Origin: a virus
IMG/VR virus record: IMGVR_UViG_3300008267_000250
Span: 1-64,000 of that record
Length of the DNA stretch: 64,000 nucleotides
Direction: 5' to 3' (one strand)
Shown here: piece after piece, positions 1 to 64,000 of the stretch
Position numbering within the stretch: position 1 is the first letter of the stretch
Layout of the letters: every line of letters starts with the position of its first letter
Notes under the pieces: generated by a model
Database searches by the model: none
The model's input: only the letters and a program-made list of their open reading frames with translations
What the model was told of the DNA's origin: nothing
Translations under genes and position numbers: made by a program

Positions 1-1
1 A

Positions 2-343
2 ACAAGAAAGGGTAGTAGATATTATTTACCGGATTTTGGAACCAGAATCTATGAGTTCATATTTGATCCTTTTGATGGTGAGACATTTGAAGGTATTATA
101 GCCGAAATACAAGAACAAGTTGACAAATATATACCAAATTTAATTATTAATAATATATCTGTCACACCCTATTTACAATCAGACGAAGCTCCCGGTGAAT
201 TAAATACTGACTTATTGGGAACAAGTGATATATATAGAGTACCTGGTGCTAGTACGGAAGAGTACACCGCAAAATTAAGAATTGACTATACAAACAATAA
301 TAATGCTTTTGGGTCAAGAGAATTTATAATAATTAATATATAA
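2..343 (+). CDS. gp25: Baseplate wedge protein, T4 gp25/GpW-like (5' end cut off)
   Basis: The frame is open from the window edge to the TAA at 341-343, so the start lies outside; about 113 residues are visible. The visible part shows the gp25 family pattern: an N-terminal LPDFGTRIYEFIFDPFDG segment, then a helix (EIQEQVDKYIPNLIINNISV) and a C-terminal beta strand. In T4, gp25 belongs to the inner baseplate wedge and helps start sheath assembly. It lies 1 nt upstream of the gp6-like gene, matching the common gp25-gp6 (GpW-GpJ) pairing in contractile tails. Family assignment is by pattern recognition; the missing N-terminus is probably short. Confidence 0.82.
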   Translation, partial: TRKGSRYYLPDFGTRIYEFIFDPFDGETFEGIIAEIQEQVDKYIPNLIINNISVTPYLQSDEAPGELNTDLLGTSDIYRVPGASTEEYTAKLRIDYTNNNNAFGSREFIIINI

Positions 344-344
344 T

Positions 345-2183
345 ATGGCAACGAACAAAATTAATTATACGAGTAGGGATTTTGAAAGTCTGAGACAAGA
401 TTTAATAAATTATGCTCAACAATACTACCCAGAAGTCGTTCAAAATTTCAACGACGCGTCCATTTTTTCAGTTTTAATGGACTTAAACGCGGCCATTGGT
501 GATAACTTACATTTCCACATTGATAGAAGTATACAGGAGACCGTTCTTCAATATGCACAACAAAGGTCATCAATTTATAATATTGCGAGAACTTATGGTC
601 TGAAAATACCCGGATTTAGACCTTCAGTTGCTCTAGCTGATATATCCATTCAGGTTCCTGCTTTTGGTGACAGTGAAGATACAAGATATTTGGGAATTTT
701 AAGATCTGGAGCACAATTTAATGGCGGGGGTCAAACGTTTGAAACCGTATACGATGTTGATTTTTCAACACAATATAACAACGAAGGATTTGTAAATAGA
801 ACTAAAATCCCAATTTTTGACAATACAAATAAAATTGTTGGTTATACAATAACAAAAAGAGAAGTGGTGGTTAATGGTGTAACAAAGGTATTTAAAAGAG
901 TGGTATACCCAAATGATGTTGTACCATTTTTCAATTTCTTTTTACCAGAAAAAAATGTTTTGGGTGTTACGGCTATCATTCAAAAAGATGGTACCCAATA
1001 CCAATCAACACCTCCTAGTTCAGAATTTGTTACATCACAAAACAAATGGTATGAAGTTGATGCGTTGGCCGAAGATACCGTTTTTATTGAGGACCCAACA
1101 AAACCAATTGATTTGGCGGGACTTAAAGTTGGTAGGTATTTAAAAACCGACAATAGATTTATAACTGAATATACTCCGGAAGGGTATATGAAAATACAAT
1201 TTGGTGGTGGTACGACAACACCAAATCAACAACTTCAGAATTTCGCTCAATTAGGTGTACCTTTAAATATACAAAACTATCAAAATAATATTGGTTTAGG
1301 ATTGACAGTGACACCAAATACAACATTGTTTATTCAATATAGGATTGGTGGTGGTATTTCATCAAATGTTGGTGTTGGTGCCATCAATCAAATTGGTACT
1401 ATTGATATGGTTGTTAATGGACCATCGGATACCATTAATTCAAATGTTATAAGATCATTAAAGGTTAATAACGTGACCTCAGCGGTAGGTGGTGCTAATC
1501 CACCAACAACTGAAGAAGTTAGAAATATGGTGGCTTTCAACTTTGCTGCACAAAAACGAGCAGTAACTGTTAATGATTACAAATCTTTAATTGATACAAT
1601 GCCCGGAAAATTTGGAGCACCAGCTAAAGTTGCGATTACTGAAAATAATAATAAAGTTGTCGTCCAAATCCTATCATATGATTCTGATGGTAACTTAACT
1701 CAAAATGTGGCCAATACCTTAAAACAAAATCTGGCAACCTACCTATCAAAGTATAGAATGGTAAATGATTATATATCAATTGATGTTGCAAAAGTTATTG
1801 ATTTGGAATTTGAAATTTCAATTGTGATTGAGAACAATACCTCACAAAGTCAAATTATAACCGAAGTGATTGACCAAATATCAAACTATATGAGACCAAC
1901 CAATCGGGATTTGGGTCAAAACTTAAATGTTTCAGATGTTCGTAGATTAATTCAAAACACGGCAGGTGTAATTACATTGTCTGATCTTAAAGTGTATAAT
2001 AGGGTTGGCGGTCAATATTCATCGTCTCAAACATCCCAAAGATACATTGATAAAGAAACAAGAGAAATTGAATTAATTGATGATACTATTTTTGCCGAAC
2101 CAGACCAAATATACCAAGTTAGATTTGATAGTAGGGACATCAATGTCAGAGTAAAACAATTAAGAACGGTAGACTTCTCTTAA
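345..2183 (+). CDS. gp6: Baseplate wedge subunit, T4 gp6/Baseplate-J-like
   Basis: 612 residues, close to T4 gp6 (660). The start MATNKINYTSRDFESLRQDL and the following YYPEVVQNFNDASIFSVLMDLNA match the gp6/Baseplate_J N-terminus, where a helix is followed by a conserved 'D.s....l.e..A..gD.l' block. The middle (about residues 385-480) holds the conserved VRNMVAFNFAAQKRAVTVNDY segment, typical of Baseplate_J proteins (ARRRGRVVTAEDY-like). Gp6 dimers form the continuous ring of the baseplate that clamps around the hub. The ATG is 1 nt after the gp25 stop, with no Shine-Dalgarno but an A/T-rich leader. High confidence from motif plus synteny. Confidence 0.88.
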   Translation: MATNKINYTSRDFESLRQDLINYAQQYYPEVVQNFNDASIFSVLMDLNAAIGDNLHFHIDRSIQETVLQYAQQRSSIYNIARTYGLKIPGFRPSVALADISIQVPAFGDSEDTRYLGILRSGAQFNGGGQTFETVYDVDFSTQYNNEGFVNRTKIPIFDNTNKIVGYTITKREVVVNGVTKVFKRVVYPNDVVPFFNFFLPEKNVLGVTAIIQKDGTQYQSTPPSSEFVTSQNKWYEVDALAEDTVFIEDPTKPIDLAGLKVGRYLKTDNRFITEYTPEGYMKIQFGGGTTTPNQQLQNFAQLGVPLNIQNYQNNIGLGLTVTPNTTLFIQYRIGGGISSNVGVGAINQIGTIDMVVNGPSDTINSNVIRSLKVNNVTSAVGGANPPTTEEVRNMVAFNFAAQKRAVTVNDYKSLIDTMPGKFGAPAKVAITENNNKVVVQILSYDSDGNLTQNVANTLKQNLATYLSKYRMVNDYISIDVAKVIDLEFEISIVIENNTSQSQIITEVIDQISNYMRPTNRDLGQNLNVSDVRRLIQNTAGVITLSDLKVYNRVGGQYSSSQTSQRYIDKETREIELIDDTIFAEPDQIYQVRFDSRDINVRVKQLRTVDFS

Positions 2184-2209
2184 TATCCTTTATTTTCTGG
2201 TTATGTGAC

Positions 2210-2254
2210 TTAGTTTTTTTAATAAAAGACTAAAATAACTATTTATTTTTAAAA
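2210..2254 (+). promoter_or_regulatory. Hairpin followed by TATTTAT element before the giant baseplate gene
   Basis: TTAGTTTTTT at 2210-2219 can pair with AAAAGACTAA at 2224-2233 (one G-U pair, loop TAAT). Immediately downstream is AACTATTTATTTTTAAAAG (2237-2255), the same element that precedes other structural genes at 10675, 19826, 23908 and 63233. The hairpin could end gp25-gp6 transcription or protect a mRNA end; the TATTTAT element is a candidate late promoter. Both roles are inferred from position only. Confidence 0.4.
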
Positions 2255-2259
2255 GGCAA

Positions 2260-5200
2260 ATGACCAAAACCTATAGAATAAGAACAACACCCGGTGAGGA
2301 TAAAAACATACGAATTAATGTTAATCAAGACTTTGATTTTTTGGAAATTCTTTCCTTAAAGTTAAGACAAGATGACGTATATACTAGATTTTGTGCCGAT
2401 TATGGTGTTATCGCCGGAAGGGTTATAACAAATGGGGGTTATGGTATACCAAATGCAAATGTGTCTGTTTTTGTTCCATTAACAACTGAAGACGAGAACG
2501 ACCCAGTAATATCAACATTATATCCATATAAAACAGTTGATCAAAAAAATGAAGACGGTTATAGATACAATTTATTACCTTATAGACAGGATTATCAAGG
2601 TCACACACCAACCGGAACCTTCCCCGATAGAGAAGATGTTTTAACCAGAAGGGAAGTTTTAGAGGTGTATGAAAAATACTACAAATACACGGTTAAAACA
2701 AATGAGAGTGGTGACTTTATGATTATAGGAGTCCCTCTGGGTCAACAAGTCGTTATGTTAGATCTTGATTTGTCTAACATCGGATGTTTTTCACTTTCAC
2801 CTTCAGATTTGATAAGTTTAGGTAGAGGTGGGTCCGGCCAGTTCAACGGAAATAGGTTTAAATCGTCAACCGATTTGGATTCACTACCACAAATTGTGAA
2901 TCAAAAAAAAGAAGTTAGCGTCACTTCATTTTGGGGTGAAACAGAACTTTGTGAAGTTGGTATTACACGAGTGGATTTTGATTTAAGAGATTTAGGTATT
3001 GAGATAAAACCTCACGCCATATTTATGGGCTCCATTTTTTCAAATGCCGATGAGGACTTTTTAAAAACAAATTGTAAACCAAAAAAAGACACTGGTAACT
3101 TATGTGACTTAGTGTCGTCTGAAGGTAGAATATTAGCAATAAGACAAACGATAGCTTACGATTCGGACGGTAGACCAGTACTTGAACAATTTTCTTTACC
3201 AGATAATGGTAAAGTTATTGACGAAAACGGAACGTGGTTGACAGAAGTACCGATGAATTTAGATTATGTCATTACAAATGAATTCGGTGAACAAGTACTC
3301 TCAAATGACCCAAGTGTTGGCATACCAACAAAAGGAAAATATAGGTTTAGAATTCAATATCAAAATGAGAATGGAATTAATAATCAAATACTTAGAGCGG
3401 ATTATTTAATCCCAAACATAAAAGAATGGGGATGGAGCCTATCAAATCAAAACTCACCAACTGATCTAAATGCTCAAAAATATTCATATGCGTTTAGTTT
3501 GGACTGGGTGGATTATGGTGACTTAACAACAACATTAGGTTCACAAATGATTCAAGAAGCGATTAATTGTGAAGATAAGTTTTATGAATTTAATTTTAAT
3601 AAAGTTTATACCATCACCAGTTTTATTGATAGATGGAAATGGGGATCAAATAGAAGTAGACACTTGGGTATTAAAGAAATTACCGATAGAAGATGTACAA
3701 CAACAAACAATAGGTTTCCGGTTAATGACGGTGTAAGAAACTTTGATTTCTTATTCTTCTTATTTAATATGTTGATTACTCTTTTGACACCAATTTTATA
3801 TCAACTTATAATCATTGCACACGTATTGGCTTTTATATGGCCATTATTGAAATTAATAATTGATCTTTTGATTTGGTTAATAAATGTTGTAATTTATGGT
3901 ATATGTAAAGCGATATCAGCACTTAGTGGTGGTAATAAACCTAAAGGTGGTTGTAATAAAAAAACAATTAAACCACTACCCGACGAAAATCCATTCAAAA
4001 GAATTGCACTACCTATGATGTCCTTTCCTGATTGTGAGGCCTGTCCTTGTGAAGAAACAACCATACCACCTAGCACAAATCAAACAAGTGAATCGTTAAG
4101 TACAACTATAGAATCTGAAAATAATATTTTGTTGGGTGACATTAATACTATTGATTCATATAACTACTCACCACCTGTGAATTCAAGTGACCCACAAGCA
4201 ACATATGAGGGTATAAGACAAGTACTCGCCGGATATCCGTCTGGTCAATTCATTAAAACACCAATCACTGAGTTTCCATCCGTGGGTGGACAAAAACGTT
4301 TAGGTTATGATGTGACTTTGACACAATCTATGAATTTAGCTAATTTAAGACAAAGATATTTTGATGGTGAAAATCGGATTAGGACCACTATAAATAATTC
4401 AACACCATCCCAACCGTTTGAGGATAGTGTATTAGTAATATTTGCCGATCCCGGAACTTTAAATGCGTTCACTAGTGGTGATTTAATTTCATTTACAAAC
4501 CCAGCATCAATTACAGATCCTAATTTAAATGTATTGACAGGTACAACACAAACTAGTACGAACCTAGTACCAAAACAAGTAACATGGATAGATGTTAATG
4601 GATTACCTCAAACATCAAATATATATATTAGGGTAACTGGTGATACCTCAACATATAAGTACACCGCGGGTATTGAGTATTTTCAAGTTATTACTGGTGG
4701 TACTGTTTCAGAATATCAAACACTTTTAGCCCCATCTGGTGGTTTACTTAACAAGTATTTGTTTAAGAAAAAACAAAAGTTTGATTTTGGTCTACCTACA
4801 ACTAGTACCTATGACGTATACCCACTCCAACAAATCATAAACTACCAAACGTATGAAATTATATTTCTAACTAGAGGTGTTGATCCGTACACTGAAAAAC
4901 AAACAATAAAATACGACTTATCACCTTTATTTGGTAAGACATTTGGTAATGGGTTGATTGTTGAAGGTGAGTATTATTTAAACATTCCGATAAGGTCAAA
5001 CTCTGGTTCGGGTGTCTGGTTTAATGACCAAAAAACCCCACAAACACATAACATTACAACAAATAACTTACAAAGTAATTTATATAATGAACCATTCGGT
5101 TTTAATGTAAACCAAACAATGTTTAGTGCGTTTACAAATAATAGTCCACATTATTATAATTCAACAGATAAAACACAATCCACCTTTAAAGCATATAATA

Positions 5201-7029
5201 CGGATACTTTTACTTTAGGTGTGTTTACTTCACCAGATGGTGTTTTGTCCGACACAACGTTTGTTGGTACATTAAATACGGGACCAAATACAATTACATT
5301 TGATCAAACTAATAATATTCTAACCCAAGGTAATATTGAAGGTGGTTCTTTAATGGCTTCAAACACCCAACAAGGATCAATACTAAATAATTCAGACTTT
5401 GTTAGAACTTTTTCACCGGCCTACCATAATCAATCACCATCTAATATACAAATTAACAATAGTCAGTTACTAGTGTTTAGATCCGATAGGTTACCGACAT
5501 CAGATAGTACTGAAATTGATGGTAATAACTCATTCTCGTTACATTTAAATTCCAACTTTACATACTACACAATACAAGGTGTTAATGATTTAAACATCCC
5601 AAATAATATATCAAACTCAACTGATAGTAATGGTAACAGTCAAGATTCACAGGGAGACACACCAAGTCAAACTAGTGATGTTGTTCTTGCTACATTAACC
5701 TGTGAAAACATGACACTTCTTGATTGTTATGATGGTTCTGGTACTAATTTTACAGTTTTAAGTCCGTGTGACGCCAACCCCGATGGTAAGAGAATGAAAG
5801 GTGGGTGTTATTATTTGGTGGATGACCCACTCATTGTTTCAATCATCAAAGATATTAAATTACTTACCGAGTGGAAATCAAGATTTAGATTGGTTTTTGG
5901 TGCTTGTAGGGGTATTTTTTCTCACGTATTTCAAAACAATTGGGTAAATGGTACACTGTATATGTTTGCGTTCAAAAAACAAACCATTTTTGATATTGTT
6001 GGACAACCAAAAAAGTATTTATTTTGTGGTTCATATGATAGTACATACAGACCAGGACAAGGACCGATTTATTATACTGAGGGAACAACAAATTCTTTTT
6101 TTTATAGAGCAACACCTTATGACGGAACAAATTTTATTGGTCAAATACCTAAAAGAGCCACATTCGGAGACCCAACACTACAACCGGCGGGTTATGGAGG
6201 TATGAACGAAAGAAATATATTTTTTCCAACAACGGTAATGGATTTGGGACCGAAAGATGAATTTACAAAAGAAATCTGTACAAACCCAAATTTTGAAGGT
6301 TATTATGTAGATACCCTTCTTAGTACCTCATTTAAAGATACGTCAGACTTACTTTCTTTATTCTTTATTTCCAGAATGATTAATTCAAACTTTTGGGGAC
6401 AAGCCTTGGGGTTAGGGGATGCTTCAATTAATAAAATGTTCTCAAGAAGTGAACAAAGAATTGATGGTGATTTGGCACAACTTTTTAGTATTAACTCTGA
6501 ATATGGTGTTGAGGGGTTTGATGACGATACTTACGATGATAACGATCTCTATATCTCAAACAACTCAGATATTGTTATGGGTGTATTTTTTACATCAAAT
6601 ACAATAGATAGGAAAGTAGTTTCACCGGGGGTATTAACATTTAATTCATCGTTGAGTTATACTTTTGGTTATCCTAAAACACAAGAGGTCCCATTCTACA
6701 AATGGAATTTAGCTGGTGGTAATACCATATTTGGACTGGATACTAATGATTGGGCAACAAATATTTCAAACGGAGGGTTTTATAGTCAAAAATACCAAGA
6801 TTTAAGTTTTGATAATTCACCAATATCCCCTTATTTCAATGATACTAATGGTGGTAGAAGAGGGTATATATTTAACTCATCTAATGGTATAAATAACCCA
6901 CAATTCCCAAGTGGAACACAGAATAGTTTCATTGTTGGTGCACCGTATCATTTTTATTTTGGATTGAACAAAGGGAAAAGTACAATCAATAGATACATTA
7001 CAAAATACATATTGAATCAAGATGAATAA
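2260..7029 (+). CDS. Giant baseplate/tail structural protein with carboxypeptidase-regulatory-like domain and hydrophobic segment
   Basis: 1589 residues directly after gp6, the place of gp7-type wedge proteins, although no direct gp7 similarity is claimed. Residues about 45-155 look like a carboxypeptidase-regulatory/Cna-B type beta-sandwich (GRVITNGGYGIPNANVSVFV, later NESGDFMIIGVPLGQQ). Residues about 495-552 form an almost uninterrupted hydrophobic stretch (for example MLITLLTPILYQLIIIAHVL), enough for two or three membrane helices, followed by a Cys-rich stretch with FPDCEACPCEE. The C-terminal half is Asn/Thr/Ser-rich like other tail proteins here, with another Cys cluster near residues 1150-1185. 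It overlaps the next gene by 8 nt (ATGAATAA). Virion location is inferred from context; the exact role is unknown. Confidence 0.7.
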   Translation: MTKTYRIRTTPGEDKNIRINVNQDFDFLEILSLKLRQDDVYTRFCADYGVIAGRVITNGGYGIPNANVSVFVPLTTEDENDPVISTLYPYKTVDQKNEDGYRYNLLPYRQDYQGHTPTGTFPDREDVLTRREVLEVYEKYYKYTVKTNESGDFMIIGVPLGQQVVMLDLDLSNIGCFSLSPSDLISLGRGGSGQFNGNRFKSSTDLDSLPQIVNQKKEVSVTSFWGETELCEVGITRVDFDLRDLGIEIKPHAIFMGSIFSNADEDFLKTNCKPKKDTGNLCDLVSSEGRILAIRQTIAYDSDGRPVLEQFSLPDNGKVIDENGTWLTEVPMNLDYVITNEFGEQVLSNDPSVGIPTKGKYRFRIQYQNENGINNQILRADYLIPNIKEWGWSLSNQNSPTDLNAQKYSYAFSLDWVDYGDLTTTLGSQMIQEAINCEDKFYEFNFNKVYTITSFIDRWKWGSNRSRHLGIKEITDRRCTTTNNRFPVNDGVRNFDFLFFLFNMLITLLTPILYQLIIIAHVLAFIWPLLKLIIDLLIWLINVVIYGICKAISALSGGNKPKGGCNKKTIKPLPDENPFKRIALPMMSFPDCEACPCEETTIPPSTNQTSESLSTTIESENNILLGDINTIDSYNYSPPVNSSDPQATYEGIRQVLAGYPSGQFIKTPITEFPSVGGQKRLGYDVTLTQSMNLANLRQRYFDGENRIRTTINNSTPSQPFEDSVLVIFADPGTLNAFTSGDLISFTNPASITDPNLNVLTGTTQTSTNLVPKQVTWIDVNGLPQTSNIYIRVTGDTSTYKYTAGIEYFQVITGGTVSEYQTLLAPSGGLLNKYLFKKKQKFDFGLPTTSTYDVYPLQQIINYQTYEIIFLTRGVDPYTEKQTIKYDLSPLFGKTFGNGLIVEGEYYLNIPIRSNSGSGVWFNDQKTPQTHNITTNNLQSNLYNEPFGFNVNQTMFSAFTNNSPHYYNSTDKTQSTFKAYNTDTFTLGVFTSPDGVLSDTTFVGTLNTGPNTITFDQTNNILTQGNIEGGSLMASNTQQGSILNNSDFVRTFSPAYHNQSPSNIQINNSQLLVFRSDRLPTSDSTEIDGNNSFSLHLNSNFTYYTIQGVNDLNIPNNISNSTDSNGNSQDSQGDTPSQTSDVVLATLTCENMTLLDCYDGSGTNFTVLSPCDANPDGKRMKGGCYYLVDDPLIVSIIKDIKLLTEWKSRFRLVFGACRGIFSHVFQNNWVNGTLYMFAFKKQTIFDIVGQPKKYLFCGSYDSTYRPGQGPIYYTEGTTNSFFYRATPYDGTNFIGQIPKRATFGDPTLQPAGYGGMNERNIFFPTTVMDLGPKDEFTKEICTNPNFEGYYVDTLLSTSFKDTSDLLSLFFISRMINSNFWGQALGLGDASINKMFSRSEQRIDGDLAQLFSINSEYGVEGFDDDTYDDNDLYISNNSDIVMGVFFTSNTIDRKVVSPGVLTFNSSLSYTFGYPKTQEVPFYKWNLAGGNTIFGLDTNDWATNISNGGFYSQKYQDLSFDNSPISPYFNDTNGGRRGYIFNSSNGINNPQFPSGTQNSFIVGAPYHFYFGLNKGKSTINRYITKYILNQDE

Positions 7030-8749
7030 TGAAAGTGAAATAAGGATTGTTTTAGGTAATAAAAGGTTTGCCTCAAATAACAACAAACCGGTTTGGGTTC
7101 AACCACCTTTATTTTCTGACACGAGAGAATATGTGGAGGGTGATAGAACAATTTTGGTAGACCAACAAGTAGTTTTTGATAATGAAAGACAGAGTAGTGA
7201 TAAATTCAGATTGGCTGGAAAAATTGTGAATGTTGTAAATAATCAAGTTTCCGGTAAAACAACATACACACCATTTAAAAATGATTTGTATTACACAAAC
7301 CCAATACAAAACGCAACATCAACATTATCAAACCCAAACACACCTTGGGAAGGTTATCCACAATTTAGTGAATTCGTAATAAGTAGAGACCAAGGTATTA
7401 CTGGTCATATTCCTTTTGTAAATAAAAGTGCCTCATCCTATAATTGGTCCTTTTATGTAACTTATGCTTTTTCAAGTACGACCGCACAAACAATGTCATA
7501 TACAAATGAAAAATATAACGTAACAAATAATGGTTTTGTTTGTGGTAATGGTATACCATATGTAATTGATTCGGGTGTTTTTAATGGTAAAAACTTAATT
7601 TATTTTTATTGTGGGACAAAACACAATTTAAAAGAAGGTGACTATGTTGAGTTATCAACACCAATTGATGGTCAAAATGTGTTTACGGTTTTTGGGTTAG
7701 GTGACGGTAGCTATTTATCCGAAGAAAATGTATTTACAATTTATGACTTAAAATACAGCCCAACAGATATTCAAACCGGAACTTATGGGACTTTAAAACG
7801 AATCACAAATCTAGCGAATTCTGCTGAAACAAAATCAATTTATTATGTTAGACTACATAAAGTATTAAAAACATCAAACGAATGTAACATATCAAAAGCT
7901 GGGTTTGAAAATAATCCATTTACCATAAAAAGGAAGTTAGAATATAATGTATTAACCCCAAACCAAACCCAACGAGTATCAATTAAAGATAACACTCAAA
8001 CATTTTCATTTACTTTTGATAAAGATACGTCTATTGGGGGTTTAATTGATAACAACGGCAAACCAATTACCGAACTGTTCATAACCACAATTCAAAGAGG
8101 TTATATGGGTTGGTTCAACAAACCATACCCAAATCAAAATAACCAACCAACCGGAATTGATATCGGTTGGGGATTCAATTTTTTGAAAAATAGTGTTGAT
8201 AACTGGTGGGATAAAAACTCAGTGAATAACAAAGATAACATACCAAGTGGTTCGTATCTTATTAATGGTCAAACATTTTATTATAATGATTTTTTAAATG
8301 TTGGTGATATTATAAAAGGTGATTTTTGTGAATATAATTATTATGAACAAAAAGAGTACGTATTAACGAATATGTTTCACAAATATTCATTAAATGATAC
8401 TGTATTTTATGATAACTCACCACAAAATTTACCATCCGGTTATTTATATACCCCACATTACCCAATACAAATAAGGGCTTTTAGTGATTATGTTGAGTCG
8501 GGTGATAAAGATTATGTAGATAAAATTCCAGGTTATGCTTGGTTCAGTCAATATGACGATACATGGTATTGGAGGGATCTTTATACTTATGGCTACATAG
8601 ATAACAATAATATTGGGGTTGACTATCCCTTTATAAATGGAAGTCACTATCCGTTTAGTGAAATATTATTTTTACAATATCCTATTTTAAGAGATATAAA
8701 TCAACAATTAATAGAAATAAACGAACCAACAGTAGATAATTGTGAATAA
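7022..8749 (+). CDS. Putative baseplate/tail structural protein
   Basis: 575 residues, rich in Asn, Tyr, Thr and Gly like its neighbours, with no transmembrane segment or signal peptide. It starts inside the end of the preceding gene (8-nt overlap), suggesting translational coupling, and ends in an 8-nt overlap with the following gene. No catalytic motif or known domain was recognised. The composition (beta-rich, many aromatic residues, few charged helices) and the position between gp6 and the fibre genes suggest a baseplate-peripheral protein. Confidence 0.6.
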   Translation: MNNESEIRIVLGNKRFASNNNKPVWVQPPLFSDTREYVEGDRTILVDQQVVFDNERQSSDKFRLAGKIVNVVNNQVSGKTTYTPFKNDLYYTNPIQNATSTLSNPNTPWEGYPQFSEFVISRDQGITGHIPFVNKSASSYNWSFYVTYAFSSTTAQTMSYTNEKYNVTNNGFVCGNGIPYVIDSGVFNGKNLIYFYCGTKHNLKEGDYVELSTPIDGQNVFTVFGLGDGSYLSEENVFTIYDLKYSPTDIQTGTYGTLKRITNLANSAETKSIYYVRLHKVLKTSNECNISKAGFENNPFTIKRKLEYNVLTPNQTQRVSIKDNTQTFSFTFDKDTSIGGLIDNNGKPITELFITTIQRGYMGWFNKPYPNQNNQPTGIDIGWGFNFLKNSVDNWWDKNSVNNKDNIPSGSYLINGQTFYYNDFLNVGDIIKGDFCEYNYYEQKEYVLTNMFHKYSLNDTVFYDNSPQNLPSGYLYTPHYPIQIRAFSDYVESGDKDYVDKIPGYAWFSQYDDTWYWRDLYTYGYIDNNNIGVDYPFINGSHYPFSEILFLQYPILRDINQQLIEINEPTVDNCE

Positions 8750-9572
8750 TAATTATTATAGATATGCGAAGTCCGCTAACGACAAATATATTAACATCCC
8801 GGTTAATATTAAATTTGACAATGTCGGTAGAGAGGAAGGAATTAATGAGTTTGAAATTGATGTAGTCTCAGACATTATTAATGGTATTGACGACTTTGAA
8901 ACCACTAAGTTTGCCAACGCACCATATCCAACAAATCAAACATCAACATTACTAAATTATCAATTTAATTTTTTTAACACTTTTGGAACTATTAATAGTG
9001 CCACGATTACGGATTGGGAAATTAATTACGGCTTTCAAGGGTTTACGTCGTCTGAGTTATATTACTTTGCAAACTCCTTTAAAAAAAGTTTTTTCAAGTT
9101 AGACTTTTATGACTCCAATAAAAGTGAAAAACAAAGACCCTATTTTACTGTCATACTCCCAACACAACAAGGGACTCGTATTCCTGCACTGATTGGACCA
9201 ACTATTGTTGACGTTAAACAACCGAATTTTATATTAGATTATGTTGGTGCCGATAAAGAAGGGTTTTTTATTTATTGGTTAAAAGAAAGGGATTATATTA
9301 ATATAAATGAATTTTATGTTTCGGCTAAATTTTTCAATGGCAAAACCGGACAATTTATAAGGTTTATGAATGAACCACAATCAACATTAAGTGGCCCAAA
9401 TAAGTTTAATTTTGATAAAAGTTTGTATTTTTATTATAAAGTAGTTTTGGATTATAACAACTACGAATATGAAATTTTTAAACAACAACCACAAAACAAC
9501 GGTACTATTAATTATTTAAGAGTGGGTGATAGTACTGACCCAATAAAATGGTATGAATATGTGAACCCATAA
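8742..9572 (+). CDS. Putative tail structural protein, GTG start
   Basis: 276 residues. The chosen start is a GTG at 8742 in GTGAATAAT, which gives the same 8-nt overlap architecture as the junction at 7022 (ATGAATAAT); no upstream in-frame ATG is available. The protein begins NNNYYRYAKSANDKYINIPV and contains repeated aromatic beta-strand patterns. It ends in a 1-nt TAATG overlap with the next gene. Family not recognised; a structural role is inferred from the coupled gene chain. Confidence 0.58.
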   Translation: MNNNYYRYAKSANDKYINIPVNIKFDNVGREEGINEFEIDVVSDIINGIDDFETTKFANAPYPTNQTSTLLNYQFNFFNTFGTINSATITDWEINYGFQGFTSSELYYFANSFKKSFFKLDFYDSNKSEKQRPYFTVILPTQQGTRIPALIGPTIVDVKQPNFILDYVGADKEGFFIYWLKERDYININEFYVSAKFFNGKTGQFIRFMNEPQSTLSGPNKFNFDKSLYFYYKVVLDYNNYEYEIFKQQPQNNGTINYLRVGDSTDPIKWYEYVNP

Positions 9573-10660
9573 TGGATGAAATAAGATATAGTTTGAGAAT
9601 ATCACCAGAATCATTAAAAAATGATTTGGTAACAATCACTTATAGTGGTGATAGTGGGTTAAATACGTTTGGATTATATTCCGGAATGACCTATATTTTG
9701 AGTGGAGGTACTAATGGGTCATCTATTTTAACCGGTTTAACCATACCTATATTTTTTACTCAAACAATAAATGATTTGGGGGTGTATAGTGAGTTTGATG
9801 GTGATATCTTACAAAAGGATATATTAACTAATTTCTTATATTCAGCAAATACAATAACCCCATACGATGTCTATCTATATAATACATCTGGTGATATTAA
9901 CGTTTCGTTTTTGTCGTTTAGTACGTTTACTGTTGACTGGGGTGACGGGTCACCAACCGAAACAATTTCAAACCAACCGTTAGTTCACAACTATATTAAT
10001 TCACCTGAAAGTTACACAATATCACTTTCAGGACAAAATACGTGGGGTACAACAGTTATTCAAAAAGAGATATTTTTACCATTTGTGACACCCACTATTT
10101 CAAACTTACAAGGGACCGTTACCTTGACACCCCAATCTGGAAATTGGTCTGGTATACCAACAACGTATAACTTTATCTTTACAGGTGATTCACAAACAAA
10201 TATTCTTTCGCAAATATCAAGTTCGTATGAGTCACTGCCAATCCCAGTTACTGGAGTAACAACATCCAAGTTGTTTAATTTAAAAAGATATGGACCAACA
10301 CCATATACGGTCGGGTACCCTATTTTCAAAAACAACCAACTTTATGGGCAAGTAGACAATATTACCACGGAATATACCGAATATACAATCAACGGTATTA
10401 AATATTTTGATTTTAATGACGATTCAACAATATATATCGCCGAAAGTTCTGGGTTTACTCAAGATAATATAGTGATAAGTGCGTTGACCAAAAACGAAAG
10501 ATTACTTGATTTTGTGTTTGATCCTGAAGTACAAAGTGACGTTTACATTGAACGAGGTAAATATAGTGCCTTTGAACCGTTACAAAGGTTAGGTGAAATT
10601 GATAATATCGGGGATCTTGTCAGATACGGTTATAAGTATTACAAAATCAATCAAACATAA
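9572..10660 (+). CDS. Putative tail protein with PKD-like domain
   Basis: 362 residues. Around residues 108-155 there is a PKD-type pattern: FTVDWGDGSPTE, then HNYINSPESYTISLSG and NTWGTT. This matches the WGDG...H.Y...G.Y.v.l core of PKD beta-sandwich domains, which mediate protein or glycan contacts in extracellular and virion proteins. The rest is beta-rich without a recognised fold. It is the last gene of a chain joined by short overlaps starting at 2260; a 32-nt gap with a TATTTATAAAA element follows. Confidence 0.6.
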   Translation: MDEIRYSLRISPESLKNDLVTITYSGDSGLNTFGLYSGMTYILSGGTNGSSILTGLTIPIFFTQTINDLGVYSEFDGDILQKDILTNFLYSANTITPYDVYLYNTSGDINVSFLSFSTFTVDWGDGSPTETISNQPLVHNYINSPESYTISLSGQNTWGTTVIQKEIFLPFVTPTISNLQGTVTLTPQSGNWSGIPTTYNFIFTGDSQTNILSQISSSYESLPIPVTGVTTSKLFNLKRYGPTPYTVGYPIFKNNQLYGQVDNITTEYTEYTINGIKYFDFNDDSTIYIAESSGFTQDNIVISALTKNERLLDFVFDPEVQSDVYIERGKYSAFEPLQRLGEIDNIGDLVRYGYKYYKINQT

Positions 10661-10674
10661 AAAAGGAGCATAAA

Positions 10675-10686
10675 CTATTTATAAAA
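10675..10686 (+). promoter_or_regulatory. Candidate late promoter element CTATTTATAAAA
   Basis: CTATTTATAAAA lies 6 nt before the ATG at 10693, in the first real gap after four overlapping genes. The same string occurs at 63233, and near-copies before 2260, 19840, 23937 and others. Its reverse complement contains TATAAAT, close to the T4 late box TATAAATA. Function inferred from recurrence. Confidence 0.4.
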
Positions 10687-10692
10687 TAAAAA

Positions 10693-11601
10693 ATGGCATT
10701 AGGTACATATGGTATTGTTAGACCAGCGGACGTTTCACCAGAGGATGTTGAAATCATTTTACACTACACTCAATCTAGGGATGTGACAGATAATTTTACA
10801 TTAAAAAAATTAAATGCAACAAATATTCTCACGCCTTATTTTCACAACAATAACACAGGTGGAAATCCGGATATTGAAATCCTAGGTGGACTTTACAACC
10901 TAAAACTTCCGGCTAGTGAGTTTAACCAAATTGGAATTTACACATTAATGATTAGACCGGCCGAAATTAGAACGACCATACTTGATTGTGGTGTTTTGTC
11001 GGCATTACCAAACGTAAAAGGACTTATTATTGATATTAATCAAGTTCCATCACAATATAGAAACAAATTCGTTAACCAAGGTTTGGTTGGGTTTAGAGTT
11101 GAATATTTAAATGATAACGGATCAAAAATTACAAACTTTTACAGAATTGTAACATCATCGTTTTATTGTGAACCAGTAATTAGTGATCAAGTTAACACAT
11201 CACAAAAAGCGATTAGATATAGGTATGTTGACAACCCAACAAATTTATTATTTTTAACCCTTTCACCATCATCATCACCAACAAACAAAGCAAGTGCGAT
11301 TCCGTTTATTGGTCAACCAAATCAAAATATCATTATAACAAATACTTTTTTTAACCCAATTACTATAGACATACAAATGGCTGAACATGATATTGATACT
11401 TTAGCTATTGCTCTTTATGGTAACCAAACAAAAAGTATGGAAGATGGTATCTATACACTTTATGATACTGTCGGAAACATTTATAAACAATACAACTTAT
11501 TTGAAATCAGAGATAACTTCAATGAATTACTTTACGAAGTTAGACAAGATAGAAATAATAATATTGATTTTAGTAAGAACTTTACAAACATTATTAGTTA
11601 A
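10693..11601 (+). CDS. Putative tail/baseplate protein
   Basis: 302 residues beginning MALGTYGIVRPADVSPEDVE. There is no signal peptide or membrane segment. The sequence alternates beta-rich blocks (GGLYNLKLPASEFNQIGIYT) with an extended C-terminus rich in Asn. It starts after a candidate late promoter element and overlaps the next gene by one base (TAATG), so it seems to open a new transcription unit for the 982-residue protein. No family recognised; structural role inferred from position. Confidence 0.58.
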   Translation: MALGTYGIVRPADVSPEDVEIILHYTQSRDVTDNFTLKKLNATNILTPYFHNNNTGGNPDIEILGGLYNLKLPASEFNQIGIYTLMIRPAEIRTTILDCGVLSALPNVKGLIIDINQVPSQYRNKFVNQGLVGFRVEYLNDNGSKITNFYRIVTSSFYCEPVISDQVNTSQKAIRYRYVDNPTNLLFLTLSPSSSPTNKASAIPFIGQPNQNIIITNTFFNPITIDIQMAEHDIDTLAIALYGNQTKSMEDGIYTLYDTVGNIYKQYNLFEIRDNFNELLYEVRQDRNNNIDFSKNFTNIIS

Positions 11602-14549
11602 TGGCTAAGAAAAAATATTTTTACCCACCAGCACCTCCAGTAGGATCTGAAACACCGTTTGATAATGTTGTAGGTTTACAACTTACGACTGGTGGTGGCT
11701 TGACACAGGGTAATTTTGAATTTACACCGTCCATTTATGAGAAGGTTAACAGAAAGTTTGACCAAGGAGTATTTTCCAAAAAATATAATTTAGAGAACTT
11801 AGATATTACTGATATTGAACAAACAAAAAGATTAATACAACAAAATTTTCAAGTATATCCAAATTTTGATATATCACAAGTTACAAGTTTTACGGTATAT
11901 GGTTCATTACAAAAAAGAATTTCAGCATCTGTTACCAAAATTATTAACTATTTTCCAGCGGCATTAGAGGTAAATAAAACTACACTTTCTTTGACTACTG
12001 GGTTAACGGCTACAAATATAGTTTATGATCCAATTGAAAATTTAACAACACTGGAGGTGAATGCACCATTTACTAGAAACCCATTTGATATTGATTATAG
12101 TGTAAATGCCAGTAGAAACATTGAAGTAAGACCGATGAAAGTTTCAGAATATAGAAACCTTACTTCAAATTTTGAGAATTACGCATTGTATGTTGAGAAT
12201 TTAGATACAGAATATCCACTTATTGATTTTGAACCAACAGAAAGAGTTGGTGAAGGGTTTATTTATATGGTAGTGATTGGTGATCCCTTTTCTGGTATCA
12301 GTTCAACCACTAAAACATTAGTTATTAAACCAAACAACCTTAAAACAAAAGAAATATTTAATAATTCTTTTGATGAGGTTGAGAAATTTTTATTAAACAC
12401 ACAAGTAAGCCCAAAATATACTGCCACTTTTAAATATCCGGAATATAACGATAATGGTGATTATGTGACAAAAGAAAAAAAGTTAACTTGGTTAATTGAT
12501 GGTTTATGGAATCTGGATATTAGAACCGGATCCTTTGACACCTATTTGGAACAATTAAACCAAGTATCGGAAAATCTTGATGAATTTAGAACAAATTTAA
12601 TATCAAGATTTTTAACTACTGGGGCATTTAAAGAGTTTGATACCCAAGATCAAAAAATGGAGAAAATTCTCCAGTTATATGGTAGAAGTTTTGATGATGT
12701 TAAAAAATTCATTGACGCTTTAGCTTTTATGAATTCAGTAAACTACATTCCAAAAAACGATATACCATCACAACTATTATTTAATTTGGCACAAACGTTG
12801 GGTATTGAAACCAATATATCACCAATCAACAATGAAACTTTATTGGATTCATTATTCCAGACAACCCCACAACGAATTTATTCTGGTCAAACAGAAACGA
12901 TGACACCACAAGAACTGAATTACCAATATTATAGAAATGTAATATTAAACGCCGCATATATGTTTAAAACAAAAGGGACTAGACAATCCTTGGAATATAT
13001 AATGCGTTTTATTGGTGCTCCAGACGCTTTGGTTGAGTTTAATGAAATTATATACTTAGCAGATACAAAATTGAGTGTTGATGACTTTAAAGAGTCCTAC
13101 GCCAAAATATCTGGAGGAACGGTCGTGACTCAAACACCGGTATTTGATCCTCAAAATACATTTTCAATATTGGGGGTGACTTACACTGGTTATACAACAA
13201 ATAATACAATTGAAACGGTTTCATTAAACACATCCGATTATGGTATATCTGACGACGGGTTTCCGAAATCACCATCCACATCTGAGGATTATTTTTTCCA
13301 ACAAGGTTCCGGATGGTTTGAAAAATCACCAAAACATAGATCACCACAAGAAGTTGATTTTGAAAATTCAAGATTGAATCAAAATGACCCTTCAGTGGTT
13401 ACAAAACTGAAACCTTATTCATACGGTCAAGAGTATCTTGACAGATACAGACAATTTCCAAATATGAACCAAGGTTATACTTTAACAAAAATTTCAGATA
13501 ACCAAAAATCTTGGGCCGTAGATACTACTGGAAATAGAAAAAATAACGCAAACTTTAATGGGGTTGATTATAACGTCTCAAATGATAAGTTGGTTATCAA
13601 CTCAAAAAACATTGAATTGAATGTAAATGTAGGTCAAGGTTTAATTTATGATGTATGGGACATGTCAGTTAAATATAATTACCCAATTCCAAATTCTGGA
13701 TTAACCTCACCTTACCCATATCCTGGAGCAATTGATTGGACATTTGTTAATCCAAAACCAAAAGAAAAAACATTTTTTGAATTTGCACAATCTTTTTATA
13801 ATAATTTAATAAATGTAAGAAACAGACAAACAATAACAGACGGAAAAACGGGAGGTTATCCAGCCCTTCAATCTATATATTGGAAATATTTACAATCAGA
13901 ACAAACGGTTGGGATTCCGTCCAATAAGTTTACATATCAAAAAATGATTGACTATACGTTAGGTTTAGGGGATCATTGGCAAAGATTATTGGAACAAGTA
14001 GTACCAGCGACTACACTTTGGTTAACAGGTGCAAAATACGAAAATTCAATTTTCCATAGACAAAAGTTCGTTTGGAGACGACAACGAGGTTGTGTATTTA
14101 TTCCGGTTGCTTGTATTCCTTGTGAATATAACGGACAAGTATTCGCTTATGATTGTATTGATCAAACACTGGAATGTAAACTTAATTTAAATACGATACC
14201 TAGAATTTTATCAGCAACAATTAAAGGGGTTTTAGAAAGTCAAAATTATGACTCTAGAGTTTGTGATTTCAATAGTATAGTTACCACCTGGTATATTGAT
14301 TGTCGTTTAGATAATGATATTTTAGTTCAAGAAAGTTTTTATACAGGATATGGATTTAACGGGTACCCAACCAGTAGTCAAGTTTTGACAGCTATAGATC
14401 AAAAATTACAAACGTTATATAATTATGGATTAAACTACTATTTTTCTGGAAACACATTAATAGTTAGTAATTCAAGTTGTTATGATGACTTTACAAATAA
14501 AACTCTATATCTAAATATAGGTATAAACGTTCAAATTAACTGCGGATAA
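11601..14549 (+). CDS. Large tail/baseplate protein with tail-protein-I-like segment
   Basis: 982 residues. Residues about 300-395 are helical and acidic ([20 protein letters not shown]). A block near residues 455-480, [20 protein letters not shown], resembles the 'kGT...le.ll...G' signature seen in P2 tail protein I and related eCIS tail proteins that connect baseplate to fibres. The C-terminal third carries several Cys residues ([17 protein letters not shown]). It overlaps both neighbours by one base. A fibre-attachment role at the baseplate rim is plausible but inferred from this weak resemblance. Confidence 0.6.
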
Positions 14550-17053
14550 TGGCTTGTATAACTGGTTTTACAATAGGGGGGTATTATAATTTAGTAAACT
14601 GTTGTGGTGTTAAAGAGGAGGGTATATCACCAGGATTAGTTGAAGTTTGTATTGATGCTGACTTTTCTGCAACAACTCAAGGCGTTATTTTTGATACGGG
14701 ATCAACTTGTACACAAAACTGTAATCAAGGCCCCTTATCATATACTTTTCAAGTAACTGGTGTTTGTTCTAATCCATCTGGTTCAACTTTAATAACACCC
14801 TTTGCCGGTACTCCTATTTATACGATTGATCCGGTATCACCTATTGGTAGTGGGTTAAGTACTCAGACTGGAAATGGTCCTTTTTTATATAGTGGACTTA
14901 CGGGTGGTACTTATGTTTTTAGATTGAATGACAGTGATTCACCAATAAATCAAGAACTGTTTATAAACGTAATAATTTCTGATTGTTTTTATACTAATAT
15001 TTTTGATGTAACCAATACGACTTGTGGTTTAAATAATGGATCATTAACTGTTTCGGCAACTTCTTTATCATCACCATATAATTTGATTTTGTATGCTGAC
15101 GGTCAATTCAATCAAACACAAACAACAAATAGTTTACCCTACATATTCAATAATCTTTCAGCTGGAACTTATTATGTTGAGGTATACGATTACGGACTAA
15201 GTTCAGCAACAACTGAAAATGTTGTTATAAACGATAGTGTTGAGGTTGATTTTGGTTTCTGGAAGGTTAATACATCAAATTGTGTGATTAACACCGGAAA
15301 AATTTCTGTCACTGGTGCTACAGGAACAGGTCCTTTCTCTTATTTGTGGAGTAATGGTGAAACGACACAATTAATCACGGGACTTACTGAAGGTACATAT
15401 ACCTGTACAGTTACTGATAGTTTAGGTTGTCAAACAACAAAAGGTATTGTTGTTGAAGCAGCACAACCATTAGGTGTTGGACTGATTACAACTGTAAACC
15501 CAACTTGTTTTTCTTCGGACGGATCCTTAACTTATAATATAACCGGTGGTACTAGACCACTTTATTATTCCGCATCAACCGGTCAAGTAGGATACACTTT
15601 CGGTGATAGCTTTACAATTTCAAATTTAAATGGTGGGACATATGGTGTAGATATTAGGGACGCGAATTTTTGTCCATTAAATTTAACCACATATATTACT
15701 CCGGCTAATGGTTTTAATGTTGTAAGTTCAAACGTTATAAACTCAAACTGTAATCAAAATAATGGACAAATAAGTGTACAATTAAACGGTAATGGTGGTT
15801 TTTACACCTATGCTTTGTCAGGTCAATCAACTGGTGATGTTTATACAAATACAAGTCTAAACCAAACATATACATTTAATAACTTATCAAATGACACGTA
15901 TTTATTAATTATTTCGGGTTCAGGTACTAATTGTTTTTTTACAGACACATTAACCGTTAATTCACAACAAAAATTCTCAGTAAGTGCAACAACAAGTGGT
16001 TCAACTTGTAATAGTAACAATGGTTCAATAACCCTTGAGGTTGGTAGTGGTTACACTGGTGTTTTGGATTACGTATTAAGTAATGGTCAATCTATCATTG
16101 ATACTCCACTATCTTCTTATACTTTTACAAATTTAATACCTGGTTCATATACATACTCAGTAACTGATTCTGATGGTTGTACAATAACTGATAGTTTTGC
16201 GATAACAACAAACGGTGGTTTACTTTCATTAGTAAATACAACTAATTGTACAAACGGAAACAATGGTGAAGCTGAAGTTATAATCTATAATGGTGAACCC
16301 ACATTTACATATTCGTGGTCTAATAATATACCTGGTATACAAACCGGACCAATAGTTACTGGATTAACTGCTGGAACATATAGTGTTCTTGTGACTGATA
16401 GTAACGGTTGTCAAAACAGACATCGGTTTGATATAAATTGTACTGGTGTTTTAATTACTAGTTATGAATTGTTTACCTTATGTGAAAATACTTTTGAAAC
16501 AACAACAGGAACAAAAAGAGGATTTTCTGAAATGTTAAATGAGGGGTATCTTGATATTACGTCGGGATATACTAATTGTACATTTGTTAGTGGTGAATTT
16601 GTTGCCACAGTAGAAATTAACGGAAGTGCGTATACACAAACATTCTATACTGCAACAACATTAAATGACGTACCTCAAGATATTTTATGGCAAACAACTA
16701 TAGAAAGTATTTTATCAACAATACCTGAAGTTGGTGGTTATGAAATTGATTTAATTAACAATACTTTACAAATAAAATCAAATTGTGATGGTGATTACGA
16801 CCCATTAGCCGACGCTTCATTTTCATTAGGTTTGGATATAATATATGATGTATATTGCGAATTACCAGAACCAACACCTACACCAACACCTAGTCCGACT
16901 CCCACACCAACTCCTACACCAACACCAACGATAACCCCTACACCAACACCAACGATAACTCCTACACCAACACCAACACCTAGTCCTACACCACCTCCAA
17001 CACCAATAAATTGTAATATGTCTGGATACACTTTTGAAATAAACCAAATATAA
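14549..17053 (+). CDS. Tail fibre/adhesin with SprB-type repeats and Thr-Pro linker
   Basis: 834 residues. From about residue 155 to 635 there are six or so repeats of the SprB type; the clearest unit has [19 protein letters not shown] followed by [15 protein letters not shown], and others end in YSVTDSDGC or [11 protein letters not shown]. Each begins with a C..NNG-like motif. SprB repeats are known from the flavobacterial gliding adhesin SprB and other Bacteroidota surface proteins. Residues about 772-821 are an almost pure (TP)n stretch with SP and IT variants, then a short Cys-containing tail. Likely a host-contact protein; the repeats suggest a flavobacterial host or acquisition from one. 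Confidence 0.72.
16865..17010 (+). repeat. Thr-Pro coding repeat (linker)
   Basis: Degenerate hexanucleotide repeat of the ccaacacctacaccaaca type coding for alternating Thr and Pro with occasional Ser and Ile. The same repeat type recurs at 24420-25037 in another fibre gene, so the two loci could recombine. The protein product would be an extended, O-glycosylatable stalk. Confidence 0.85.
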
Positions 17054-17060
17054 TAATTTT

Positions 17061-19247
17061 ATGTCATTTTCCGCCGTAACATGCTTATCATACACAGGAA
17101 CAACACCATTAGGTGGTGTGTTAAATTTATATAGTAATGTAGATGGGTACACTACACCATTCCAAACTAACATAAATTTATCAGCAATAACAGGAAACGA
17201 ATGTCCTTACTATATTGATAATGTACCAGATTTTACAACACAAATTAGAATTTATGATATTGGAACGGGTTGTTCTTGTGATATACCGGTACAATCTAAT
17301 AATTTATGTACGACTTGTGATTTAGATTTTAATTCATATAGTGCAAATACTATTGGTAGGTTAGTTGCTGGTAATTTGACAGGTTCTTGTGAAGTAAATA
17401 TTACCGATTATAGAATTTTTTGGTATGAAACTGGAGACACCACAAATCCTGTATTTATATCAGGTTATGGGTCAGAATATGTGCCGTATTCCTTTACTCA
17501 TCCATTAACCGGAAGTTCCGCCATTTTAGCTCAAGCAGGTACATATGTACCAGTAATTGATAAAATTAAATTGAGTGGGTTGACTTTTTCTCAAACAGGA
17601 GGGACCGGAACAATACCGGCAGAGTTAGAATGTTTTTCCTCGGTCACAGTAACTATTAACCCGTTTACTTGTGATAATGGTGATGGGTCAAGTGATGATG
17701 CTAATTATGAACATAGGGTGAGTTTTTCTGGTGCTGCGGCGGGGGTTGTGCCACAAGCCTTGGAGAGTACTTTCTTATTGACCGCAACTACTACTAATTA
17801 TTTTGCGTGGAAATTTAGGGGTTATTCAGTACCTGACTTGACAACATCCAACTTTAGTTTAAATGAAACACCAAAAAGTGCCGCAACAAGTTCTAGTACT
17901 ATTTTTATCAAAAAAGTTAATTGTTTTACTGGTTTAACACAAAATATTAATGATACAATAAAATTAGAGGTAATACCAAATTCGGCAAACACACAAACAA
18001 ATTGGGATTTTTATTTTACTTGTTTAAATTCATTTAATCAAGACTCTTGTATTTTTAACAATATACCTTATAAAATCTCAGCATCAACAATCACATCTAC
18101 TACTGGGGTATGTAATACAAATCAAATAACATTTAATTTGAGTGGTTGTCCATATAATGTTGATGATTTTACAAAATATATAGTTAATGATTTTAGAAAT
18201 ACTTTACTATTAAGAGGTACAAACTACGACACGTTATTTGTTTATGAAGATTCACCGTATATAATTAATCGGTCTACCGGGTTGTTGAGAATAAATACAC
18301 CGACATATATTAGTAGTCAACCCAAAAACGTACTAAGAATTTGTTCCACACCATCTTCAAACACTATAACATACCAAAAGTATGTAAGTGGTGGGACTCA
18401 GGGTGTTATAGATATGGAATTTAGTAATATTGTTGATTTTAACACTTATTATAATTCATATTTAAATGTTAGTACGGGTAGTTCACCTGGGTTAGTTGGT
18501 GTCTGCACTACGTCCGCCGGACCATGGAGTGGTACCCCTTATGATTCAACAGATATTAGATATTATAGATATTATAATTTAGCAATACCTTCAAACACTG
18601 GGTCTACTAATTGTGGTGATGGAACCACAGAATTAAATTTTATGATACACCCATCCACTGTGGTCACAACTGGTACAACGGGACCAAATTATACCTTTAG
18701 ATTAACAATGCCAACCATAGTGAATAACTTGACCTATGACCCATTATGTAGTTTATCGGGTAATATACAGTCAGACTACGTTGACTTGATAAATAACAGA
18801 TCTACTGGTACGACTAATAATTTTTCAGGTACCACAACCACTGGTAGTAAATATAGTGATCCTTTTTACCAAGTTAGTTTAGCTTGTAGTGGTGTTACAA
18901 CTACAAGTGCGGATACATTTAACGGTGTAGTTAGATACCCTAAATACCTAAATGAAACTATCGTTTATACTGGTAGTACACCTACCATTGTACCATCGCT
19001 GAGTGCTCAAACCTTTGATTTTAGTTACCCAAGATTTTCTGTACAATCCTTATTCAATAATAATTCAGCATATGTTAGATATCAATACCGTTATACGGTT
19101 TATTTAAACAACCCATCTGACTTTAGAGATTTTGAAATTTATGCCGTTCAATTTACTGGTGGAACTTTAGGTACGGAAGTACTAATATATGGTTACACAG
19201 GGTCAACTGGACTATCATTTCAATATCAACCATCTTATTTCATATGA
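17061..19247 (+). CDS. Putative tail fibre / receptor-binding protein
   Basis: 728 residues, very rich in Thr, Ser, Gly and Asn, with many Cys spread along the first half (NECPYYIDN, GTGCSCDIPVQSNNLCTTCDLD). No membrane segment. It lies between the SprB-repeat protein and the small single-domain proteins, and its stop overlaps the next start as ATGA. The first 100 residues resemble a small beta-sandwich with paired cysteines, similar in style to the ~95-residue proteins downstream. Exact family not recognised; host-contact role inferred from composition and position. Confidence 0.6.
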   Translation: MSFSAVTCLSYTGTTPLGGVLNLYSNVDGYTTPFQTNINLSAITGNECPYYIDNVPDFTTQIRIYDIGTGCSCDIPVQSNNLCTTCDLDFNSYSANTIGRLVAGNLTGSCEVNITDYRIFWYETGDTTNPVFISGYGSEYVPYSFTHPLTGSSAILAQAGTYVPVIDKIKLSGLTFSQTGGTGTIPAELECFSSVTVTINPFTCDNGDGSSDDANYEHRVSFSGAAAGVVPQALESTFLLTATTTNYFAWKFRGYSVPDLTTSNFSLNETPKSAATSSSTIFIKKVNCFTGLTQNINDTIKLEVIPNSANTQTNWDFYFTCLNSFNQDSCIFNNIPYKISASTITSTTGVCNTNQITFNLSGCPYNVDDFTKYIVNDFRNTLLLRGTNYDTLFVYEDSPYIINRSTGLLRINTPTYISSQPKNVLRICSTPSSNTITYQKYVSGGTQGVIDMEFSNIVDFNTYYNSYLNVSTGSSPGLVGVCTTSAGPWSGTPYDSTDIRYYRYYNLAIPSNTGSTNCGDGTTELNFMIHPSTVVTTGTTGPNYTFRLTMPTIVNNLTYDPLCSLSGNIQSDYVDLINNRSTGTTNNFSGTTTTGSKYSDPFYQVSLACSGVTTTSADTFNGVVRYPKYLNETIVYTGSTPTIVPSLSAQTFDFSYPRFSVQSLFNNNSAYVRYQYRYTVYLNNPSDFRDFEIYAVQFTGGTLGTEVLIYGYTGSTGLSFQYQPSYFI

Positions 19248-19534
19248 CACAACAAGTTTTTACCATATCAGGAATTACAGGGGGAGTACCACCATTCACA
19301 TTTTATATTTGTGATGAAAATGGTAATAATTGTTCAGTACTTGCAACAACTGGTGGAACATATACGGCATCCACTTTTTATGAAACAGCAACAACACTGA
19401 TGATTAAAGTAATTGATAGTGTTGGTTGTACTGTATTTAAGATTGTTAGTTGTCCAGAAGATACCTATTTTATTTTAACCGAGGATGGACTCATAATGAT
19501 TACCGAAGATGGTGACGAATTAATTTGGATATAA
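19244..19534 (+). CDS. Small single-domain tail-associated protein (paralogue 1 of 3)
   Basis: 96 residues. The core, ITGGVPPFTFYICDENGNNC then LMIKVIDSVGCTVFKIVSC, is a single SprB-like beta-sandwich unit and matches proteins at 19536 and 25570 (shared 'G..PfdvyvCd...C...' and 'KiID.nGC.f'). The C-terminus FILTEDGLIMITEDGDELIW is a short beta-hairpin repeat. It is translationally coupled (ATGA) to the upstream fibre gene, with 1 nt to the next gene. It may be a fibre tip or decoration subunit; no known family name assigned. Confidence 0.6.
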   Translation: MTQQVFTISGITGGVPPFTFYICDENGNNCSVLATTGGTYTASTFYETATTLMIKVIDSVGCTVFKIVSCPEDTYFILTEDGLIMITEDGDELIWI

Positions 19535-19535
19535 A

Positions 19536-19823
19536 ATGTTAATTGAAATTACAGGGGTTACTTCTAGTCAATCGCCATATGATGTTTTTTTATGTAACTC
19601 AGACTTAACGTCTTGTTTTTATGTTTCCGGTAATACGTCCATTCCACCATCAGTAATAATTGATACTCAAAATTATTTCCCAAATGAATTTCTTTTGAAT
19701 TTAAAAATTATTGATACAAATGGATGTACTTTTATTAAAACAATTGATTGTCCAGACGGTAAAGCGTTCCAAGATGACATATTATTTATATTTATGGATA
19801 ATATCCAATATTATTTTCAATAA
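19536..19823 (+). CDS. Small single-domain tail-associated protein (paralogue 2 of 3)
   Basis: 95 residues, related to its neighbour at 19244 and to 25570-25857: ITGVTSSQSPYDVFLCNSDL, then LNLKIIDTNGCTFIKTIDC, then an acidic/aromatic tail FQDDILFIFMDNIQYYF. The tail matches the FQDGDLFEFMGGEPYEFE end of the third paralogue closely. It sits 1 nt downstream of paralogue 1 and just before a fibre gene, as paralogue 3 does, suggesting a pairing between these small proteins and the fibre that follows. Confidence 0.62.
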   Translation: MLIEITGVTSSQSPYDVFLCNSDLTSCFYVSGNTSIPPSVIIDTQNYFPNEFLLNLKIIDTNGCTFIKTIDCPDGKAFQDDILFIFMDNIQYYFQ

Positions 19824-19825
19824 TT

Positions 19826-19836
19826 GATATTTATAA
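19826..19836 (+). promoter_or_regulatory. Candidate late promoter element GATATTTATAA
   Basis: GATATTTATAA ends 3 nt before the ATG at 19840, in a 16-nt gap. It is another copy of the TATTTATA element seen before several structural genes. Confidence 0.32.
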
Positions 19837-19839
19837 CAT

Positions 19840-20895
19840 ATGCCAACTTATCAATTACTTACGGATAGAGTTTTAGCCAACCCAACGGCGATTACACCAA
19901 CAACATTGATACATATAGTAACGACCGATGATGTTTCACAAAATCCGGCCGGGTCATCCTATAAAGCCGAGTTAGGTCAACTATCAAATTTGTTTAGTGG
20001 TTCCACATTTACTGGTAATACATCTGCAACATGTATTAATGAATTATATGTGTCTGATGTGTATGGTTGTTCTGGTACAACATTTCACGATAATGTGTGT
20101 TTTGAAACAATAGCAACAGGAACCACAGGTTATACATTGTCGGTCACTGAAGGTGGTTGTTTAATAATCGCCACAGGCACAACTTCGGAAAAGGTAGTAA
20201 CTAAAGACCTTGAGGTTACTAACACACTTTTAGGACCTAGAGGAAGTTTTACTGATTATATGAAGGCGTCTAGATTAAAATCATTCTCACCACTTTTTAT
20301 AAATGATGAAGATGAAGGTAATGTTTATTTTGGTTCAAGTAGTGGTGTAACAATTGATGTAGTAAATAATAGAATTGGGATAAATGATTGGTACGGTGTT
20401 TTTGGGGACCCAAACGCTAAACTTGACATTTATTCAACTGGTGATACTATAACTGCTGGTATTTTTAATGGTACAACCGTTAGTGGTACAACATATGGTT
20501 TGACCGTAAATTCTGAAAATAATTATGGTTTAGGTGGATCAAATGTCGTGTTTTGGGCACAAACAACAGCAGGAATTACTAATGATTCTAATATTGCCAT
20601 TAAAGGTACTGTTGCAGGAGGACCAAATGATTATGCAATTCAATTACTAGATGGTCAAGAGGTTGTCGGAAAAGTTTTAACTTGTGTTTTACCAACAGGT
20701 GAAGCAAGATGGGAGAACCCAACAAATATTTTCACAAGTGGATTAACTGGAGATACTTTGGTTGTATCAACATCTTATACACCATCTGGTAGTACGGACA
20801 CAAATGGTGTACCGGGTTCAATTAGTTGGGACAATACCTATATCTATTTAAAAAACAATACTGGGTGGGTTAGAGTAAGTGGCGAAACCTGGTAA
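19840..20895 (+). CDS. Tail fibre protein, N-terminal anchor shared with the SHAEG fibre
   Basis: 351 residues. The first ~90 residues (TAITPTTLIHIVTTDDVSQN, GSSYKAELGQLS, FTGNTSATCINELYVSDVYG) are nearly the same as in the 888-residue fibre at 25882, so this is probably a common attachment domain. The remainder is a beta-rich shaft (GTTYGLTVNSENNYGLGGSN) ending in a compact hydrophobic tip (SISWDNTYIYLKNNTGWVRV), like the C-terminal domains of trimeric phage fibres. It follows paralogue 2 and precedes the glycosyltransferases. Confidence 0.68.
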   Translation: MPTYQLLTDRVLANPTAITPTTLIHIVTTDDVSQNPAGSSYKAELGQLSNLFSGSTFTGNTSATCINELYVSDVYGCSGTTFHDNVCFETIATGTTGYTLSVTEGGCLIIATGTTSEKVVTKDLEVTNTLLGPRGSFTDYMKASRLKSFSPLFINDEDEGNVYFGSSSGVTIDVVNNRIGINDWYGVFGDPNAKLDIYSTGDTITAGIFNGTTVSGTTYGLTVNSENNYGLGGSNVVFWAQTTAGITNDSNIAIKGTVAGGPNDYAIQLLDGQEVVGKVLTCVLPTGEARWENPTNIFTSGLTGDTLVVSTSYTPSGSTDTNGVPGSISWDNTYIYLKNNTGWVRVSGETW

Positions 20896-20903
20896 TATTT
20901 ATT
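20893..20903 (+). promoter_or_regulatory. Candidate TATTTAT element before glycosyltransferase operon
   Basis: TAATATTTATT spans the stop of the fibre gene, 33 nt before the glycosyltransferase ATG at 20936. The 40-nt gap is one of few in this module, so a promoter here would give the two glycosyltransferases their own transcript. Weak, based on similarity to the other elements. Confidence 0.28.
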
Positions 20904-20935
20904 CACTTTAATAAGTTTTGTGTTAAAATTTTTGC

Positions 20936-22177
20936 ATGAGAATCTTCATACAAATTGCATCTTATAGAGACCCAGAATTATTACCAACAATCAAGTCATG
21001 TTTAGAAAATGCCAAATATCCGGATAATTTAGTTTTTGGTATTTGTAATCAGTTCAATCCAGATGATCAATTCAATATTGATGAATATCAAAATGATTCT
21101 AGATTCAGAATTTTAAATATACCAAATACAGAATCAAAAGGTGTTTGTTGGGCTCGTAACCAAGTACAGCAATTATATCAAGATGAGCAATATACATTAC
21201 AGATTGATTCTCATATGCGGTTTGAAAAAGATTGGGATGATGAATTAATCAATATGATTAAACAATTACAAAATAAGGGACACAAAAAACCTTTATTAAC
21301 TGGTTACGTATCATCATACAAACCAGAAAATGATCCAGACGGAAGGGTTAGAGTTCCTTGGCGAATGGTGTTTGATAAATTTATTCCGGAAGGTGCCGTA
21401 TTTTTCCTACCAGAAGTAATTCCAAATTGGACAAACTTAACTGAACCAATAGCTTCAAGATTTTATTCTGCTCATTTTTGTTTCACATTAGGTGAATTTT
21501 CAAAAGAAGTACAACATAACCCTGATTTCTATTTTCATGGAGAGGAAATTTCAATAGCAGTGAGAGCTTATACTCACGGTTATGATCTTTTTCATCCTCA
21601 TAAAGTATTAATTTGGCATGAATATACAAGAAATAACAGGACTAAACACTGGGACGACCATAAAGAGTGGTGGAAAGATAATGAAAAAGCACACGACTTA
21701 AATAGAAAGTTGTTTGGGATTGATGGTAACGAACTAATGGATCAAGGAAATTACGGTTTTGGTACTGAACGAACGTTAAGGGATTATGAAAAATATGCCG
21801 GAATCCTTTTTTCTAAAAGAGCGGTACAACAATATACACTAGAAAAAAAATATCCACCAAATCCATATGATTATAAAACAGAAGATGAATGGATTCAATC
21901 ATTCTCAAAACAAATAAAAAAATGTTTTAAAGTCAAAAAGGAATTATTAAATGAAAGTGATTATGAATTTTGGGCGGTTATCTTCAATAAAGAAGGTAAT
22001 ACGACATTATATAGAGAAGATGCTAGTATTGATGAAATTCAAAAATTATTAAAACAACCGGGTGACGAAATAGAGATATGTAGGACATTCACAACAACTG
22101 AAGAACCAAAATCCTGGGTGTTATGGCCTTATTCAAAATCAAAAGGTTGGTTAAATAAAATAGAACAACAAATGTAA
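20936..22177 (+). CDS. GT60-like polypeptide GlcNAc transferase
   Basis: 413 residues. The N-terminus MRIFIQIASYRDPELLPTIK and SKGVCWARNQVQQLY, followed by LQIDSHMRFEKDWDDELI (near residue 89), match the GlcNAc-transferase family (GT60, PF11397), whose eukaryotic members add alpha-GlcNAc to Thr or hydroxyproline of polypeptides using UDP-GlcNAc. The DSH motif probably replaces a DxD metal-binding site. HGEEISIAVRAYTHGYDLFHP also fits the family. The last ~100 residues are an extra charged domain. It lies in a plus-strand pair with the GT34-like gene and is surrounded by genes for Thr-Pro-rich fibres, which are its likely substrates (inference). Lack of a signal peptide suggests cytoplasmic action on virion proteins before assembly. 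Confidence 0.75.
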   Translation: MRIFIQIASYRDPELLPTIKSCLENAKYPDNLVFGICNQFNPDDQFNIDEYQNDSRFRILNIPNTESKGVCWARNQVQQLYQDEQYTLQIDSHMRFEKDWDDELINMIKQLQNKGHKKPLLTGYVSSYKPENDPDGRVRVPWRMVFDKFIPEGAVFFLPEVIPNWTNLTEPIASRFYSAHFCFTLGEFSKEVQHNPDFYFHGEEISIAVRAYTHGYDLFHPHKVLIWHEYTRNNRTKHWDDHKEWWKDNEKAHDLNRKLFGIDGNELMDQGNYGFGTERTLRDYEKYAGILFSKRAVQQYTLEKKYPPNPYDYKTEDEWIQSFSKQIKKCFKVKKELLNESDYEFWAVIFNKEGNTTLYREDASIDEIQKLLKQPGDEIEICRTFTTTEEPKSWVLWPYSKSKGWLNKIEQQM

Positions 22178-22178
22178 T

Positions 22179-23882
22179 ATGAGAATTTGTGTTGTTAGTT
22201 TGTTTACAAAAGAAATTGAACTAGAGTCAAGGTTATCAACTTTGAATAAAAAAAAGTATTGTGAAAAATACAATATAGATTATAAGTTTTTTTTGGGTAG
22301 GTTATCAAAAAGACACGCACAGTGGGACAAAATACAATGTTTAATACAATTGTTACCACATTATGATTATGTGGTGTGGATGGATAGTGATACGGTATTT
22401 AATAATTTTGATATATCACTTGTTGATTTTATAAGTGAAAATAAAGATTATGATTCGTTATTTTGCTCAGACGTATGTTATGAGGTAAATTCAAAACATC
22501 TTTTGGTAAACACTGGTGTTATGATATTCAAAAACACCGAGTGGTCGTCCGACTTATTAAATAAAGTCTGGAATAGTATAACTGACTACAATGTTGAAGC
22601 TTTAGATAAACACTCCTACGAAGGATTTCCACACGAACAAGGAAAAATGTGTGAGGAGTTGTTAAAAGAAGATGGTACCAAGTTTAAAATATTTCCACAT
22701 ACAACTTTTAATTGCCACCCAAATTCAAAAAATGATAAAACATTTATTGTCCATTATATGGGTAGTAGACAATCTACAACACATCTAAATGATTTTATAA
22801 AAAAAGTTGAACTAACAAATCAGAGACTAAATATTGAAAGTGATGAGGATGTAAATGTAATTGAACTTAATAAATATAAAATTTGTTTGGTTTCACATTT
22901 TACAGAAAATATTGAACATGTTGCGAATTACACAATTCAAAACAAACAAAAATATTGTGATAAACAAGGTTATAGTTTTAAATACCATAAAGGTAGGTTG
23001 AGTGATAGGCATCCTGGTTGGGACAAAATTAAATTATTAAAAGAAGTTTTGTTAACCGATGAGTTTGATTATGTCGTTTGGGTTGATAATGATGCTTGTA
23101 TAACAAACGAAGAAATGCGGTTTGATTTTATTTGTAATTTATATTCTGAATCAAATATCATTTTAGCGTCGGAAGATGATTCTAGAAATATTGAGTTTTT
23201 GAACCCAAGTAATGATTATAATAATTTACAAAATTTACGAATAATTAACACTGGTGTTATGATTTTAAAAAATAATCCTTGGGTTATTAATTTTTTAGAT
23301 GAGGTATGGGACACCAAAAGTAACACAAATAGAGGTGTTGATTATTCACATAAAAGTATAATAGGGAACAATTTTAATTATGATCAGTGGCCGTTTGAAC
23401 AAGGACCAATACATATCGTATTATCTAAAACTGACAGAAATCACTATAAGATTGTTAAAAGTGAAATATTAAACAAGTTTAAATCAAGTCACCAAAAAAA
23501 CAATTTTATTTGTCATTTTGTGGGACAAGGAAACGATTTGGAATCAATACGAAATTATATTGAAAGTCTCAAAGATGATACAAATATGATTCCAGTAAAA
23601 AATAATAAGTTGATTGAAAAATTCAAAGAGAATGAAACCAAAATTGAAATTACAATATTAACTGACAATGGAAACTATTTCATTAAATATATTTGGGATT
23701 ATCAAAAAACAGGACTTGAACATTTAAGTCACTCATTTAAAATTAAAAATGGTTTGGATGAGAGGGTTTTTGATTTAGATAGTAAAAAAACTGGTAAGTT
23801 CAAAATTGATTATTCTGACAAAACTGAAATATATCACACCTATAATTGGTTTGGTGAGGTTAGTTGGAATCAAATTGGTTAA
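22179..23882 (+). CDS. Tandem GT34-like glycosyltransferase (two catalytic domains)
   Basis: 567 residues with an internal duplication. Domain 1 starts MRICVVSLFTKEIELESRL and has YDYVVWMDSDTVF (near residue 66); domain 2 starts near residue 232 with KICLVSHFTENIEH and has FDYVVWVDNDACI (near residue 301). Both share KYC-K-Y, GRLS-RH--WDKI and a late HE/FEQG block (GFPHEQGKM, WPFEQGPIH), as in galactosyl/mannosyl transferases of the GMA12/MNN10 (GT34) family. Each has an acidic D-D metal site (DSD, DND). The last ~90 residues are a separate beta-rich domain ending in WFGEVSWNQ. It starts 1 nt after the GT60-like gene. Sugar and acceptor cannot be read from sequence; tail-fibre modification is the contextual inference. 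Confidence 0.72.
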   Translation: MRICVVSLFTKEIELESRLSTLNKKKYCEKYNIDYKFFLGRLSKRHAQWDKIQCLIQLLPHYDYVVWMDSDTVFNNFDISLVDFISENKDYDSLFCSDVCYEVNSKHLLVNTGVMIFKNTEWSSDLLNKVWNSITDYNVEALDKHSYEGFPHEQGKMCEELLKEDGTKFKIFPHTTFNCHPNSKNDKTFIVHYMGSRQSTTHLNDFIKKVELTNQRLNIESDEDVNVIELNKYKICLVSHFTENIEHVANYTIQNKQKYCDKQGYSFKYHKGRLSDRHPGWDKIKLLKEVLLTDEFDYVVWVDNDACITNEEMRFDFICNLYSESNIILASEDDSRNIEFLNPSNDYNNLQNLRIINTGVMILKNNPWVINFLDEVWDTKSNTNRGVDYSHKSIIGNNFNYDQWPFEQGPIHIVLSKTDRNHYKIVKSEILNKFKSSHQKNNFICHFVGQGNDLESIRNYIESLKDDTNMIPVKNNKLIEKFKENETKIEITILTDNGNYFIKYIWDYQKTGLEHLSHSFKIKNGLDERVFDLDSKKTGKFKIDYSDKTEIYHTYNWFGEVSWNQIG

Positions 23883-23907
23883 AAAACACGAATAAAACAA
23901 ACTTTTG

Positions 23908-23921
23908 GTTATTTATAAAAG
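23908..23921 (+). promoter_or_regulatory. Candidate late promoter element GTTATTTATAAAAG
   Basis: GTTATTTATAAAAG lies 15 nt before the ATG at 23937, in a 54-nt gap after the glycosyltransferase pair. It shares TATTTATAAAA exactly with the elements at 10675 and 63233. Confidence 0.4.
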
Positions 23922-23936
23922 AAAGAAAAACACATA

Positions 23937-25568
23937 ATGGCGGATATTATATTAAGTAGTTGTTGTTATACACAAATAGTATATAGTGCCAGTTCGTGGT
24001 CGTTTGTCCCCACCCCTTTAACTTCTTTTGAAATTACGGGTGATACAAATATTATGGATGGTTGTTATACGATTGTAACCGGTGTAACGGCGGACGGTCC
24101 GTTTGTATTTGATGGTACCGCGACCCTATTAAGTACTGGGTGTACGGAACCATCTTGTGTTGAATTATGTTGTTATGAGAATATGTGTATTAACATACCA
24201 TTTAGTGCATATTCAGCATATACTGGTGATTATGTGTTAACTGGAACATATAACTCAAAACCGTATTGGACAGGTGGAACAAATCCTGGGTATTTGTTTT
24301 TTGATACAAACAAATGGTGTTTGAGTGACACTTTAGGTGGAACTGCGTTCTTTTTCGGTCCAAATCCAACAACATCGGATTGTCCGGACTTAGACCCAAC
24401 GGTTATGACAAACGGAAGTTGCCCAACACCTACACCAATACCTACTGACCCATGTTCGTTATTAGATTTTGATGTGTTATTGGAATGTGAAATTATTGTA
24501 CCAACACCTACACCAACACCTACACCAACTCCTACTCCGACGCCTACTCCAACTCCTACGGTTGATCCTTGTTCTGGGTTTACGGCTGACATTACAGTTG
24601 TGACTGGACCATTACCAACACCTACACCAACTCCAACTCCATCACCAACACCAACGGTAACGGTCATACCATCGGCAGACACTGTAACATTTATCATTGA
24701 TAGTGGTAATTTTGTTTGTTCACTTGTTAAAGAACTTATTGATTGTGAGGATGGTTCAATTTACTATATTGATAGTGAATTAAGTTATGGTGGTTTATCA
24801 TTATCGGCAGGAACAACATTCTTAGCGATATTACATGGAAATAATTCAGATCAAATCCAATGTGTGACTTATAATAGAGTAACGACCGCATCAACAAATA
24901 GAAATTTGGTGGAAATTTTGGACGTATATACAAGTGGATGTTCGGAATGTATAATCCTAACTCCAACACCTACACCAACACCTACACCAACTCCGACACC
25001 AACACCTACTCCGACACCAACACCAACATATGCTATGGGAACAGAATTTATATTTACATCATGTACAACAAATTCAATGATTATACAAACGGCGATACCA
25101 CCATTAAACATACAAATTGATGATATATTAAAAACATCTGGATCTTGTTATTCGTATGTGGGTAATTTTGTAAACTATATTGCACCTCCAGGTTACATTG
25201 TAACCAACGTGGATACATTTACAGCAACAACTGCGACCACATATACGACTTGTTTGGAATGTTTAACACCTGATCCGGAACCAACACCAACATATAGATT
25301 ATGGAAAGCAAAAGGTGAGTATTCTATATCTTGTCCTGTTTGTGAGTTAACAGATTTCGGAGGTGATGTACAATTCTATACTGATTATAGTGTGAGTACT
25401 TTAGATACCGGTATCTATTTATATGAAAATAGTTCACTTACAACACCATTCACTGTAACATACATTAAAGTATTACAAACGCAAAATATTAATCAAACTG
25501 AGAAAATATTTGAAGTGGATAGTATGGGTAAAATAACATTTAAATGTGACGTAAACGGAAATTGTTAA
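23937..25568 (+). CDS. Thr-Pro-linked, Cys-rich multi-domain tail fibre
   Basis: 543 residues: at least four small beta domains with paired cysteines (SSCCYTQIVY, ECLTPD) joined by (TP)n linkers around residues 160-175, 187-210, 223-245 and 340-367. The domain order is Cys-rich N-terminal domain, linker, short Cys domain, linker, larger domain, longest linker, two more domains. No catalytic motif. Beads-on-a-string organisation with Thr-Pro stalks suggests an extended fibre. It directly follows the two glycosyltransferases, making its linkers the nearest candidate acceptors for O-linked sugar (inference). Confidence 0.68.
   Translation: MADIILSSCCYTQIVYSASSWSFVPTPLTSFEITGDTNIMDGCYTIVTGVTADGPFVFDGTATLLSTGCTEPSCVELCCYENMCINIPFSAYSAYTGDYVLTGTYNSKPYWTGGTNPGYLFFDTNKWCLSDTLGGTAFFFGPNPTTSDCPDLDPTVMTNGSCPTPTPIPTDPCSLLDFDVLLECEIIVPTPTPTPTPTPTPTPTPTPTVDPCSGFTADITVVTGPLPTPTPTPTPSPTPTVTVIPSADTVTFIIDSGNFVCSLVKELIDCEDGSIYYIDSELSYGGLSLSAGTTFLAILHGNNSDQIQCVTYNRVTTASTNRNLVEILDVYTSGCSECIILTPTPTPTPTPTPTPTPTPTPTPTYAMGTEFIFTSCTTNSMIIQTAIPPLNIQIDDILKTSGSCYSYVGNFVNYIAPPGYIVTNVDTFTATTATTYTTCLECLTPDPEPTPTYRLWKAKGEYSISCPVCELTDFGGDVQFYTDYSVSTLDTGIYLYENSSLTTPFTVTYIKVLQTQNINQTEKIFEVDSMGKITFKCDVNGNC
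24420..25037 (+). repeat. Cluster of Thr-Pro coding repeats
   Basis: Four separate blocks of ccaacacctacacc-type repeat near 24420-24445, 24505-24560, 24615-24655 and 24960-25032, coding (TP)n. The antisense reading gives long Gly-Val frames that are artefacts of the repeat. Length variation between relatives is expected because of slippage. Confidence 0.85.
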
Positions 25569-25569
25569 A

Positions 25570-25857
25570 ATGGCAAATATAATAACTATTAATAGTATAA
25601 CATCGGGAACTTCACCATTTGACGTATGGGTTTGCGATACATGTTTTGGTACTTGTCAATATATTGATACATTCTCGGCAACATCCATACCATATAGTTT
25701 TGTTTTACCGGAAGTTTATGAAACATACCCAAACTACATTGTTAAAATTATTGACGATAACGGATGTGTTTTTTGTTATGAATTATCATCCTATAAAGAG
25801 TTTCAAGATGGTGATCTTTTTGAATTTATGGGTGGTGAACCATATGAATTTGAATAA
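25570..25857 (+). CDS. Small single-domain tail-associated protein (paralogue 3 of 3)
   Basis: 95 residues, related to the proteins at 19244 and 19536: ITSGTSPFDVWVCDTCFGTC, then YIVKIIDDNGCVFCYELSS, then FQDGDLFEFMGGEPYEFE. It begins 1 nt after the Thr-Pro fibre gene and precedes the SHAEG fibre, whose N-terminus is homologous to the fibre that follows paralogue 2. The repeated 'small protein then anchor-domain fibre' order suggests duplication of a two-gene unit. Confidence 0.62.
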   Translation: MANIITINSITSGTSPFDVWVCDTCFGTCQYIDTFSATSIPYSFVLPEVYETYPNYIVKIIDDNGCVFCYELSSYKEFQDGDLFEFMGGEPYEFE

Positions 25858-25866
25858 TTAAATATA

Positions 25867-25874
25867 TATAAATA
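25867..25874 (+). promoter_or_regulatory. TATAAATA box (T4 late promoter-like)
   Basis: An exact TATAAATA, the T4 late-promoter -10 sequence, 7 nt before the ATG at 25882 in a 24-nt gap. The same octamer occurs at 49566 and 63190. In an AT-rich genome it can arise by chance, and its distance to the ATG is short. Confidence 0.33.
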
Positions 25875-25881
25875 AAAAGAA

Positions 25882-28548
25882 ATGGCTAGATTAACGGATA
25901 AAACCTTGGCACAATCCTCAGCGATTACACCAACAACATTAATACATATTGTAACCACCGCGGATACCTCACAAAATATGGCGGGATCGTCCTATAAAGC
26001 GGAACTACAACAACTAAGTTCAATTTTTGGTGCATCAACATTCACCGGAGGAACTGTAACCGGACCGACCACATTTACAAGTGGTATGAGTGCTAATACC
26101 ATAAGTGCAACAACTTATCAAAACTTACCAATAAGTGGATTAACTGCCGGTAATAACATTAACATAAGTGGTTCAAACGGTAATTTCACAATATCTTTCA
26201 CGGGAACAACTGGTGGTTCATTTACTGGGAATACATCGGCAACGTGTATAAATGACTTATATGTAAGTAATTTACACGGATGTTCACCAATAACAATTCA
26301 CGATAGTATACAATTTACTGGTTCAGTGGCTACCGGATTATTATCCTATGCTGAAGGTAGAGAAACTACGGCACATGGTGATTATTCACACGCTGAAGGT
26401 TATCAAACAACTTCATTTGGTTACGCTTCTCATACGGAAGGACGGGGTTCACAAACAGGAAAATATGGTGCCTACTTATGTGGACCCATAACTAGTGGTG
26501 TGGTTACTTTAGATTCTAGTTATGGGGATATAACGACATCATTTTCTTCAGGTGACACTGTAGTTATTGACGATAGAGATTTTAATTATGATATTGGGAA
26601 ATCAAACTTTACAGTATCGGCAGTGACCTTTTCCTCACCAAATACTATAATATATCTAAATCAAACAGGTACCACTTGTACCGGGAACGCAAAAGTAGGA
26701 AATCTAACCGGTATTTATAATTGGAATGGTGATCAAATAATAACAACAGATTATTCACATTCTAGAGGTATAAGTACAGTGACGCTTGGTTATGCCTCAA
26801 CTGCTTCCGGGTATTACTCAGTTGCTCTAGGTGATGTTTCAACAAGTTCTGGTTTTTATACTAAATCATATGGTACCAACTCACATACTGAGGGTAGACA
26901 AACCACTTCAGTTGGTGATGCATCACACGCTGAAGGATGGAATACGACCGCGTGGGGGACTTATTCTCATTCCGAGGGACAGTTAACAAAAGCGATAGGG
27001 TTACGTTCACATAGTGAAGGGTCAAGCACTACAGCGTTCGGTACTACCTCACATTCCGAAGGTATTAACACTAAAGCACTGGGTAATGCTTCACACTCCG
27101 AAGGTACTAGTACCACGGCATCTGGGGTTTATTCACACGCTGAAGGTATGGGTACAACCACCATAAATCAAAGTACTCATGCTGAAGGTTATAGTTCAGT
27201 GGCGGTGGGGTTTTCATCTCATGCGGAAGGACTATTCTCAAACGCAATTAGTTCTGGTTCACACGCAGAAGGTGGGTATTATGATGGTTTTGATTACTAT
27301 AGTGGTGGTACCACATTAGGTTACGCATCACATGCTGAAGGTGTTAGTACAACAGCAATAGGTATTCAATCACATGCTGAGGGCTCATACACAACAGCAT
27401 TAGGTAATGGTTCTCATGCTGAAGGAGCCCTCACAAAGGCATTAGGTAATGTGTCACATAGTGAAGGACAATTAACAACAGCGTTAGGTACTACCTCACA
27501 TTCCGAAGGGAGTAACACAAAAGCATTAGGTAATGGTTCTCATGCTGAAGGTTCATTCACAACCGCCAGTGGGACAACTTCACACGCTGAAGGTAATGAC
27601 ACAAAAGCATTAGGTAATGTGTCACATAGTGAAGGTGAATCAACAACGACAATAGGTATTCGTTCACACGCTGAAGGTTACGAGACTACAACAGTTGGAC
27701 AAAGTTCCCACGTTGAAGGAGGTTTTACGACTGCGTTTGGTGATTATTCTCACGCCGAAGGATACGGAACAGTAACAAATGGCGATTACCAACACGCACA
27801 AGGAATGTGGAACGTGACCGGTGACACAACACAAGGTGCGTTTATTTTAGGTAATGGTACAGATAATAACAATAGAAGTAATCTAATATTTGCGGCAGGA
27901 AATGAAGTTAAAATTTCTGGAAAAACAATAACAACAAATTTCCAAATGACATCTGGTGCAACAAACGGATACGTTTTAACGTCAGATGGTAATGGAAATG
28001 CCAGTTGGCAAACACCGACAGGAGGTGGAACATTTACCGGAGGAACAGTAAGTGGAACAACATCATTTACAAATGGTTTAAGTACAAATACAATATCGGC
28101 AACAACTTATCAGAATTTACCTGTAAGTGGGTTAACCGCAGGAACTAACATAGGTTTAGTTAATAATGACGGAAATTACACAATATCTGTTACCGGAATA
28201 ACATCACCTATTAATTCATATAACAACATCGGTTCAACCGGAACTTCATTTAACTGGAACGTTTCTGGTTTAAGTACAAACTATCAAGTTACATTAACGG
28301 CAAACACAACACTATCATTAACTGGTGTAAGGAATGGTGAGTACGGAACTTTAATTGTAACACAAGATGGTGTTGGTGGAAGAACATTAAGTTTAGGTAA
28401 TGTTAATGGTGGTAGTGGTACACATAGAGTCGCTAACGGAGGTGGTGGAACTATCATATTAACATCCAACGCAAGCGCAACTGATATTTTAACATTTACA
28501 TATAATGGTTCAGTAATGTATTGGACGGTCGGTAATGATTATTCTTAA
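25882..28548 (+). CDS. Trimeric-adhesin-like tail fibre with SHAEG (YadA head) repeats
   Basis: 888 residues. The N-terminal ~90 residues (SAITPTTLIHIVTTADTSQN, GSSYKAELQQLS) match the fibre at 19840 and probably anchor it. Residues about 160-640 hold about two dozen ~14-residue repeats of the form SHAEG.xTTAxGxx (SHSEG, SHTEG and THAEG variants), the repeat of the YadA-like head domain in trimeric autotransporter adhesins, which forms a left-handed beta-roll. An insertion near residues 195-275 interrupts the series. The C-terminus (NNGQITTNFQMTSG region, then GLTAGTNIGLV, ending MYWTVGNDYS) is a shaft and tip. Likely trimeric and receptor-binding. Confidence 0.78.
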   Translation: MARLTDKTLAQSSAITPTTLIHIVTTADTSQNMAGSSYKAELQQLSSIFGASTFTGGTVTGPTTFTSGMSANTISATTYQNLPISGLTAGNNINISGSNGNFTISFTGTTGGSFTGNTSATCINDLYVSNLHGCSPITIHDSIQFTGSVATGLLSYAEGRETTAHGDYSHAEGYQTTSFGYASHTEGRGSQTGKYGAYLCGPITSGVVTLDSSYGDITTSFSSGDTVVIDDRDFNYDIGKSNFTVSAVTFSSPNTIIYLNQTGTTCTGNAKVGNLTGIYNWNGDQIITTDYSHSRGISTVTLGYASTASGYYSVALGDVSTSSGFYTKSYGTNSHTEGRQTTSVGDASHAEGWNTTAWGTYSHSEGQLTKAIGLRSHSEGSSTTAFGTTSHSEGINTKALGNASHSEGTSTTASGVYSHAEGMGTTTINQSTHAEGYSSVAVGFSSHAEGLFSNAISSGSHAEGGYYDGFDYYSGGTTLGYASHAEGVSTTAIGIQSHAEGSYTTALGNGSHAEGALTKALGNVSHSEGQLTTALGTTSHSEGSNTKALGNGSHAEGSFTTASGTTSHAEGNDTKALGNVSHSEGESTTTIGIRSHAEGYETTTVGQSSHVEGGFTTAFGDYSHAEGYGTVTNGDYQHAQGMWNVTGDTTQGAFILGNGTDNNNRSNLIFAAGNEVKISGKTITTNFQMTSGATNGYVLTSDGNGNASWQTPTGGGTFTGGTVSGTTSFTNGLSTNTISATTYQNLPVSGLTAGTNIGLVNNDGNYTISVTGITSPINSYNNIGSTGTSFNWNVSGLSTNYQVTLTANTTLSLTGVRNGEYGTLIVTQDGVGGRTLSLGNVNGGSGTHRVANGGGGTIILTSNASATDILTFTYNGSVMYWTVGNDYS
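26370..27800 (+). repeat. Array of ~42-45 nt coding repeats (SHAEG)
   Basis: Tandem degenerate repeats at DNA level with a recurring tcacaygctgaaggt core, coding SHAEG units. Some longer blocks are almost identical (for example the coding for TKALGN-SHAEG and TKALGNVSHSEG around 27420, 27510 and 27600), a sign of recent unit shuffling. Confidence 0.8.
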
Positions 28549-28558
28549 AAATTAATTT

Positions 28559-30283
28559 ATGAGTAGGCAACAATTTACATCAAGAAATAATATAGGACAA
28601 GTACTAACCATTCAAAAGAGTGGTTCAACATCTTCTTTTGACCCAGTAGTTGCGTTTAGTAGTGGATCAAGAAGGGTTTCTTGGAGACTGGATAATGGTT
28701 CTAATATTACTCAAACGGCAGGTATTTCATTAACTTATACTGGATTTACTTCAGACCCTGGAATACGGACCATTCAAATGAGAGGTAATAGTTTTAGGGG
28801 GTTAAATAATTTTACCTTAGATGACGACAATTTATTTGGTCATATTAATTTATCTGGATTAACTAGTTTAGCGAATAATACTACTATAGCACTAAATAAC
28901 AACATAAATTTAACCGGAATAACAAATCCATCTAGTAGTAATACGTTTCAAAATTACCGAATTGATTATTGTAATTTAATAGGAAATTTAGATTTAACAC
29001 CACTATCTGGATTAGGAGGTAATTTTAGGGTTAATAATAACTTAAATTTAACAGGAATAACCCATTCACCATCGTCAGGGGTTTTTACCAACTATGTTGC
29101 AAATAATTGTAACCTAACTGGAAATTTAGATTTAACATCATTATCTGGTTTAGGAGGTACTTTTAATGTTTACAGCAATAGTGGCTTAACTAATATTACA
29201 CACGCACCATCATCACAAAATTTTACAACATACCAAGCATATCTTTGTGACCTAACCGGAAATTTAGATTTAACACCATTATCCGGTTTAGGTGGCACTT
29301 TTCAAGTACAAGGACATAACAAATTAACAGGAATAACCCATTCACCATCATCGCAAATTTTTACACTTTATAATGTTAACACCTGTAATTTAACTGGAAA
29401 TCTAAATTTACCTTTTTCTGGATTGGGCGGTCAATTCCTAGTTCAAAATAATACCAACCTAACTGGAATAACACATACACCATCATCACGGAATTTTTCA
29501 AGTTATTACGCATTTTTTTGTAATCTAACCGGAAATTTGGATTTAACTCCATTATCCGGATTGGGTGGTGATTTTCAAGTTCTTGGTAATATAAATTTAA
29601 CTGGTATAACACATTCAATATCGTCACAAAATTTTTTTAAATACGAAGCAAATGGTTGTAACCTAACAGGAAATTTAGATTTAACACCATTATCTGGGTT
29701 AGGTGGTGACTTTAGGGTCTTTAGTAATAGTGGTTTAACAAGTATAACACATTCGGTATCATTAAGGAATTTTGGAGTTTATCAGGCACATAGTTGTAAT
29801 TTAACCGGAACATTGGATTTATCACTTTTAACAAGGTTAGGTGGTCCAACCAGTGCGATAGTTCAAGGTGTTGTAAGGTTACATTCAAATACAAATTTAA
29901 CAAATATTATTTTTCCAAATTCAAATCAATTTTTTAAAAATTCTCAAAATAATGAAGGTGGCGGTACTTTTGCATTACATAGTTGTAATCTAGATTATAT
30001 TGATTTTACACCATTATCTGGTGCAACATTATTATCTGGTACAACACAAGGAAATCCGAGAATATCTTTAAGAGATAATGGAATGTCTGCCGATACCGTA
30101 AATCACATATTAGTTGATTTTAGTGGAAATGCAACATATAACCCAACAGGATGGTCTAATATTAATTTAAATATTGGAGGAACAAATGAGGCACCAAACT
30201 ATAGTTCAGGTGGTTATGATGGGATTGCAGCAAGAAATTTTTTAACAGGTTCACCCTATAATTGGACAATAACACATTCATAA
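28559..30283 (+). CDS. Repeat-solenoid tail fibre (46-residue units)
   Basis: 574 residues with about seven 46-residue repeats from near residue 140 to 430. Each contains CNLTGNLDLTPLSGLGG, an 'F.V..N..LTGITH' strand set and SPSS..F..Y. The regular Leu/Asn/Gly spacing resembles a leucine-rich-repeat or beta-solenoid coil, perhaps two coils per unit. The last ~100 residues (LRDNGMSADTVNHILVDFSG, then YDGIAARNFLTGSPYNWTIT) look like a bacterial surface-protein end with the pattern often found after LRR-like beta-solenoids. The stop overlaps the next start (TAATG). Probable host-binding fibre. Confidence 0.66.
   Translation: MSRQQFTSRNNIGQVLTIQKSGSTSSFDPVVAFSSGSRRVSWRLDNGSNITQTAGISLTYTGFTSDPGIRTIQMRGNSFRGLNNFTLDDDNLFGHINLSGLTSLANNTTIALNNNINLTGITNPSSSNTFQNYRIDYCNLIGNLDLTPLSGLGGNFRVNNNLNLTGITHSPSSGVFTNYVANNCNLTGNLDLTSLSGLGGTFNVYSNSGLTNITHAPSSQNFTTYQAYLCDLTGNLDLTPLSGLGGTFQVQGHNKLTGITHSPSSQIFTLYNVNTCNLTGNLNLPFSGLGGQFLVQNNTNLTGITHTPSSRNFSSYYAFFCNLTGNLDLTPLSGLGGDFQVLGNINLTGITHSISSQNFFKYEANGCNLTGNLDLTPLSGLGGDFRVFSNSGLTSITHSVSLRNFGVYQAHSCNLTGTLDLSLLTRLGGPTSAIVQGVVRLHSNTNLTNIIFPNSNQFFKNSQNNEGGGTFALHSCNLDYIDFTPLSGATLLSGTTQGNPRISLRDNGMSADTVNHILVDFSGNATYNPTGWSNINLNIGGTNEAPNYSSGGYDGIAARNFLTGSPYNWTITHS
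28960..29830 (+). repeat. 138-nt tandem coding repeats
   Basis: About seven direct repeats with a 138-nt period that code for the 46-residue units. The most conserved part codes NLTGNLDLTPLSGLGG. Unit four has a shortened version (GNLNLPFSGLGG), which may mark a deletion of one residue. Confidence 0.75.
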
Positions 30284-30504
30284 TGATTTGGAGACTAATA
30301 TATACAAATACAGAAGTTATTGATTTGTTTGAAACAAATGGAATAACCGCAACACCTCATCAAATTTTTGAAGGAAATACACAAGAAGAATGTTTTGATA
30401 AAATTGATGAATTAAAAATAACATATTACTACCCTTTGAATGAAAATGAAATATTATTATTCAGTGGAGGAACAAGAACAATAATTAATAAAGAAGAAAT
30501 TTAA
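30283..30504 (+). CDS. Small protein between fibre genes
   Basis: 73 residues with the start taken at ATG 30283, which overlaps the previous stop by one base; an upstream in-frame start would overlap the fibre gene further. Sequence MIWRLIYTNTEVIDLFETNG with an acidic middle (EGNTQEECFDKIDELK) and a terminal FSGGTRTIINKEEI. No signal or membrane segment. The length and position are like those of fibre-assembly chaperones or tip proteins, but nothing specific was recognised. One-base overlaps on both sides suggest tight co-translation. Confidence 0.6.
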   Translation: MIWRLIYTNTEVIDLFETNGITATPHQIFEGNTQEECFDKIDELKITYYYPLNENEILLFSGGTRTIINKEEI

Positions 30505-32126
30505 TGGGTCAATTAAGTGGAAATAGTTGTAATATAATAACACTCTTACCTTTGGGTTTAGATTGTGACAGTATTGACGCCACAACACCAGACGCCACAA
30601 ATGGTATTGTGGCTTTATATATTACTGGAGGAACTTCACCCTATCACGTAAGTTGGAATAACGGTTCTCAGGGTACTTTAATAAAAAATTTAGGTCCAGG
30701 TGAGTATACCGCAACAGTGGTTGATTATTATGGTGATTTTACGGCAACAACGACTTGTACGGTAGGATTTGAAACTTTTTACTTACAAGAGTTTGAAAAT
30801 TGTGAAAATAGTAATAAAATTTATTATTTAGCCGACCTACCCTCAATATTCACCACTGGAAAAACATATGAGTTAACAACACAAACTGGATGCTGGGTTA
30901 ATAGTGGTATTACAACATATACAGGTCAAACATATCTTAATTCGTTTGCTGAAATATCTTCTGGTCCTTATGACACCTGTCAAGATTGTTTACCAGAACC
31001 AACACCACCACCAGTTTATCCAGAAAATTTATGTTTATCGTATAGTGACGGTAAAACACTTACATCAGTACAATTAAGTTCAGGTAACACAATAAATGGT
31101 TACCCGTCATGGACTGCCAACACATCGTCTATTGTTATATATTATAATACTGGTAATACTAGATGGGAAATATCTAATTGGACATTCAGTAGTGGTGAAC
31201 CAGTATTTATTAACCCAACACCACCACCAATAGGTAGTTGGACTATTTTAGGATCCTATTATGGTTCTTTAAGTATTATAGAAGGTATATGTACAGCACC
31301 ACCTCTGCGTTTAGATTTATCACCAACAAACCCTTCTTGTAATATTACAAATGATGGTTCAGTGTGGTTATACTCAATAGGAGGTATCCCACCTTATGAA
31401 TATTCAATAGATGGGGTTAATTACCAAGTAAGTAATGTTTTTGCCGGTCTAGGTTCTGGAAATTATACTTTTTATGTTAAAGATACAAATAATACTATTA
31501 CGCCATTATCAACCACACTAACACCTGAAGAAACTTTTCAAAATTATTCAATAAATTTAACACCATTAACACAAAATACCACAGTGGTCGGTGATACAGA
31601 AACTAGAACATATACGTTTAAAATTGAAGTTTCACCCGCACTACCAAATAATAAAACATTGGACTTTGTTCTATTTTTAAATAATTTACTTACTGGAAAT
31701 ACAACAACATTTTATAGTCCAATAGTTCAAACAAATCAAACACAAACTTTATCGTTCGCAACCAATGGTGTTGCATCTATGTTAGGTCCTACAAGCACTA
31801 GTACACCTCAAATAGTAACAACACCTAAATCTTTACCATGTAGAAATACTGACATAAACACAACGGCGTACACACAAAATTATCAAGGAAGTATTACCGG
31901 TAACGCAACAATCGTCGGAACGTTAACACAACAACTTAAAACACCTAGTGTTTCATATGAGAAACACAGATGTGGATTAAATGCTGGAATTAAAAATGTA
32001 TTTGGTATGACTAACCAAAATTTAACCCCTTCCGATTGTTCATACTTAAATAGTGCAGTCCAGCCAATAACTTATGAGTTTTATAAAACAGGTAATACTG
32101 GAGCCGGATTAAGTGCACTTGCATAA
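30504..32126 (+). CDS. Tail protein with two SprB-like units
   Basis: 540 residues. Two clear SprB-type units: residues about 18-92 (LYITGGTSPYHVSWNNGSQG then GPGEYTATVVDYYG) and about 268-335 (NPSCNITNDGSVWLYSIGGI, PPYEYSIDGVNY, SGNYTFYVKDTNN). Short Pro-rich linkers PEPTPPPVYP and NPTPPPIGSW separate further domains. The C-terminal 200 residues are Thr/Asn-rich and beta-like, ending in YEFYKTGNTGAGLSALA. Together with the 834-residue protein this makes SprB-like domains a repeated theme of this tail. Host-contact role inferred. Confidence 0.66.
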   Translation: MGQLSGNSCNIITLLPLGLDCDSIDATTPDATNGIVALYITGGTSPYHVSWNNGSQGTLIKNLGPGEYTATVVDYYGDFTATTTCTVGFETFYLQEFENCENSNKIYYLADLPSIFTTGKTYELTTQTGCWVNSGITTYTGQTYLNSFAEISSGPYDTCQDCLPEPTPPPVYPENLCLSYSDGKTLTSVQLSSGNTINGYPSWTANTSSIVIYYNTGNTRWEISNWTFSSGEPVFINPTPPPIGSWTILGSYYGSLSIIEGICTAPPLRLDLSPTNPSCNITNDGSVWLYSIGGIPPYEYSIDGVNYQVSNVFAGLGSGNYTFYVKDTNNTITPLSTTLTPEETFQNYSINLTPLTQNTTVVGDTETRTYTFKIEVSPALPNNKTLDFVLFLNNLLTGNTTTFYSPIVQTNQTQTLSFATNGVASMLGPTSTSTPQIVTTPKSLPCRNTDINTTAYTQNYQGSITGNATIVGTLTQQLKTPSVSYEKHRCGLNAGIKNVFGMTNQNLTPSDCSYLNSAVQPITYEFYKTGNTGAGLSALA

Positions 32127-32152
32127 AATACTAATAATTATATTTATATTAT

Positions 32153-34159
32153 ATGTCATACATAATCAAAAATACCGCAGCACTAATTAATACTAAAATA
32201 ACCGATGCTGCCAGAAAAAAAATATCACAAGGTAAGTTTGATATTTCTTACTTCCAAGTAGGTGATAGTGAAGTTTGTTATGACTGTATAAATAATATGA
32301 ATTTAAATGATTCATTTGTGTTGATGCCACAGGATAATTCACAAAACTTATCACCGGTACCCGAAAAAAACAGAATGAATATTAAGTATCCATTATTTTT
32401 GGATTCAACTTCAGGTGCAACATACGGGGTTCCTTTTGATGCGTCCTATATTGATAACGTTTACAATAGTGCCGCCCCTAGAGGATTTTTTAGTGGTAAT
32501 AGTGTAAGTGGTTTTACATTACTTACAACTTCAGCATACACAATTAACCCAAATTTTGTTGTTGATAACACAACTCTAACATCTGGAACCATTTTAACTT
32601 TATCTGCAACTTCCATTAACCCATCAGTTTCTGGTACTGCAAATGTCGGATCAATCATAACTTTATTTACCCAAAACTCAATCCAACCTTTAAGCGGTAA
32701 TTCACCAATGTTTACTTTTGTAGTTGTTGGAATTACCGGTGACACGTCAACTGGCTCAACCATAACGGTTCAAGTGGATAGAAATTTACCGGATTTCACA
32801 TCTTTAGGTTATAGTGGAAATAGTAGTGTGATTTTTTATCCATCTAGTATGACTGAATTATATGATTCATACACCCCAGAACCTTATTGGAATACTGACG
32901 CGTTTAATTTTGAGTCAAATTGTGACATTTCACAAGCCGATGTAAAAGTTTGGAATATGAATTCACCGTGGACTGAATCACCGGCTGGAATATTTAATAC
33001 GACATATCAAGATTATAATTTTTACGCTTCAAGCGGTTATTGTGGATCAAAAGAGTATTTTGGTTATAATGAGTCTGGTGGTCAAACTGATACTGATAGA
33101 GTTTATTACCACAATAGTTTTTCTGAAGAAATAATCGTACCACCAGCATCTGGTTTTACATCATTGGACTTGTTTGAAGTACATTATATTAAAAGTAAAA
33201 AAGATATTCAATTTAATAGTCCTGGGTTAAGATACTATCATTTATGGGATACACATGCTAATGTAAATGGGTACCCAAATAGAGTTGGTAAAGTGTTTCC
33301 AGATTATAAAATGATTATTTTTGATGATGAAGAAATTGTGGCAACACTAAATTCAAAATCAAATAGAAGTTGGACATTACCAGCACCAAAGTTAGGACTT
33401 GTTACACCAAATACATTCAATGGTGTTTTGGGTGGAACTACCGGATTACTTAGTGGAAGTAGTGAAACGTTGTTTTTAACGTATAGGTTAAATAGTTCGG
33501 CGTTCACAAATTCACTCCACTGTAATTATTATACAACAATTTCAGGTAATGATCAAAGTTTACTTCCTGGACCTTCAGATATAATTATAAGATTTGGAAA
33601 CGAATTTCCATTTTTAACCTCAACATTTGGAACTTCACCTTCTGGTTTTTCGGCCAATGATATAACAATACTGGCTCAGAAAGTACCTAGTGGAACATCA
33701 AGACCAGACACCACACAATGGAGAGAAATAAATATTTCAGACCAATATTCCGCCACAACATCTGGAGGATATTTAACCCTTAATAGTTTAACCGGTGTAA
33801 CATATCAGATTACCAAAAATATGTATGATACAGCACCAATTTATCAATTAACGAACTATTTGGATATTCCGGTATTGAATCAAACTGGCGTGACCTTTAA
33901 TTTTGGTGGTGACTATTATTTCTTTGGTAACATTCAAACAGACATTCAAGCAACCATTTATGTTATGAATTTCTTATGTAACTTAGGTCAAACTCAGTTT
34001 TTTGATTCATCAAATCCAACATGGAACGGAACAACTTCACCTTATATTACGGAAGTTGGACTTTACAATGCTGATAAAGAACTTATGGTTATATCTAAGA
34101 TACAGTCACCCCAAAAAAGACAGGGAATTCAACAGTATCCTATTAAATTAGATTTTTAA
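32153..34159 (+). CDS. Tail-collar/fibre-network protein at end of tail module
   Basis: 668 residues. The N-terminus (ALINTKITDAARKKISQGKF, then FDISYFQVGDSEV) has the 'lT..gr..ia.G.l....i.vGD' pattern of phage tail-collar fibre N-termini. The C-terminus (TSPYITEVGLYNADKELMVI then PIKLDF) matches the 'iTEigLYd...nLlai.k...P' ending of the same class. The middle is Ser/Thr-rich with a Cys-containing segment (SGYCGSKEYFGYNESGGQTD). It is the last gene of the structural block; 3 nt later the DNA-metabolism block begins. Confidence 0.68.
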   Translation: MSYIIKNTAALINTKITDAARKKISQGKFDISYFQVGDSEVCYDCINNMNLNDSFVLMPQDNSQNLSPVPEKNRMNIKYPLFLDSTSGATYGVPFDASYIDNVYNSAAPRGFFSGNSVSGFTLLTTSAYTINPNFVVDNTTLTSGTILTLSATSINPSVSGTANVGSIITLFTQNSIQPLSGNSPMFTFVVVGITGDTSTGSTITVQVDRNLPDFTSLGYSGNSSVIFYPSSMTELYDSYTPEPYWNTDAFNFESNCDISQADVKVWNMNSPWTESPAGIFNTTYQDYNFYASSGYCGSKEYFGYNESGGQTDTDRVYYHNSFSEEIIVPPASGFTSLDLFEVHYIKSKKDIQFNSPGLRYYHLWDTHANVNGYPNRVGKVFPDYKMIIFDDEEIVATLNSKSNRSWTLPAPKLGLVTPNTFNGVLGGTTGLLSGSSETLFLTYRLNSSAFTNSLHCNYYTTISGNDQSLLPGPSDIIIRFGNEFPFLTSTFGTSPSGFSANDITILAQKVPSGTSRPDTTQWREINISDQYSATTSGGYLTLNSLTGVTYQITKNMYDTAPIYQLTNYLDIPVLNQTGVTFNFGGDYYFFGNIQTDIQATIYVMNFLCNLGQTQFFDSSNPTWNGTTSPYITEVGLYNADKELMVISKIQSPQKRQGIQQYPIKLDF

Positions 34160-34162
34160 ATT

Positions 34163-34768
34163 ATGGCGGAAAAAAAGGATTTGAAGAACTCACCAAAAGT
34201 TCTTGGATTGGACGTTTCAACCCGTACAATTGGTTGGGCACTTTTTGATATTAAATCACAAGAGTTATTGGAATTAACACATTTTTCACCGGTTATTAAA
34301 CCAAAACCGGAGAATAAAATTGAAGAACTCATTTTAAAAGTTAAAGCTTTTGAAGAAAAACTTTATGGGTATACCAATTTGGGTATTACAAGTGTGGTAA
34401 TTGAGGAACCATTATTAAACTCAAACAACACTTGGACTGTCGGTACCTTACTTAGATATAATTCAATGATTACAAAATCCATTTATGATATTTTGGGTAT
34501 TGTCCCATCCTTTATTTCAACTTATAATTCAAGAAAATTTGCTTGGCCACAACTTGTTCAACAAAACGATAAGGGTAAACACGTTTTATTTGGTGGACTT
34601 CCAAAAGATATTGATAAAAAAGAAATAATTTGGAAAAAAGTATCCGAAAAAGAACCTCAAATTAAATGGTTATATACCAAAAATAACACCCTTAAAAAGG
34701 AGTGTTTTGATATGGCCGATTCATACACTTGCGTGTTGGGTTATATGAAACAAGAAAATATTTGGTAA
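34163..34768 (+). CDS. RuvC-like Holliday junction resolvase
   Basis: 201 residues with an RNase H-fold layout. VLGLDVSTRTIGWALFD places the first acidic residue at D17, SVVIEEPLL gives E81/E82 at the end of the fourth strand, and CFDMADSYTCVLGY near the C-terminus supplies D183 and D186. These are the expected D-E-D(D) metal-binding positions of RuvC-family nucleases, which cleave four-way junctions and other branched DNA before packaging. It opens the replication/recombination block and is followed by primase. T4 uses an unrelated enzyme (endonuclease VII) for this job. Confidence 0.78.
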   Translation: MAEKKDLKNSPKVLGLDVSTRTIGWALFDIKSQELLELTHFSPVIKPKPENKIEELILKVKAFEEKLYGYTNLGITSVVIEEPLLNSNNTWTVGTLLRYNSMITKSIYDILGIVPSFISTYNSRKFAWPQLVQQNDKGKHVLFGGLPKDIDKKEIIWKKVSEKEPQIKWLYTKNNTLKKECFDMADSYTCVLGYMKQENIW

Positions 34769-34808
34769 GAAATTTGTTTTTTTAATTATTATTCCTTAAC
34801 TTAGCTTT

Positions 34809-35729
34809 ATGAAAGAAGAGTCACTACTAGTTGACCTTATTGAAAATATATTTGGTGAACCCAAAAGTTTAAATGAATATAGTGGTCAAATTTCTGTTGA
34901 TTGTCCGGTTTGTTCCTATGAGATAAAAGGGTTATCAAAAACTGACGGTAAGGGTAATCTAGAAATAAATTATATTAATCACATTTACCACTGCTGGTCC
35001 TGTGGGGAGACACACGGAACTCACGGACATTTAGGAAAATTAATAGACCAATTCGGATCCAAAAAAGATAAAAAAACATATAACCTCATCAGACCAGACA
35101 AGGTTGAAAAAAAACAAAAGGAGTACAAAAAGTTAGAACTACCAAAAGAGTATAAACGTTTTGAAGATATTCATCCTTTACATTTACCCAGAAAAGAAGC
35201 ATTAAATTACCTTAAAAAAAGAGGTATCACACAAGAAATCATTGATAAGTATAAAATTGGTATTTGTATGGAAGGTGACTACGCTGGTCGTGTTATTGTG
35301 CCGTCATTTAATAAAAAAGGTGAATTAAACTTTTTTGTATCAAGATCATGGAACCCAAGAGCAAAACTAAAATACAAAAATCCAGAAGCCGCAAAAGATT
35401 TTCTTATATTTAACGAAAGTTTAATTGATTGGAAAAAAGATATATACCTTGTTGAAGGTGTTTTTGATTCATTTTTCTTGGATAACTCAATTGCTTTACT
35501 TGGAAAATATGTAAATGACAACTTATGGGAAAAACTTTATACAAAAGCCAAAAAAGATATTATTGTTTGTTTGGATGGTGATGCTTTTTTGGATGCCAAA
35601 AACATATATGACAAACTTAACGGAGGTACATTATATGGTAGGGTAAAACTAATGAAACTACCAAAGGACAAAGACGTTTGTGACCTCAGAGGTGAAATTA
35701 ATCAATATTTAATAGAAGAAAAAGAATGA
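34809..35729 (+). CDS. DNA primase, DnaG-type (zinc finger plus TOPRIM)
   Basis: 306 residues. The zinc-binding domain has CPVC (near residues 32-35) and HCWSCGETHG (about 60-68), i.e. a CHC2-like finger. A central segment (YLKKRGITQEIIDKYKIGIC, AGRVIVPSFNKKGELNFFVS) matches the DnaG core. The TOPRIM motifs are LVEGVFDSFF (about 214) and IIVCLDGDAF (about 254). No helicase domain, so the helicase must be separate. The stop overlaps the nuclease start by 4 nt, coupling the two proteins. Synthesises RNA primers at the phage fork. Confidence 0.87.
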   Translation: MKEESLLVDLIENIFGEPKSLNEYSGQISVDCPVCSYEIKGLSKTDGKGNLEINYINHIYHCWSCGETHGTHGHLGKLIDQFGSKKDKKTYNLIRPDKVEKKQKEYKKLELPKEYKRFEDIHPLHLPRKEALNYLKKRGITQEIIDKYKIGICMEGDYAGRVIVPSFNKKGELNFFVSRSWNPRAKLKYKNPEAAKDFLIFNESLIDWKKDIYLVEGVFDSFFLDNSIALLGKYVNDNLWEKLYTKAKKDIIVCLDGDAFLDAKNIYDKLNGGTLYGRVKLMKLPKDKDVCDLRGEINQYLIEEKE

Positions 35730-36583
35730 ATTTAAAAGAAATAGCCCAAGATATAAGAAATATCTTATCCAAAAGAAGAAATGAGTTAAATTTAACTTTT
35801 GAAGAAGAAGGTCACGAGTATACAATGACAGACGTGGATGGAACGTTGAGAAAGGATTTTCCATCAGTGTCAAAGGTTATGAAACTATTTTATGATGAGT
35901 TTCCAACCGAAGAAGCTGCCAGAAATAAAGCAAAGGGCGATCCATATGTTATGCAAACATTATTGGAGGAATGGGCTGAATCTGGTAGAATTTCAACAAA
36001 TATGGGTAGTAGAGTCCATTACGAATTGGAACTTGAAACATTAAAAAGACATAACCTAAAAAAGGTCGTCCGTCAACCGATTTACGAATGTGATATGGAT
36101 ATGATTATGAAGGGTGACCGAATGATCAAAGCCGGATATAGATTTTTAAAATTAATGGAAGAAAGGGGTGCGGTATTAATTGATACTGAAATCGTATTGG
36201 GTGACCCGGAGTTTGGTTATGTTGGGCAAGGTGATACCTGTTGGATCATAATGAACAAACAAAAAACTGGTTTCGGTTTTATAATAACGGATTATAAAAC
36301 AAATAAGAAGAAAAATATGGAAACCAACGATTTCACAAAACCAATGAGAGACCCCTTTAAATACTTACCAAATAATGCTTTAGGTCACTACAATACTCAG
36401 TTACCTTTATATGGGAAATTGTTACTTAAAATGTTAAAGGGCACCAAATATGAAAATATTCCATTACTTGGATGTATCATTGTTCACTTAACCGACGAAC
36501 AAGAATTTGTTGAACATAGAGTGGACAGAAAGGTAATTGACACCATTTTAAATATGGACATTAAACAACGTTTGACAAATTAA
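35726..36583 (+). CDS. PD-(D/E)XK nuclease (RecB-like exonuclease)
   Basis: 285 residues. The segment VIDTEIVLG...GYVGQGDTCW followed by FIITDYKTNKKKN (around residues 150-200) matches the RecB-like PD-(D/E)XK core: E, then G..G..D, then DYKT-K. SMGSRVHYELE upstream corresponds to the 'G...H...e' helix of phage exonucleases, and GHYNTQLPLYGKLL to the QL..Y motif after the core. Coupled to primase by a 4-nt overlap. Probably an exonuclease for replication, recombination or host-DNA breakdown; substrate not determined from sequence. Confidence 0.8.
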   Translation: MNLKEIAQDIRNILSKRRNELNLTFEEEGHEYTMTDVDGTLRKDFPSVSKVMKLFYDEFPTEEAARNKAKGDPYVMQTLLEEWAESGRISTNMGSRVHYELELETLKRHNLKKVVRQPIYECDMDMIMKGDRMIKAGYRFLKLMEERGAVLIDTEIVLGDPEFGYVGQGDTCWIIMNKQKTGFGFIITDYKTNKKKNMETNDFTKPMRDPFKYLPNNALGHYNTQLPLYGKLLLKMLKGTKYENIPLLGCIIVHLTDEQEFVEHRVDRKVIDTILNMDIKQRLTN

Positions 36584-36602
36584 TCTATTTTAATTATATT
36601 TC
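36571..36602 (+). promoter_or_regulatory. Candidate Bacteroidota-type promoter (TTTG-N20-TATATTTC)
   Basis: TTTG at 36571-36574, 20 nt spacer, TATATTTC at 36595-36602, one mismatch from TAnnTTTG. Transcription would begin close to the ATG at 36607, so the first product might be leaderless or the real first gene is at 36693. Confidence 0.4.
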
Positions 36603-36606
36603 AATT

Positions 36607-36696
36607 ATGGAGAAAAATATAACTTTAGCTTGGTGGTACAACACCACTTGGGACAATCAAATCGGTAAAATAAACGTAAATTATATAATAAAATGA
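36607..36696 (+). CDS. Possible 29-residue peptide
   Basis: MEKNITLAWWYNTTWDNQIG and nine more residues. Its TGA overlaps the next ATG (ATGA), as commonly seen between real genes here, and it fills a 109-nt gap. It is Trp-rich (three Trp), with no homologue recognised. A candidate promoter ends 4 nt upstream. Could also be an untranslated leader. Confidence 0.35.
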   Translation: MEKNITLAWWYNTTWDNQIGKINVNYIIK

Positions 36697-36941
36697 AACT
36701 TTACATGACAAAAACCTATCAGGTTTATGAATCTTATGGTCCAATTGAAATTAATCCGGAGGACTATCCGGAACTTGAAGGAAAAACAGAACAAGAAATC
36801 GTTGAATATTTCAACGAAATTATGTACGATGAGAACATCAAAGATGGGTCTGAAGAAACCTTGGCTGACGAATTTCAGTTCAACACGGAAATGATTAAAC
36901 AAAAAATCTCTAATGAGGAAGAAGAAATCGTAAATTATTAA
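36693..36941 (+). CDS. Small acidic hypothetical protein
   Basis: 82 residues, strongly acidic (MKLYMTKTYQVYESYGPIEI, then repeated Glu), with no membrane segment or metal motif. Low-complexity Glu-rich C-terminus (SNEEEEIVNY). Lies between the nuclease and a zinc-ribbon protein; spacing to the next gene is 2 nt. Such acidic small proteins in early regions sometimes mimic DNA, but nothing here specifically shows that. Confidence 0.55.
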   Translation: MKLYMTKTYQVYESYGPIEINPEDYPELEGKTEQEIVEYFNEIMYDENIKDGSEETLADEFQFNTEMIKQKISNEEEEIVNY

Positions 36942-36943
36942 TT

Positions 36944-37156
36944 ATGGATGAAATTATTAAACCAAAAATCAATTTAAGAGAACAACCAACAGTTGAATGT
37001 GAAAAATGTAAGTCAACTTATTTTAAGGAGGTTGTCATCTTAAAAAAAGTACCGAAATTACTAACTGGAAGTCATGAGGATAGCATTGTTCCGTTTCCGA
37101 CTTATATGTGTAATGAGTGTGGAAATATAAATGAGGAATTTAAACTATTTGACTAA
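36944..37156 (+). CDS. Small zinc-ribbon protein
   Basis: 70 residues with two CxxC knuckles, CEKCKSTYF (near 22-25) and MCNECGNIN (near 58-61), separated by about 32 residues, the spacing of a zinc ribbon. Between them VILKKVPKLLTGSHEDSIVP is conserved-looking. Likely a nucleic-acid- or protein-binding adaptor. No partner can be named. Confidence 0.62.
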   Translation: MDEIIKPKINLREQPTVECEKCKSTYFKEVVILKKVPKLLTGSHEDSIVPFPTYMCNECGNINEEFKLFD

Positions 37157-37157
37157 T

Positions 37158-38852
37158 ATGAATAAGAAAGCGATAGTCGTATATGTAGATAATTCCAATA
37201 TTATGGAAATAGAATTTTCATGGTTATACAAAACCTGGAAACTTTATTCATTGGACGAAGAGTACGATTTGGTTGTATATCACAATCCAGAAGCTAAACA
37301 TATTGTTGATAAGTTTGTGGACATTATTACAGTGGAAATGCCAAACATCAGACATTCCGAAAATTATAAGTTTTTAAACTCATTGTATTTTTGTTTGGAT
37401 GAATGGTCACAACCCTTAAAAAAGTATGATTATATTTTAAAAACGGATTGTGACGTGTTTTTAACTGAGAATCTTAAAAACTATACACCGAATAAGTTAT
37501 GTGTCGGTCAGGGAGGTTTTTATGATGCGACAGATGAACGAAAAACAAACTACATCAAACACTTATCAAAAAAACTTGGATTAAATTATAAAAGTATTTC
37601 ACTTGTTGGTGCTTCATTTTATGGAAAAACAAGTACGGTTCTACCGGTTGTTAAAAGGATTGCTGAAATAACAGAATATATTCTAATTAATGAATCCAAA
37701 ACACAAGAGTTCAAAGATTCGGGATTTAAAATGGGTGTCGCATCAATGATAGCGGGAGAAGTTTTTATAAATTACGCATTCACTACCCAACACTTGAATT
37801 TATGGGTACTTGATAGTAAATGTTGGCAAACAACAAAGATTGGATCAGATGTGTTACATATTCATGCATGGCATACTGACCAACAATGGTCCAAACACGC
37901 ATTTTTCAGACAAGAATATAATGACTGGAAAGTAAATGATGAAGATGTGTTTAAAAGTGTTGCAAATTATTGTCAATGGATTGCTACCTTACCTTTTTAC
38001 AAGTTAATTGAGTATAAAGAAAAATATAAAAATGGTCAGTTGGAAATTGATTACGACTTGTTCACCGAACATAAAAGAGAGTGTACGTTTACAAATGATT
38101 CAAACGTTAAAGTGTTGTTACCGGATCATCAATATTCCAATATTTTTGCAACAAGAAATAATCACGAGGTATTGTTTAGAAAAATACACGCATTTTTAAT
38201 TGATAAGGGTTACATCAAAAACAACATTATTGACTTGGGTGCTTGGATCGGTGATAATTCAATTCCTTGGGCAAAAAGAGTTGATGGTACCATATTTTCA
38301 ATTGATCCATCAGATAACAATTGTACATTTATCAGAGAACTCGTTAAATTGAATAAAATCAATAATTTAAAAATTATTCAAAAGGCAATATCTGAAACAA
38401 ACAAAACAATTTCCACACAACTTGAATATGGTGAAAATTTACATCATTGTAAGTTTGTTGATGACGAGTCCGGAAAAACAAAAATAGAATCCGTTAGCTT
38501 GGATTATTTACACCAAATTAATGAAATATATGATATTGGTTACATTCACCTAGATGTTGAAGGATTAGAGTTTAATGTTGTTAGAGGTTGTGTTGAGGTT
38601 ATCAACAAATATAAACCACTTTTAACTTTTGAACAACACCTTAATACGGATGATTATGTTGGGTTGTCAAACTTTATGATTGATTTGGGTTATGAAGTAC
38701 ATATGATAAATGAAACCTTACCGGGATGTTTACCAGATTGTAGAAACTTTTTATGTGTACCGACTGAACAAAAGGAAATAATAAATGAAGTGATTAATCA
38801 CTTTAACAACGAAGAAATATTAATTAATTTTAACGAATTACAATGGAAATAG
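37158..38852 (+). CDS. Glycosyltransferase-like domain fused to FkbM methyltransferase
   Basis: 564 residues from ATG 37158; an upstream in-frame start would run into the zinc-ribbon gene. N-terminal half: a GT-A-like fold with YDYILKTDCDVFLTENLKNY (DCD near residue 96) and VLHIHAWHTDQQWSKHAFF, as in glycosyltransferase-like proteins of sugar loci. C-terminal half: FkbM-type SAM methyltransferase, NIIDLGAWIGDNSIPWAKRV (motif I near 355), IFSIDPSDNN, then VSLDYLHQINEIYDIGYIHL and DVEGLEFNVVRGC. FkbM enzymes O-methylate sugars. The fusion suggests a glycan made and capped by one protein. It is isolated inside the DNA-metabolism block, and the substrate is unknown. Confidence 0.7.
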   Translation: MNKKAIVVYVDNSNIMEIEFSWLYKTWKLYSLDEEYDLVVYHNPEAKHIVDKFVDIITVEMPNIRHSENYKFLNSLYFCLDEWSQPLKKYDYILKTDCDVFLTENLKNYTPNKLCVGQGGFYDATDERKTNYIKHLSKKLGLNYKSISLVGASFYGKTSTVLPVVKRIAEITEYILINESKTQEFKDSGFKMGVASMIAGEVFINYAFTTQHLNLWVLDSKCWQTTKIGSDVLHIHAWHTDQQWSKHAFFRQEYNDWKVNDEDVFKSVANYCQWIATLPFYKLIEYKEKYKNGQLEIDYDLFTEHKRECTFTNDSNVKVLLPDHQYSNIFATRNNHEVLFRKIHAFLIDKGYIKNNIIDLGAWIGDNSIPWAKRVDGTIFSIDPSDNNCTFIRELVKLNKINNLKIIQKAISETNKTISTQLEYGENLHHCKFVDDESGKTKIESVSLDYLHQINEIYDIGYIHLDVEGLEFNVVRGCVEVINKYKPLLTFEQHLNTDDYVGLSNFMIDLGYEVHMINETLPGCLPDCRNFLCVPTEQKEIINEVINHFNNEEILINFNELQWK

Positions 38853-38989
38853 GAAAAATGACCATAAGTGAAGCGTATCCACACCTTAGAGTTGTTGCTC
38901 TCACTTACGGATTGAATTTAAATAGAGCACGGGAGTTTAAATTTGCCAGAATAATATTGGCTAACTTATATAGTAGAGAATTAGTATGA
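38843..38989 (+). CDS. 48-residue basic peptide
   Basis: MEIGKMTISEAYPHLRVVAL then YGLNLNRAREFKFARIILAN. The start overlaps the preceding gene by 10 nt (an alternative ATG at 38858 avoids this) and the stop overlaps the following ATG as ATGA. It fills the whole 133-nt gap, and its codon pattern resembles its neighbours. The helical, Arg/Ala-containing sequence suggests a small DNA- or protein-binding peptide; no family recognised. Confidence 0.5.
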   Translation: MEIGKMTISEAYPHLRVVALTYGLNLNRAREFKFARIILANLYSRELV

Positions 38990-39234
38990 CACACAAGGAA
39001 TTTTTTGTCTGGCTTGAAGGTTTCATGACCAACAGAGATTGGACAACTATTAAACAAGTTGATATTGAGGTTATTCAAGAAAAAATGAAAGAAGTTAAGG
39101 ACGAACCAAAATTTGGAATTACGGAACCATATAGAACAATACCAATGCCGGTTAACCCATTTCCCAAAAATGACGACCCCTTTAAACCACCATACGAAAT
39201 ATATTGTAACAATAAAACTCAATTAAATGATTAA
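38986..39234 (+). CDS. Hypothetical protein upstream of gp47
   Basis: 82 residues. The first half MTHKEFFVWLEGFMTNRDWT, then IEVIQEKMKEVKDE, is a compact helical segment; the second half is Pro-rich (MPVNPFPKNDDPFKPPYE). Translationally coupled on both sides: ATGA overlap upstream and an 8-nt overlap into gp47. The WLEGF motif is seen in small conserved phage proteins, but its function is unknown. Confidence 0.6.
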   Translation: MTHKEFFVWLEGFMTNRDWTTIKQVDIEVIQEKMKEVKDEPKFGITEPYRTIPMPVNPFPKNDDPFKPPYEIYCNNKTQLND

Positions 39235-40006
39235 AACATTAGTTCATTTTTCAGATCTTCATCTAAGATTATTTAAAGATCACGACTTATATCGGTTAAT
39301 TTTGACTGATATGTTAAACCAATTTAAGGAAATTAAACCTGATAGGGTCGTATTTACTGGTGACCTAGTTCACAGTAAGAACCAATTAACACCTGAGCTT
39401 ATAGAAATAGTAAGTTGGTTGTTAAATGAATGTTCCAAAATTACAAAAACAATTATAATACCAGGTAACCATGATTTTTTAACCAATAATACGGATAGGT
39501 TAGATGCGTTATCTCCGATTATTGATTCATTAAATAATAAAAACATCGTCTATTATAAGGATCGTGGCGTATACGAGGATGAAAATGTTAGCTGGTGTGT
39601 TTATTCACAATTCCAAGGAAATATTCCACCAGACATTAATGAAGCGAAGGGGGCTAAAATAGGTTTATTCCACGGTCCAATTCAAGGTATGACAACTGAC
39701 CTAGGTTATGACTTTGGTGACCACGCATATGACATTGAAAAATTCAATGGTTTAGACACACTTCTATGCGGAGATATTCACAAGAGACAGGAATTTAATT
39801 TCAAAACCGGTAAAGGATTTATGATTGGTAGTACCGTAGCCCAGAACTATGGTGAATCGGTAACCAAGCACGGATATGGGATTTATGACATTGAAACGAA
39901 GGAATATAAGTATGTGGACTTACACAATCCAAAACCATTTCTAAAGTTCACAATTAGTTCATTTAAGGATATTGAAAATGGAACCGAACTACTCAAAAAT
40001 CTTTAA
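39227..40006 (+). CDS. gp47: Recombination nuclease subunit, T4 gp47/SbcD/Mre11-like
   Basis: 259 residues with the metallophosphoesterase motifs in order: HFSDLHL (D10, H12), FTGDLVHS (D46), PGNHDF (N81, H82, D83), GLFHGP and LCGDIHKRQ. With the gp46-like ATPase it forms the Mre11-Rad50-type complex that resects DNA ends for recombination-dependent replication. It is shorter than T4 gp47 (about 340), lacking much of the C-terminal capping part. Three genes separate it from gp46. The end overlaps the coiled-coil protein by 29 nt. Confidence 0.85.
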   Translation: MIKTLVHFSDLHLRLFKDHDLYRLILTDMLNQFKEIKPDRVVFTGDLVHSKNQLTPELIEIVSWLLNECSKITKTIIIPGNHDFLTNNTDRLDALSPIIDSLNNKNIVYYKDRGVYEDENVSWCVYSQFQGNIPPDINEAKGAKIGLFHGPIQGMTTDLGYDFGDHAYDIEKFNGLDTLLCGDIHKRQEFNFKTGKGFMIGSTVAQNYGESVTKHGYGIYDIETKEYKYVDLHNPKPFLKFTISSFKDIENGTELLKNL

Positions 40007-40781
40007 TAGGGAAATTATTCAGACGGTGTCTGAATTTTGTAAACTGAACAACATTGAGGATATTGATGGTTTCATTAAGAAGTGTTTTATATCCGGTCTG
40101 AATGTTGAAAAATATGGATTATTGGGTAAGCCACTTAACGAAGGTGAAAATCACTTAAAAATGGGTGAAATAATTGAAAAAGAGGTAATAAAGGAAGTTA
40201 TTGTTGAAAAACGGGTGGAAATACCAGTTGAGGTAATAAAAGAGGTTGAAAAAATAGTTGAGGTACCAATTGAAGTTATTAAAGAGGTTATAGTTGAAAA
40301 GGAAGTACCAGTTGAAAAAGAAGTTGAGATTATAAAGGAAGTACCAGTTGAAAAAATTGTCACAAAAATTGAATATATAAGTGACAAAACAAACGAAAAT
40401 GAACTGATTGAAAAAATGTCTAAACTGGAAGAAGAACGGCAAATTTTTTCCACTAAGTTAGACGAAAAAACCAAGGAAGTACAAATTTTTTCCACTAAGA
40501 ACCAGGAAATGGAAAATTTCTTCCAAAAAGAAATAACTAAAAAGGATAAAGAATTAGATGAACTTAGACAAACTTTAGATGAACTTAGACAAACTTCAAC
40601 TGATGATAACAAATCAAAAATGTTACAACAAACAATACAAAACTTAAATTCTGAAATAAGAGAATTGAAAAAGAAAAATGAAGAACTAAATAAAAAATTG
40701 TTAGACAAACCAAAACAACTTGGTGATATTCCCGCCAGGTTCCACGGTAGTTCTAACCTAAACGATGATTTATATAAATAA
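39978..40781 (+). CDS. Coiled-coil protein with Val-Glu-Pro repeat
   Basis: 267 residues from ATG 39978; a TTG 6 nt upstream is less likely. Residues about 60-135 are a repeat built from EVPVEVIKEVEKIVEVP-like units, and residues about 145-245 form a predicted coiled coil (EEERQIFSTKLDEKTKEVQI, DELRQTLDELRQT). The N-terminal ~50 residues are a small helical domain (EFCKLNNIEDIDGFIKKCF). The same Val-Glu-Pro repeat is found in the membrane protein at 49598. Lies between gp47 and gp46, perhaps a scaffold for them, but that is speculation. Confidence 0.6.
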   Translation: MEPNYSKIFNREIIQTVSEFCKLNNIEDIDGFIKKCFISGLNVEKYGLLGKPLNEGENHLKMGEIIEKEVIKEVIVEKRVEIPVEVIKEVEKIVEVPIEVIKEVIVEKEVPVEKEVEIIKEVPVEKIVTKIEYISDKTNENELIEKMSKLEEERQIFSTKLDEKTKEVQIFSTKNQEMENFFQKEITKKDKELDELRQTLDELRQTSTDDNKSKMLQQTIQNLNSEIRELKKKNEELNKKLLDKPKQLGDIPARFHGSSNLNDDLYK

Positions 40782-40782
40782 T

Positions 40783-41133
40783 ATGGAAATTTTAGTATGG
40801 TTTATTCTTAGTTATGGGCTAATGAATATTATGGTCTACGGATCAATCTTTCAAGGATTGAGAGATTTTTTTAGAAAATGGGGTGAAAATAAATTTGCAC
40901 CATTTAACTTTTTTGGGGGGTTTATATCTGGGATTTTATCTTGTCCAATGTGTTTTTCTTTCCATGGTGGATGGTTTTTATCCCTCTTGATATACTCACC
41001 AATTAATGTTATATTTAATGCACCCGAATGGTGTTCATGGTTTTTTGATGGTATATTATCATCCGGAGCGGTTTGGGGGATTAATGCAATAATTGAGTGG
41101 TTTGAAGAAAATAGGTCTAGTAATAACAAGTAA
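40783..41133 (+). CDS. Small membrane protein, DUF1360-like
   Basis: 116 residues from ATG 40783 (TAATATG after the previous stop). Three hydrophobic stretches: ILVWFILSYGLMNIMVYG, FFGGFISGILSC...HGGWFLSLLIY, and FDGILSSGAVWGINAIIEW. The motif LSCPMCFSFHGGW is like the 'l.CpfC.gfW.g' core of DUF1360 family membrane proteins found in Bacillus and phages. Function of that family is unknown. C-terminus is charged and cytoplasmic-like. Confidence 0.58.
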   Translation: MEILVWFILSYGLMNIMVYGSIFQGLRDFFRKWGENKFAPFNFFGGFISGILSCPMCFSFHGGWFLSLLIYSPINVIFNAPEWCSWFFDGILSSGAVWGINAIIEWFEENRSSNNK

Positions 41134-41157
41134 TAATAACTAATAATAACTAATAAT
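41121..41157 (+). repeat. Short tandem repeat (TAATAATAAC)n
   Basis: TAATAACAAG then two perfect TAATAATAAC units and a partial TAATAATG at 41151-41158. It spans the stop codon of the membrane-protein gene and ends exactly in the ATG of the next gene, giving stop codons in several frames. Confidence 0.8.
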
Positions 41158-41398
41158 GGGAAAAGCAGCTAAAGCACACAGAGCGAAAGTGGCAAAAAGA
41201 AATGTGAATTTAAAACAAACAGAAAGGAAAATTCAAAAGGCATGGCAAGACGCATTTGAGGAACAAATGACTATGATGAGAGAAAAATTTGTGACAATGT
41301 CTGGAGAAACAATGTCAGGTTTAACAGGACTATTTGAAGATGGGAAGGAAGAAGAACTACAAGAAGGATCCGAATCAACTGAATCTATTTCAGAGTAA
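41156..41398 (+). CDS. Small charged hypothetical protein
   Basis: 80 residues. The N-terminal half is basic and Ala/Lys-rich (MGKAAKAHRAKVAKRNVNLK), the C-terminal half acidic and Glu/Ser-rich (EDGKEEELQEGSESTES), with a helical middle containing several Met residues. This basic-acidic layout is common for small phage nucleic-acid-associated proteins. It ends 22 nt before the gp46 start. Confidence 0.55.
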   Translation: MGKAAKAHRAKVAKRNVNLKQTERKIQKAWQDAFEEQMTMMREKFVTMSGETMSGLTGLFEDGKEEELQEGSESTESISE

Positions 41399-41420
41399 CA
41401 AAACATTTAATTACACCATA

Positions 41421-43754
41421 ATGAGTAAAGAACTAGATTTTTCAAAGTTTGAGAATCCGTATGTCCAAGTGGTATGGGAGGATTCAAACGAAAATTTCAC
41501 ACAAGATAAGATTAAAAGTGTTAAACATTATTTCCAAAAAAAATATAACACGACAAATGTCAATGTAATAACAAAGGCGAAAGTATCTAAAGAGGAAGGT
41601 GAACAAACCGTTGATGTGTCTGTAAATATTATGGACACGAACTACCAGGTTGAATTACTTAAACAATATCTCACATCCAAAAATTATGACAAGTATTTGG
41701 ATGAAATTTTAAACCATAATAAAATGGTTGAGAATAAGATGTCTGAGTCCGAAACTGAGACCGTTTTTTTTAAAAAATGGTATATCAAAAACATTGAATT
41801 TTCAAACTTCCTATCATATGGTGAGAACCAAAAACTTGATTTTGAAAAAACAAATGGACTGACCGTAGTGATGTCACAGCCTGAAAATTTTGGTGGAAAA
41901 AGTGTCCTATCACTGGATCTACCCCTATTTTTGTTCTTTAATGAAACAACCAAAACAACCAAAGCTGAGGACATTTTTAACAAGTTTACAGACAAAGATA
42001 AAGTATCGGTTAAAGGTGAAATTGTTATTGATGGTGAGGAATATATTATTGTTAGAAACATTGAACGAAAGTTATCCAAAAAGGGTGAATGGAATGTTAA
42101 AACCGAACTTGATTTCTTTAAAAAACTAGCTGACGGTACACTTCAAAACTTTACCGGTGAACAAAGGAGGGAAACAGAAAAATTCATCAAGGAATCAATC
42201 GGAACAAAGGAGGATTTCTTAATGACAATTTTAACAACCGCAACAAACCTTGAAGAATTAATTGATTCAAAACCAACAGCAAGAGGTCAGGTGTTATCTC
42301 GTTTTATGGGTCTTGATTTTTTAAGAAGGAAGGAAGAAACCGCCAAATCAATTTATTCCGATTTCTCAAAATCAATGTTATCAAACATTTATAATACCGA
42401 ACAATTAAAAACAGAAAATGAAAATAGTGAAATAAAAATCACTGAATTAAAAACCAATATTCAAACATACAAGACCGAATTAACTGAGATTGAATCCAAT
42501 ATTCAAAAAGGAAAAGATTACCGGGACTCAATGTTAAAAAAGAAACACACGGATATTGATGTTGAATTAAGTAGGTTGAATCCAAGTCAAGTTAAACAAG
42601 AAATTGAAGGACACGAATATCAAATTGAACAAACAAAATTAAAACTTAATGAACTTAATGTTGTTGAACCCAAGGAGTATTATAAAGAGGACGAACATGA
42701 CAAGGTAAAAGAACAATACAACAACGTGTTTAAAGAAAAAGTTCAACTTGATACCAAGATTACGGAAATTGAAAAATTAAAATCCGAAGTTAAGGGTGGA
42801 ATCAAATGTGAACATTGTGGTATTGAATTAATGAACGCAGCAATAACACAACAAAAAATTGCTGAACTTGATGGTTATATTAGTCAAAAAGAGGAAAAAG
42901 AGGGGTTAATGTCTGTTTTAACAGACAAAGAAAAAAGTTTTGTCCATATTAAAAGACAATTTGATGAATATGAAAAAAACAAACTGGTAAAAGAAAAACA
43001 CGAAGCGACAATTGAAAATCACCAATTGAAAATAAGTGGCTTACAGACAAAACTTACAGAATATGATAAGATGTTGGATAAGATTAAGGAGAACGAACAT
43101 ACGGAAACAATGTTAATCAAGGCCAATTTACGCTTGGAGGATCTTGAAAGACAAAAAACGCAAAAACAAAACCAGATTAATAGTGACGAGTACTCAATAA
43201 AAACAACGGAAGAAAAAATTAAAACAAACTTAAACAACATTATTAAAATTTCCGAAGAACAAGAAAAAGAAAAAATACATAAAATATATTTGGAAGCTTA
43301 TGGTAAAAACGGAATTTCCAAAATCATAATGAAAACAATGATTCCATTGATTAATGCGGAATTGCAACGTTTGATGGAAGAAAGTGCTTATTTCAAACTT
43401 CAAATTCAAATTAATGATAAAAATGAAGTTGAGTTTCTTATGATTGACAATGGAACCGGCGTTGAGAAACTTATGTCATCTGGATCTGGTTATGAACGAA
43501 CAATTGCATCACTTGCGTTGAGATCAGTATTAAGTAAAGTATGTAGTCTACCAAAACCAAATATAATGGTATACGACGAGGTTTTTGGAAAAATATCAAA
43601 TGAAAATCTGGAAATGGTTCATAGTTTTTTCCTGGGGATTAGAGATTTCTTCCCAACCATATTAATTATAAGTCACAATCCGATTGTAAATAATTGGGCG
43701 GACAACACAATTAGAATCGTAAAAGAAAATAATATATCAAAAGTTTTTCAATAA
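41421..43754 (+). CDS. gp46: Recombination ATPase, T4 gp46/SbcC/Rad50-like
   Basis: 777 residues from ATG 41421; an in-frame TTG further upstream would overlap the preceding gene. After a ~115-residue extension comes the ABC-ATPase half: IKNIEFSNFLSYGENQKLDF and a P-loop written PENFGGKSVL, where the usual first Gly is Pro. A long coiled coil carries the zinc hook IKCEHCGIELM (CxxC, near residue 470). The C-terminal half has the signature LMSSGSGYERTIASLALRSV, Walker B NIMVYDEVFG and a terminal LIISHNP switch His. Partner of gp47. It is longer than T4 gp46 (560) because of the extension and longer coil. Confidence 0.86.
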   Translation: MSKELDFSKFENPYVQVVWEDSNENFTQDKIKSVKHYFQKKYNTTNVNVITKAKVSKEEGEQTVDVSVNIMDTNYQVELLKQYLTSKNYDKYLDEILNHNKMVENKMSESETETVFFKKWYIKNIEFSNFLSYGENQKLDFEKTNGLTVVMSQPENFGGKSVLSLDLPLFLFFNETTKTTKAEDIFNKFTDKDKVSVKGEIVIDGEEYIIVRNIERKLSKKGEWNVKTELDFFKKLADGTLQNFTGEQRRETEKFIKESIGTKEDFLMTILTTATNLEELIDSKPTARGQVLSRFMGLDFLRRKEETAKSIYSDFSKSMLSNIYNTEQLKTENENSEIKITELKTNIQTYKTELTEIESNIQKGKDYRDSMLKKKHTDIDVELSRLNPSQVKQEIEGHEYQIEQTKLKLNELNVVEPKEYYKEDEHDKVKEQYNNVFKEKVQLDTKITEIEKLKSEVKGGIKCEHCGIELMNAAITQQKIAELDGYISQKEEKEGLMSVLTDKEKSFVHIKRQFDEYEKNKLVKEKHEATIENHQLKISGLQTKLTEYDKMLDKIKENEHTETMLIKANLRLEDLERQKTQKQNQINSDEYSIKTTEEKIKTNLNNIIKISEEQEKEKIHKIYLEAYGKNGISKIIMKTMIPLINAELQRLMEESAYFKLQIQINDKNEVEFLMIDNGTGVEKLMSSGSGYERTIASLALRSVLSKVCSLPKPNIMVYDEVFGKISNENLEMVHSFFLGIRDFFPTILIISHNPIVNNWADNTIRIVKENNISKVFQ

Positions 43755-43761
43755 CATAAAA

Positions 43762-46197
43762 ATGATAGTAGATAAGAGTATTACACAACTGGCTTTATCT
43801 GTAAATGAAAAAGACGTTGAAAATAGTTACAGACAATATTTGACCAAAAAAATATCAGATATGATGTTCACCTCACCATTCGGTTGTGATGGTCTTGGTG
43901 AATCAAAAAATAATAATATACGTGTTTTATGTGAATTTAAGGATGATTTGGATTTGCAAAGTAAAACTGGACAAATTAAAGTTTTGTCACAAGCCATTTA
44001 TTATATTAAAAAGTTTGAAATTTCTGGGGTAATACTACCATCAACTGTTTTTGTTGGTGATAAAAACGAATGTTTTGTTATACATACAAACGACCTTTTT
44101 AAATACTTATCAATGGATTTGGATTGGTCCATAGCACCATCAAACGCTCACAAAAATCTAATATTGATAAATGAAATGTTGGTTGATGAAAATATTAATC
44201 CACACGTTTTTAGTGTTACCAACATTGACGAGTGTGTCCAAAAACTAAAGGACTTAACTGAAGGAGTAACTAGATTAATACCAATAACACCTCACAATTT
44301 AACTGAAGTTTTTGGGTATTTTGAAAAAAACGTGTTAGCCAAAAATACTTTAAACACGAACCAATTAGCCAATCTTTTTACACAAATCCTTATCAATTCA
44401 AATGATAATTATTTACATCCTGTAAAAAAAAGAAAAACAATTGTTACTAAAGCATTTAATGAAGTACCAATAAAATCAAGGGAAGCGTTCACGTCCTTTT
44501 TTAGTCACTTCGCTAATGATTATACTCCAAAACAAAAAGAACAATTAACAGCCACTGTTGATAGATTAATTCAGGACGTTACAAGACGTAAACAAGGTGA
44601 GTTTTTCACACCAACAATATGGGTGGATAAAGCTCACGAATATATAACGTCAGTTTTTGGTGAAGATTGGAAGGAGAAATATGTGGTATGGGACCCAGCT
44701 TGGGGTACGGGTAACTTAACTAGAGATTATAAATTCAAAGAGTTATATGTATCAACTCTTAATTATTCCGACATTCAAACTGCAGAACAAATGGGGTATA
44801 ACCCAGAAGCGGTTAAGTTCCAGTTTGATTTTTTAAATGATGGTTATGAATTTTTACCAAAAGGATTAAGAGATGCTATTGAGGGTGGTCGTGATATTAT
44901 AGTTTTGATGAATCCCCCTTATGCCAGTTCGGCAAACAAATCAACAATCATAGGGGATGACAAAAAAGGTGTTTCTGAAACCACAATGTCAATACTAATG
45001 AAAAGTGAAGATTGGGGCAAATCCGTACAGAACCTTTACTCCCAATTTTTGTTTAGGTCTTTTAAGTTGAATATAAACAATAATGTAAATATTTGTATTT
45101 TTTGTCCCCCATTGTTTTTAAGTGGAGAATCCTTCAAAAAGTTTAGAAGTGAATTTATGAATATATACAAATTTACAAGTGGGTTCTTATTTTCTGCGAA
45201 TAATTTTGATGAAGTTTCAGATGGATGGGGTATCTCGTTTTCTATTTTAGAATCAAAAATAAATAATTTGAATAATGATTTTTATTGTTTTACACTCGTA
45301 GAAACTGATGAAAATTTTGATTTAAAAAATGTTGGTTATAAAAAAATTTATAATACAGATTCCAGAATACCTGCAAATGAATGGGTTAAAAAAGAAATAA
45401 AAAAAATAAAAACATTTGATGCACCACAACAAAGTAGTCCATGTGTTATAAAACAAAAAGGTTGTGGTAAAATATCAAACAATGCGTTGGGGTATTTTTT
45501 AACGAATAGTAATAATGTACAGTTTAACAGAACTGGTTGTTCATTATTTAGTAGTTGTTATAGTGGTGGTCACGGAATTTCAATAACTGAACAAAATTTT
45601 TATAAAGTGGTTAGTTTATTTACCGCTAGAAAAACAATATTAGAAACTTGGGAAACACAAAAAGACGAGTATTTAAAACCAAATGAATTAAATCAAAATT
45701 ACCAACAATATTTAAATGATAGTATAATTTATTCATTATTTTCAACATATAGTTACCAATCATCCCTCCGTCAAGTAACATATAAAGATAAGTTATGGGG
45801 TATTAAAAACGAGTTCTTTTGGATGTCAAAAGAGGAAATGATGGAGTTGGCCAATAACTCAAATTACACTGAACTATATACCGATGCAAGAACTGACAAT
45901 AACAGACACGTTTACAATTTATTATTTGGTGAAGAAAATATTTATAGTAAACTATCACCGGACGCTAAATTGATATTAGATAAAGCAACAGACTTAGTTA
46001 GAAAATCAATAACAATAAGAAGTCATTTTGCCGATGATCAAAACCATTTGAATTCCTGGGACGCGGGGTATGCTCAATTAAAATTAATTTGGAAAGAGTA
46101 TTTTGTTGAAGAATTTAAAGAATTTAGACAATTATACAAGAATTTAGAAGATAGAATGAGACCACTGGTCTATGAACTTGGATTTTTATTAAAATAA
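43762..46197 (+). CDS. N6-adenine DNA methyltransferase with nuclease-like N-terminus (type IIG-like)
   Basis: 811 residues. Methyltransferase core: GEFFTPTIWVDKAHEYI (near 278), motif I VVWDPAWGTGNLTRDY (near 310), motif IV IIVLMNPPYASS (near 383), the gamma-class N6-adenine layout seen in type I HsdM and Eco57I-like type IIG enzymes. The N-terminal ~120 residues include IRVLCEFKDDLDLQSKTGQI, which could be an E-x-K nuclease strand, followed by a helical linker, as in type IIG restriction-modification fusions. The C-terminal ~350 residues would be target recognition. No separate restriction gene is near. Self-protection is the likely role. Confidence 0.75.
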   Translation: MIVDKSITQLALSVNEKDVENSYRQYLTKKISDMMFTSPFGCDGLGESKNNNIRVLCEFKDDLDLQSKTGQIKVLSQAIYYIKKFEISGVILPSTVFVGDKNECFVIHTNDLFKYLSMDLDWSIAPSNAHKNLILINEMLVDENINPHVFSVTNIDECVQKLKDLTEGVTRLIPITPHNLTEVFGYFEKNVLAKNTLNTNQLANLFTQILINSNDNYLHPVKKRKTIVTKAFNEVPIKSREAFTSFFSHFANDYTPKQKEQLTATVDRLIQDVTRRKQGEFFTPTIWVDKAHEYITSVFGEDWKEKYVVWDPAWGTGNLTRDYKFKELYVSTLNYSDIQTAEQMGYNPEAVKFQFDFLNDGYEFLPKGLRDAIEGGRDIIVLMNPPYASSANKSTIIGDDKKGVSETTMSILMKSEDWGKSVQNLYSQFLFRSFKLNINNNVNICIFCPPLFLSGESFKKFRSEFMNIYKFTSGFLFSANNFDEVSDGWGISFSILESKINNLNNDFYCFTLVETDENFDLKNVGYKKIYNTDSRIPANEWVKKEIKKIKTFDAPQQSSPCVIKQKGCGKISNNALGYFLTNSNNVQFNRTGCSLFSSCYSGGHGISITEQNFYKVVSLFTARKTILETWETQKDEYLKPNELNQNYQQYLNDSIIYSLFSTYSYQSSLRQVTYKDKLWGIKNEFFWMSKEEMMELANNSNYTELYTDARTDNNRHVYNLLFGEENIYSKLSPDAKLILDKATDLVRKSITIRSHFADDQNHLNSWDAGYAQLKLIWKEYFVEEFKEFRQLYKNLEDRMRPLVYELGFLLK

Positions 46198-46838
46198 TGT
46201 TGGAGATATCAAAAATAATATATAATTTTGTACTATATATAAAAAAGAAGCTAATGCGAAAAAAACAACCAAAAAAGGATCCCGCCTATATGTTATTTAT
46301 ATTCGGAGATTTTGATGAACATGAGAATTTGGCGGTAAACCTATCCTCACAACTTTTAACAATCGTTTCTTCACCTTTTTTGAAATACACATTCGGAGAG
46401 TACGGAGTGGTATTTCATTTTAGATCAAACGAACCGTTTGTTGATTTAAAAGAATATGTTGATATGGTGTTATCTGAAATCACCGAACAATATTTCTTGA
46501 TGGAAGTAACCAAAAATGTTGATATTTTGATGCCAAGGAAACTCAAAAAGGATTTTTTAAATATTGATGATGAAAAAACAAAAACGGAACCAAAAACCGG
46601 AAAAATTAACATTGAGGAATTAAAAGAAGAAAGAAAAAAAGATTTGAAAAATTTGTCGTTTGACTTTTTTATACCTATCTTTGACCCCAATTCAACGTTT
46701 AACACAAAAAAAGACGTTATTGAACCAACAGTGGATGAAATATTAGATAAGATAACAGAAAGAGGAATTGAATCATTAACAGAGCAAGAAAAAGAGATAT
46801 TAGACAATTATGGAAAGAGAAAAGATGGAAGACGTTAA
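46197..46838 (+). CDS. Hypothetical protein upstream of sigma factor
   Basis: 213 residues. The start is the ATG in TAATG at 46197; a second Met at residue 20 (MRKKQPKKDPAYMLFIFGDF) is also possible and avoids a hydrophobic tail. Middle region LLTIVSSPFLKYTFGEYGVVFHF looks like a compact alpha/beta domain; the C-terminal ~100 residues are charged and repetitive (TVDEILDKITERGIESLTEQ). Its end overlaps the sigma gene by 29 nt, or 14 nt if sigma starts at 46825. Possibly works with the sigma factor; no family recognised. Confidence 0.6.
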   Translation: MLEISKIIYNFVLYIKKKLMRKKQPKKDPAYMLFIFGDFDEHENLAVNLSSQLLTIVSSPFLKYTFGEYGVVFHFRSNEPFVDLKEYVDMVLSEITEQYFLMEVTKNVDILMPRKLKKDFLNIDDEKTKTEPKTGKINIEELKEERKKDLKNLSFDFFIPIFDPNSTFNTKKDVIEPTVDEILDKITERGIESLTEQEKEILDNYGKRKDGRR

Positions 46839-47625
46839 GTCGTCAAACCCCCTGAATCAAGATGAAATTCAGATTTATTTAAAGGACATTAGAAAATTGA
46901 AGGTTATGACACCTGAAAGAGAAAAAGTCCTTGCCGAACGTATTGTGTCAAGTGATTGTACGCAAAGAGAGAAAGAACTTATCCAAAAAGAAATGTTGGA
47001 AGGTAACTTGAGATTTGTTATCACGGTGGCAAAACAATATCAAAATCAAGGAATTGATTTGGCCGATTTAATTGCTGAAGGGAACTTTGGTCTAATGAAA
47101 GCCATCAAAAATTTTGATTGGAATAAAAACAACCGTTTTATCTCTTATGCGGTGTGGTGGATTAAACAATCCATTTTGCAATCTTTAAATGAAAATTCAA
47201 GAACGATTAGACTCCCGGTTAATGTTGTTCAGGATATGCAAAAAGAGAAAAAACAAAATGAAAAATCAAACAAGGAATTGTCCGATAAGTTTGCTTCATT
47301 ACCCAGAATGATTGATCTTGACATGCACATCAATGAGGACGGCGACACATTAATTGACATAATCAAAAACGAAAATGTTGATTCACCAGATGAAATATTC
47401 TCAACGAAAGATATCTTAAAACAAAAAATGATAGATATTATGAATGTTCTGGATGAAAGAGAACGTATCATCATTGAGGACTATTATGGGCTTAGTGGTA
47501 CACCACGAACATTGGAGGATATTGGTTCGGATTTTGGTTTGACAAAAGAGAGAGTGCGTCAGGTAAAAGAGAAAAGTTTGAGAAAATTAAGAAATAGTAG
47601 TTCAGAATTGTTTGAATATCTATAA
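46810..47625 (+). CDS. RpoD-like sigma-70 factor
   Basis: 271 residues. Region 1.2 EIQIYLKDIRKLKVMTPERE; region 2 with RFVITVAKQYQNQGIDLADL, IAEGNFGLMKAIKNFDWNKN and RFISYAVWWIKQSILQSLNE; region 3 IRLPVNVVQDMQKEKK; region 4.2 TLEDIGSDFGLTKERVRQVK. This is the full housekeeping-type layout, at about the size of Bacteroidota RpoD, rather than the short T4 gp55 type. It should direct RNA polymerase to phage promoters. The TAnnTTTG elements at 49400, 58110 and 59527 are candidate targets of it or of host RpoD. An alternative ATG lies at 46825. Confidence 0.88.
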   Translation: MEREKMEDVKSSNPLNQDEIQIYLKDIRKLKVMTPEREKVLAERIVSSDCTQREKELIQKEMLEGNLRFVITVAKQYQNQGIDLADLIAEGNFGLMKAIKNFDWNKNNRFISYAVWWIKQSILQSLNENSRTIRLPVNVVQDMQKEKKQNEKSNKELSDKFASLPRMIDLDMHINEDGDTLIDIIKNENVDSPDEIFSTKDILKQKMIDIMNVLDERERIIIEDYYGLSGTPRTLEDIGSDFGLTKERVRQVKEKSLRKLRNSSSELFEYL

Positions 47626-47628
47626 GAT

Positions 47629-48483
47629 ATGAATGTATTAAGTTTATTTGATGGGATTTCTTGTGGACAGATTGCACTTAACCGATTAGGTATTAAGTAT
47701 GATAAATATTATGCTTCCGAAATTGATGAATATGCGATTAAGGTAACACAACATAATTACCCAGAAACAATTCAGATTGGTGATGTTTTAAATGTAAAAG
47801 GGTCTGATTTACCAAAAATAGATTTAATGTTTGGTGGTTCACCGTGTCAAGGTTTTTCCTTTGCCGGTAAAGGATTGAATTTTGAGGACCCAAGGAGTAA
47901 ATTGTTTTTTGAGTTTGTTAGGTTACGAGATGAATTACAACCAAAATATTTCTTATTGGAAAATGTTAAGATGAAAAAGGAATCCGAAAATGTAATTACA
48001 GAACATATGGGTGTTGAGCCAGTAAGAATAAATAGTAAACTTGTTTCAGCACAAAGTAGAGAAAGGTTATATTGGACCAATATTCCAAATATCACACAAC
48101 CAGACGATAAAGGAATCTTAGTTAAAGATATTTTAGATTATTCAACAAAACACAAAACTTTATCACCAAAGGCAATACAAGCACAAATACATTATGCTAA
48201 AAATTATAAAGCTACTGGTAAAGCCCCAACATTGACTCGTGAATTAGCACATGGGTGGGGTAAAAATATCACACCAAAATGTTATGTTGAGATTAAAGCA
48301 ATAACCGGAGAAGATAGATTATTTTCACCGTTAGAATGTGAAAGGTTACAAACAGTTCCAGATGATTATACATCTATTTTATCAAACACACAAAGGTTTA
48401 ATATGTTAGGTAATGGGTGGACTGTTGATGTGATTGCACATATATTTAAAAATATGGAATATGAATGTATTGAGTCTATTTGA
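47629..48483 (+). CDS. DNA cytosine-5 methyltransferase (copy 1)
   Basis: 284 residues with the ordered C5-methyltransferase motifs: I (LSLFDGISCGQ), IV (FGGSPCQGFSFAG, catalytic Cys73), VI (LENV), VIII (SAQSRERLYWTNIP), and the C-terminal IX/X block CERLQTVPDDYT then MLGNGWTVDVIAHIF. Transfers methyl from SAM to C5 of cytosine in a specific sequence. Copy 2 starts inside its 3' end, and the two share long identical stretches, so this is a tandem duplication. No restriction partner is visible. Confidence 0.9.
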   Translation: MNVLSLFDGISCGQIALNRLGIKYDKYYASEIDEYAIKVTQHNYPETIQIGDVLNVKGSDLPKIDLMFGGSPCQGFSFAGKGLNFEDPRSKLFFEFVRLRDELQPKYFLLENVKMKKESENVITEHMGVEPVRINSKLVSAQSRERLYWTNIPNITQPDDKGILVKDILDYSTKHKTLSPKAIQAQIHYAKNYKATGKAPTLTRELAHGWGKNITPKCYVEIKAITGEDRLFSPLECERLQTVPDDYTSILSNTQRFNMLGNGWTVDVIAHIFKNMEYECIESI

Positions 48484-49387
48484 TGGATTATCTTGCGGAC
48501 AAATAGCCCTTGAACGTGCTGGTGTTGAGGTTAATAATTATTATGCTTCCGAAATTGATAAACACGCAATTAAAGTAACCCAACATAACTATCCCAACAC
48601 AATACAGTTAGGTGATGTTACACAAATAAAAGGTGAAGAATTAACCCAAATTGATTTGTTAATTGGAGGATCTCCTTGTCAGGGATTCTCATTTGCCGGA
48701 AGACAGTTAAACTTCAACGACCCAAGAAGTAAATTATTTTTTGAATTTATCAGACTAAAGAATGAGTTAAACCCAAAATATTTTTTACTTGAAAATGTTG
48801 TGATGAAACAAGAGTTCCAGGATGTTATAACGGAATATATGGGTGTTAAACCAATTAAAATAAATAGTAATTTAGTTTCGGCTCAAACAAGAGAACGTCT
48901 GTATTGGACCAACATACCAAATGTTGAACAACCAGAAGATCTTAACGTAAAACTAGAAGACATATTAGAAGACATTGGTCCAGATGGAAATTATTATGAT
49001 AGAAAAAAATTAAATAAGGCAACAATCCTTGGTCGGAGATTAAATCAACACGGTAAAAGAGATGATTATAATAAATCAATACCAATTACACAATGTTTAG
49101 AAGTAAGGGCAACAAATAGAGACAAGAGTAATTGTATCACAACTGTAGCTAAAGATAATGTATTAACAACATTACCGATTGGGAGACATAAAGATGCTTT
49201 TAAAAACAAGTTACCATTTAGATATTATACCATTAAAGAACACTGTAGATTACAAACAGTACCTGATACTTATTTTGATGGTGTTGCCAGTGAAAATCAA
49301 ATAAGAAAAATGATTGGTAACGGATGGACCGTTGATGTTATATCTCATATTTTTAAAAGTATTTATCAAGAAAGTTTGGTAAATTAG
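48461..49387 (+). CDS. DNA cytosine-5 methyltransferase (copy 2)
   Basis: 308 residues from the ATG at 48461, which begins the same MNVLSLFDG motif as copy 1; an upstream in-frame start would add 9 residues with no counterpart. Catalytic Cys73 in IGGSPCQGFSFAG and SAQTRERLYWTNIPN match copy 1. The target-recognition part (YDRKKLNKATILGRRLNQHG and after) differs and is longer, suggesting a different recognition sequence. The first 23 nt overlap the end of copy 1, so its stop codon lies within the coding of motif I. Confidence 0.88.
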   Translation: MNVLSLFDGLSCGQIALERAGVEVNNYYASEIDKHAIKVTQHNYPNTIQLGDVTQIKGEELTQIDLLIGGSPCQGFSFAGRQLNFNDPRSKLFFEFIRLKNELNPKYFLLENVVMKQEFQDVITEYMGVKPIKINSNLVSAQTRERLYWTNIPNVEQPEDLNVKLEDILEDIGPDGNYYDRKKLNKATILGRRLNQHGKRDDYNKSIPITQCLEVRATNRDKSNCITTVAKDNVLTTLPIGRHKDAFKNKLPFRYYTIKEHCRLQTVPDTYFDGVASENQIRKMIGNGWTVDVISHIFKSIYQESLVN

Positions 49388-49407
49388 AAAAAAACAACAT
49401 ATCTTTG
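49375..49407 (+). promoter_or_regulatory. Bacteroidota-type promoter TTTG-N21-TATCTTTG
   Basis: TTTG at 49375-49378 (inside the end of the methyltransferase gene), a 21-nt spacer and TATCTTTG at 49400-49407, an exact TAnnTTTG -7 box. It points at the non-coding RNA region starting near 49412. Confidence 0.62.
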
Positions 49408-49411
49408 TATT

Positions 49412-49559
49412 GTTAATCTGATTAACGAATGGGTTGAACCGAGATTACCCATACAACTCGGCGGAATGTGACACGAGGATCTCAAGGTGAAATTCCTCAA
49501 TCTTGTCTATATGACATGATGAAACTACACTACCCCCATTTATTTAAGTGGGGGTTTTT
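49412..49559 (+). ncRNA. Pseudoknot-containing non-coding RNA (sRNA or cis-regulatory leader)
   Basis: Non-coding stretch between copy 2 and the membrane-protein gene. A 5' hairpin GTTAAT-ctg-ATTAAC (49412-49426) is followed by a regular H-type pseudoknot. Stem 1 is ATGGGT 49429-49434 with ACCCAT 49447-49452; stem 2 is CCGAG 49439-49443 with CTCGG 49457-49461; the loops are 4, 3 and 4 nt. A third stem-loop follows: GACA 49470-49473 with TGTC 49504-49507 outside, and GAGGA 49475-49479 with TCCTC 49494-49498 inside. A strong terminator ends it. A promoter lies just upstream. It is not recognised as tRNA, tmRNA, RNase P, 6S or a known riboswitch class. It could be a trans-acting sRNA or a terminator-controlled leader. 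Confidence 0.65.
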
Positions 49560-49560
49560 C
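49530..49560 (+). terminator. Rho-independent terminator
   Basis: ACCCCCA at 49532-49538 pairs with TGGGGGT at 49549-49555, extendable by T-G, T-A and T-A pairs inward, loop ATTT, followed by TTTTT. In this AT-rich genome such a GC stem is exceptional. Confidence 0.88.
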
Positions 49561-49565
49561 TTTAT

Positions 49566-49573
49566 TATAAATA
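49566..49573 (+). promoter_or_regulatory. TATAAATA box before membrane-protein gene
   Basis: TATAAATA at 49566-49573, 24 nt before the ATG at 49598, overlapped by ATATTTATTTTA. It is located between the terminator and the gene, so it could be a separate late-type promoter for the gene. Confidence 0.4.
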
Positions 49574-49597
49574 TTTATTTTAATATAATTGTATATT

Positions 49598-51094
49598 ATG
49601 AAAGATAAATTTTTACCCTGGTTTTTGTTATTCTGTGCTTTAGGTCTATCCGGAACCGCCGCCTATTATAGTGTTATTGGACTTTCAGTTGTGTTTGTTG
49701 GTGTGGCCATCCCGGTTATCATTATGGGTTCCTTCCTTGAAATTTCAAAAATCGCAATTGCTACATATCTCCATGACAAATGGAAAGAAACGTATGGTAT
49801 TTTAAAAATCTATATGACAACGGCACTCATTACCTTGTCACTTATAACATCCTTGGGTATATATGGTTTATTAAGTACCGGATTCCAAGAAAATATCGCA
49901 AAACTTGAAATATCAGATAAGAAAATTAAAAACGTTGAACTTAAAAAAACAAGATTTTCTGAAATCAAAGATGAGTTAATCAAAGAAAAAACAACTCTTG
50001 ATGGTGATATTACAAAACTAAGAGAAGGGTTATCCACAAACACAACAACACAATCTGTTGATAGAAAAACTGGACAAATCATAACAAAAGCAAACAACGC
50101 AAATAGACGAACCTTTGAAAATCAATTAAGGGACGCGCAATCAAGAAGGGATACCCTATCCAAAAAAATTGACGGTTTAAATGATAGTATTACCAATTTG
50201 GATGTTGAAATTTTAAATATGGAATCTGAGGAAATTGAAGGTAGTGAACTTGGGACCATAAAATATTTAAGTGAAGTTTTGGATTGGGACATTAAAAGAA
50301 CCGCAAACCTTTTTATATTGATATTAATATTTGTTTTTGACCCATTGGCCATCACATTGGTTATTGCGACAAATCAAGCGTTTAAAGGTGACAAAAAAGA
50401 TGAGGACAAAACCACGGTAAACACTACTGATTACCCCGTAAATACCCCCCAAGTACCCCTTAACTACCCCCCAAGTACACCACAAGTTAAAGAAGAAACC
50501 CCCCAAGTACCGACCAAGTACCGACCAAGCACCGACCAAGTTGATAACTTAAAAGGTAAAATGAAACATGTGTGGGAAACGGTTAGAAAATTAAAAGAAG
50601 AAGGTAAGTTACCAGAGGATCCGACCGATGAGGAGTTGTTAGATGAACCGACAGCTCTTGCTTTTACACCTTATGTGATTGAAACAATTGAGAATGAAAA
50701 TGAGGAAATTATTAAAGAGGATGAAACAAATGATATTGATGATGATAATTATATAGTAGATGAAGAAATAAAAGTTGAAAAAGTAAAACCAATGGTAGTT
50801 GAGAAAATAGTAGAAGTTCCTGTTGAAGTTATTAAGGAAGTTGAGAAAATAGTAGAAGTTCCAGTATATGTTGATATGAATAATATGGTAACAGACGAGG
50901 AGTATTTTGAAAAAGAAGATTACCATACCATTGTTTCTGAAATAACAAATGACATTACTTTTGATTCTGAACAACCCGTAGAAGAAGTACCACAAACTGA
51001 AGAAATTTTAACCCAACATGTTCCAACGGCCGAACCTAAACGTTTGTCATATACCAACAGAAATGGTGGATCTCTCAGAATCAACAGATTTTAA
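49598..51094 (+). CDS. Polytopic membrane protein with coiled coil and Val-Glu-Pro repeat
   Basis: 498 residues from ATG 49598 (a TTG 9 nt upstream is less likely). TM1 about 7-25, TM2 27-47, TM3 69-92, then a coiled coil (KTRFSEIKDELIKEKTTLDG) with linker, and TM4 about 236-258 (LFILILIFVFDPLAITLVI). The remainder is cytoplasmic-like: Pro/Tyr-rich (NTPQVPLNYPPSTPQV), acidic, and with the EKIVEVPVEVIKEVEKIVEV repeat also present at 39978. This layout (membrane anchor, coiled coil, long acidic tail) is found in phage membrane-scaffold proteins, but no function is established. Downstream of the ncRNA and its terminator. Confidence 0.68.
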   Translation: MKDKFLPWFLLFCALGLSGTAAYYSVIGLSVVFVGVAIPVIIMGSFLEISKIAIATYLHDKWKETYGILKIYMTTALITLSLITSLGIYGLLSTGFQENIAKLEISDKKIKNVELKKTRFSEIKDELIKEKTTLDGDITKLREGLSTNTTTQSVDRKTGQIITKANNANRRTFENQLRDAQSRRDTLSKKIDGLNDSITNLDVEILNMESEEIEGSELGTIKYLSEVLDWDIKRTANLFILILIFVFDPLAITLVIATNQAFKGDKKDEDKTTVNTTDYPVNTPQVPLNYPPSTPQVKEETPQVPTKYRPSTDQVDNLKGKMKHVWETVRKLKEEGKLPEDPTDEELLDEPTALAFTPYVIETIENENEEIIKEDETNDIDDDNYIVDEEIKVEKVKPMVVEKIVEVPVEVIKEVEKIVEVPVYVDMNNMVTDEEYFEKEDYHTIVSEITNDITFDSEQPVEEVPQTEEILTQHVPTAEPKRLSYTNRNGGSLRINRF

Positions 51095-51665
51095 GCCCAT
51101 AGGGACATCTAAGTCAAAAAAACAAATAATACTTTGTGAAACAAAAAGAACTGTTAAAAATTATTTATACAGTCTAAAATATAGATACAATGGAAAAAAT
51201 TGTTATTTACCAAATTTTGTGATTTCAAGAGAGGGTGAAATATATCAAATATTAAAACCTTTGGGATATTCAAAATTTATGAATGATGAAAATATTGATC
51301 AAAATTCCATTATAATATGTTTGGAAAATCTGGGTTGGTTACAAAAAAAACCAATTGACAATACATATATTAATTGGATTGGTGATATTTATAAAAAAGA
51401 TGCGGTTGAAAAGAGGTGGAGAGAAAGAATTTATTGGCACCCTTATAATGAAACAAAACAAATTGAATCGTTGGTTCAATTATTAAAAGTTTTATGTAAG
51501 GATTACCATATACCTTTAAGATGTGCTGAATCAAACATATTTTTGAAAGAGGCCCAACAGTTTAAAGGTATAATATCCAAAAGTTCTTTTAATCTGAGTT
51601 ATAAGGATTTAAACCCTTCTTTTGACTTTAAACTTTTGCAAAAACTATTGAAAAATGATGAATGA
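51063..51665 (+). CDS. N-acetylmuramoyl-L-alanine amidase-like protein, catalytic residues degenerate
   Basis: About 200 residues from ATG 51063 (an earlier ATG at 51018 overlaps the upstream gene by 77 nt). The layout follows amidase_2: IILCETKRT where a HHT-like motif is expected, NFVISREGEIYQILKPLG like 'hfvIdrdGtIyql', NSIIICLENLGWL like 'sIgIElvn', and late FKGIISKSSFNLSYKDLNPS where 'GH.d......DPg' is expected. The Zn-ligand His residues appear replaced (Cys, Lys/Ser). It may be a non-catalytic wall-binding relative or an endolysin with altered chemistry. It sits before two spanin-like genes, hinting at lysis. Family assignment is moderate. Confidence 0.5.
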   Translation: MVDLSESTDFKPIGTSKSKKQIILCETKRTVKNYLYSLKYRYNGKNCYLPNFVISREGEIYQILKPLGYSKFMNDENIDQNSIIICLENLGWLQKKPIDNTYINWIGDIYKKDAVEKRWRERIYWHPYNETKQIESLVQLLKVLCKDYHIPLRCAESNIFLKEAQQFKGIISKSSFNLSYKDLNPSFDFKLLQKLLKNDE

Positions 51666-52206
51666 TTATGATGAAATAAAAAATCTTTTAAAAAGATCAA
51701 AAATGCTTTTTGAACAAAAGGGACCTATTAATCTTGCAAAAAGTATTGAGGATGATATTACCGATGAGAATGAGTATGAAACTTATGATGACGAAGTTGA
51801 TACCGAAGAAGTAAAAAAAGAAAAAAGTAAAACATATAGAATTTCCGGTGGGCTTTTGACTATACATGGTAAAGATAAAAAAGATTTGGAATTAACAACC
51901 GAAGAAAAAGTTCACTTTCAGGAAACAATGGACGAGTTCGTTAATGAAGTATCCGATCTTAGTGAATTTGGTGTTTTAAACATATATGAGAATGACGTTC
52001 AATGGAGTGGTAAAATACTTGACTTTGATGTTGAGTTCTACCTCTCAATCGGAGAAAATAATGGTGTATATATAAATGGTGAGATGATTAAGTTGGATGA
52101 TAAATTAAATGAAATGATTCAAAAACTTACATCATATTATAATAAATTCAAATCAAAATGGGCGAAGGTAATCTCAATGAGAAAAAAAACAATGTTGAAA
52201 AAATGA
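51655..52206 (+). CDS. Hypothetical protein
   Basis: 183 residues. Starts MMNDYDEIKNLLKRSKMLFE; a second ATG is the next codon. Acidic N-terminal third (DDITDENEYETYDDEVDTEE), then a beta-rich domain (TYRISGGLLTIHGKDKKDL, then EFGVLNIYENDVQWSGKILD) and a helical C-terminus. Overlaps its neighbours by 11 nt and 4 nt. No recognised family. Confidence 0.55.
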   Translation: MMNDYDEIKNLLKRSKMLFEQKGPINLAKSIEDDITDENEYETYDDEVDTEEVKKEKSKTYRISGGLLTIHGKDKKDLELTTEEKVHFQETMDEFVNEVSDLSEFGVLNIYENDVQWSGKILDFDVEFYLSIGENNGVYINGEMIKLDDKLNEMIQKLTSYYNKFKSKWAKVISMRKKTMLKK

Positions 52207-52556
52207 AACAGATTCTCATAAAATATTTTAGAGAAATCCTTATTTTAGTTTTTGGTGTGATATTAACAATTTTATTATTAAAAATTTATAACACCAATTA
52301 CGATAACAGTGAACTTATCAAGTTTAAATTGGAAACCTTAGACAAAGAAATTGAATTATTGAACAAACAAAGAAAGGGTCTGGACTCCACAATTAATATT
52401 TACAACAAAAATATCAAAAAAATAGATTCATCTTTGACAAAGTTAAAAATTGAAAAAACGACAATTAATAACTTTTTTGAAGAAAATGAAAGTAAAATAA
52501 GAAATGCTGACGCTAAAATGGTTGACAGTTTACTTAGATTAAGATACAAATATTAA
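52203..52556 (+). CDS. Inner-membrane coiled-coil protein (i-spanin-like)
   Basis: 117 residues from ATG 52203, which overlaps the previous stop as ATGA; an earlier ATG would add 15 charged residues ahead of the membrane helix. N-terminal TM about residues 9-29 (EILILVFGVILTILLLKIY), then a long coiled coil (ETLDKEIELLNKQRKGLDST, IKKIDSSLTKLKIEKTTINN). This is the layout of Rz-type inner-membrane spanins. The next gene encodes a secreted coiled-coil protein. Spanin role is inferred from topology only. Confidence 0.5.
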   Translation: MKQILIKYFREILILVFGVILTILLLKIYNTNYDNSELIKFKLETLDKEIELLNKQRKGLDSTINIYNKNIKKIDSSLTKLKIEKTTINNFFEENESKIRNADAKMVDSLLRLRYKY

Positions 52557-52558
52557 AT

Positions 52559-52972
52559 ATGAAAAAATTAATTTTAACTCACTTTATTTTATTAAGTACC
52601 TTTTGTTTTACCCAGACAGAGATAAAAAAAGATAGTACCCAAATTTGTTTCCCATATCAAGTAGGAAGAAGGATTTTAATTGAATTAAACGAAGGTGATA
52701 GAAATAAAGAACTTTTAAGAGTTTCAAATCAAGAAATTAAATTATTAAAGGAAAAAATTATATTTAAGGACTCAACAATAATGGATCTTAAAAAAACAAT
52801 TGAAATTGCGGATCAAGTTACCAAAAAAAATGAAGAAAAATTCAAAATAGTTAACGAAGATAACGAAACATTAAGAAAGGATAACAACCTATTAAAATTA
52901 AAAAATACAATCTCAAATATCATATCTGGGATTGTTATTGGGATATTAACTTATGAAGTTGTAAAAAAATAA
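52559..52972 (+). CDS. Secreted coiled-coil protein with C-terminal membrane segment (spanin-like)
   Basis: 137 residues. Signal peptide MKKLILTHFILLSTFCFTQ with a Cys near the cleavage site (not a perfect lipobox), then KDSTQICFPYQVGRRIL, a coiled coil from about 45 to 110 (KLLKEKIIFKDSTIMDLKKT), and a C-terminal hydrophobic segment NIISGIVIGILTYEVV (about 116-131). A signal plus C-terminal anchor layout resembles unimolecular spanins, while pairing with the upstream TM-coiled-coil protein resembles a two-component spanin. It starts 3 nt after its partner. Confidence 0.5.
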   Translation: MKKLILTHFILLSTFCFTQTEIKKDSTQICFPYQVGRRILIELNEGDRNKELLRVSNQEIKLLKEKIIFKDSTIMDLKKTIEIADQVTKKNEEKFKIVNEDNETLRKDNNLLKLKNTISNIISGIVIGILTYEVVKK

Positions 52973-52973
52973 T

Positions 52974-53462
52974 ATGAAAAAAATAGACATAAAAAAGATT
53001 ATTTCAGAAATTCAAAACGAAACCAAAGAAGGTATGGGTGCAGCTTCGGCTGGTGGTTTTGAGGGTCCGGCCTTTAGTATGTGGTCAGATGATGAAAAAG
53101 CCAAATCCGAATATAAAAAAAATGAATCAGAAGAAGGCGAGTTTAAAGAAGCTACCTCATCTTCATCTGTTGGTGCATATGATGCTCCAGGGTTTGAAGA
53201 TGTGAAAATGAAAGGAAATCATCCGGTTGGTAGAGGTAAACAATTTAAAAAACCATTATATAAAGGAGGGGGGTTCGTAACCATTCAAAAAAAATGTAAA
53301 AAGTTTCCATATTGTAGTCAAGGCGACAGTAAGGACAAACCAGTTAAGGTTAAAACGACTTTATCACCACTTAGTGAAGCAATAAAAAATGTATCATTAA
53401 AAACAGGATTAAGTGAAGAAGAAATAAAAAATATAATTAAATTAAAATTCACTAAAAATTAA
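52974..53462 (+). CDS. Hypothetical, capsid-targeting-like N-terminus
   Basis: 162 residues. The N-terminus MKKIDIKKIISEIQNET is a short amphipathic helix with IISE, like the (L/I)xE cleavage site after T4 capsid-targeting peptides. It also has SAGGFEGPAFSMW and SSSSVGAYDAPGFEDV, two similar 'GGF/AYD.PaF' stretches, and a C-terminal helix. Basic, low-complexity centre with a lone Cys pair (CKKFPYCSQ). No signal or TM. Possibly an internal head protein (inference); see the shared N-terminus finding. Confidence 0.55.
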   Translation: MKKIDIKKIISEIQNETKEGMGAASAGGFEGPAFSMWSDDEKAKSEYKKNESEEGEFKEATSSSSVGAYDAPGFEDVKMKGNHPVGRGKQFKKPLYKGGGFVTIQKKCKKFPYCSQGDSKDKPVKVKTTLSPLSEAIKNVSLKTGLSEEEIKNIIKLKFTKN

Positions 53463-53486
53463 TAAACTTAAAGATATTTATTAGGT

Positions 53487-54485
53487 ATGAACAAAGATAT
53501 TTTAAACATAGTAAATAGAGTTTTGTCTGAGGAATATAACGACAAAATGAACGAATCCAAAAAGGATACGTGTGAACAATGTGGTGGAAACACAATGAAA
53601 GAAGGTGAATGCTCAGAATGTGGATATATGAAAGAGGAGTTTAAAGAAGGTAAAAAACTTTCTAAAAAACAGGAATATATTGCTAAACAAGCTGAACCTA
53701 AAAACAAAATTGACGCTAAAGATTTTGCTAAACTTAGAAGTAAAAAATCAGACACAAAAAATTCAAAATCTGAAAAAACTAAAGTAGATGAATCTAGATA
53801 TAGTATTGAATTAGACGGAAAGAGATACGTATTTAACGAAAATGAAGTAGTTAACATCATTGAAAATATTGTTTTAGAGGAGAAGTCAAAAGAGAAAAAA
53901 ATGACCAAAACATTAAACGTAACTAAAGATTCACAAAACAAGTCTAAAAAAGAAAATGACGACTACATATCAAGTGTTGTTAAAAAAATGAAAGATTATT
54001 TAAAGGACGGATCAAAAGGTGATTTTGAAATGGAACCGGATAGTTTCCCCAAAGGAAATGGTGAATTAGCTAAAATGGATAAAATGGCTTATGTACCATC
54101 TGATGGTGTTGAGGAGTATGTACAAAACTTTACGGCCGCTGGACTTGAAAATTTAGATTATGATGCGATTCATCCGAATGAGGAATGGGTTGATGACTTA
54201 ATGGTTGGTTCATCAAGAACTGGAAATAACCCAGAATGGGCAAACGCAGTTGAGACACCAGTTAACAAAAAAAGAAACCAAATCAGAAAAGATAACTTAC
54301 TTGCCAAAATCAAAAGAAAGGCTTACAACAAGTCAGCACAACCGATTGTAAATGACAAGAGTGGAAATGAAACGGATAAAGCATCAAAAATAATGATGCA
54401 AGTTGAATCAGAAACAGAAAAGAAAGTGTTGTCTGACATTGAAAAAATGAAAAAATTGTTGTCATACAATTCAAAAACCCAATAA
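53487..54485 (+). CDS. Hypothetical Zn-knuckle protein, capsid-targeting-like N-terminus
   Basis: 332 residues. N-terminus MNKDILNIVNRVLSEEYND has VLSE, again like a T4-type head-protease site, and a second similar helix occurs near residues 120-130 (VVNIIENIVLEEKSKEKK). A zinc knuckle CEQCGGNTMKEGECSECGYM lies near residues 29-48. Overall very Lys/Glu/Asp-rich with two acidic structured parts (DGVEEYVQNFTAAGLENLDY and ASKIMMQVESETEKKVLS). Following the similar 162-residue protein by 24 nt. No enzymatic motif. Proposed as an internal virion protein, unproven. Confidence 0.58.
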   Translation: MNKDILNIVNRVLSEEYNDKMNESKKDTCEQCGGNTMKEGECSECGYMKEEFKEGKKLSKKQEYIAKQAEPKNKIDAKDFAKLRSKKSDTKNSKSEKTKVDESRYSIELDGKRYVFNENEVVNIIENIVLEEKSKEKKMTKTLNVTKDSQNKSKKENDDYISSVVKKMKDYLKDGSKGDFEMEPDSFPKGNGELAKMDKMAYVPSDGVEEYVQNFTAAGLENLDYDAIHPNEEWVDDLMVGSSRTGNNPEWANAVETPVNKKRNQIRKDNLLAKIKRKAYNKSAQPIVNDKSGNETDKASKIMMQVESETEKKVLSDIEKMKKLLSYNSKTQ

Positions 54486-54505
54486 ATAAAACTTTAGTTT
54501 TAATT

Positions 54506-54556
54506 GACCCATATTATTATTAGACTATATGAACTTAGATGGTAATAATATGGGTC
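54506..54556 (+). promoter_or_regulatory. 14-bp perfect inverted repeat spanning a start codon
   Basis: GACCCATATTATTA at 54506-54519 and its exact complement TAATAATATGGGTC at 54543-54556, separated by a 23-nt loop. The candidate start ATG 54529 is in the loop and a second in-frame ATG (54550) is in the right arm. Suggests control of translation initiation by RNA structure, or an operator for a dimeric repressor. Confidence 0.6.
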
Positions 54557-55023
54557 GTTTTTTTGATTGGTTAGCCAAACCAATGGAAAGAGAGGATATT
54601 GATGCTTGGTATATGGCAAACAATATACTTCCAGAATATACCGAATTATTCAGAGACTTCTGTTTATCTTTTTTAAACATTCTTAATGACACATATCTAG
54701 GTGACACTACTGACTCTAATGACACCAAAATCATTATGAGTGAAGATCAAAACAAAGAACACTTTAGATGGTGTTGGAAAAAAACAGTTGAGAATTTCCA
54801 AAAAGAAAATATAAATTTCATCTTCAAAGAGAATGATTATGAATTTTTTGAGAGTTTCTTTTATGAAATATTCTATAATCAAGAAAGTGAAAAAATGAAA
54901 AACGCACTCAACGAGTTCTTCGTTGATTTATTTGATGAAAGTCACAACAAAACAAAATCTGATATAGAAATATTCACTGATATCTACAAAACCTTAGAAA
55001 GATCTTTAAATATTGTTGATTAA
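54529..55023 (+). CDS. Hypothetical protein under a start-codon hairpin
   Basis: 164 residues from ATG 54529; ATG 54550 would give 157 residues (MGRFFDWLAKPMEREDIDAW). Helical and acidic with a Trp/Phe-rich core (FRWCWKKTVENFQKENINFI). No membrane segment or signal. The sequence seems a single compact helical domain. Its start lies within a perfect inverted repeat, suggesting regulation of its translation. Family not recognised. Confidence 0.58.
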   Translation: MNLDGNNMGRFFDWLAKPMEREDIDAWYMANNILPEYTELFRDFCLSFLNILNDTYLGDTTDSNDTKIIMSEDQNKEHFRWCWKKTVENFQKENINFIFKENDYEFFESFFYEIFYNQESEKMKNALNEFFVDLFDESHNKTKSDIEIFTDIYKTLERSLNIVD

Positions 55024-55091
55024 AAACTTTACTAAGTCAAAACATTAAATTACCTTTTTGTTAATTCAATAAACCAAATTATAAAATTAAA

Positions 55092-55274
55092 ATGGAAACT
55101 TTAGAACAAATTAAAACATTAGTAGAAACTCTAACTGCCGAAACAACAAAATTTTATACAAAAAGTAATAAGTCAGCAGGTACGAGAGCAAGAAAAACAG
55201 CACAAGAATTAAAAGATCTTATGCAAGTTTTAAGAAAAGAGATTTTAGCTTTCAATAAAGAAGAAGAAAAATAA
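55092..55274 (+). CDS. Histone H1-like Hc1 family protein
   Basis: 60 residues: METLEQIKTLVETLTAETTK, then FYTKSNKSAGTRARKTAQEL and KDLMQVLRKEILAFNKEEEK. The pattern 'KFY.K.NK.AGTR.RK..QELK.L.Q..RkeI' is that of the Hc1 histone H1-like family (PF07432), best known in Chlamydia and widespread in Bacteroidota as ~60-residue proteins. Chlamydial Hc1 compacts DNA. This copy has the conserved N-terminal domain but no long Lys/Ala-rich tail. It could condense phage or host DNA. The match over the whole length makes it one of the firmest host clues in the window. Confidence 0.82.
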   Translation: METLEQIKTLVETLTAETTKFYTKSNKSAGTRARKTAQELKDLMQVLRKEILAFNKEEEK

Positions 55275-55277
55275 GAT

Positions 55278-55469
55278 ATGTTTCTTTTAACACCCTTTCT
55301 TACCTTTTTATTTATATTCTCTATCGTGGTTTTAGTTACTTTTGGAGTAAATTTAACTATTTCAATGATGTCAAACCCACCTAAACCATATGAGTTCAAA
55401 AGATATGAAACAACAACTTATATGATGTTGTTGAGTTATGTTGTAACTTATATTATTTATTTATTTTAA
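55278..55469 (+). CDS. Small two-TM membrane protein
   Basis: 63 residues, two hydrophobic segments: FLTFLFIFSIVVLVTFGVNL (about 8-27) and TTYMMLLSYVVTYIIYLF (about 46-63), joined by a short basic/Pro loop (SNPPKPYEFKRYE). Three nt after the Hc1 gene and 2 nt before the next, so in the same transcript. Could be a holin by size and topology, but nothing specific shows that. Confidence 0.55.
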   Translation: MFLLTPFLTFLFIFSIVVLVTFGVNLTISMMSNPPKPYEFKRYETTTYMMLLSYVVTYIIYLF

Positions 55470-55471
55470 TT

Positions 55472-55915
55472 ATGATATTCAGTCAATTTATAACAAAAAC
55501 CGATAAGTATTTAAAAACCGTTAGAGTATTAAAAAATTACGTTTCTTTTGACATGATCTTTCCTTCGGGATGGGTCATGTTAAAGAAATCACCAGAGAAT
55601 GTTGAAATCTTACAAACAGAAACAAAAGATGGTATTGTGACTTCATTTGTTTGTCAAAATGATTCGGAAATAATCCAAACCCTTGAATCTACAATGGATT
55701 TGGTCATTAAAACGAATATTGAAAGGGAAGAAAAAGAAAAATTATTTAAGTTGAAAGTAAAAGAGTTACAAAACATTTTTGAAAAAGAAAAACTTTCAGA
55801 CTTAAAGGAATTAAAAATTGCAATTGAAGTGGATGAACCAAATTTAGAGGAATATTCAAAATTAGTAGAAAATGGAACAGAAACCAAATCTGAAGGAGTT
55901 GAACAGGGAGCTTGA
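55472..55915 (+). CDS. Hypothetical protein with coiled-coil C-terminus
   Basis: 147 residues. N-terminal beta-rich part (YVSFDMIFPSGWVMLKKSPE, then VTSFVCQNDSEIIQTLESTM) followed by a long charged helix (NIEREEKEKLFKLKVKELQN). The C-terminus is acidic and low-complexity (EEYSKLVENGTETKSEGVEQ). Overlaps the next gene by 44 nt in another frame. No family recognised. Confidence 0.55.
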   Translation: MIFSQFITKTDKYLKTVRVLKNYVSFDMIFPSGWVMLKKSPENVEILQTETKDGIVTSFVCQNDSEIIQTLESTMDLVIKTNIEREEKEKLFKLKVKELQNIFEKEKLSDLKELKIAIEVDEPNLEEYSKLVENGTETKSEGVEQGA

Positions 55916-56090
55916 ACGGTTTGAACTTGAATCAAAAAAGTACGAAAAACAAAACGAAGCCTACAAAAACTCTATTTCAACCGAATTAAAAAAAATTAAC
56001 AAAGAAATACTATTTAATTCAAAACAAACCGAAATTGAAACTGAATTGACATTATGGGAAAGATTGAAGAAAGTTTTGAGGATGAATTAG
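55872..56090 (+). CDS. Small coiled-coil protein
   Basis: 72 residues, almost entirely a charged helix: MEQKPNLKELNRELERFELE, then SKKYEKQNEAYKNSISTELK. Overlaps both neighbours (44 nt and 37 nt), so the three small genes are compressed. The overlaps make it less certain as a gene, but codon use and a clean heptad pattern support it. Confidence 0.5.
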   Translation: MEQKPNLKELNRELERFELESKKYEKQNEAYKNSISTELKKINKEILFNSKQTEIETELTLWERLKKVLRMN

Positions 56091-56272
56091 CGAAGTTGGC
56101 CAAAATTGTAGAAATTATTGAAGATAGCTTTATTTCAACCGATGACATTGAAATTGAATTAAAAGTTCCAGATGATAAATTTAAATATCTTTCACAAAAT
56201 CTTAGATATCAAAATCAAGAAAAAGTAACAATAACTATTGATAATGTTAGTTTTACTTTTTTGAAAAAGTAG
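56054..56272 (+). CDS. Small acidic hypothetical protein
   Basis: 72 residues. A helical first half (MGKIEESFEDELAKLAKIVE) and a beta-rich second half (DIEIELKVPDDKFKYLSQNL, VTITIDNVSFTFLKK). Its start overlaps the previous gene by 37 nt, and its end converges with the minus-strand gene at 56253 by 20 nt. Not recognised. Confidence 0.5.
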   Translation: MGKIEESFEDELAKLAKIVEIIEDSFISTDDIEIELKVPDDKFKYLSQNLRYQNQEKVTITIDNVSFTFLKK

Positions 56273-56897
56273 TTTTTAACCTATAAAGGTAACTCTTATC
56301 AAACCCTTTCCCTACCAAAATATCATACACCCACTTTCTCTGAGCAATTGAAACGTCTCTAATAAAAAGAGCATCACTTCTACCATTCTCAATAAAATAA
56401 TTTTCAACAATACCTAAAAACCGGTCAGATTCATATTTATCCTTCAAGGAGAACATATTTACATCTTCATTAATTTGGACACAAACCTTATTATTTAGAC
56501 AATATATACTTTTAAGTTCCTTACTTGTACAATATTTCTTTATGAAGTCCAAGAACTTTATTTTTTTCTTCGTTTGCCAATCAAATATCAATTCTTCAAT
56601 TTTATATGGTTGGAAATCCAAAAAGATATAATCCGGGTCCTCCAAATCAACTACTTTATTTCTACCCAACTCATCTTTTATAACCAATGTTTTTTGAAGT
56701 TGTTTTTGATTTGTGACAATTGCCAAATAAAAATTACAATATTCTGCATTTTCCACTTTTTTTTCAAAATAAATTGTTTTACTTTTATCTAGAAGTGTTT
56801 TATAACGTTCAGTTGCTTTTTTCTGAGTAATGAATGTTTTAATAAGTTTTTTCTTCTTATTATTTTTAAACAGGACAATATTGAAATTATTTAACAA
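56253..56897 (-). CDS. Hypothetical minus-strand protein, TTG start
   Basis: 214 residues read from a TTG at 56897 (no ATG occurs upstream in frame before a stop). The basic N-terminus NFNIVLFKNNKKKKLIKTFI then TQKKATERYKTLLDKSKTIY is compact and looks conserved rather than random, which supports coding on this strand. Middle block VVDLEDPDYIFLDFQPYKIE is acidic. Its start is adjacent to the divergent dnaJ ATG (56898), so the two promoters overlap the coding ends. Family not recognised. Convergent overlap of 20 nt with the preceding gene. Confidence 0.65.
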   Translation of the reverse strand: MLNNFNIVLFKNNKKKKLIKTFITQKKATERYKTLLDKSKTIYFEKKVENAEYCNFYLAIVTNQKQLQKTLVIKDELGRNKVVDLEDPDYIFLDFQPYKIEELIFDWQTKKKIKFLDFIKKYCTSKELKSIYCLNNKVCVQINEDVNMFSLKDKYESDRFLGIVENYFIENGRSDALFIRDVSIAQRKWVYDILVGKGFDKSYLYRLKTTFSKK

Positions 56898-57893
56898 ATG
56901 AAGGACTATTATACTATTTTAGGTGTTACTGAAACAGCAACACAAGATGAAATCAAAAAAACATATAGAAAATTAAGTAAACAATATCATCCAGATGTAA
57001 ACCCTGACGGAGAAGAAAAATTCAAAGAAATTACTGAAGCGTATGAGAACATAGGTGAGGAATCAAAAAGGAATGAATATGATATTAGAAGAAAAAATCC
57101 ATTCCAAGGTATGGGTGGTTCACCTTTTGATATTCATAGTATGTTTGAACAAATGATGAACGGTGGTGTACCAAAACAAAAAAGAGCACCAGACAAAGTG
57201 ATAAACATAACAATTAACCCATTGGAATCATACTTTGGTACTAAAAAAGAACTGACATTAAAAAATTTAAGTAAATGTACACCATGTCAAGGAACCGGTG
57301 GAACTAAAAAAATATGTGAAACATGTCAAGGTCAGGGAATGGTTGTTCAAGTAATGGGTACTGGTTTATTCGCCCATAGAATCCAAACAACGTGCCCAAC
57401 ATGTCAAGGGTCCGGTAGTCAGATATTAAATGCTTGTACAAGTTGTTTTGGTAATGGAAGAAGGGTTGAGGATGAAAAATTAATGGTTAACATCCCACCA
57501 AATGTGGATAATGGTGATTTTTTAAGGTTATCACAAAAAGGTGATTTTGATTCTAGTACAAAATTAAGGGGGGACTTGATTCTAAAAGTAAATTTAATAA
57601 ATGATGATAAGTTTGAAAAAAGTGGATTTGATCTGATATATAATTTAAGGATTCACCCACTCAATTTAATTTTAGACGACGAACTAATTGTTGAACACCC
57701 AGACGGTAATCTATCCATAAAAATACCAGAAAGTATAACAACTAACAAACCTTTGAGAATTGTCGGAAAGGGTTATAAAACTGATCAAGGTAGCGGAAAC
57801 TTTTATATCAAAGTAATTGTTGAAAAACAAGAAAATCTTGATTCAAAATTAAAAGAGGAACTTAAACAAGTTCTAAAACTGGTTATTAATTAA
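56898..57893 (+). CDS. dnaJ: DnaJ (Hsp40) co-chaperone
   Basis: 331 residues with the type I layout. J domain: MKDYYTILGVTETATQDEIK with HPD in KQYHPDVNPDGEEK. Then a short G-rich link. The Zn-binding region has four CxxCxGxG repeats (CTPCQGTG, CETCQGQG, CPTCQGSG, CTSCFGNG). The C-terminal substrate-binding domains include VNIPPNVDNGDFLRLSQKGD. It would recruit the host DnaK, probably for virion or replication-complex folding; no DnaK or GrpE gene is in the window. The start is directly next to the divergent minus-strand gene. Confidence 0.9.
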   Translation: MKDYYTILGVTETATQDEIKKTYRKLSKQYHPDVNPDGEEKFKEITEAYENIGEESKRNEYDIRRKNPFQGMGGSPFDIHSMFEQMMNGGVPKQKRAPDKVINITINPLESYFGTKKELTLKNLSKCTPCQGTGGTKKICETCQGQGMVVQVMGTGLFAHRIQTTCPTCQGSGSQILNACTSCFGNGRRVEDEKLMVNIPPNVDNGDFLRLSQKGDFDSSTKLRGDLILKVNLINDDKFEKSGFDLIYNLRIHPLNLILDDELIVEHPDGNLSIKIPESITTNKPLRIVGKGYKTDQGSGNFYIKVIVEKQENLDSKLKEELKQVLKLVIN

Positions 57894-58031
57894 TTCAATT
57901 AATTTTACTGTACCGTATATTGAACTTAAAAGGATATATAAACTTAAAACTAATAATCCTTTTTGGGGTGTTGACAATCCTTTTTCACATTGTTTACATC
58001 CGGTTACTTGTGTTGCTTTTTTTTCTTCCAT
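57873..58031 (-). CDS. Small membrane protein with CxxC (52 residues)
   Basis: Read from ATG 58031 to TAG at 57873: MEEKKATQVTGCKQCEKGLS, then TPQKGLLVLSLYILLSSIYG, then TVKLIELINNQF. A CxxC motif precedes a single TM segment (LLVLSLYILLSSIYGTVKLI). It lies on the minus strand opposite dnaJ's end (21-nt overlap) and would otherwise leave a 250-nt gap. Short but with a sensible TM and Cys layout. Function unknown. Confidence 0.55.
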   Translation of the reverse strand: MEEKKATQVTGCKQCEKGLSTPQKGLLVLSLYILLSSIYGTVKLIELINNQF

Positions 58032-58109
58032 AATGTAATTATATAATCTTTTTTTTAATAAGTGAATTTATTTTTTAATTGAACATATTAATCATTTAAA
58101 AATTTTTCT

Positions 58110-58117
58110 TATATTTG
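58110..58117 (+). promoter_or_regulatory. TATATTTG (-7 box) before PcfJ/LRR-like gene
   Basis: Exact TAnnTTTG box 26 nt before the ATG at 58144, followed by a GATATTTATT element. No TTTG was found at the -33 position, so the promoter is incomplete or uses an activator. Confidence 0.5.
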
Positions 58118-58143
58118 TGATATTTATTATTAAAACATAAATT

Positions 58144-59517
58144 ATGGCAATGAGATTCACCAATATTTTAAAAGACTTGATTGTTGAAAGTTCAAGATTT
58201 CAAGTACTATTTGACAAATATGTTAAACCAAATAAAGAAACAAAAAAAGGCATCATGCCTTTTGAAACGTTGTTTGCAATAATTGCGGCTGACCCAACAT
58301 CAAGAATTCCTGAAGGAATGGTTATTGACAACGCGAGACCACAAGATATGGAAAAAGTAAAAATTGGAAAATATACCCAATGGTTACTTAAAAACTTTAC
58401 AACACCAAGTATTGAACTAAGTAGTGGTGTTACTGACCCTAATAGTCCAGTGGTTAAACAAGCCATTAAAGAGTACCAAGCGTTATTTTTGGAGGATCTT
58501 TATAAAGTTACCGGTGACTTAATGAAATATGAGAGATTCAAAAATAGATTACCACAAGAGTTTAGAGATATTAATAAACTAACGCCAGAGACACTTTATG
58601 ACCAAGTAAAGGATTTCAGTTTAGAAAAAACTAAAGCAACCGCTGAGGAGAAAAAAGAGGCATCAAAAACGTATGCTCACCCAGGCGCTGATATCGTTTT
58701 TAAAGGTTCAGATTGGACTGTTGCTAGAATTTCAGATACTGGTCAATTAGGGAAAGATGCTGCGTGTTTTTATGGTGGATATTATTTGGAACCACAAAAA
58801 GGTGAAACAAGATGGTGTACATCATCACCTGGACTTGATTGGTTTAATAGATACATCAAAGATGGTCCATTATATGTTGTAATACCAAACTCACCTCGTA
58901 AATTTACTGGTAGTGACGAAATTGGTCAAAAATCAGGACTTCCTGCTTATAGATACCAGTTCCACTTCCCATCTAATCAATATATGGATCCAGCTGATAG
59001 ACAAATTGATTTGGTTAAGTTTTTACAAGGCGAAGAACAAGGACTTAAAGAGTTTTTCAAACCAGAATTTATGAAAGGACTTTCACAAAATAATGGTGAA
59101 AAAGTATCTGTAAACTATCCAAGTGATTCGGCATCCAAATTTATTGCACTTTATGGGTTTGATGAGTTTTTTGAAACATTACCAGCAAATATCAAAAGAT
59201 TGGAATTCACACACAAAGGTGGTGATGCGTTCAATTTAGATTTACCAGAAAAAATCGGAGATTTTAAACAATTAAGTGCTTTACATTTAGTTGGATGTGT
59301 TTCTAAGATTCCAGATAGTATATGTAATTTGAAAGAACTAAAATTCTTATCATTACCTGATAATCCGAATTTACAACCATTACCAGCATGTTTGGCTGAC
59401 CTACCAAAACTTTCAATCATTAATATTAAAGGAAGTAAAACTGACGGAACAATTCCGGATGCTTTAAGAGAAAGAACTGAGAGAGATAGTAATTTCTTTA
59501 TATTTGATAAGAAGTAA
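58144..59517 (+). CDS. PcfJ-like plus leucine-rich-repeat protein, possible internal virion effector
   Basis: 457 residues. N-terminus MRFTNILKDLIVESSRFQVL carries LIVE, a (L/I)xE site like those in three other proteins here. Around residues 180-260 a block GSDWTVARISDTGQLGKDAA, then GETRWCTSSPGLDWFNRYIK and GPLYVVIPNS, resembles the 'y...TkWCta' core of PcfJ-related proteins. The last ~110 residues are leucine-rich repeats (LPANIKRLEFTHKGGDAFNL, LPEKIGDFKQLSALHLVGCV, NLKELKFLSLPDNPNLQPLP). No catalytic motif could be assigned. LRR ends often bind host proteins. Packaging and ejection as an effector is inference. Confidence 0.62.
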   Translation: MAMRFTNILKDLIVESSRFQVLFDKYVKPNKETKKGIMPFETLFAIIAADPTSRIPEGMVIDNARPQDMEKVKIGKYTQWLLKNFTTPSIELSSGVTDPNSPVVKQAIKEYQALFLEDLYKVTGDLMKYERFKNRLPQEFRDINKLTPETLYDQVKDFSLEKTKATAEEKKEASKTYAHPGADIVFKGSDWTVARISDTGQLGKDAACFYGGYYLEPQKGETRWCTSSPGLDWFNRYIKDGPLYVVIPNSPRKFTGSDEIGQKSGLPAYRYQFHFPSNQYMDPADRQIDLVKFLQGEEQGLKEFFKPEFMKGLSQNNGEKVSVNYPSDSASKFIALYGFDEFFETLPANIKRLEFTHKGGDAFNLDLPEKIGDFKQLSALHLVGCVSKIPDSICNLKELKFLSLPDNPNLQPLPACLADLPKLSIINIKGSKTDGTIPDALRERTERDSNFFIFDKK

Positions 59518-59534
59518 TTTTTTTGTTATCTTTG
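59503..59534 (+). promoter_or_regulatory. Bacteroidota-type promoter TTTG-N20-TATCTTTG
   Basis: TTTG at 59503-59506, a 20-nt spacer and TATCTTTG at 59527-59534; the ATG at 59553 is 18 nt downstream. Both boxes fit the Bacteroidota consensus exactly, and the -7 octamer equals that before the ncRNA. Confidence 0.65.
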
Positions 59535-59552
59535 TTTTAAAATTGTGTTGTT

Positions 59553-59834
59553 ATGAGTAATTTGGATGTTGAAATATATATGACTAACTTCAAAAAGTAT
59601 TTTGAAAATAATCCAGACCAACTAACACAATTGATTGGTGACATTGAAAAAGAAAGGTTTTTTGATGGTGTCAGAAAAATAGTTGAAGAAAATTCAACAC
59701 AAGAGGATAAAGCCTTGGAACCAACAAGGAAACAACTTATTGGTTTATTACTTGACTTAAATGGAGTTACCACAAATATTGAAAAAGTTTTACCTTTTAT
59801 GGAACATCATATGGGTTTAATTTGTCTTAATTAG
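59553..59834 (+). CDS. Hypothetical protein
   Basis: 93 residues, helical: MSNLDVEIYMTNFKKYFENN, PDQLTQLIGDIEKERFFDGV, RKIVEENSTQEDKALEPTRK. No metal motif or TM. It follows a complete promoter and probably opens the operon with the PcfJ-domain gene and glutaredoxin, ending at 62142. Function unknown. Confidence 0.62.
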   Translation: MSNLDVEIYMTNFKKYFENNPDQLTQLIGDIEKERFFDGVRKIVEENSTQEDKALEPTRKQLIGLLLDLNGVTTNIEKVLPFMEHHMGLICLN

Positions 59835-59855
59835 AAACAATTTTAATTTTTAAAT

Positions 59856-61505
59856 ATGTCAAACATGACAGTTTTATATAAGTTTGAGAAAAAAACTTAT
59901 ATTACATATCTTTACGAGAACTTCAATGAAATACAAATTGAAAAGGATGATATCTGGCCTATTTATAATCCTTCGGGTAATGGCTCCTTTAAATCAAAAG
60001 ATGATAAAGTATATGATACCGAAGAGGATTTTGTTACTAATTATGGTAATCCTTTTGCGTCACCACATATGGAACGACAACTTTATGTGATTGAAGAAAA
60101 TGAAGATAAAATCGCATTTAAAATCTATAATTACCACTCCTTTAGGAATGTCGGAAAAAAGTATTTTAAAGTCAGAAAAACAATCAAGTTTTTAACATTT
60201 AATTTTAAAAGAAAAATATTTTATTTGGGTGAGGCCTCGTTTAAAAGAAAAATAAAAATAGGGTTCAAATGTAAAATGAATGTACCAAATTTAATGGATA
60301 GTAGCTTCGTGGGTAGTCTGTACCGATTGGGAGAACAACAAGTCAACGATTTATTATTTATGTTTTTAGATAAAATAAGAGAAAAACTTGGTTTTGAAAT
60401 TAAAAGACCAAATTTACCTTTTGAATATTATTATGAAACAATATTGAAATTATCCAAAATAAAGTATCCAGATGCGTTTTTTAAATTTTCAACAATGTTT
60501 GCGCCAGTAAAAGATATTAGAAAATATGATTCAAATCTTGTGACTTATTTTATGAGAAAAAACGACCTTAAAGGTAAAAAAATCAAAACGTTATTAAACA
60601 AATACGACAAATTGGATGTGGATAACATTATTCAATTATATAGGTTTTTTGGTCAAGACATGTTTAATAAAATAGATGATAATGTTTTTTTAACCAATGA
60701 GCTTTATAGTCTTTATAGTATTTATACACCAGCGATGGAAGGAAATTTACATAACTCTACTTTAACAAAAAAAGAAAAAGAAAATGTTTTAACAATTTTA
60801 AACAATACAAGAACGCGTGTTTTTGTTCCAACATTAATTGACCATATAGGTTTTAAAAAAAGATTAAAAAAATATGGTGAGAATGTTAAAATTGAGGCAA
60901 AAACATTGGATCAATTTACACAAGAGCACGTTGAATGGTCAACACTGGTACAATCGTATAATAATGGCCACGTTACAAGGTCTTATGGTGAAGAATCAAA
61001 TTTGGTTGAGGAACCAATCCACATTAATAACACAACCTATTTTCCGGTTCTTTTAAAAACAACAGAACAATATGAAAATGAATCGACACATCAATCAAAT
61101 TGTGTTAGGACTTATTCTGAAAAACCGTATTGTTTAATTATTTCATTAAGGAAGGACGATATAAATGGTGATAAAAGAGCAACCATTGAATATCAATTTA
61201 ATAGGGAGGGAATAAGAAGGTCACAAACGTTGGGTAAATACAATCAACCATTAAGTGAAGATTGGCACGAACCAATTATTGATTTGGATCAAAGGTTGAC
61301 ATATTATTATATGAAGGAGATAATAGAATTACCAGAAATGGTTAAAAGATATCCAAATGGTAAAACAATTAAAACGGTTTCAAATTTTACAGATGAAAAA
61401 GAACCATTTTTTGAAATGTTACCAAAGTGGTTTAACGAGGATATGATCAAAACTGAAAATAGTTATAATAACCCTTTTGATGAATATTTGTTTGATTTGT
61501 TATGA
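59856..61505 (+). CDS. PcfJ-domain protein
   Basis: 549 residues. The diagnostic part is near residues 410-475: TEQYENESTHQSNCVRTYSE, KPYCLIISLRKDDINGDKRA, TIEYQFNREGIRRSQTLGKY, i.e. 'e...l.hCv..Y......i.slr......aTiEy' of PcfJ family proteins, first named from conjugative plasmids and frequent in phages and mobile elements. The N-terminal ~380 residues are basic and helical. Biochemical role of PcfJ proteins is not established. Coupled to the next gene by an ATGA overlap. The 457-residue protein at 58144 may carry a divergent version of the same fold. Confidence 0.7.
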   Translation: MSNMTVLYKFEKKTYITYLYENFNEIQIEKDDIWPIYNPSGNGSFKSKDDKVYDTEEDFVTNYGNPFASPHMERQLYVIEENEDKIAFKIYNYHSFRNVGKKYFKVRKTIKFLTFNFKRKIFYLGEASFKRKIKIGFKCKMNVPNLMDSSFVGSLYRLGEQQVNDLLFMFLDKIREKLGFEIKRPNLPFEYYYETILKLSKIKYPDAFFKFSTMFAPVKDIRKYDSNLVTYFMRKNDLKGKKIKTLLNKYDKLDVDNIIQLYRFFGQDMFNKIDDNVFLTNELYSLYSIYTPAMEGNLHNSTLTKKEKENVLTILNNTRTRVFVPTLIDHIGFKKRLKKYGENVKIEAKTLDQFTQEHVEWSTLVQSYNNGHVTRSYGEESNLVEEPIHINNTTYFPVLLKTTEQYENESTHQSNCVRTYSEKPYCLIISLRKDDINGDKRATIEYQFNREGIRRSQTLGKYNQPLSEDWHEPIIDLDQRLTYYYMKEIIELPEMVKRYPNGKTIKTVSNFTDEKEPFFEMLPKWFNEDMIKTENSYNNPFDEYLFDLL

Positions 61506-61858
61506 GTATAGAGATTGAAAAAAATACGGTTCCAAAGTTTATCGTTGGTTTTTATATGGACAAATACGAACATTATCCTTGTTTTACTCAGACAAGGAAT
61601 GTAACCTATGAAGCTATCAATGTGTTAACCAAAAAAAACAGAATAATCTGGTTTGATAAGTTTTTTGACGGTAACACAACAACTATTAGAGAAGCGTTAA
61701 TTGATTATAGTACTAATTATAAGGTAATGGTTTATGTTAAGTCAAAAGGCGATGAACGTGTATTTAATTTATTTTTGTTATCAACCTCAGACGATAATGA
61801 ACATATAAATTATCTTATAAACGCATTAAATAAATTTTACACAATAGATATCGTATGA
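61502..61858 (+). CDS. Hypothetical protein
   Basis: 118 residues: MSIEIEKNTVPKFIVGFYMD, then KYEHYPCFTQTRNVTYEAIN and a C-terminal hydrophobic/basic strand (NYKVMVYVKSKGDERVFNLF). An alpha/beta appearance, no Cys pair, no TM. Overlaps PcfJ-like and glutaredoxin genes by 4 nt on each side. Not recognised. Confidence 0.6.
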   Translation: MSIEIEKNTVPKFIVGFYMDKYEHYPCFTQTRNVTYEAINVLTKKNRIIWFDKFFDGNTTTIREALIDYSTNYKVMVYVKSKGDERVFNLFLLSTSDDNEHINYLINALNKFYTIDIV

Positions 61859-62142
61859 AGGTAGTTGTTTTATTCACAATGAAAGGTTGTCCTTTTTGTG
61901 ATATGATTAAAGAGGAATTTAAAAAAGAAGATATATTATTTCTTGAAAGAGATATTGAGGAATTTGAAGAAGAATACGACTCGTTTGTTGAAGCAACCGA
62001 AAATGATTTTGTTCCGGCAATGACCCTATTAACATTAGATGAAAATGAGGAAGCGACAAATGTTAAACTTATCGCTCCCGACAGAGATTTTGATGACATT
62101 TACCAGGGCGTTGAATTGGTTAAACAATACCTATCAGAATAA
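61855..62142 (+). CDS. Glutaredoxin/thioredoxin-fold protein
   Basis: 95 residues: MKVVVLFTMKGCPFCDMIKE with the redox CPFC site at about residues 12-15 after the first beta strand, then a helix, ERDIEEFEEEYDSFVEATEN, and VPAMTLLTLDENEE where the cis-Pro loop (VPA) is expected. Probably reduces ribonucleotide reductase or another phage thiol enzyme, as T4 NrdC does. No reductase gene in the window. Its end overlaps the convergent frameshifted gene by 9 nt. Confidence 0.75.
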   Translation: MKVVVLFTMKGCPFCDMIKEEFKKEDILFLERDIEEFEEEYDSFVEATENDFVPAMTLLTLDENEEATNVKLIAPDRDFDDIYQGVELVKQYLSE

Positions 62143-62959
62143 TATAAGTTCATCCACCAAATCAAGTTTTTCCCAAAGTAATTCATTTTTACTCAAGTAT
62201 AGATCACAACCGTTAAATTGTGACAAATCAAACCTTTCTTTTAATTCGTTAAGTTCAAAAGGAAATACATCCAAAATTAAAGATACCAACCAATCTTTAT
62301 TTACTATGTGTTTACCGGAAACAATATCAAAAATAACATTCTCATTATTGATTTCATTAATTGTTCCGATGTTACTTAACTTATATGTAATTTCTGACGA
62401 TATACCTTTTTTGAATAAATGGTACGTGATATATCTTAATAAGATGTGATAGTATTTTTCATTATTATTGGATAAACCAAAAAACTATGGACCTACTTAA
62501 TGGAAAATTGTTCAGAATGTCGTAGTTACATCTTGTTAAATCTTTTTCACTACAATCAAAATAAATAATATCATCATCAATTTTTAAATTTAGTAAAACA
62601 CCTTCCTTTACTAGACCATCAACAAATGTTTGCAACGTACTGTTATTATTTTTTGATTCACTATAACTTATAATTAAGTTTTTAGTATCAACTTCGGTGT
62701 TATAATTAATAACATCAAAAACTCTGATGGAATTCGCCAGTTCCTCACTATAAGTCAAACAAAATTCCCTTAATAGGTCACTTAAATTTATAACCACATC
62801 GGAGTTGGTATTTCCTTTAACAACAAAAAAATTCCTGACGTTAATAACACTTATTTTTGTGTTTGCGTCAGGAAATGTTTCATTAATTTTATTTACAATA
62901 AGACTTGCAAAGATATTACAAAGGTGTTTACCACCCAATAAATTGTATACTTCAATCAT
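62134..62959 (-). pseudogene. Frameshifted minus-strand gene (about 270 residues if rejoined)
   Basis: Two minus-strand frames abut. The upstream one (ATG 62959 to TAA 62465, 164 residues) ends LSRSIVFWFIQ. The other is open from 62484 to TGA 62134, has no start codon of its own, and reads from the junction FFGLSNNNEKYYHILLRYIT through YHLFKKGISSEITYKLSNIG, ending KLDLVDELILF. They meet at a run of six A (62479-62484 on the plus strand). Removing one base, or a +1 slip, would join them into one protein of about 272 residues. It could be a sequencing error, a real lesion or a programmed frameshift. No family recognised with confidence. Confidence 0.62.
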
Positions 62960-62965
62960 ATTTTA

Positions 62966-63001
62966 TTTTTTAACATTTTATTTTTAGTTAATGTTAAAAA
63001 A
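62966..63001. repeat. 12-bp perfect inverted repeat, AT-rich
   Basis: TTTTTTAACATT at 62966-62977 pairs with AATGTTAAAAAA at 62990-63001, loop of 12 nt. Lies between the stop of the 45-residue minus gene and the start of the frameshifted gene. Could be an AT-only terminator or an operator; weak on its own because of base composition. Confidence 0.5.
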
Positions 63002-63022
63002 AATAAAAATACGGTTAAATGC

Positions 63023-63160
63023 TTAATTACTCTTTTTGTAATATTTCTCAACAATTTTTTGTACAGCGTTTTTTACTGACTCATTGTTTTGTTGTTGAGT
63101 TTGAACAGGTTGAGCCTGTTGTTGTCCGTTGTTTTTGTTCTTACACCCGCAGCCTGACAT
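63023..63160 (-). CDS. Small Cys/Gln-rich protein (45 residues)
   Basis: From ATG 63160 to TAA 63023: MSGCGCKNKNNGQQQAQPVQ, TQQQNNESVKNAVQKIVEKY, YKKSN. N-terminal CGC motif, Gln-rich middle and a basic C-terminal helix. Small 'MSGCGCK' proteins of this layout appear in other phages from memory, but no function is known. Preceded on its strand by a TATAAATA box at 63203-63196, 35 nt away, which supports expression. Confidence 0.6.
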   Translation of the reverse strand: MSGCGCKNKNNGQQQAQPVQTQQQNNESVKNAVQKIVEKYYKKSN

Positions 63161-63189
63161 TTTACTTAGTTTTATAAGTTTATTTTTAA

Positions 63190-63203
63190 TATAAATATTT
63201 ATA
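63190..63203. promoter_or_regulatory. Perfect palindrome TATAAATATTTATA (divergent TATAAATA boxes)
   Basis: TATAAATA on the plus strand at 63190-63197 and on the minus strand at 63203-63196 overlap in a 14-bp palindrome between the minus gene at 63160 and the plus gene at 63247. A further CTATTTATAAAA at 63233 adds to the control region. Divergent T4-late-like promoters or a repressor site. Confidence 0.5.
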
Positions 63204-63246
63204 AATTACAAATAATCTTTTGTCAATACAAACTATTTATAAAAAT

Positions 63247-64000
63247 ATGAAAATTAATTCTCTAATTAGAAAAATCATCAAAGAAGAAACCGAAGAATGG
63301 ATTGACGTTTCTCCGGAAGAATATAAAGAACTTTTGGACTACGTTAATGGTGACGGGTCAGTAATTAAAAGACTTCCAGACTATAAAGGTAAGAAAATTA
63401 AAATTACCGGTGATTTGGATCTTAGTAGAAGAGACGATGTTGAAAATATTGATAGTATTGATTACGTGGACGGTAAATTAGACATTAGTAATACAAATAT
63501 TTCATTTTTTGACAAATCCAAGGTAAAAAAATATATGTGGTACGGCAATTCCAAAATGGATAAGATTGAACGACAAAAGATATATAACCAAAGAATGGAA
63601 CATCAACAAGAGTTAAGAGAAGAAGATACCTGGAATGTTGAAAATGATGACGAGGAATCAAACGAAACTGAAGCGATTTATGATTACCTACTTGAACATA
63701 AAATTCCGGAGGTAATTGAAGATGAAACGACCGGTGAAGAAGTTAGAGAAGATAAATATTTTTTATTTAAAACAGATTATGATCACCACGGTGGTAACAT
63801 TTATATTTGGCTTGGAAACGGTAGTCACGGAAGTGAATATGTGGTGTTTAGAGATGATGAAATTAAAGATGCCGCAAAAAAAGAACTTCAAAACACGATA
63901 GATGAAATTGGTTTGGATGTATTTAGATGGTATGTTTGGGAAAATAATTTTGATGAAGAATATACCAGAAGATGGTTATATGATGATTATGAGGAAGTGA
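63247..64000 (+). CDS. Hypothetical, capsid-targeting-like N-terminus (3' end cut off)
   Basis: 251 residues visible, open to the window edge. Starts MKINSLIRKIIKEETEEWID: a short helix with IIKE, like the proteins at 52974, 53487 and 58144. Residues about 43-85 (DYKGKKIKITGDLDLSRRDD, then VENIDSIDYVDGKLDISNTN) look like a leucine-rich or beta-solenoid repeat. The rest is acidic and helical (NVENDDEESNETEAIYDYLL) with an aromatic-rich end (DVFRWYVWENNFDEEYTRRW). Two TATAAATA/TATTTATA elements lie upstream. Function unknown. Confidence 0.65.
   Translation, partial: MKINSLIRKIIKEETEEWIDVSPEEYKELLDYVNGDGSVIKRLPDYKGKKIKITGDLDLSRRDDVENIDSIDYVDGKLDISNTNISFFDKSKVKKYMWYGNSKMDKIERQKIYNQRMEHQQELREEDTWNVENDDEESNETEAIYDYLLEHKIPEVIEDETTGEEVREDKYFLFKTDYDHHGGNIYIWLGNGSHGSEYVVFRDDEIKDAAKKELQNTIDEIGLDVFRWYVWENNFDEEYTRRWLYDDYEEV

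Follow-up and report, generated by a model that had tools for sequence, protein, structure and literature searches.

The window, a 64,000-nt stretch of a 72-kb virus contig, carries on its + strand an upstream gene of 332 aa (53487-54485) and, beyond the stop codon of that gene (54483-54485) and a 43-nt gap, a gene of 164 aa (54529-55023) whose first codons form the 3' half of a hairpin. The hairpin is an inverted repeat of two 14-nt arms, 54506-54519 and 54543-54556, which lie 23 nt apart and are 14/14 complementary (100%). The 5' arm (GACCCATATTATTA), defined by complementarity and covariation, lies in the 43-nt gap and is non-coding, the loop and inner stem (54520-54542) hold the start codon ATG 54529-54531, and the 3' arm encodes part of the sequence NNMGR. 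Immediately 3' of the stem is GTTTTTTT (54557-54564), in which a single G is followed by a T7 run (54558-54564) composed of the end of an Arg codon and two Phe codons (CGT TTT TTT, Arg-Phe-Phe), the presumed U tract of a terminator. An earlier note on this DNA had described the perfect 14-bp stem and its 23-nt spacing exactly, and had correctly placed ATG 54529 in the loop and ATG 54550 in the stem, where it falls in the 3' arm. Its statement that the repeat encodes part of the N-terminus of the protein applies to the 3' arm and not to the non-coding 5' arm; this restriction of the coding role and the T run after the stem were not part of that note.

With the inner pairs counted, the outer stem extends to 17 bp, and the + strand RNA folds with -27.9 kcal/mol (z = -5.6), 0/200 shuffles being as good. 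The whole 64-kb window contains one stem of at least 14 bp with a loop of at most 40 nt, namely this hairpin, which is also the longest short-range stem in the window, and six random control sequences built from the dinucleotide frequencies of the window contained 0 stems of at least 14 bp. The hairpin is not a product of chance. Together, the stem and the T7 run have the anatomy of an intrinsic terminator: the stem is stable and has G-C pairs at its base, and the U tract starts within 0-2 nt of it. A d'Aubenton-Carafa type score was +18.6 for the homolog L007 and +16.1 for L016, and it was -19.6 for the window because a G separates the stem from the T run there.

ATG 54529 is likely the true start of the 164-aa gene, since homologs keep an ATG at this position, followed by a variable N-terminus of 3-6 residues before the conserved NNMGRFFDWL. 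The protein is predicted to be all-helical; searches of Pfam and PHROG gave no match of value and those of the PDB no fold match, and the single match in the fold search was an uncharacterised viral protein fold. No relatives were found among named phage records or cellular genomes. The relatives are viral contigs as long as 326 kb, 22 of which share the gene order around the hairpin. The window encodes a sigma-70-like protein (46810-47625) and, as read from the sequence, apparently a DnaJ-like protein, and an Hc1 histone H1-like gene lies at 55092-55274 (PF07432, E 2e-19). The lineage may be the same as that of the Moraphages, large phages of aquatic habitats that have predicted Bacteroidota hosts and in some cases carry DnaJ and Hc1 (PMC12619734). 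Elsewhere in the window, two adjacent and similar genes (47629-48483 and 48461-49387) are cytosine-5 DNA methyltransferase-like (MNVLSLFDG..CGQIAL).

The hairpin is kept in relatives through compensatory changes. Among close relatives (15 stem-bearing sequences, window included), 94.1% of cells were paired, compared with 32-66% in slid controls, and changes on both sides of a pair numbered 10 versus 2.6 in shuffled data (0/500). The same A-U to G-C exchange was found in L005/L008, L007 and L019/L047, which occupy three separate places on a tree built with FastTree. The more distant clade gave a similar picture, with 97.8% of cells paired and 13 both-side changes versus 3.2 shuffled (0/500). 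There were 18 G-U cells against 4 A-C cells, and the structure is therefore one of the + strand RNA, not a DNA site or a structure of the other strand. Arg10 was encoded by CGT, which makes up 3-7% of Arg codons, in 15/15 stem-bearing genes of the R type and also in L003, and this codon supplies both a pairing C and the first T of the T run. The earlier note had suggested looking for compensatory changes in related phages; such changes are present in both the close and the more distant clades, and they support a hairpin that is real, functional and conserved.

We compared 49 distinct homologs and found a stem of at least 9 bp abutting the T run (gap of -1 to +2) in 39 of them, whereas 0.72 stems would be expected when the upstream bases are shuffled. 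The stems set against the same T run were unrelated in sequence (GACCCAT.., TTCCCC.., ATTCTCC.., ATTATCC..). In the clade with Asn in place of Arg10 (L040, L043 and L053), the old 5' arm was lost and a new arm, TTCCCCATGT, pairs with ACATGGGGAA directly before T7. Homologs with 36-50% identity to the queries used had other stems directly before T7, such as ATTCTCCATAG/CTATGGAGAAT and, where Asp replaces Glu, ATTATCCAT/ATGGATAAT. In the clade of the window, the start codon is part of the loop; the Asn clade and three of the other homologs have it in the 5' arm, and most members of the more distant clade in the 3' arm. Since the start codon shifts and the T run keeps its place next to the stem, what is conserved is a stem with a U tract and not a stem with an AUG, which points to transcription termination.

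The stem and the T run were also lost together. A stem was present in 37/38 sequences with a T run of at least 7 and in 2/11 of those with a shorter run (Fisher 2.6e-7, for sequences that are not independent), and on the tree there were about four separate joint losses of both elements and one loss of the stem, in L003, with T7 intact. The earlier note had held that loss of the stem in relatives with a conserved coding sequence would speak against its proposal; this combination occurred in the single lineage L003, and the other stem losses mostly accompany changes in the T run. Because several lineages lack the stem, it must be dispensable. In L090 and L091, the most distant homologs, a separate GGGGCTC/GAGCCCC hairpin followed by TTATTTATT lies between the upstream stop and the start codon, which is consistent with a need to insulate at this gene junction. 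The T run alone is weak evidence, because the protein itself also constrains the Phe-Phe pair and TTT represents 81% of Phe codons, and its adjacency to the stem is partly built in, because some of the 3' arm is dictated by the protein sequence.

The 164-aa gene was first taken as promoterless, there being no TATTTAY before it, and a promoter of the type TTTACA-N16-TATAAT was then found in the more distant clade. In 22 sequences of that clade, TTTACA or a close variant is followed after exactly 16 nt by TATAAT, TATTAT, TATATT or TACATT, with the -10 ending directly before the 5' arm. The hexamers were 93% and 87% conserved and the spacer 57%, figures biased upward by the selection of the 22 sequences by their hexamer pattern (22/26 scanned sequences fit). 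Three homologs, L082, L089 and L143, retain a 12/12 promoter with a decayed stem and T run. The window contains a candidate promoter, TTTAGT-N16-TATTAT (54493-54520, +), whose -10 at 54515-54520 overlaps the 5' arm; its 9/12 matches compare with 7.2 in shuffles, and promoter-like matches are common in the AT-rich DNA of the window; it would be a weak promoter. Across the clade of the window, the mean was 8.6/12 versus 7.2 shuffled, again with the -10 inside the 5' arm. A start site usually lies 6-8 nt from the -10, a distance that in the more distant clade would place it within the 5' arm. For the window, the predicted start is at about 54524-54528, 1-5 nt before the ATG, and RNA folded from the predicted start had no significant structure (z = 0.40 for the window and 0.45 for L079).

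Other promoter-like motifs surround the gene. The upstream gene is preceded, just before its start, by a late-promoter-like TATTTAT (53475-53481, +), which is kept in several relatives. TATTTAT occurs 12-40 nt before the start codon in 9/20 genes with upstream gaps (those at 2260, 10693, 19840, 20936, 23937, 32153, 49598, 53487 and 58144) and is likely a phage late promoter element. A TATTTAY at +491 to +499, at first sight the late motif of the gene that follows, is better explained as the -35 (TTTACA) of the promoter of the histone-like gene, the upstream gap of which contains a TTTACA-N16/17-TAnnnT promoter-like motif in most relatives.

We propose that the hairpin and the T7 run probably constitute an intrinsic terminator that spans both the promoter and the start codon of the 164-aa gene and insulates it against upstream transcription. 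Built on the observed stem, T run, covariation, family-wide adjacency and promoter motif of the more distant clade, the model would operate as follows. RNA polymerase arriving from the upstream 332-aa gene, whose transcript is the presumed target, would transcribe the whole hairpin, which would fold just ahead of the U tract, a Phe-Phe stretch in the reading frame of the next gene, and would then stop. In any read-through RNA, the hairpin would also sequester the start region. Transcripts initiated at the gene's own promoter should begin in the 5' arm or the loop, because the -10 lies in the 5' arm in near relatives and directly before it in distant ones; without the 5' arm, they would be transcribed and translated freely. 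With upstream transcripts stopped and local ones escaping, the element would thus insulate the gene, and its purpose is probably to make expression depend solely on the gene's own promoter, to the exclusion of the transcript of its neighbour. In E. coli, terminators are functional when placed within the first 100 bp of a coding sequence (PMC4824070). We lean slightly towards the fuller description of a phage insulator that fits promoter, intrinsic terminator and start codon into the same stretch of about 60 bases, with the U tract encoded by two Phe codons and the N-terminus co-evolving with a non-coding arm, the whole being maintained family-wide through repeated exchange of the stem.

The nearest precedent is the hairpin of T4 gene e, although it acts on translation. 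In T4 e, soc, 49 and I-TevI, RNA arriving from upstream carries a hairpin over the translation start, and in e and I-TevI a local promoter lies within the region encoding the 5' strand of the hairpin (PMC3014915, PMC2988022). These late genes and mobE of phage Aeh1 share with the present locus the logic of a hairpin across the start and a local RNA without it. A translation lock of this type, in which the hairpin blocks the start codon on read-through mRNA, the mRNA of the local promoter is unlocked and termination is incidental, would fit this layout and the enclosure of the start codon by the hairpin in stem-bearing homologs, yet we regard it as unlikely. In T4 the helix hides the Shine-Dalgarno sequence or the AUG, whereas here the AUG varies in position, from the open loop in the clade of the window to the 5' or 3' arm elsewhere, and the stem ends at the T7 run, with stem and T run remaining adjacent; this points to termination, unlike in T4. 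The AUG is paired in some other clades and lies in the loop in the window, which therefore does not belong to the gene e type, and a local promoter is clear in the more distant clade, where the -10 abuts the arm, and weak in the window (9/12 versus 7.2). Moreover, stem loss accompanies shortening of the T run, which a translation lock would not require. A search for sequence relation to the T4 hairpin-locked genes found none. The effect on initiation that the earlier note had anticipated is possible and, on read-through RNA, compatible with a terminator, and it would be secondary, since the start codon wanders while the stem stays fixed against the T run.

Still less probable is a regulated attenuator or protein-binding site, where termination or translation would be switched by the binding of some phage or host factor to the hairpin; the 164-aa protein itself might be this factor. 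The position of the hairpin at the start of the gene for this helical, uncharacterised protein would suit such a role, but the clades freely replace both stem sequence and loop, the hairpin is present in a single copy per genome, and a covariance-model search of Rfam matched it to no known RNA family. The same freedom of stem sequence and the single copy, always at the same locus, speak against the suggestion of the earlier note that the repeat is an operator, if this means a protein-binding site that recurs in the genome, and a dispersed operator is not supported, the hairpin being confined to one locus per genome. In one sequence taken by itself, the arms are perfectly palindromic, as a DNA operator palindrome or a chance repeat might be; however, the covariation in both clades and the tolerance of wobble pairs only in the + strand sense largely refute both, and with one copy per genome and stems against the T run throughout the family, this explanation is scarcely credible.

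As a terminator, the element combines familiar and unusual traits. It shares with intrinsic (Rho-independent) terminators the stable stem, the G-C pairs at the base of that stem and a T run within 0-2 nt, but such terminators are usually found between genes, whereas here the next gene uses the 3' arm and the U tract as codons and has a promoter that overlaps or adjoins the 5' arm. Leader attenuators and the terminators of riboswitches likewise control expression from the start of a gene; here, in contrast, transcription from the gene's own promoter is predicted to begin within the terminator and not before it, and no aptamer or alternative fold was found. In this family of phages, which are uncultured and often very large, the hairpin looks like a terminator that extends across the start of a gene. 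If this is true, the logic of the T4 hairpins has a counterpart in such phages at the level of transcription, and the element offers a compact way for a gene to refuse the transcript of its neighbour and obey its own promoter, a regulatory element paid for in codons. Its signature is searchable: a stem against a Phe-Phe T run at the N-terminus, with a promoter in or before the 5' arm.

Two further hairpins were observed in the window. A second terminator-like hairpin in a coding region lies on the - strand at 62832-62874, with the structure TTCCTGACG-N25-CGTCAGGAA and a T7 run behind it, and occupies nt 85-127 of the ORF 62959-62465; a search gave no diverged relatives and one near-identical relative. 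At 49532-49555, an ordinary intergenic terminator (ACCCCC..GGGGGT followed by TTTTC) stands directly before a TATTTAT motif and the next gene, and represents a version of the arrangement at 54506 in which the parts are separate.
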